Shown here piece after piece: positions 1-22,029 of a DNA stretch of 22,029 nt (positions are counted from its first letter, which is position 1; each line of letters begins with the position of its first letter). Below the pieces are notes generated by a model that did not search any database, was not told the DNA's origin, and worked only from the letters and a program-made list of their open reading frames with translations. Made by a program: the position numbers and the translations under genes. Origin of the DNA: Candidatus Atribacteria bacterium (GTDB lineage Bacteria; Atribacterota; JS1; SB-45; 34-128); NCBI GenBank assembly GCA_003451675.1, contig DMCY01000060.1:1-22029 (forward strand), read 5' to 3'.

Positions 1-73
1 TTAAGGTTTAATTTTGTAAAAACATGCTAAATAACCGTTCCCTGTCAGGCCTTAAAAATTATCACTTGGATTC

Positions 74-754
74 TTAAAAAATTGCTGCTAAAAGAGCGGC
101 GACCAGAATGGCAGGTAATAGATTTCCTATCTTAATCTTCTTTATCTCCAATAATCCAAAACCTATCCCTAATATTAAAATTCCTCCCACTGCAGTCATC
201 TCATTTATTACCTCTGGTGAAAGAAAGTCTTTAATCAGCCGGGCCAATAGAGTAATTCCTCCCTGATATAAAAAAACCGGAATCGCAGAAAATACCACTC
301 CTATTCCCATGGCCGCAGTAAAGGCAATAGAAGTAACTCCATCCAACAATGATTTAGTATAGAGTATATCCGGATTACCGCTTAATCCCTCTTTGAGGGC
401 ACCCATTATTGCCATGGACCCCACACAATATAACAAGCTAGCAGTTACAAATCCTTCTACAAATCTTTCTGAGGTATCATTGCTTTTAAATTTTAGCTTA
501 ACTCTTTCCCCAAATCTTTCCAGACCTTCTTCAATGTCTATTATCTCCCCAATTATCCCGCCTATTACCAGAGAGAATATCAGCAATAATATATTATCAG
601 TTTTAAGAGCCATTTGCATACCAATTAATAAGGAAGCTAACCCCAAAGCCTGCATAATGATTTTGCCAATCCTTTCAGGAAATTTACCCTTTAAAATGAA
701 TCCCACAGAACATCCTAAAAAAATGGCAATTATATTTACTATGGTTCCTCTCAT
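74..754 (-). CDS. DUF554 family integral membrane protein
   Basis: A 226-residue, very hydrophobic protein with about six to seven predicted membrane segments and almost no soluble domain. The Gly-rich N-terminal segment (GTIVNIIAIFLGCSVGF, residues 3-19), the middle GFVTASLLYCVGSMAIMG region and the C-terminal VGGILILGIGFGLLEI segment match the DUF554 (YdfK-type) family, whose biochemical function is not established. Length is normal for the family. The ATG start is preceded by GGAG about 8 bases upstream. It is divergent from the flippase-like gene across a 250-base gap and downstream of nothing visible. No function should be assigned beyond inner-membrane protein, possibly a transporter. 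Confidence 0.9.
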   Translation of the reverse strand: MRGTIVNIIAIFLGCSVGFILKGKFPERIGKIIMQALGLASLLIGMQMALKTDNILLLIFSLVIGGIIGEIIDIEEGLERFGERVKLKFKSNDTSERFVEGFVTASLLYCVGSMAIMGALKEGLSGNPDILYTKSLLDGVTSIAFTAAMGIGVVFSAIPVFLYQGGITLLARLIKDFLSPEVINEMTAVGGILILGIGFGLLEIKKIKIGNLLPAILVAALLAAIF

Positions 755-906
755 TAAGATTTCTCCACTTCTTCAAATCAAGTTGCTTATAATATAGTTT
801 CACTGTTTTATACATAACTTACTTTATAAATATTTATTTTGCAAGATATTTTGCTATACCTTATAATAACCTACTTAGACATATAATATATAATACTATT
901 GGTAAA

Positions 907-936
907 TTGCAAATAAAAATAGAAATATGCTATACT
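907..936 (+). promoter_or_regulatory. Candidate sigma-70-type promoter of the flippase-like gene
   Basis: TTGCAA at 907-912 and TATACT at 931-936 are separated by 18 bases, and a TG one base upstream of the -10 box gives an extended -10 (TGCTATACT). It lies about 70 bases upstream of the only plus-strand gene, in the divergent gap. Assigned by eye from consensus only; the surrounding AT-rich DNA can generate such matches by chance. Confidence 0.5.
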
Positions 937-945
937 TTAATCCGT

Positions 946-987
946 AGGTTGCAGGTTTCAAGTCACTATTCACTAATAACTAATTTA
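946..987 (+). repeat. Degenerate 7-bp tandem array in the 5' leader
   Basis: Six consecutive heptamers (the first aggttgc, the fourth tattcac, the fifth taataac, the last taattta) fill the stretch between the candidate promoter and the Shine-Dalgarno AAAGGAG (987-993) of the plus-strand gene. The TATTCAC unit type recurs at the 3' ends of the S55-like gene and xerD, so this is one copy of a dispersed repeat family. Confidence 0.6.
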
Positions 988-1004
988 AAGGAGCGAATAA
1001 CTAC

Positions 1005-2063
1005 TTGAACGAGTTAATTTTAGACAAAAAAAGACTTCTCGAAGGATTAGTAATTTCGTTAGTCATTGGTATTATAACTGTTTTAATTATCACTTTTGTT
1101 ACTACTAACCAAAATACCTGGGCAAGTTTGTCTTACGTTAACAAAAGATACCTTTTCTTAGCTTTTGTTCTAATGATATTTGCTGCGGTAATAGATGCTC
1201 TCAGAATAAAAATGGTGGTAGAGGCAGTTAATGAAAAAATCACCTTTGCTGAAGCCTTAAAAGTGTATTATATCAGTAACTTTGCAGGTGGTATAACTCC
1301 TTTCTTCTCCGGTACTTTGCCCACTCAAATATATTTATTTAACAAAATTAAATATAAAATACCCTTAGGTAAAGCCACGATGATAGCTACCATTATACCT
1401 CTGCTTAAGACTTTAGTTTTTACTATCTTTACTCCCATCATCTTTTTTTATTATAGAAAAACAATTACTAATTATACCACTCTTTCTACAATCCTTATCT
1501 ATGCAGCTATCTTATTTTCTCTTTTCCTTATCTCTTTATTTATTTTAGCAGCAAAATACCCGGAAAAGCTGATAGGAATAATTTTCAAAATTCAACAATT
1601 ATCCTTCCTTTTCAAATTTTTTAAAAAAGAAAAGATATCTCATTTAACTGATAAACTAATTTTCGAAATCAAAGAATTTCATAAGAGTTTTAATCTATTA
1701 AAAAAAAATTGGGTTAAAATACTATTATCTGCCCTCTATACCACTATTTTTTGGAGTATTTTTATTATAATAGCTCCCCTTATTCTTCGGGGCTTTAATA
1801 TTGACTTTAATCTTTCTCATGTATTAGTAATACAAGTTATATTCTATTTTATTTTACCTTTTATGCCTACTCCAGGTGGTAGTGGGACAGCGGAAGCGGG
1901 TTTTGCTTCATTATTCTCTTTCTTCGTCCCTCATTATCTTTTAGGTCTCTTTGTAGGAGTTTGGAGATTTATAGTTTTTTACCTAAACTTGGGTATTGGT
2001 GCAATAGTTCTTTTAATAGAAATAAAAGAATTGAAAAAGAAAAAAGAGAGAGAAATGAAGTAA
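1005..2063 (+). CDS. Flippase-like (LPG synthase TM / UPF0104) membrane protein
   Basis: A 352-residue polytopic membrane protein with about eight transmembrane helices and a Lys-rich C-terminal tail. The segment FMPTPGGSGTAEAGFASLF (about residues 286-304) is the PGGxGxxE signature of the family that includes the membrane half of lysylphosphatidylglycerol synthase (MprF) and AglD-type proteins; the N-terminal ISNFAGGITPFFSG region also fits. No soluble aminoacyl-transferase domain is attached, so only the flippase-like part is present. The start is TTG, chosen because AAAGGAG ends 11 bases upstream and no better start lies nearby. It is the only plus-strand gene here and its stop touches the stop of the convergent gene with no base between. 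Likely role: lipid or lipid-linked substrate movement across the inner membrane (inference). Confidence 0.85.
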   Translation: MNELILDKKRLLEGLVISLVIGIITVLIITFVTTNQNTWASLSYVNKRYLFLAFVLMIFAAVIDALRIKMVVEAVNEKITFAEALKVYYISNFAGGITPFFSGTLPTQIYLFNKIKYKIPLGKATMIATIIPLLKTLVFTIFTPIIFFYYRKTITNYTTLSTILIYAAILFSLFLISLFILAAKYPEKLIGIIFKIQQLSFLFKFFKKEKISHLTDKLIFEIKEFHKSFNLLKKNWVKILLSALYTTIFWSIFIIIAPLILRGFNIDFNLSHVLVIQVIFYFILPFMPTPGGSGTAEAGFASLFSFFVPHYLLGLFVGVWRFIVFYLNLGIGAIVLLIEIKELKKKKEREMK

Positions 2064-2435
2064 CTATATTTCTTCTTCTTTTATTTTCCTCTTGGCCTTA
2101 CTTTTAGCCCCCCCAAAGGATTTAACGACTTGATCAACACCTAAGGCAATTATTAATATAGGCCAAAATTTCCAAATATTTTCAGATACTACAAAATCGA
2201 AAAAATATTGGGTAAAAAAGATAGCCCCTATTGATATTAAAATTATTCCAAAAAAAATAGATTTATTTTGCCAGATCTCTTTTATCCCCCAAATAAATAA
2301 AATTGTTGGCCACAATTTCCAAACTTTCCCCCAAATTTCTATATCAGTAAAATTTTCAACTATAAATATTATACCAATTACTAATAATATTAATCCAAAA
2401 ATCCAATTTCCCTTGCCTTCTTCACTTGCACTCAT
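2064..2435 (-). CDS. LiaI/LiaF-like four-helix membrane protein (DUF5668 type)
   Basis: A short membrane protein of 123 residues built of two similar halves: each has a hydrophobic helix (LILLVIGIIFIVENF; IILISIGAIFFTQYFF) followed by a Trp-rich repeat (WKLWPTILFIWG; WKFWPILIIALG). This is the LiaI-LiaF-like transmembrane region found in cell-envelope stress proteins and in many uncharacterised small proteins. The C-terminus is Lys/Glu-rich and cytosolic. I place the start at ATG 2435 and not at the upstream in-frame ATG (2498), because AAAGGAGGG lies 7 bases upstream and the ATG overlaps the rsfS stop as ATGA, a translational-coupling arrangement. The family assignment is moderately sure; the function is unknown. 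Confidence 0.75.
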   Translation of the reverse strand: MSASEEGKGNWIFGLILLVIGIIFIVENFTDIEIWGKVWKLWPTILFIWGIKEIWQNKSIFFGIILISIGAIFFTQYFFDFVVSENIWKFWPILIIALGVDQVVKSFGGAKSKAKRKIKEEEI

Positions 2436-2812
2436 TGTTTTCCCTCCTTTAATATTTTCTTTCTCTTTAATAAGCGAATCTTCTTTGCTTCCTGCCAAAT
2501 ATATTCCAGGTCATAAAAATCCCTTTTCTCTTTGGAAAATATATGAACTATCACATTTCCGTAATCCAATAATATCCATCCTGTTTCAGGCTTGCCTTCA
2601 TAATGCAATAATCTAATTTTGTTTTCTTTTAATTTCCTCATAATAAAATTACTTATTGCCTTTAATTGAGGTTCTGAATCACCACTGGTGATAACAAAAT
2701 AATCAGCAATTAGAGTCAATTTGCTTAGATTCAATATTACTGTATCTTTTGCTTTTTTATCTTCGGCAGCTGCTGCAGCTATTTTTGCAATAACTAATGA
2801 ATTTTCATTCAA
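2432..2812 (-). CDS. rsfS: Ribosomal silencing factor RsfS (YbeB/Iojap)
   Basis: RsfS binds ribosomal protein L14 (uL14) on the large subunit and blocks subunit joining, lowering translation in starvation. The conserved core is visible: AEDKKAKDTVILNL, then ADYFVITSGDSEPQLKAI, then LLHYEGKPETGWILLDYG and FSKEKRDFYDLEYIW. Length (126 to 129 residues) is normal. The start is ambiguous. An almost complete anti-SD complement, GGGAGGTGAT, overlaps the GTG (2821) and ATG (2818) codons, so those are too close to it; the TTG at 2812 lies 8 bases after GGAGG and also fits the N-terminus of homologues, so I use it. The stop overlaps the next gene as ATGA. RsfS is commonly found near nadD and yqeK, as here. 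Confidence 0.9.
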   Translation of the reverse strand: MNENSLVIAKIAAAAAEDKKAKDTVILNLSKLTLIADYFVITSGDSEPQLKAISNFIMRKLKENKIRLLHYEGKPETGWILLDYGNVIVHIFSKEKRDFYDLEYIWQEAKKIRLLKRKKILKEGKQ

Positions 2813-2830
2813 AAACATCACCTCCCTTTT

Positions 2831-3137
2831 TTGGTTAGATAGTTACCTGGTTACTTGGTTAACTGGTTTTAAGTTGCGAGTTACAAGATACAAAATACAA
2901 GTTAATTTAATTGCTTGGTTATCCAGTTAACCAGTTAATTCTAGTCGTTAATTCCAAATACAAGTTCTCAGTTGCAAGATGAGAGTTAGTTAATATAGTT
3001 AACCAACCTGATTTTAATTCTTCAACTGGGTAACCGGTAAACTGGCTAACCGGCTAACTATCTTCGAGATACGAATAGGACTCCTATCTTCAATTTTCTT
3101 AACTAGTTAACCAGGTAACCAAGTAACCAGTTAACGA
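2831..3137. repeat. Composite spacer: 8-bp arrays flanking 7-bp arrays
   Basis: The 316-base gap between the LCP gene and rsfS holds no gene. At its left, five octamers of the type ttggttaa (2831-2870) are followed by five heptamers such as aagatac (2871-2905). TAAC-type octamers follow at about 2914-2937, 3025-3061 (type ctggctaa) and 3097-3135 (type ggtaacca). The GTTA-type and TAAC-type arms are reverse complements and can pair over tens of bases. The right-hand array ends at the LCP stop codon. Between them is a second heptamer stretch (about 2955-2996). Confidence 0.8.
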
Positions 3138-4322
3138 TTATTCCGCCATATCCTTCCCTAATATTATAACTAAATCTAAATTAGTCTGAGTTCGATATTC
3201 TTTAACAATTTCAAAATCTTTAAATAATTTCATAAATTCATTATCTAAAATTACTTCTTTTGAATAAACTATAATTTTAGTTTTTTCATAATTAAAATTG
3301 TCGGCATTACCAATATTTATTACTTTAAATCCCTGTAATTCTAAGTCCTTGGCTATTTTATGGGCAATACCCGACATAGCATTCCCATTTAAAACTTCTA
3401 CCTTTACTCCACTATTTTTACCATAAATCAGTGACTTTACCCTTTGCTGCACTTCTTCCACATTAGGTTCTAAATAGCTAACTCCCTCAATATAAACTGG
3501 CTTGCTCTGAACGGTTTCAAACTTAAACTTTTCTTGATTTACACCTCTGAACAAATTAGCTAAAGCAATAGCATCTTGTGCTTTTATATTAGTCTCTATA
3601 TATCCTTTCATACCTTGAGATATCTGCGAAATCTTAGTTATAGAATCAAAGTTCATCATTTTTTTTATTACGACTGAGGCTAATTTTTGTTGCCTTTTTA
3701 TTCGTCCTAAATCTCCTAATTTATCGTGTCTGAATCTTATGTATTGCAAAGATTTTTCCCCATCTAATATTTGCTTCCCCGGGTAAAGATTTATTTCTAC
3801 TCCTCCTGCTTTATCCACATAATGCATCTCTTTTTCTACATCAATCTCTACCCCGCCTAACTCATCAATAATATTAACAAATCCGTTAAAATCTGCCACT
3901 GCATAAAAATGAATCGGTACATCTAAAAAGGAGCTGACAGTTTTAGATATTAATTTTTCTCCTCCAAAGGCATAAGAATGATTTATTTTGTCCATTCCTC
4001 TTCCTGGAATTTCCACCCTGGTATCTCTGGGAATGGACAGGATAAGGACATCTTTAGTCTTTGGAGAAATGCTTAAAAAAACAATAGTATCCGCACGTCC
4101 GTGGTTTTCAATCTCGTCACAGCCCACAATTAAGATATTTACTCGATTGTAAGACATTATGTCAGAGCTGAAGGGAAATATCCCAAAATATTTTAATAAA
4201 AAAATTAGGGCAACTAATAATAGGACAAAAAACATAATTAAAATTACTTTTTTTTCTTTTTTCTTTTTTAGCTCTCTCCTTTTATTCCTTTTTATGCTTT
4301 CTCCTAAATTATTTTCATACAT
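3138..4322 (-). CDS. LytR-CpsA-Psr (LCP) family protein with LytR_C domain
   Basis: LCP proteins transfer polyprenyl-pyrophosphate-linked glycopolymers onto peptidoglycan, acting outside the cytoplasmic membrane. The 394-residue protein has a basic cytosolic tail (1-25), one transmembrane helix (about 26-48) and an LCP domain (about 60-235). Typical motifs are visible: GCDEIENHGRADTIVF, SIPRDTRVEIP (residues 96-106) and the Arg-rich RFRHDKLGDLGRIKRQQ. A C-terminal LytR_C domain begins near VKVEVLNGN (about residue 304). The ATG overlaps the yqeK stop by one base (TAATG), so translation is probably coupled. In diderm bacteria the acceptor polymer of such proteins is often unknown. The same operon position next to yqeK and rsfS is common in Firmicutes-like genomes. 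Confidence 0.93.
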   Translation of the reverse strand: MYENNLGESIKRNKRRELKKKKEKKVILIMFFVLLLVALIFLLKYFGIFPFSSDIMSYNRVNILIVGCDEIENHGRADTIVFLSISPKTKDVLILSIPRDTRVEIPGRGMDKINHSYAFGGEKLISKTVSSFLDVPIHFYAVADFNGFVNIIDELGGVEIDVEKEMHYVDKAGGVEINLYPGKQILDGEKSLQYIRFRHDKLGDLGRIKRQQKLASVVIKKMMNFDSITKISQISQGMKGYIETNIKAQDAIALANLFRGVNQEKFKFETVQSKPVYIEGVSYLEPNVEEVQQRVKSLIYGKNSGVKVEVLNGNAMSGIAHKIAKDLELQGFKVINIGNADNFNYEKTKIIVYSKEVILDNEFMKLFKDFEIVKEYRTQTNLDLVIILGKDMAE

Positions 4323-4894
4323 TAAACAAAAACCACCTTGCTTAGGATATTATTCCTGGCTTCAATAGAAACAGGATGAATTAATAAATTTTTGCTGATC
4401 AGATAGAGTAATCCCATGTCCAGAGCCATTAAGACTGCTCTATCTAAATCTATTTCTGCCATTTTTCTTACTTCTTCAACTCCGTTCATATTCCTTAAAG
4501 GTTCAATCTTATCACTCAGATAAATTATCTTATCTAAAAGGGACATTTGAGCTGCACCGGTACAGTGTGCTTTTATTGATTTTAAAATAATAGTATCTTG
4601 AATGTTAAATTCATTTCTTGCAATAACTGCCCCTACCAAAGGGTGTAACAATTTAGGAATTTTTTGAACAATTTCATCAAGTTCGATATTATATTCTAAA
4701 ACCATCTTTTCCAAAGTTTTATAGTCTAAATCTTTGGCACAATCATGTAATAATCCGGCGACTTCGGCTTTATCTACATCATAATCATATTTTATAGCTA
4801 ATTTACGGGCAACCTTAGAAGTATTAACCGAGTGTTCTAATCTCTCTTCGCTCAGCATCTCTTTTAATCTTAATTTTATTAAATCAATATCCAA
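4322..4894 (-). CDS. yqeK: HD-domain Ap4A hydrolase YqeK-type
   Basis: A 190-residue HD-superfamily phosphohydrolase. Metal-binding positions are visible: His21 (LEHSVNTSKVA), the HD pair His50-Asp51 in AGLLHDCAKDL, a His in LLHPLVGAVIA, His in AIKAHCTG-like context and Asp in KIIYLSDKIEP. This pattern matches the YqeK family, shown in Gram-positive bacteria to be a symmetrical diadenosine tetraphosphatase. The start is TTG at 4894 with AGGAG 6 bases upstream. It follows nadD across a 70-base gap that holds a palindrome, and overlaps the LCP gene by one base. The nadD-yqeK-(LCP)-rsfS order is a known conserved cluster, which supports the call. Confidence 0.92.
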   Translation of the reverse strand: MDIDLIKLRLKEMLSEERLEHSVNTSKVARKLAIKYDYDVDKAEVAGLLHDCAKDLDYKTLEKMVLEYNIELDEIVQKIPKLLHPLVGAVIARNEFNIQDTIILKSIKAHCTGAAQMSLLDKIIYLSDKIEPLRNMNGVEEVRKMAEIDLDRAVLMALDMGLLYLISKNLLIHPVSIEARNNILSKVVFV

Positions 4895-4931
4895 TCTTAT
4901 CTCCTATCTCTTGTCTTAAGAGGTTCTGGAA

Positions 4932-4974
4932 TAAAATGTAACATTTAGTGCCAGGCACTAAATGTTACATTTTA
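4932..4974. repeat. 43-bp perfect palindrome, core GTGCCAGGCAC
   Basis: Two perfect 21-base arms around a single central A (4953). The left arm starts taaaatgtaac and the core is agtgccaggcact. It covers the nadD stop codon (4965-4967), so the last residues of NadD (Lys-Met) come from it. On the minus transcript the hairpin is followed by TTTTATT overlapping the arm end, so it could also act as a terminator or mRNA-end structure between nadD and yqeK. A related sequence lies next to xerD (18500-18573). Confidence 0.9.
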
Positions 4975-5546
4975 CGATATAATCCTTTTTTGTAGATATA
5001 TTCTTCCACTTCTTGGGGGAGTAAATATTTTATGCTTTTCCCCTCTCTCACTCTTCTTCTGATATCAGTAGAAGATATAGATAAAGCGGGAATTTCCATA
5101 ATTTTAATAATTTTTTTAAATTTTTTGTCTAATTTATTCAAATCATATCCCGGCCGGGTTGCAGCCACAAACTGACAAAGCTTAATTAATTCTTCACTTT
5201 TATACCAGGAATCTACCTCTAAAAAAGCATCGGCCCCGGTAATAAAAAATATTTTAACCCCATGGTTACATTTCTTGAAAAATTCTTTAACAGTGTCTAT
5301 AGAATAAGAAGGCCCCGGCCTATTGAGTTCAACTTTGGATACCTCAAAAAATTGGTTATTACTAGTAGCCAGGACTGTCATTAAATATCTATCTTCAGGG
5401 TCAGATATATCATTTTCTCTTTTGTGGGCAGGCTGACGACAGGGTACAAATATTACTTTATCTAATTTAAATTCAACCCTTGCTTCTTCAGCTGCAAATA
5501 AATGTCCGCAATGTATGGGGTCAAATACTCCACCCATTATTCCCAA
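4965..5546 (-). CDS. nadD: Nicotinate-nucleotide adenylyltransferase
   Basis: NadD makes deamido-NAD from nicotinate mononucleotide and ATP, the central step of NAD synthesis. The nucleotidyltransferase signature is complete: GGVFDPIHCGHL (residues 5-16, with His12 and His15), FVPCRQPAHK, and the C-terminal ISSTDIRRRVREGKSI motif. Length (193) is normal. The listed start is TTG at 5546, but it has no good ribosome-binding site and gives M-GIMGG, shorter than the usual MxKxGIxGG. An in-frame ATT at 5555 would give M-KRLGIMGG with AAGGA about 10 bases upstream; no ATG, GTG or other TTG lies upstream in frame. The stop lies inside a 43-bp palindrome. Confidence 0.95.
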   Translation of the reverse strand: MGIMGGVFDPIHCGHLFAAEEARVEFKLDKVIFVPCRQPAHKRENDISDPEDRYLMTVLATSNNQFFEVSKVELNRPGPSYSIDTVKEFFKKCNHGVKIFFITGADAFLEVDSWYKSEELIKLCQFVAATRPGYDLNKLDKKFKKIIKIMEIPALSISSTDIRRRVREGKSIKYLLPQEVEEYIYKKGLYRKM

Positions 5547-5592
5547 ACGTTTAATGCTCGCTTTTTCCTTAAAAATTATTCTTCCTCCCCGA

Positions 5593-5749
5593 TTGGTTAC
5601 TTAGTTAGCTGGTTAATTGGTTAGTTGGTTAAACAGGAAGTTACAACTCAATTTAATCTACCAGCTACCGGTCAATTCAGCTAGCTGATTTAATCCTAAA
5701 TCCTTAACCAATTAACCATGTAACCAACTAACTAGCCAACCAAATTACG
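5593..5749. repeat. Spacer with paired 8-bp arrays
   Basis: Left of the gap, five octamers of type ttggttag run from 5593 to 5632. At the right, six TAAC-type octamers (such as aattaacc) run from 5702 to 5749. The right arm includes the stop codon of the TPR gene at 5745. The middle (about 5640-5700) has no gene. Confidence 0.75.
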
Positions 5750-6728
5750 GTTGTAATTTTTCCTCCGGTATACTTTCTTCAGTTTTTGTTTTTATATCAC
5801 TCTGTTCGGGCTCTTGCTCTTTCTCGCCCTGCACTTCTCCGTTGATTACGGTAAAAGTAATATCCTTCTCGGAATAAATCCAGTTCTCTATCTTGTCTCC
5901 GTCTTTAAAGCTGATCTCTATTCGCGAAGGATAGCCAAAACCAAAATACCCTTTCCTCTCTAAAATCTGTTTATAAGGGAGTGATTTTGCTTTCTCTAAC
6001 TGAAGCCACAATTTTCTCTCTTTATCTTTCAATCCCAAAGTACTATAAATTTTGGCTAATTGCAAATAAGAACGCCAATATGCTGAGGGGTGCTCAAAGG
6101 AGATTGGATTAGCTGTTTCTTCTATATCGATAACTTTTTTATAATTTTCTATAGCTAAATTGGTAAACTGCCAGGTACTTTTTTCTCCTAAAACTCGATA
6201 AGTTTCGCCCATCCAGTAAAAAGCCTCCAATAAATTCGGTTCCATACCAGCTGCTCTTTTAAAATAAGGAATGGCACTCAATAAAGTATTTACGAAAGGA
6301 GCATCCCCCTTAAAAAGATATTCTTCCGGATTTCCGATTATTTTAATTCCCTCCTCCAAATAATCATTTGCCTTATCTGATTGAATCCGGGAGGTGCTTT
6401 TAAAACTACCTGTTAAATTCTGAAAAGCATATTGATTTCCAGGGTTAATTCTTAAAACTTCTTTCCATTGTTCTATGGCTTGACTATAAGCACCGGTCTG
6501 TTTATATACTTTTCCCAGCCAGTAATGGGCATTTTCAAAATCAGGGTTCAGTTCTATAGCTTTTTTATAATTCTGCTCAGCCATCTCATATTTCTCCTGA
6601 AGGAAATATTCGTACCCGTTTTTGTAATAGGTCTGATAATCCTGAGCATAAATTAGTGTACCACCCAGAATAAAGATTAAAAATAGTACCAATAAACCTA
6701 AACTGGTTTTGTTAAAATATTTTTGCAT
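5745..6728 (-). CDS. Secreted TPR-repeat protein
   Basis: A 327-residue protein with an N-terminal signal peptide or anchor (hydrophobic residues about 10-28, LIYA|Q as a possible cleavage site). At least two canonical tetratricopeptide repeats follow: YKNGYEYFLQEKYEMAEQNY..AIELNP (about 35-68) and AHYWLGKVYKQTGAYSQAIEQW..VLRINP (about 68-102). Further degenerate repeats occur around residues 150-240 (YFKRAAGMEPNLLEAFYWMG). The last 25 residues are acidic and low-complexity. TPRs act as protein-protein scaffolds; the partner is unknown. ATG start with GGGGAGG about 9 bases upstream. The gene is between DUF1844 and nadD and its stop is inside a repeat array. A periplasmic location is inferred. 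Confidence 0.85.
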   Translation of the reverse strand: MQKYFNKTSLGLLVLFLIFILGGTLIYAQDYQTYYKNGYEYFLQEKYEMAEQNYKKAIELNPDFENAHYWLGKVYKQTGAYSQAIEQWKEVLRINPGNQYAFQNLTGSFKSTSRIQSDKANDYLEEGIKIIGNPEEYLFKGDAPFVNTLLSAIPYFKRAAGMEPNLLEAFYWMGETYRVLGEKSTWQFTNLAIENYKKVIDIEETANPISFEHPSAYWRSYLQLAKIYSTLGLKDKERKLWLQLEKAKSLPYKQILERKGYFGFGYPSRIEISFKDGDKIENWIYSEKDITFTVINGEVQGEKEQEPEQSDIKTKTEESIPEEKLQP

Positions 6729-6772
6729 TATTCTTGCACCCTCCCCGTTTTATTCTTGCTAATTCTTTAATC

Positions 6773-7168
6773 TTATGTTTCTTTTAACTTCTCCACATAA
6801 TTCATTCTTAAATTTGCCAGTAAATTTTCGATTCGCTTAAAATCTTCCGGGTTTAAATCATCTTTAATCTGATCATATAAAAAAGCCACCGTATCTATAG
6901 CAATTTTAGCTTTTTTTAAATCTTTATTAATCTCTTTAGTCTCGGGATTCATAATGAGACCCAAATACTCCCAGGCTTTTCCGCTCAACATACTTATAAA
7001 CCACACAAAAAGAACAGGTAAATCAGGTTCTTTAAAATGTTCTTCTTGTTTTTTTTCTTCTTCTTTAACTTTTTCCTTTGTCTCTTCTTTCTCCCCTTTC
7101 TCTACCTTTTTTTCTTTTATCTCTTCGTCTTTTTCTATTTTTTCATCTCTTTCTTCTTCTTTTTTCAT
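6773..7168 (-). CDS. DUF1844 domain protein with Lys/Glu-rich N-terminus
   Basis: A 131-residue protein. Residues 1-46 are almost only Lys, Glu and Asp and are probably disordered or coiled-coil. Residues about 50-128 match DUF1844: PVLFVWFISMLSGKAWEYLG, the IAIDTVAFLYDQIKDDLNPED segment and the ending LLANLRMNYVEKL. The family is small, widespread in diderm phyla and of unknown function. The start is ATG with GGAGGG about 15 bases and GAGAAG about 11 bases upstream. It lies between ispF and the TPR gene, with a 44-base gap to the latter, so those two are likely co-transcribed. The Lys/Glu tract produces long antisense open frames that are not genes. Confidence 0.85.
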   Translation of the reverse strand: MKKEEERDEKIEKDEEIKEKKVEKGEKEETKEKVKEEEKKQEEHFKEPDLPVLFVWFISMLSGKAWEYLGLIMNPETKEINKDLKKAKIAIDTVAFLYDQIKDDLNPEDFKRIENLLANLRMNYVEKLKET

Positions 7169-7212
7169 AATAACGATTCTTCTCCCTCCTATAAAAAATA
7201 TTTACTCGTATA

Positions 7213-7448
7213 TAACTAGTTAATTGGTTAGCTGGTTACCTAGTTAACTAGTTCTTATCACTCATCACTTATTACTTTGTTTTGTTCTGTCTTTTTTCTT
7301 TTGGTTTTCCTTTTCTTCACCATATACTATATACTCGATACTATCTTATCTTCTGACTCTTTTCTTCTATTTTCTTAACCAGCTAACCAAGTAACCAATT
7401 AACCATCTAACTCTTTTCTTATCACTCATTACTCATTACTCATTACTG
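7213..7448. repeat. Composite spacer with 8-bp and 7-bp arrays
   Basis: The 284-base gap before ispF (7169-7452) contains GTTA-type octamers at 7213-7252 (unit taactagt). Heptamers follow at about 7253-7275 (cttatta type) and 7321-7360 (ctcgata type). TAAC-type octamers lie at 7374-7413 (agtaacca). A near-perfect heptamer run of the unit ctcatta lies at 7418-7448, ending just before the ispF stop. No gene is visible. Confidence 0.8.
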
Positions 7449-7452
7449 CATT

Positions 7453-7932
7453 TTATTCTGTGTAATCATCTAAGCTAACCACGCAATAGGAAACAATACC
7501 TTCTCCTCTCCCAATAAAGCCCATCTTCTCATTAGTTGTAGCTTTAATATTCACCTTTTCAGAAGATATTTTTAAAACTTGAGCTATATTATTTTTCATG
7601 CTCATAACAAAAGGCGCAATTCGTGGTTCTTCTAATACTACGGAAACATCTATATTGTTTATGGTAAGTTTATTTCTTTTTAATATTTCATAAGTATTCT
7701 CCAATAACTTTAGACTGGAAATATCTTTATATTGTTCATCATTATCCGAGAAATGCTGGCCGATATCTCCTTCTCCTGCTGCTCCTAATAAAGCATCTAT
7801 TAGAGAATGAATTAAGACATCGGCATCTGAATGTCCATCCAAACCCTTTTGATACGGAATAACCTCTCCTCCTAAAATTAATTTTCTCCCCAAAATTAAA
7901 GGATGGACATCATATCCAAAACCTACCCGCAT
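7453..7932 (-). CDS. ispF: 2-C-methyl-D-erythritol 2,4-cyclodiphosphate synthase
   Basis: IspF cyclises CDP-methylerythritol 2-phosphate to MEcPP with loss of CMP, fifth step of the MEP isoprenoid pathway; it acts as a cytosolic homotrimer. At 159 residues its length is standard. The zinc site residues Asp8 and His10 (GYDVH) and His42 (DADVLIHS) are present, together with LDGHSDADV, GEGDIGQHFSDND and the C-terminal KATTNEKMGFIGRGEGI motif. ATG start with GAGGT about 7 bases upstream. It follows ispE after a 224-base repeat-filled gap, so the MEP genes form a cluster but ispF may have its own control. Confidence 0.97.
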   Translation of the reverse strand: MRVGFGYDVHPLILGRKLILGGEVIPYQKGLDGHSDADVLIHSLIDALLGAAGEGDIGQHFSDNDEQYKDISSLKLLENTYEILKRNKLTINNIDVSVVLEEPRIAPFVMSMKNNIAQVLKISSEKVNIKATTNEKMGFIGRGEGIVSYCVVSLDDYTE

Positions 7933-7947
7933 GAATTTACCTCACTA

Positions 7948-8158
7948 TTAGTTACTTAGTTACATGGTTAGTTGGTTAACTGGTTAATTAAAGAAATAGC
8001 AGGTTGATTGACGAACCAGCTAACTTTTTCCACTCTACGCTTTTCTTCTTTACTACATACTGTATACTCGATACTGTTTTATCTTCTGACTCCCGGTTTT
8101 TATCTTCTCTAATTTCTTAACTAGCTAACCAGGTAACCAAGTAACTAGTTAACTAATT
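7948..8158. repeat. Composite spacer between ispE and ispF
   Basis: GTTA-type octamers (ttagttac, ttggttaa) at 7948-7987, heptamers of the types ctgtata and ctcgata at about 8050-8090, and TAAC-type octamers (ggtaacca, gttaacta) at 8116-8158. The ispE stop codon (8157-8159) falls on the end of the right arm. No gene is seen. Confidence 0.75.
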
Positions 8159-9014
8159 AGATAGTCTGCACTGTCCAGATTGATTTATATTCTGATTTTA
8201 ATTTTTCGTAAATCTTTAAAGCCTGTTCTTTGTTTTGAGCAATTCCAAAAACTGTAGGGCCGCTGCCGGACATAAGAGCACCCAAAGCACCTTCTTCTAT
8301 TAATCTATCTTTAATTTTTCCAATTTCCGGGTATTTTTCAATTATTAACCCTTCAAAAGAATTAAATAGATTTTTTGCAATTCCCTGAAGCTCCCTCACT
8401 TTTAGGGCTTTAAGCATGGCTTTGGTATTATTCTTCTCCTTCTTAATCCGGTCTAAATCAAGATTATTATAAGCCCACTTGGTGGGTATTTCAAAACCAG
8501 GATTTATTATTATAATCCATAGGAGTGGATTGATAAGAGGTAGAGGAGTTACCTTTTCCCCTTTATGATAAGCAAGAGCAGTACCATTTTGTATGCAAAA
8601 AGGGACATCCATTCCCAATTCTTCTCCTATTTCCCTTAAATCCTTATTGCTTAAATTCAAAGCAAAAAGTTTATTTATTCCTACTAAAATAGAGGCGGAA
8701 TTAGCAGAACCACCCGCCATCCCGCTGGCTAAAGGAATTTTTTTATCAATTTCTATTTTGACTCCCTTTGTTATTCTATATCGGTTAAGAATCTTCTCTG
8801 CTGACCTATAGGTTAAACTTTGGGAATCGACGGGAACCAGAGGATGACTGCATTTTATCTTTATTCCTTCTTTTTCTTCCTTAATAAATATTTTGTCAGC
8901 AAGGTTAATAGATTGCATTATGGTCTCTATATCATGATATCCATCCTGACGCTTCGCCAGTATATTTAGAGTAAGATTTATCTTGGAATAGCTATCTATT
9001 TCGATTTTATTCAT
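8157..9014 (-). CDS. ispE: 4-diphosphocytidyl-2-C-methyl-D-erythritol kinase
   Basis: IspE phosphorylates the 2-hydroxyl of CDP-methylerythritol with ATP (fourth MEP step). It is a GHMP kinase of 285 residues. Motif 1 is seen at SYSKINLTLNI with catalytic Lys11. The Gly-rich ATP loop is IPLASGMAGGSANSAS (about 90-105). The GMDVPFC segment carries the catalytic Asp. Motif 3 is GALMSGSGPTVFG near the C-terminus. The loop reads GMAGGSAN, not the more usual GLGGGSSD, a variant known in the family. The ATG overlaps the ispD stop as ATGA, so translation is probably coupled. Confidence 0.96.
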   Translation of the reverse strand: MNKIEIDSYSKINLTLNILAKRQDGYHDIETIMQSINLADKIFIKEEKEGIKIKCSHPLVPVDSQSLTYRSAEKILNRYRITKGVKIEIDKKIPLASGMAGGSANSASILVGINKLFALNLSNKDLREIGEELGMDVPFCIQNGTALAYHKGEKVTPLPLINPLLWIIIINPGFEIPTKWAYNNLDLDRIKKEKNNTKAMLKALKVRELQGIAKNLFNSFEGLIIEKYPEIGKIKDRLIEEGALGALMSGSGPTVFGIAQNKEQALKIYEKLKSEYKSIWTVQTI

Positions 9015-9718
9015 AATTTAAACTTAAATCCAAATCCTTTCTTTAAAAAAATCTCCGCCACAATTATATCAAAAGGAGTAGTTATTTTAATATTTTCCTC
9101 TGAGCCTATTACCAATTTTACTTTGTGTCCATATCTTTCTACAATCGCAGCATCGTCTGTGGCTAAATATTTATCTTTAAAAGCCCGATGATAGGCAGGT
9201 AAAATTATATCATATTTAAAAGTTTGGGGAGTTTGAGCTCTCCATATCTTTTCTCGATTGAGAGTTTTATTTATAAAAAAATTATTTTCACTCTTTTTTA
9301 CAGTATCTTTAATGGGAATAGCGGCAATCGCTGCTCCGTATTTCTGTGCTTTTTCAATTGAATCCCGGATGATAGTTTCTTCAACTAGAGGACGGGCACC
9401 GTCGTGAATTACCACTATATCTGTATCCTTATCCAACGCCTTAATGCCATTATATACTGAATCCTGCCTGGTCTCTCCTCCATCAACTAATTCTTGAACT
9501 TTAGGAAAATTGTATTTTAATATTATATTTTTATGACATATCTCCTTTTCCTTAGGGCTAACTATGAGATATATTTTATCAATTAATTTACATTTTTCAA
9601 ATTTTTCAATAGTATAGGCTAAAATATGTTTGCCAGAAATATGAATGAAAGGCTTACTTATCCTGGCATTCATTCTTTTACCCTTGCCGGCAGCCGCGAT
9701 TAGAGCTACTATTTTCAT
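9011..9718 (-). CDS. ispD: 2-C-methyl-D-erythritol 4-phosphate cytidylyltransferase
   Basis: IspD transfers CMP from CTP to methylerythritol 4-phosphate (third MEP step). Residues 6-17 (LIAAAGKGKRMN) form the CTP-binding Gly-rich loop, followed by the SKPF lysine. VDGGETRQDSVYNGI, VVIHDGARPLV, AIPIKDTVK, RAQTPQTF and ATDDAAIVE are all typical. The length of 235 residues is normal. The ATG is preceded by a weak GGGG-type site. The gene opens the ispD-ispE-ispF cluster and lies downstream of a 374-base gap containing a large hairpin element, so a promoter may be in that gap, though none is clear. Confidence 0.97.
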   Translation of the reverse strand: MKIVALIAAAGKGKRMNARISKPFIHISGKHILAYTIEKFEKCKLIDKIYLIVSPKEKEICHKNIILKYNFPKVQELVDGGETRQDSVYNGIKALDKDTDIVVIHDGARPLVEETIIRDSIEKAQKYGAAIAAIPIKDTVKKSENNFFINKTLNREKIWRAQTPQTFKYDIILPAYHRAFKDKYLATDDAAIVERYGHKVKLVIGSEENIKITTPFDIIVAEIFLKKGFGFKFKL

Positions 9719-9755
9719 CTTTCAACCCCATTAATTGATTTAGTTAGCTGGTTAG

Positions 9756-9899
9756 CTAGTGCTAAGTTAAATAAAGTATGTTATATTTCTTGAGATTGCT
9801 TCGTCGCTTTGCTCCTCGCAATGACACCCGGTATTTTGTCATTGCGAGCGTTAGCGAAGCAATCTCAAAACTATCTTACCTTGGTTAACTTAGCACTAG
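9756..9899. mobile_element. Nested inverted-repeat (MITE-like) element
   Basis: Outer arms of 15 bases (9756-9770, ctagtgctaagttaa, and 9885-9899) are perfect reverse complements. Inside are a second pair of arms: gagattgcttcg... at 9792-9826 and tgtcattgcgag... at 9837-9866. The inner pair is the same type as the TCATTGCGAG elements near xerD, DUF3048 and exbB. The element lies upstream of ispD. It has no open frame, so any movement would need a transposase encoded elsewhere. Confidence 0.7.
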
Positions 9900-9959
9900 T
9901 TACCTGCTTATTTAGTTAAGGAAATAAAATCAAAACAAGTTAACTGAATTGATTGAGCG

Positions 9960-10116
9960 ACTGTATATTTAAATAAACTGTGTACCTTACATCTTGCAAC
10001 TATTAACTGAAAACTAATTTCCTTATCTAAAAACTAAAAACCATAAACCTAAAACCAATTTTGTATTTTGTATTTATGCTAACGACTATTCACTATTCAC
10101 TAACGACTAATTCATT
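9960..10116. repeat. Heptamer arrays at the 3' end of the S55-like gene
   Basis: The rest of the 374-base gap 9719-10092 consists of 7-bp-phased words: about 9985-10020 (ttaactg type), 10025-10055 (aaaaact, taaaacc types) and 10086-10115 (ctattca, ctaacga types). The last stretch is identical over 30 bases to 17577-17606 at the 3' end of xerD. It overlaps the last seven codons of the S55-like gene. No gene is present in the gap. Confidence 0.7.
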
Positions 10117-11931
10117 TTTAATTGTAAAAGGAATTTCCAGGTATCCTTCAATAACCATATCTGTTTCGATCTTAGAAATTAGCAAGTTCTCTTCTTCTTC
10201 CTTTTTCTTTAGGCCATCCTCGGAAGTCTCTTTCTCAGAGGTTAATTCATCCGAATAAATTATTACTTCTCCAATAATTTGATTACCTCTTGACCTATCA
10301 GAAATATCCTTAAGGATCTCTTCCAAACTTTTGTAATCCTGTTTACCATCATTAACAAACTTTTCTTGTTGATTATCTAACTCTCCTCCTCCGTTTACCA
10401 TTAATAAAGCTTCGCCTGGAGGTGTATCGGAAGGAATCTGAATAATCATCGTCTTTTCAATTAAATCTCCCCGAAAAGGTCTAATCTTAATTTTCGCTTC
10501 AAGGTAATCTCCTGGCTTAATTGAGGAATCTTCTAATACAATTTCTTCTATCTTACCAATTTTCTTTTTATTATCTATTTTAATATCGATATCTATCTCG
10601 GTCAAATTTACCATCTCAAAATAATTGTTTACAATTAAATCAATAATCTCGGGTATCTCAGTGATAGCCTGAATAGCTATATCACTTGAACTATAGTACA
10701 TGTTCTTCCGGACAAGTTCTTGTCCTTCTCTCTCACCTTTTATTTCTATCTCTACCTGAGCGGTCCCTAATCCTATTCTATCCAGAGCATTATCTATAGC
10801 CTGCACAGCTATATTAGAAACCAGGGGCTCTAACAGATCATAATCATTAATTATCTGGACTCCTGTTTGGTAAGATAGTTCTGTATTAATATTCGTTACT
10901 TGTATTTTAAGCGGAATAATTCGAGGGTAAGAATTCAGTATCGCCAATATGCCTGCCTCTCTATCCTGGACAATCTTGCCTACTAAATTTAAAGGAGCAC
11001 CTAATTTAAAGGGCATAACCATATTAGGCAAACTATGATAGATATATACTTCAGAAAGAAGAAATGAAACTTCACCTTTTTTCAAAAAGGGGTGCCCTAA
11101 AGCCAGGACCTTATCTCCCTCTCGATAAGTTACTGTTCCGATAGAAGTAATATTGACATCTCCCCGAGTCAATTGTATTCCTATGGCAGAACCGGCTTCT
11201 ATTTTATTGGAAGGTCTTTCTCCTACCTCTTGAAAGTTTATATCGATATTTTCGCTAAACCCGATTCCCTGAATAGGCATAAGATTAAATTTTTTTAGAG
11301 AACTACTTAATCTCTCTAAAGTTCTACCTTTAATGCCGTTTATAATAATCGGTGAAACTATCGGATAAAAGAGAATTTCCTCTCTGTCTGCTAATTCTTG
11401 AAAACTGTTATTCTTCACAATATTTTTTACTATTATTTTATTTGTCTTTTCCTCTATAAAATACAAAGAATTATCAATTTTATATTCTTGTAATGCAGTC
11501 TGGTTATTTTCATAAGAGAGATTAAGTATTTCTAACATTTCTTGAATAGGGGTGATTAGACAGAGGTTGTGTTCGCTCATTTCCCAGGCATAAGATACAG
11601 CTCCAATCAATCTGTCATCTATATAGACCGGGCTACCACTCATTCCTTCTGAAATACCGCCACTCTCTTTAATCTTATCTCCACTTAAATTGGCTAATAT
11701 AAAATGACTGATTCCGCCTTCGCCTTTAACTATATCAATGATATCCACCTGAAAAGTCTCTATCTGTGTTCCGTAAAAAACGGTTTTTCCTATCCCCTTC
11801 ATCCCCGGCTTTATCTCTGAAACTGGCATAAAAATAGCCTGGCTAAAGGCTAAATTTATACCAGTACTAAATAAAATTAATAAAATAAAAATAATTTTTA
11901 TACAAATATTTCTATTTAATTTTATCTTCAT
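10093..11931 (-). CDS. Secreted SpoIVB/S55-type serine peptidase domain protein
   Basis: A 612-residue protein with an N-terminal signal peptide (hydrophobic residues about 11-30, ending AFS). Residues about 35-115 contain FMPVSEIKPGMKGIGKTVF and then SEGMSGSPVYIDDRLIGAV (Ser98 as probable nucleophile). Residues about 245-310 contain GTVTYREGDKVLALGHPF (His280). Both blocks match the S55 domain of SpoIVB, a secreted signalling peptidase of sporulation. Here the Ser block precedes the Gly-His-Pro block, unlike B. subtilis SpoIVB. The C-terminal 250 residues are of unknown fold and end in an acidic/Lys-rich stretch. No sporulation genes are nearby, so a sporulation role is not implied. ATG start with AAGGGG. 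The last seven residues are encoded by a dispersed repeat. Confidence 0.8.
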   Translation of the reverse strand: MKIKLNRNICIKIIFILLILFSTGINLAFSQAIFMPVSEIKPGMKGIGKTVFYGTQIETFQVDIIDIVKGEGGISHFILANLSGDKIKESGGISEGMSGSPVYIDDRLIGAVSYAWEMSEHNLCLITPIQEMLEILNLSYENNQTALQEYKIDNSLYFIEEKTNKIIVKNIVKNNSFQELADREEILFYPIVSPIIINGIKGRTLERLSSSLKKFNLMPIQGIGFSENIDINFQEVGERPSNKIEAGSAIGIQLTRGDVNITSIGTVTYREGDKVLALGHPFLKKGEVSFLLSEVYIYHSLPNMVMPFKLGAPLNLVGKIVQDREAGILAILNSYPRIIPLKIQVTNINTELSYQTGVQIINDYDLLEPLVSNIAVQAIDNALDRIGLGTAQVEIEIKGEREGQELVRKNMYYSSSDIAIQAITEIPEIIDLIVNNYFEMVNLTEIDIDIKIDNKKKIGKIEEIVLEDSSIKPGDYLEAKIKIRPFRGDLIEKTMIIQIPSDTPPGEALLMVNGGGELDNQQEKFVNDGKQDYKSLEEILKDISDRSRGNQIIGEVIIYSDELTSEKETSEDGLKKKEEEENLLISKIETDMVIEGYLEIPFTIKNELVVSE

Positions 11932-11944
11932 CTTTCCCCTTCTT

Positions 11945-12096
11945 ATGGTTAGCTAGTTACTTAGTTAATTGGTTAGTTAGTTAATAATATAAATATAAGA
12001 TATTAGTTTTAAATATAAGATAAAAGTTTATTTAATTAGCTGATTTGATATTAACCAGGTAACTAGGTAACCCAAGTAAATTGGCTGTTAGCCAAT
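11945..12096. repeat. Spacer with paired 8-bp arrays
   Basis: GTTA-type octamers (atggttag, ttagttaa) at 11945-11984 and TAAC-type octamers (attaacca, ggtaacta) at about 12050-12075 flank an AT-rich centre. No gene is present. Confidence 0.7.
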
Positions 12097-12102
12097 TTAC
12101 TT
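12074..12102 (-). terminator. Hairpin over the mreB stop codon
   Basis: Perfect 13-base arms (12074-12086 aagtaaattggct and 12090-12102) with a 3-base loop. The mreB stop (12097-12099) lies in the stem. On the minus transcript there is no long U-run after the stem (the arm ends TTTACTT), so it is a weak candidate for an intrinsic terminator and may equally be an mRNA 3'-end stabiliser. Confidence 0.45.
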
Positions 12103-13113
12103 GTACGAACTTACTAATCCACTCCTAAGCACATGGATATTGTCCAAGACTGTTCCTGCACCTAAAGCAACACATGAAATTGGATTTTCAGCTAAATAAA
12201 CTGGTATTCCAGTTACTTCAGTTAACAAGTCATCGAAATTTCTCAACAATGCTCCTCCACCGGTGATAATAATTCCTTTATCAGCGATATCAGCAGCTAA
12301 TTCAGGAGGAATTTTCTCCATAACTGTTTTAACTCCCTCTATTATGATCTTCAATGAAGGAGAAATGGATTTTAGCACTTCATTAGAGCCGATCGAAATA
12401 CTTTTAGGCAACCCGGATACTAAATCTCTCCCTCTTATTTCGGTAAACAATTCTTCTTCTAATTCCATTGCAGTACCGATTTCAATCTTTAAAGTTTCAG
12501 CGGTTTTTTCGCCAATCATTAACCTGTATTTTTCTTTAATATATTTAATAATATTTTCATCAAAATCATTACCGGCTACTCTCAATGATTCACTGACCAC
12601 GATTCCGCCTAAAGAGATAACGGCGATATCTGCGGTTCCTCCCCCCACGTCAACAATCATATTGCCACAAGGTTCACTAATATCTAAGCCAGCCCCAATA
12701 GCTGCTGCCATCGGTTCTTCAATTAAATAAGCTTTCCTTGCTCCAGCCTGCATAGCTGCTTCTATCGCTGCTCTTTTTTCTACTTCTGTTCCTCCCGACG
12801 GTACGCAAATTACTACCTGAGGACGGAACACCTTACTGTTACCACAAACTTTTCTGATAAAATAACTCAACATCTTCTCTGTTATCTCATAATCGGCGAT
12901 AACTCCGCTCTTCATAGGTTGAATAGCAATTATGTTTCCCGGCGTCTTCCCTAACATTTGTTTGGCTTCTTCTCCCACAGCTAAAACTTTTCCGCTATCT
13001 CTTAAAATAGAGACTACCGAAGGTTCCTGAAGGACAATTCCTTTCCCCTTCTGATAGATTAAAACACTTACGGTACCCAGGTCTATGCCCAGACTTCTAT
13101 CCATTCCTAGCAT
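12097..13113 (-). CDS. mreB: Rod-shape actin homologue MreB/Mbl
   Basis: Bacterial actin that organises peptidoglycan elongation on the inner face of the cytoplasmic membrane. The 338 residues have the family landmarks: phosphate-1 loop at SLGIDLGTVSVLIY (residues 7-20), KGKGIVLQEPSVVSI, CVPSGGTEVEKRA, AYLIEEPMAAAIGAGLDI, VDVGGGTADIAVIS and IIITGGGALLRNFD. The phosphate-1 loop reads GTVSV instead of the usual GTANT or GTANV. ATG with GAGGAGG upstream. No mreC, mreD, pbp2 or rodA lies next to it, so this may be an Mbl-type paralogue; murA is directly upstream, which gives a cell-wall context. Confidence 0.93.
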   Translation of the reverse strand: MLGMDRSLGIDLGTVSVLIYQKGKGIVLQEPSVVSILRDSGKVLAVGEEAKQMLGKTPGNIIAIQPMKSGVIADYEITEKMLSYFIRKVCGNSKVFRPQVVICVPSGGTEVEKRAAIEAAMQAGARKAYLIEEPMAAAIGAGLDISEPCGNMIVDVGGGTADIAVISLGGIVVSESLRVAGNDFDENIIKYIKEKYRLMIGEKTAETLKIEIGTAMELEEELFTEIRGRDLVSGLPKSISIGSNEVLKSISPSLKIIIEGVKTVMEKIPPELAADIADKGIIITGGGALLRNFDDLLTEVTGIPVYLAENPISCVALGAGTVLDNIHVLRSGLVSSYK

Positions 13114-13134
13114 GTTTATCTTCTCCTCCTCTAT

Positions 13135-13275
13135 TTAGTTAGTTGGTTAATTAGTTAACTGGTTAGTGGTTGGTTAGGTAGTTGATTTTTAGTTTTCAAC
13201 AAATCTTTATCTTCTTGAATTTAACTAATTAACCAGGTAACCAAGTAACTAGTTAACTAAATTAACTAAATTACT
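13135..13275. repeat. Spacer between murA and mreB with paired 8-bp arrays
   Basis: GTTA-type octamers at 13135-13182, a core at 13186-13223, and TAAC-type octamers at 13220-13275 ending at the murA stop. The core differs at only 3 of 38 positions from 14590-14627 in the next spacer, and 13121-13141, including the mreB ribosome-binding site, is identical to 14536-14556. Confidence 0.8.
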
Positions 13276-14533
13276 CTTTCACTCTCTTAATATCTGCTCT
13301 TAAGGAAGTTAGTTTTTCCTCTAACTTCACATATCCTCTATCTAAATGATAAATTCTACTTAATTCTGTAGTTCCTTCTGCTACTAAACCAGCTAACACT
13401 AAAGCTGCTCCCCCTCTTAAATCCGAAGCCATTACTGGGGCAGCACTTAACTCTTTTACTCCTTTAACAATAGTACTATGTCCTTCTACTTTAATATCCG
13501 CTCCCATTCTTATCAAATCACCGGTATGAACGAATCTATTCTCAAATACAGTCTCAGTAATAACACTGGTACCTTTTGCTACACAAGATAAAGCCATAAA
13601 CTGGGGTTGCATATCGGTGGGAAATCCAGGAAAAGGTAAAGTTTTAATATCTACTGCTTTAACTCTGTCTGGTCCTATTACTTTAATCAAATTCTTTTCT
13701 AACTCAATTCGTACCCCTGCTTCTTCTAACTTCACTATCAATGGTTTTAATAATAATGGATCAGCCTTTTCTATCAAAACATCTCCCTCCGTGATAGCAG
13801 CTGCTATCATATAGGTACCTGCTTCAATACGGTCAGGAATTATAGCATAATCAATTCCGTGTAATTCTTTTACTCCTTCTATTTTGATTAAATCAGTCCC
13901 TAATCCTTTAACTTTAGCACCCATTTTATTTAATAAACGCCCTAATTCTACTACTTCAGGGTCTTTGGCTGCATTTTCAATTGTAGTTATACCTTCCGCT
14001 AAGCAGGCAGCCATCATTATATTTTCAGTTGCTCCTAAACTGGGGAAATCTAAATATATATCATCTCCTTTTAATTTATTAACTTTCGCTTCAATATAAC
14101 CTTTTTCTACTTCAACTTGAGCACCTAAAGTTTCAAAGCCCTTTATATGATAATCAACCGGACGAGCACCAATAGCACAGCCACCAGGCAAAGATATTTT
14201 TGCTCTTTTTAAACGAGCCAGAAGTGGTCCCATCACCAAAATAGAAGCCCTCATCATTTTAACCAATTCGTAAGGTGCTTCACAATTATTAAAATTATCA
14301 GAATCAATATAAAGAGTATTATCTCCTTTCCATTCCACATTTACTCCTAATTTCCTTATAACTGCAGCCATGATATCAACATCGGTAAGACGAGGGACAT
14401 TCCTTAAAATACAAATATCTTTAGTTAACAAAGTTGCCGCCATAATAGATAAAGCTGAATTTTTTGCGCCATCAATTCTTACTGTACCTTGTAATCTATT
14501 CCCACCGGAAATAATAAGCTTTTCTGGATCCAA
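13271..14533 (-). CDS. murA: UDP-N-acetylglucosamine 1-carboxyvinyltransferase
   Basis: MurA transfers enolpyruvate from PEP to UDP-GlcNAc, the committed step of peptidoglycan synthesis in the cytosol. The protein has 420 residues. Lys24-Asn25 in GAKNSALSIM and the catalytic Cys119 in PGGCAIGARPVDYHIKG are present, so it should be fosfomycin-sensitive in type (Cys rather than Asp). The C-terminal motifs DLRGGAALVLAGL and YHLDRGYVKLEEKL are intact. The start is TTG at 14533, supported by GAGGAGG about 6 bases upstream and by homologue length. It precedes mreB by a 157-base repeat spacer. Confidence 0.97.
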   Translation of the reverse strand: MDPEKLIISGGNRLQGTVRIDGAKNSALSIMAATLLTKDICILRNVPRLTDVDIMAAVIRKLGVNVEWKGDNTLYIDSDNFNNCEAPYELVKMMRASILVMGPLLARLKRAKISLPGGCAIGARPVDYHIKGFETLGAQVEVEKGYIEAKVNKLKGDDIYLDFPSLGATENIMMAACLAEGITTIENAAKDPEVVELGRLLNKMGAKVKGLGTDLIKIEGVKELHGIDYAIIPDRIEAGTYMIAAAITEGDVLIEKADPLLLKPLIVKLEEAGVRIELEKNLIKVIGPDRVKAVDIKTLPFPGFPTDMQPQFMALSCVAKGTSVITETVFENRFVHTGDLIRMGADIKVEGHSTIVKGVKELSAAPVMASDLRGGAALVLAGLVAEGTTELSRIYHLDRGYVKLEEKLTSLRADIKRVKE

Positions 14534-14548
14534 TTTTCTCCTCCTCTA

Positions 14549-14667
14549 TTTAGTTAATTAGTTAACTGGCTAGTTAGTTGGTTGGTTGGTTTTTAGTTTC
14601 CGACAAATCTTTATCTACTTGAATTTAACCAAGTAACCAGGTAACCAAGTAACTAGCAAACTAATTT
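14549..14667. repeat. Spacer between mtnA and murA with paired 8-bp arrays
   Basis: GTTA-type octamers at about 14549-14590 (attagtta, gttggttg) and TAAC-type octamers at 14624-14667 (agtaacca, ggtaacca). The right array runs into the mtnA coding region, so the last residues and stop codon of MtnA (KLVC, TAG at 14653) are repeat-derived. Confidence 0.75.
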
Positions 14668-15681
14668 AATATTTTCTTCAAAAGGTTTTCTAATAATCCC
14701 CTTTTCAGTAATAATAGCCTCCACATAACCATTAGGAGTAAGATCAAAAGCCGGATTAAATACTTTTACTCCTGCAGGGGCCATCTGCTTACCCAATATA
14801 TGAGTAACTTCTTTAGGGTCCCTCTCTTCGATGGGAATTTCTCCCCCTGATTTTAGCGACATATCAATAGTAGATATCGGAGCAGCTACATAAAAGGGGA
14901 CTTTATTTTCACGGGCTAAAACAGATAAAGAATAAGTTCCGATTTTGTTTACCACATCACCATTTCGAGCAATACGATCTGCTCCGACTATGATTAAGTT
15001 TATCTTTTTTTGAGACATTAAAAAACCGGCCATATTATCAGCGATCAGAGTAAAGGGAATTTTTTCCTGCATTAATTCCCAGGCAGTAAGCCTTGTTCCC
15101 TGTAATACTGGTCTGGTTTCATCGACATAGACATGTATCTTCTTTCCTTCTTTGAAGGCAGTTCGAATCACCCCTAAAGCAGTACCATGATCTACAGTAG
15201 CCAGAGCCCCGGCATTACAGTGAGTAAGAATATTGTCCCCATTTTTAATTAATGAAGCTCCGTATCTTCCCATTGTCTTATTTATCTCTATATCTTCCCC
15301 TGCAATATTTTCGGCTTCCTGTAAGATTATATCTTTTAATCTAACTAAATCAACATCTTTTTTTATATTAATTAAATTCATCATTCTCTCTAAGGCCCAA
15401 AACAGATTAACTGCAGTAGGACGAGTAAGAACAAGACATTTTTTTGCTTTTTCCATATCCTGAATAAATATTTCATAATTTTCCGCTTTTGAAGAATAAG
15501 CAGCTAAAGCCATACCAAAAGCAGCGGCGACTCCAATTGCCGGTGCACCTCTTATTTTCATCTTCTTAATAGCTTCTGCTACTTCTTGATAAGTAGAACA
15601 ATTAATTATTTCGTATTTTTGAGGAAGTTTTCTCTGGTCGATTAGAAACACTTTCCCATCTTTCCATTCGATAGTTTTCAT
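14653..15681 (-). CDS. mtnA: S-methyl-5-thioribose-1-phosphate isomerase
   Basis: MtnA converts methylthioribose 1-phosphate to methylthioribulose 1-phosphate in salvage of S-methylthioadenosine. The protein has 342 residues. The family signatures are MKIRGAPAIGVAAAFG (41-56), ILTHCNAGALATVDHGTALG with catalytic Cys155, VYVDETRPVLQGTRLTAWEL, and IIVGADRIARNGDVVNKIGT with catalytic Asp235. These distinguish it from eIF2B subunits. Weak GGGAAAG site directly before the ATG. It lies two genes from a purine nucleoside phosphorylase that may supply its substrate. Later pathway genes (mtnB, mtnC, mtnD) are not in the window. A ribose-1,5-bisphosphate isomerase role is a less likely alternative. Confidence 0.95.
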   Translation of the reverse strand: MKTIEWKDGKVFLIDQRKLPQKYEIINCSTYQEVAEAIKKMKIRGAPAIGVAAAFGMALAAYSSKAENYEIFIQDMEKAKKCLVLTRPTAVNLFWALERMMNLINIKKDVDLVRLKDIILQEAENIAGEDIEINKTMGRYGASLIKNGDNILTHCNAGALATVDHGTALGVIRTAFKEGKKIHVYVDETRPVLQGTRLTAWELMQEKIPFTLIADNMAGFLMSQKKINLIIVGADRIARNGDVVNKIGTYSLSVLARENKVPFYVAAPISTIDMSLKSGGEIPIEERDPKEVTHILGKQMAPAGVKVFNPAFDLTPNGYVEAIITEKGIIRKPFEENIKLVC

Positions 15682-15697
15682 CTTTCCCTTTCTTTAG

Positions 15698-15956
15698 TCG
15701 TTAATTGGTTAGTTGGTTAATTAGTTACTTAGTTGATAAATTAATATCAAACCAACTAACTAATCTCACGAGATGCGAATTTAACTATCCGCCCCTACTC
15801 CTTTTTCTAAACTTGAAACTCGCAACCGTAATTTGTTACTAATTGCTCATTATTTATCTCTGTATTCTATTCTGGCTCCTGTCTGGCTCCTGGCTCCTGA
15901 ATACTGATTTTTATCTTTTATTCCCTTAACCAACTAACCAGGTAACCAGGTAACGG
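15698..15956. repeat. Composite spacer upstream of mtnA
   Basis: GTTA-type octamers (tggttagt, tagttact) at 15698-15737, short TAAC words at about 15748-15764, a long heptamer tract at about 15808-15910 in which the ggctcct unit recurs, and TAAC-type octamers (aactaacc, aggtaacc) at 15923-15956. No gene in the 277-base gap. Confidence 0.75.
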
Positions 15957-15958
15957 TT

Positions 15959-16417
15959 TTATACAAAATTAATTATTCCCAGACTGGCTAAAGTAACGAT
16001 TACTCCCGCTATCATAACCCCTCCCACTATTGTAGGGAAGGCATACCAAAACCTTATGCCAAAGATAAATGCAGCAGCTGACCCGGTCCAGGCCCCTGTT
16101 CCGGGAAGAGGAATAGCCACAAATAATAATAAAAATAAGGCTCCGTATTTTTCGAATCTTTCTTCGGTATTCCGACGTGTTCGTTTAAAAAGCCATTCAA
16201 AAAATACATCAAAATAATACCATTGACGCAAATATTCAGAAAAAGGTTTCAAAAAAAGCAATAAAAAAATTGCGGGTACTATATTCCCTAAAACTGCAAA
16301 GATATATGCCGAGAAAACAGGCATTTTATAAATTGTTAGAGCTATCGGAATGGCCCCCCTTAATTCGGTAATGGGCAAAGCAGAAAGAAGAGCTATTCTC
16401 AAACCATCATTAATCAA
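15959..16417 (-). CDS. Small multidrug-export-type membrane protein (COG2426)
   Basis: A 152-residue membrane protein with about four helices. LLSALPITELRGAIPIAL (residues 9-26), a basic ERFEKYGALFLLLFVAIPLPGTGAWTGSAAA stretch in the middle, and a glycine-rich last helix are the hallmarks of the putative small multi-drug export family. The family name is historical and transport has not been well shown. The start is TTG at 16417, overlapping the upstream phosphorylase gene by 8 bases; another in-frame TTG at 16402 is possible. Its overlap with punA suggests co-expression but not a known shared function. Confidence 0.85.
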   Translation of the reverse strand: MINDGLRIALLSALPITELRGAIPIALTIYKMPVFSAYIFAVLGNIVPAIFLLLFLKPFSEYLRQWYYFDVFFEWLFKRTRRNTEERFEKYGALFLLLFVAIPLPGTGAWTGSAAAFIFGIRFWYAFPTIVGGVMIAGVIVTLASLGIINFV

Positions 16418-17234
16418 TTTTTTTTATTACCTTCTTTATTAATTTAGTCATAATCGGTTCAGCATCCGAGGCAGCTTTTAAAATTTCCTCTACACTGGTT
16501 TTTACTATTACCCCATCTATAGCTAAATCGGTGATACAGGAAATTCCCAATACTTTCATTTCCATATGATTAGCTACTATAACCTCTGGTACTGTGGACA
16601 TACCTACTGCATCTGCACCAATATTTATTAAAAATCTATATTCGGCAGGAGTCTCTAAAGTAGGGCCGGTTAAACCTACGTATACTCCTTCTCGTAATCT
16701 TATTTTTTCCTTTAAAGCTATTTTTTTAGCTAACTCGATAAATTTTTGGCTATAAGCTTCGGACATATCTGGAAATCTTGGTCCTAATTCTTCATCATTA
16801 GGACCAATTAGAGGATTATCTCCGAATAGATTTATATGATCAGTAATAAGCATTAAATCTCCTCTCTTAAAGAAGCGATTCATCCCGCCTGCTGCATTAG
16901 AAATAATAATTATATCTGCACCTAATTTTTTCATCACCCTTACCGGAAAGGTGACCTCTTTTAAGCTATAACCTTCATAATAATGAAATCTACCCTGCAT
17001 GGCTACCACTTCTTTATTACCCAACTTTCCCAAAACCAGGTTACCACTATGGCTTTGAACTGTAGATATAGGAAAATTAGGAATTTCACTATAAGGGATA
17101 ATCTCTTTTTCTTCAATATCTTCTGCCAGCCTTCCCAATCCTGTTCCTAATATAATGGCAATTTTTGGTTTGATCTTACTTTTTTGATTAATAAATTCTA
17201 CACTTTCTGCGACTTTTGCTTTTAAATCTTCCAA
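16410..17234 (-). CDS. punA: Class-I purine nucleoside phosphorylase (PNP/MTAP family)
   Basis: A trimeric-type phosphorylase that splits purine nucleosides with phosphate. The protein has 274 residues. The motifs are IILGTGLGRLAE (phosphate loop, 28-38), STVQSHSGNLVLG, MQGRFHYYEGY with His84, SNAAGGMN with Asn113, TGPTLETPAEY with Glu194, VGMSTVPEV, and SCITDLAID with Asp236. Position 236 aligns with Asn243 of human PNP, which sets 6-oxopurine preference; Asp is the residue found there in methylthioadenosine phosphorylase (MTAP). With mtnA next in the same run, S-methylthioadenosine or adenosine is a plausible substrate (inference). TTG start with GGGGGGT about 9 bases upstream. The symbol is for the family and the substrate is not proven. 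Confidence 0.9.
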   Translation of the reverse strand: MEDLKAKVAESVEFINQKSKIKPKIAIILGTGLGRLAEDIEEKEIIPYSEIPNFPISTVQSHSGNLVLGKLGNKEVVAMQGRFHYYEGYSLKEVTFPVRVMKKLGADIIIISNAAGGMNRFFKRGDLMLITDHINLFGDNPLIGPNDEELGPRFPDMSEAYSQKFIELAKKIALKEKIRLREGVYVGLTGPTLETPAEYRFLINIGADAVGMSTVPEVIVANHMEMKVLGISCITDLAIDGVIVKTSVEEILKAASDAEPIMTKLIKKVIKKID

Positions 17235-17258
17235 TTTTACTGCACCCCCCTAATTTCG

Positions 17259-17606
17259 TTGGTTAGTTAGCTGGTTACTTGGTTAACTGGTTTTAAGTTA
17301 CAAGATACAAAATACAAGTTTACGGTTTATTATATTTTATGTCATAGCTCTGATTCGTCAAAGCATGGCAATCTCGTTTTGGAGATTACTTCCCTGCTTT
17401 CGCTGGGGCAAGCTTTTATTACTCCTTGCAACGACGGAAATTATTATTCATTGTTATTTTCTCGTTATATTCTGGATCCTGGCTCCTGACTCCTGATTTC
17501 TATCTCTTATTTTCTTAACTAGCTAACCGGGTAACCAATTAACCAGCTAACTAAATGTATACGCTCTACGCTCTTCCTATTCACTATTCACTAACGACTA
17601 ATTCAT
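17259..17606. repeat. Composite spacer between xerD and punA
   Basis: The 368-base gap 17235-17602 holds no gene. GTTA-type octamers (17259-17298) lead into heptamers (aagatac type to 17320), then a hairpin element (17340-17435), then ggctcct/gactcct heptamers (about 17475-17497), TAAC-type octamers (17514-17555; ggtaacca), and a ctattca-type heptamer stretch (17577-17606) reaching the xerD stop codon. Confidence 0.8.
17340..17435. mobile_element. TCATTGCGAG-type hairpin element, degenerate copy
   Basis: Begins tgtcatagctctga and ends actccttgcaacgac; the terminal words are degenerate versions of tcattgcgag and ctcgcaatga. An inner stem gctctga/tcaaagc with a ttcg loop is followed by ggcaatctc. 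It is the most divergent of the three related copies. No open frame. Confidence 0.6.
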
Positions 17607-18499
17607 GTTCTGGGAAATGCCCTATAATATTCCTCACTGACCCATTTTCTACTAACATGGGTATAGATTTGAGTGGTAGAAATATCTGAGTGACCTAGTA
17701 TCTCTTGAACTGACCTGAGATCTGCTCCATGTTCTAATAAATGGGTAGCTAAAGTATGTCTTAAAGTGTGTGGAGTGACCTTCTTTTCTATCCTTGCTTT
17801 TTGGGCATATAGTTTTACCAGATAAAATACTCCCTGCCGAGAAAGCCTTTTTCCCTGGCTATTTAAAAATAAAATATTCTCATCCGGATTTTTAACTAAT
17901 TTTGGCCTTAATCTAACCAAATATGAATTTAAAGACTGATATGCTTTATTTCCAAAAGGAATTATCCGCTCTTTAGAACCTTTCCCCAGACATTTCAACA
18001 TACGATTTTCCATATTTATATCATTAATTTTTAAATGTATCAGTTCTGACACCCTCATACCGGTAGCGTAAAATAATTCTAATATGGCCTGGTCTCTTAA
18101 CCCTAATTTACCTTTAAAGTTGGTCTCATCTAATAAAAGATTTATCTCTCTCGAACTCAGAACATGGGGAAGTTTTTTACTCACCCGGGGGAATTCAATC
18201 AGACTGGTGATGTCTTCCTCAATAAGACCTTCCATCAATAAAAAGCGATAAAACATCTTCACTGCTACTAAATTTCGAGAAATTGAATTAATCTCTAAAT
18301 CTTTTCCCCTTAAATAAACAAAATAATTATTGACTAAAACTTTATTAGTTTGATTAAAAGAACTAACCCTCTTCTTTTTTAAAAAATTAATATATTTTAT
18401 CAGATCATATCTATAAGAGATTATAGTATTTTGAGCTAAACCTCTTTCAATAGATAAATAGTCTAAAAAACATTCCAAAGTTTCTTCTAATTTTTTCAT
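17603..18499 (-). CDS. xerD: Tyrosine recombinase XerD/XerC
   Basis: Xer recombinases resolve chromosome dimers at dif sites. The chosen 298-residue form starts at ATG 18499 (MKKLEETLEC). With that start the catalytic residues fall at Arg149 (GMRVSEL), Lys173 (GKGSKERIIP), His244 and Arg247 (HTLRHTLATHL), His270 (LGHSDI) and nucleophile Tyr279 (IYTHV), agreeing within one position with E. coli XerD numbering. A longer in-frame version begins at 18574 and adds 25 residues encoded by a palindromic repeat; I reject it as the main start although it lies only 3 bases from the previous stop. There is no clear ribosome-binding site before 18499. No dif-like site was recognised. Confidence 0.94.
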   Translation of the reverse strand: MKKLEETLECFLDYLSIERGLAQNTIISYRYDLIKYINFLKKKRVSSFNQTNKVLVNNYFVYLRGKDLEINSISRNLVAVKMFYRFLLMEGLIEEDITSLIEFPRVSKKLPHVLSSREINLLLDETNFKGKLGLRDQAILELFYATGMRVSELIHLKINDINMENRMLKCLGKGSKERIIPFGNKAYQSLNSYLVRLRPKLVKNPDENILFLNSQGKRLSRQGVFYLVKLYAQKARIEKKVTPHTLRHTLATHLLEHGADLRSVQEILGHSDISTTQIYTHVSRKWVSEEYYRAFPRT

Positions 18500-18573
18500 T
18501 TTATGACAAGTTTGGTGCCTGGCACTAAAGTTTACATTTATGACAAGTTTGGTGCCTGGCACCAAACTTGTCA
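18500..18573. repeat. GTGCCTGGCAC palindrome repeats between DUF3048 gene and xerD
   Basis: Positions 18541-18573 form a perfect palindrome of two 16-base arms around one central base (tgacaagtttggtgcc and its complement). A partial second copy (18503-18525) repeats tgacaagtttggtgcctgg in direct orientation, and 18516-18540 resembles the nadD-yqeK palindrome (ggcactaaa...ttacattta). The block fills the whole gap between the DUF3048 stop and xerD. Confidence 0.85.
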
Positions 18574-18577
18574 TTCT

Positions 18578-20068
18578 TTAGTACTGCATTTTTATATCCG
18601 AAGGAACAATTTGAATCCAAACATTTCCCGGAGTTAAAGCTATTCTATTCCCCTCTTTGTCTAAAAATTGGGTTCTTGCTCTTAGATCTGGCTTTTCCCA
18701 GGTAATTTCTGCTGAATTACCTTTAAAAAATAACAATCCTTTTCCCTTGCCAATGAAATCTACCGCCAGCCTACCCTCTTCGTCTATAACTTTAGTTCCG
18801 GCAAATTGAATTATAATATTATCTACTGCTATCTGCTCTTTAGTCTTGGCATCTATATGAGGTTCGCCGTTCATAAATCTTAAATATTTCATCGATTCAG
18901 GCTGGTATTTATAACTAACCGTATAAATACTGTTATAAGGAATTACAATAGAATCAGTTTCTCTACCGGTTAATCTTTCATTTATATCAATTTCAAATTG
19001 ATATTCCTGTTTTTTTATCATCTCAATATAACCCAATTTATTGGCTTCTTTTCTTAACTTTATGGTAGAAGTGTATAAATTATGAGGTGGTTTTCGGTCT
19101 TTAGACCTCCAGAAGGGCTGAAAATCTACAAATTCATTTATATCATCTATCTTCTCTTCTTTTATAAAATTATATGCTTCTTCACTCCCCCCAACATGGA
19201 CATAAATTGCCTGATGTTCTAATGATTTACCAACAAAGTAGGGTCTTGCACTTCTTACTGGTCCAACTTCTTCTGCGTTCTGGTTATAATAAATAGCTAA
19301 AAACCTGGTAATTCCACCTTCTGCTAAAGCTTCATAGACAATATTAGCTTTATCCAAACCGCTTTGCGGTCTGGCTCCTTCTGAATTTTCTACCATAATA
19401 GAAAGGGGTCTGCTGCCAAAAGGAGATTCTTTCTCCTTTACTTCCGGTAGAGTAGTAATTTCTCCGGGGTTTACTATAGTCCCATAAGTTGCTTCGACAT
19501 TTTCTTCTTCTTTTTCGCCTAAATTAACTTTAAGTTGGGATTCGCCCGGTTCTAATATTTCTCCCTTCACTTCTTTCCTGCTAGTTATAGTCTGCTTAAA
19601 ATATTCGGTAGAAACACTTATGTCCTCTCCTAAAGATTCTTTAATTTGAGCCGGAGGAACCACTGACACAGGCTCAGTTTCAATTTCAGGAGTTTTAACT
19701 TCTACCTTTGGTGCTCCCTCCGTTAATTCTTCCTTACTTACTACTTTTGTCTCAGTTACCTCTTCTTTTATCTTGGGTGGTTCCGGAGAAATCGGTTTAG
19801 CTTTTGGTTTAACTTCTAATTGAGCAATAGCTTTTTTCTCAGTAATCTCTGGTTTCTTAGATTCTGGCTGTTTTGGGGCAGGAATTTCCACCAGACTAAC
19901 CAAAATAAGCTCTTTTTCTGGTAAAGGCATCGTAAAATCAAAAGCGATCATATTTCCAAAAACATATAATAATATAACATTAAGTATGATAGAGATTAAA
20001 AACGATCTCCCCAAAAAGCTCTTTTTGCTCTGTTTTAAACGTTTTGTTCTATATCTGTTTATGGGCAC
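18578..20068 (-). CDS. DUF3048 protein with TonB-like N-terminal transducer region
   Basis: A 496-residue protein. A basic tail (1-21) precedes one transmembrane helix (about 22-42) containing Ser26-xxx-Asn30, comparable with the SxxxH motif of TonB helices. The segment ELILVSLVEIPAPKQPE (53-69) then leads into a Pro/Glu/Lys linker to about residue 210. Residues about 217-490 are DUF3048: SRPLSIMVENSEGARPQSGL, YEALAEGGITRFLAIYY, GPVRSARPYF, YVHVGGSEEAY, and a C-terminal part ending in LTPGNVWIQIV. DUF3048 is known from B. subtilis lipoprotein YerB and its function is not established. There is no TonB C-terminal domain. The start is GTG with GAGGTG about 10 bases upstream. exbB-exbD lie just upstream across a 378-base spacer. 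This fusion is discussed in the findings. Confidence 0.85.
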   Translation of the reverse strand: MPINRYRTKRLKQSKKSFLGRSFLISIILNVILLYVFGNMIAFDFTMPLPEKELILVSLVEIPAPKQPESKKPEITEKKAIAQLEVKPKAKPISPEPPKIKEEVTETKVVSKEELTEGAPKVEVKTPEIETEPVSVVPPAQIKESLGEDISVSTEYFKQTITSRKEVKGEILEPGESQLKVNLGEKEEENVEATYGTIVNPGEITTLPEVKEKESPFGSRPLSIMVENSEGARPQSGLDKANIVYEALAEGGITRFLAIYYNQNAEEVGPVRSARPYFVGKSLEHQAIYVHVGGSEEAYNFIKEEKIDDINEFVDFQPFWRSKDRKPPHNLYTSTIKLRKEANKLGYIEMIKKQEYQFEIDINERLTGRETDSIVIPYNSIYTVSYKYQPESMKYLRFMNGEPHIDAKTKEQIAVDNIIIQFAGTKVIDEEGRLAVDFIGKGKGLLFFKGNSAEITWEKPDLRARTQFLDKEGNRIALTPGNVWIQIVPSDIKMQY

Positions 20069-20094
20069 GAATTATTTACACCTCGATGTTAATT

Positions 20095-20440
20095 TGTTAG
20101 TTGGTTAGCTAGTTACTTGGTTAGTTGGTTTAATAATCTACCAATTGTCTAGTTTTTAGTTTGCTGTTATCAGTTGTCAGTTTATTATGCTTTATGTCAT
20201 TGCGAGCTCTGATTTATCAGAGCGTGGCAATCTCTGGTTAGGATTGCTTCCCCTGCTTTCGCTGGGGCAGGCTTGTATTACTCCTCGCAATGACAGAAAT
20301 TATAATTCCCTGTTATTCTCTTGTAATATTCTGAATTCTGGCTCCTGACTCCTGGTTTATATTTCCTTGATAAGAAATAGTTATCCTACTTGCACCTTGC
20401 AACCCGTAACTTGTCACTAATTACTCATTACTTATCACTG
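20095..20440. repeat. Composite spacer between exbD and the DUF3048 gene
   Basis: The 378-base gap 20069-20446 has no gene. GTTA-type octamers (ggttagct, agttactt) at 20095-20134 are followed by heptamers, a hairpin element (20195-20295), ggctcct/gactcct heptamers (about 20340-20355) and a final heptamer tract (about 20400-20440; cattact type). Unlike most spacers, no TAAC-type octamer arm is seen at the right end. Confidence 0.7.
20195..20295. mobile_element. TCATTGCGAG/CTCGCAATGA hairpin element
   Basis: Starts tgtcattgcgag and ends ctcgcaatgaca, perfect 12-base terminal inverted repeats. An internal perfect stem gctctga/tcagagc with a ttta loop follows the left end, then ggcaatctc, then the hairpin cccc...gggg at about 20250-20267. 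It has no coding capacity. It closely matches 21625-21738 in its right half and in the following gaaattataatt. Confidence 0.75.
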
Positions 20441-20446
20441 TTTTTC

Positions 20447-20857
20447 TTATTTCTTCTCCGCAGGCTGGGTGGCGATGGCAATTCTTTCCGCCCCTCCCTT
20501 TTTAAGCAAATCCATTACTCTGATTACCTTACCGTGAAGAACATTTTTATCTGCCTCTAAAACTACTATTTTTTCAGATTCCTCTTTTATTTCTGCAGCC
20601 ACACTTTCGGTAAGTTTTAAAGGGTCTATTAATTTTCCATTAAGATAAATTGTATTATTTTCGGTAATGGTTACGGTAATATTTTCCGATGACTCGGCGG
20701 CAGCAAAGTCTCCAGATGGCAAGTTAACTTTCACTCTATTTTCTAAATTCACAAAAGTGGTAGTCAGCATAAAAAATATCAATAAAAGAAAAACTACATC
20801 AATTAAGGGGGTTAGGTCAAAACGGGCACTCTTTTTATTCGGATGAGGAAACTTCAT
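20447..20857 (-). CDS. exbD: ExbD/TolR biopolymer transport protein
   Basis: A 136-residue single-pass inner-membrane protein, partner of ExbB in proton-motive-force-driven complexes. A short cytosolic N-terminus is followed by FDLTPLIDVVFLLLIFFMLT, with Asp20 in the position of the proton-path Asp of ExbD/TolR. The periplasmic part (about 40-130) has the usual INLNGK-like region (TITENNTIYLNGK) and VLEADKNVLHGKVIRVMDLLKKGGAERIAIAT. It overlaps the exbB end by 23 bases. The start ATG is supported by GGGTGG upstream. Assignment as exbD over tolR rests on neighbourhood only; no tolA/tolB is seen. Confidence 0.93.
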   Translation of the reverse strand: MKFPHPNKKSARFDLTPLIDVVFLLLIFFMLTTTFVNLENRVKVNLPSGDFAAAESSENITVTITENNTIYLNGKLIDPLKLTESVAAEIKEESEKIVVLEADKNVLHGKVIRVMDLLKKGGAERIAIATQPAEKK

Positions 20858-21515
20858 GTGCTATTTCACCACCCTGAATAATACTATTTTTAATAGTCCC
20901 ACTATTGTTAATTTCTTGATAAGTTAGAAGATCAATAAGTTCTACACAATTTACTTCCATATCTCTTATCAATTTATCTACTCGGTGAGATAAATAATTA
21001 TAAATCACGATAGTCGGTATAGCTATCGACAATCCAAAGGCAGTGGTAAGCAGTGCCTCAGAAATTCCTCCTGCCAGCACCTCTGGTTTACCTACTCCCA
21101 TAACCGCTATTACATTAAAGGCCTTAACCATACCAAATACTGTTCCTAAAAGCCCTAATAATGGAGTAATATTACCGATTGTGGAAAGCGTAGACAGATT
21201 TCTCTCTAATACAGGAATTTCCTGGTTGGCACTATCTTCAATCGCCTCTTTCATCTCATCCCGTCCCCGACCAAATTTCATTAGACCGGCCAACATAATC
21301 TTTGAAATAGGAGTAGGACTTTTACGACAGGCAGAAATAGCCAGTTCAATACTCCCTTTTTTAACTAAATTCTTAACTCGCAAAACAAATCTTTTACTTT
21401 TAGTTTTAATACTTTTTAGATAAAACATCCTCTCAAAGAAAATAGTAATTGCAATCAACGAACATATAAAGATGGGATACATTAAGAACCCACCTTTTTC
21501 AAAAACTTCTAACAT
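20835..21515 (-). CDS. exbB: ExbB/TolQ/MotA-family proton channel
   Basis: A 226-residue protein with three transmembrane segments (about 10-29, 106-128, 145-168). The core STIGNITPLLGLLGTVFGMVKAF (about 105-127) and SEALLTTAFGLSIAIPTIVIYNYL are the MotA/TolQ/ExbB channel signature, with the conserved threonines facing the proton path. A basic cytosolic loop (31-100) includes ALAISACRKSPTPISKI-like ExbB sequence. ATG with GAGGGGG about 10 bases upstream. With exbD and the following TonB-like protein it makes a candidate energy-transducing complex. Confidence 0.94.
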   Translation of the reverse strand: MLEVFEKGGFLMYPIFICSLIAITIFFERMFYLKSIKTKSKRFVLRVKNLVKKGSIELAISACRKSPTPISKIMLAGLMKFGRGRDEMKEAIEDSANQEIPVLERNLSTLSTIGNITPLLGLLGTVFGMVKAFNVIAVMGVGKPEVLAGGISEALLTTAFGLSIAIPTIVIYNYLSHRVDKLIRDMEVNCVELIDLLTYQEINNSGTIKNSIIQGGEIAHEVSSSE

Positions 21516-21544
21516 TGAATATCTGCCCCCTCTTCTTTTTATTA

Positions 21545-21830
21545 TTAGTTAGTTATATGGTTACTCAGTTAACTGGTTAATTTATTCGTTAGTATTAAAC
21601 ACAAATTTATGATTATCATATTTATATCATTGCGAGAGAAGTACCCAATATCATTTGAGCGCTTCTCGTGGCAATCTCAATTTGGAATTGCTTCCCCTGC
21701 TTTCGCTGGGGCAGGCTTGTATTACTCCTCGCAATGACGGAAATTATAATTCTATATTACTTTCTTGTAACATTCTGAATTCTGGCTCCTGACTTCCTCT
21801 TTTCTAACTACCTTGAATTTTTTTCTTTTT
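21545..21830. repeat. Composite spacer upstream of exbB
   Basis: The end region 21516-22029 (514 bases) has no convincing gene. GTTA-type octamers (ttagttag type) at 21545-21584 are followed by a hairpin element (21625-21738), ggctcct-type heptamers at about 21781-21795, and a region with a short inverted repeat ctcgata...tgtcgag (21840-21858). A 70-codon minus frame (21752-21964) ends in repeat sequence and is not accepted as a gene. Confidence 0.65.
21625..21738. mobile_element. TCATTGCGAG/CTCGCAATGA hairpin element
   Basis: Ends tatcattgcgag and ctcgcaatgac. The inner stem differs from the other copies (gagaagt...gcttctc in place of gctctga...tcagagc), but the right half (cttcccctgctttcgctggg) is the same as in 20195-20295. 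Keeping the stem while its sequence changes suggests that the hairpin structure matters. Confidence 0.75.
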
Positions 21831-21972
21831 CTTTCTTGACTCGATACTATATGTCGAGTAGATGAACATCTCTCAACCTTAGGAACGGCTTTGTATTCAC
21901 TGCTTGCTTCCTGTTTCCTTTGGAAGTGACACAATATTTGTTCCCTAGTTAAATGATAGCTCAATCCTCATG

Positions 21973-22006
21973 GAACCGGACTTGCAGTTTTCCAACAACC
22001 GGATCT
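21973..22006 (-). other. Group II intron domain V-like hairpin, weak candidate
   Basis: On the minus strand a 34-base segment resembles domain V: a lower stem gatccggtt/agtccggttc, a GAAA-type terminal loop and the CAAG bulge region, followed by CATGAGG as in many group II intron 3' ends. The catalytic triad position reads AUC rather than AGC, so it may be a decayed remnant or coincidence. Any intron body and reverse transcriptase would lie beyond the right edge. Confidence 0.3.
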
Positions 22007-22029
22007 TCACTAATACTTACTTATCCACT

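Follow-up and report, generated by a model that had tools for sequence, protein, structure and literature searches.

A probable TonB/TolA-type transducer ending in a YerB-like DUF3048 domain, within a conserved exbBD-linked unit of Atribacterota

The window, a stretch of 22,029 nucleotides from Candidatus Atribacteria, probably encodes a trans-envelope transducer of the TonB/TolA type, driven by proton-motive force (PMF) and using a YerB-like DUF3048 domain as its C-terminal receptor-binding domain, within a unit conserved across Atribacterota. The analysis suggests a membrane-energy machine with envelope work, not yet described, in a little-studied outer-membrane phylum; no publication on this transducer system was found in the open-licence literature. 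The relevant features of the window are as follows.

20835..21515, minus strand: exbB (ExbB/TolQ-type), 226 aa, Thr125 and Thr158 conserved (Pfam, alignment)
20447..20857, minus strand: exbD (ExbD/TolR-type), 136 aa, Asp20 conserved (Pfam, alignment)
20205..20365, no strand: dispersed palindromic repeat with CATTGCGAG arms, within the exbD-transducer spacer
18578..20068, minus strand: transducer gene, TonB-like N-terminus plus DUF3048, 496 aa, GTG start
19943..20008, minus strand: predicted TM helix, residues 21-42, holding Ser26-x3-Asn30 (AlphaFold2, conservation)
19880..19909, minus strand: D-box-like strand LILVSLVEIP, residues 54-63 (spacing, conservation)
19439..19879, minus strand: Pro/Glu/Lys-rich low-confidence linker, residues 64-210 (AlphaFold2, alignment)
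19028..19432, minus strand: DUF3048 N-terminal domain (PF11258), residues 213-347 (Pfam; YerB fold)
18614..18943, minus strand: DUF3048 C-terminal domain (PF17479), residues 376-485 (Pfam)

The gene models agree closely with the original prediction. As it had stated, exbB and exbD overlap (23 nt shared), and the transducer carries a basic tail, Ser26 and Asn30, the VSLVEIPAPKQPE segment and a linker, which had been put at roughly 140 residues and measures 148 aa between Pro63 and the DUF3048 domain. That domain had been called complete, and both of its Pfam halves were matched above cut-off (E-values of 7.8e-49 for the N-terminal and 5.5e-31 for the C-terminal part), which together with the YerB fold places the protein in the DUF3048 (YerB) family. 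The motor genes matched MotA_ExbB (1.3e-34) and ExbD (6.9e-32). Judged by eye, an AGGTG ribosome-binding-like site lies 5' of the transducer's GTG start. AlphaFold2 predicted a helix at residues 21-42 (block pLDDT 87-89) and a confident DUF3048 domain, with low confidence from the end of the helix to about residue 210.

Conservation was assessed in 50 Atribacterota genomes, most of them fragmented assemblies and all listed without completeness values. A DUF3048 match was present in 46 and absent from four, and 43 held a full-length transducer orthologue (at least 478 aa; one with a truncated start). The transducer frame was broken in G018; G036 held, besides a short paralogue, a fragment at a contig end, probably of the transducer, and G039 a short DUF3048 paralogue only. 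When the 43 full-length proteins were aligned with that of the window, Ser26, Glu61 and Pro63 were invariant (44/44), and position 30 was Asn in 43 sequences and His in one (L045). The same three residues were invariant in the 22 of the 44 sequences that remained below 80% identity, with 21 Asn and one His at position 30. Linker length was 143-150 aa in 21 of these 22 non-redundant orthologues and 135 in L045, and conserved linker positions were seen near residues 175-202.

The Ser26 plus Asn/His30 pattern appears to be more than chance, judging from the sequences compared. Among open reading frames with a hydrophobic N-terminus, mechanically listed from the same loci as controls, the motif occurred in 3/157. 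A whole-protein search added 114 new DUF3048 proteins; the motif was present in all 10 that had a long N-terminal extension and in 0/104 that did not. Among the best 120 of 3,302 matches in a protein search, 101 had the strict Asn-type pattern; those without it comprised 13 with a long N-terminus and six with a shorter one, and of the misses inspected, P0060 begins downstream and P0101 looks chimeric. His-type members beyond L045 were also recovered (P0121-P0124), P0121 being probably the same protein as that of L045 because the two are 99% identical. Among 302 candidates, the N-terminal 110 residues of the L045 type matched only their own kin (three proteins, up to E 1). The fusion proteins did not form one clean clade in a DUF3048 tree.

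Beyond Atribacterota, the searches covered the matches listed, and DUF3048 proteins among these carry Bacillota, Actinobacteria and Patescibacteria names. Among the 120 of 123 whole-protein matches listed, those not of the long type covered about 53-65% of the query. Within the phylum, 12 short DUF3048 paralogues (311-340 aa) were without the helix, and no exbBD genes were found beside them in the fetched loci. Because the whole N-terminal extension is missing from helix-less DUF3048 proteins, we regard these as different proteins. Finding the transducer's own DUF3048 protein in a helix-less form away from exbBD would have spoken against the original prediction; no such case was found.

Linkage to the motor genes was widespread. 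An exbD gene lay just upstream of the transducer in 36 of 44 loci, and in the other eight a contig end was no more than 478 nt away. The original prediction had held that the 378-base spacer weakens the operon link. This needs correcting: the spacer is atypical and is explained in part by the palindromic repeat, the two genes being separated by 10 nt or less, or overlapping, in 18/36 loci, with a spacer of at least 200 nt in seven (the window, L001, L006, L068, L070, L077 and L083). No ExbB/ExbD match was found in the available assemblies of G003, G035 and G038, in which the full-length transducer lies at a contig end. Upstream of exbB, all 28 testable loci encoded a TPR-type protein, 1,019-1,248 aa long, whose head is TolB-N/FlgT-like. 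In G008 (3.1 Mb) and G028 (2.3 Mb), the two genomes in which the unit sits on a megabase contig, all four genes were present.

Downstream of the transducer, most loci share a xerC/xerD-type recombinase (scored as XerD in the window), pnp and mtnA; one group of loci also has murA and mreB, and another group has lgt in its five listed loci, one of which was tested. As xerD, pnp and mtnA are also conserved neighbours, conserved order alone is weak evidence. It might thus be supposed that the N-terminus serves as a common signal anchor and that exbBD does no more than share its operon, an idea that the weak hhalign match with TonB (see below) would also favour. Such accidental proximity is very improbable, given that Ser and Asn/His are invariant in an otherwise variable helix and rare in the control reading frames, that genes overlap in several loci, that Asn and His exchange, and that the motors form separate groups. 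We rejected accidental linkage on the conservation across 43 genomes.

The motor proteins belong to the MotA/TolQ/ExbB and ExbD/TolR superfamily by Pfam cut-offs and retain the pore Asp of ExbD and the two pore Thr of ExbB. ExbD Asp20, ExbB Thr125 and Thr158, and TM1 Ser19 are conserved, and we take these to be the equivalents of the E. coli residues, matched by motif and spacing. In the window, tolQ scored 116.6 of 221, tolR 80.3 of 127.3 and exbB 79.3 of 206.2 bits in NCBIfam, and the tolQ, tolR, exbB and exbD equivalog cut-offs were all missed, as they were by two more transducer-linked pairs. TolQ/TolR models outscored ExbB/ExbD models in the three transducer-linked pairs scanned, and likewise, below equivalog cut-offs, in the single TonB-linked motor scanned. 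Transducer-linked and TonB-linked motors fell into two clean groups for both ExbB (35 and 9 sequences) and ExbD (37 and 9). The TM1 Trp is replaced by an aliphatic residue in the transducer-linked ExbB proteins and by Leu (8) or Phe (1) in the TonB-linked ones.

The transducer-linked unit is different from the Ton system. TonB_C was detected in 10/50 genomes, nine of which also hold a full-length transducer, and all 10 true TonB proteins have SxxxH. An exbBD pair adjoins tonB in nine of the 10 loci, as family matches at those positions confirmed, the tenth (L093) lying at a contig end; these pairs are separate from the transducer's, and no true tonB was found on the same exbBD, which the original prediction had named as a finding that would count against it. 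Its statement that the receptor-binding end of TonB is absent here also held: Pfam and NCBIfam scans of the window's transducer gave DUF3048 and chance matches only, with no TonB_C (PF03544 / TIGR01352).

It could be argued that the transducer stands in for TonB in import, with DUF3048 binding an outer-membrane channel or receptor and energising uptake. The TonB-like topology and motor would suit this, as would the finding that 34 of the 43 genomes encoding a full-length transducer gave no TonB_C match. We consider a role in uptake improbable, however. Plug domains of TonB-dependent receptors (TBDR) were found in merely 13/50 genomes, including all 10 with canonical TonB; plug and transducer were on different contigs in 12/12 genomes with both; and in 11 listed loci the gene 5' of exbB is that of the TPR protein, some frames there being unlabelled.

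In TonB, the SxxxH helix contacts ExbB/ExbD, and Asn can stand in for His20 of the E. coli protein. The natural Asn/His exchange in L045 and P0121-P0124 fits a TonB-type contact. Profile comparisons were equivocal. With hhalign, transducer residues 1-80 scored 18% in one direction and 40% in the other against TonB N-termini from the phylum, and the His type against the same TonB set 30% and 15%, whereas unrelated DUF3048 N-termini, as a control, gave 18.6% and 26% against the transducer and His-type groups; an OP9-like subgroup gave 2.8% against TonB, and other control comparisons 0.2-5%. The samples were 43 of 44 for the main group (L050, with the truncated start, omitted), eight of 11 for the OP9-like subgroup and 33 of 104 for the control. 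An HMM of the transducer N-terminus retrieved no TonB or TolA chain from the PDB up to E 10. As both approaches were inconclusive, the case for a likeness to TonB is built on motif and spacing, on topology and on linkage to the motor.

The spacing concerns a second putative contact. The E. coli TonB D-box is described as residues 46-49, proline-flanked, with alternating buried side chains and paired with the ExbD dimer (PMC10907165). The pattern and spacing in the transducer fit this element: V57 and L59 sit 27 and 29 residues past Asn30, the invariant Pro63 follows, and Pro precedes the strand at position 49 in 27/44 orthologues. For the helix, two structural papers place Ser16/His20 of E. 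coli TonB (Ser18/His22 of TolA) against TM1 of ExbB/TolQ, and put the essential Asp, together with two Thr, inside the motor pore (PMC12215075, PMC12905483). The same sources suspect that helix-ExbB contacts signal to the proton channel, and DUF3048 might accordingly be a sensor or brake that monitors the periplasm or cell wall and regulates proton flow through the helix while delivering no force. The N-termini of the 104 other DUF3048 proteins are short, and those inspected resemble lipoprotein or single-TM anchors, which would agree with sensing. We think such a brake unlikely, since the near-constant linker length, Pro/Glu-rich make-up and D-box-like strand suit a transducer, and it would be strange for the motor to lack any further output gene close by, except if the TPR protein fills that role.

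The neighbouring genes also bear on function. The TPR head has a TolB-N-like fold, with LpoB as the best Foldseek match, and the TPRs of the one protein scanned exceeded the tol_pal_ybgF cut-off. This fold is common to FlgT, CsgG, LpoB and others, so a Tol role is not proven by it. TolB_N was found in 0/50 genomes, and TolB and Pal were not encoded with tolQRA as in a TolA/Tol-Pal system. Omp85 was found in 48/50 genomes and OmpA-domain matches in 27/50, on contigs other than that of the unit save in G028 (about 0.9 Mb apart). Atribacterota presumably belong to the diderm Terrabacteria. For that assemblage, one study reports a lack of Pal, with OmpM as tether (PMC10628300).

For the mechanism, the sequence evidence (architecture, conservation, linkage and a separate TonB system) favours the originally predicted ExbBD-type motor driving a TonB-like helix, linker and DUF3048 domain. 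The contacts, stoichiometry, force, partner and function that follow are what we infer. The conserved Atribacterota unit combines ExbB, ExbD and the transducer with a large TPR protein that is apparently secreted and whose head is TolB-N/FlgT-like. Within it, an ExbB5-ExbD2 complex would conduct protons; the Ser-x3-Asn helix would dock on ExbB and the D-box-like strand pair with the periplasmic dimer of ExbD. The linker of about 145 residues could span the periplasm; a disordered linker of 127 residues is reported to be of sufficient length for the periplasm of E. coli and to sustain colicin uptake (PMC10666116). DUF3048 would then pull on or release a periplasmic partner, for which the TPR protein and the cell wall are the likeliest candidates. 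As to the role, we lean towards envelope maintenance or division, in the manner of Tol, over nutrient uptake, though at somewhat less than even odds. That the unit is an undescribed Tol-like machine across Atribacterota, in which a TPR protein, a TolQR-like motor and a DUF3048 domain with a grip on the wall or on the TPR protein use PMF to shape or hold the envelope, we put forward as a tentative reading that could well prove wrong.

If this transducer operates as proposed, a further end domain would join TonB_C/TolA_C and vWA on the transducers of 5:2 proton motors, and the helix-linker cassette would be modular. We know of no partner or activity for the DUF3048 fold; the domain, which a single open-licence paper was found to name, would gain a concrete functional setting and, under the Tol-like reading, a first cellular role. 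In the literature, yerB is listed among core sporulation genes with the mark 0A, as a putative lipoprotein (PMC3416734), and a figure legend reading 'yerB (COG1470)' concerns cell adhesion and biofilm formation and may not refer to the DUF3048 family (PMC10849945). The unit would also be a candidate for envelope cohesion in a diderm phylum without detected TolB.

Compared with known systems, the transducer shares with TonB a basic tail, a single TM helix bearing Ser-x3-(His/Asn), a D-box-like strand about 27-29 residues past His/Asn, a Pro-rich linker and exbBD partners. It differs in ending in DUF3048, in having Asn for His save in one lineage, in its own motor group, and in that no receptor gene was recognised near the unit. 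With TolA it has in common a motor that scores closer to TolQ/TolR models and a neighbour with a TolB-N-like fold, whereas no TolA C-terminal domain and no Pal-type gene were found in the transducer and its unit, respectively. Among proteins with the domain of the Bacillus subtilis lipoprotein YerB (PDB 2PSB), the 104 other DUF3048 proteins differ from the transducer in their short N-termini, which have no Ser-x3-Asn/His helix. Closest among published proposals are the vWA force transducers on TolQR-like motors of Williams-Jones et al. 2025 (PMC12204202), the main text of which contains neither 'DUF' nor 'YerB'. The original prediction, to which no described system of this kind was known, needs qualifying in that an end domain other than that of TonB, vWA, had already been proposed for such motors. 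That family's combination of TPR protein, tolQ/tolR-like genes and non-TonB transducer, for which gliding has been suggested (PMC12204202), could point to an Agl/Glt-like device for secretion or surface movement, of which the TPR protein would form the periplasmic or outer-membrane component; we hold this to be a long shot. As for the PMF-driven transducer that we favour, it resembles the vWA proteins in joining a TonB/TolA-like helix and linker to an unrelated end domain and in having a TPR gene adjoin the motor (PMC12204202), and is distinguished from them by a DUF3048 end of YerB fold rather than vWA, by Asn for His, and by one exbD rather than a pair.

The intergenic gaps of the window carry a dispersed repeat of 161 nt in three copies, each adjoined by an array of degenerate 8-nt tandem units resembling GGTTAGTT; a second, palindromic element resembling TTTGGTGCCTGGCACCAAA was also found.

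17346-17506, 20205-20365 and 21649-21809: 161-nt dispersed repeat
17247-17301, 20085-20139 and 21533-21595: 8-nt tandem units
18500-18573: two TTTGGTGCCTGGCACCAAA-like palindromes, in tandem
4944-4962: one TTTGGTGCCTGGCACCAAA-like palindrome

Within the window, the other two copies of the 161-nt repeat match the first at 81% and 69%, and a 26-nt core is identical in two of the three. Its palindromic arms, CATTGCGAG and CTCGCAATG, were also present in the gap between exbD and the transducer gene at two other loci (L001 and L006). The tandem pair of TTTGGTGCCTGGCACCAAA-like palindromes lies between xerD, the recombinase-type gene, and the transducer gene. As the listed xerD frame begins within these palindromes, the real start is probably downstream of the listed one; the xerD product of L006 starts with MKKLEETLECF.

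Elsewhere in the window, mreB is adjoined by a gene for a protein with a SpoIVB-type peptidase S55 domain; Atribacterota are not known to form spores.

10093-11931: gene of this S55-domain protein (612 aa)

The surroundings of the transducer gene were compared among the fetched Atribacterota loci. In one group, lgt abuts or overlaps it; this gene was identified as prolipoprotein diacylglyceryl transferase by a family scan of the L071 copy alone (8641-9408), and the frames in the same place in L048, L066, L075 and L082 were assigned by position. In two loci (L048, 1283-7157; L082, 726-6554) the exbB-exbD pair appears to be present twice, flanking the TPR gene left and right. Both copies obtained the same family scores, and they reflect either tandem duplication or an assembly artefact. 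A metagenome protein, P0101, joins DUF3048 and then ExbB in one chain, breaking the natural order; it resembles a chimera produced during assembly.

Besides the transducer, 12 of the 50 Atribacterota genomes encode a shorter DUF3048 paralogue of 311-340 aa, and fragments were seen in a few further genomes. Its N-terminus resembles a signal peptide as judged by eye and lacks the Ser-x3-Asn helix, and no exbBD genes were found near it within the fetched loci (L051-L062).

Canonical tonB genes were detected in 10 of the 50 genomes (L092-L101), with TonB-dependent receptor-like frames close by and exbB and exbD adjoining in nine of the ten loci. Canonical tonB with its own exbB and exbD is a system separate from the transducer unit.
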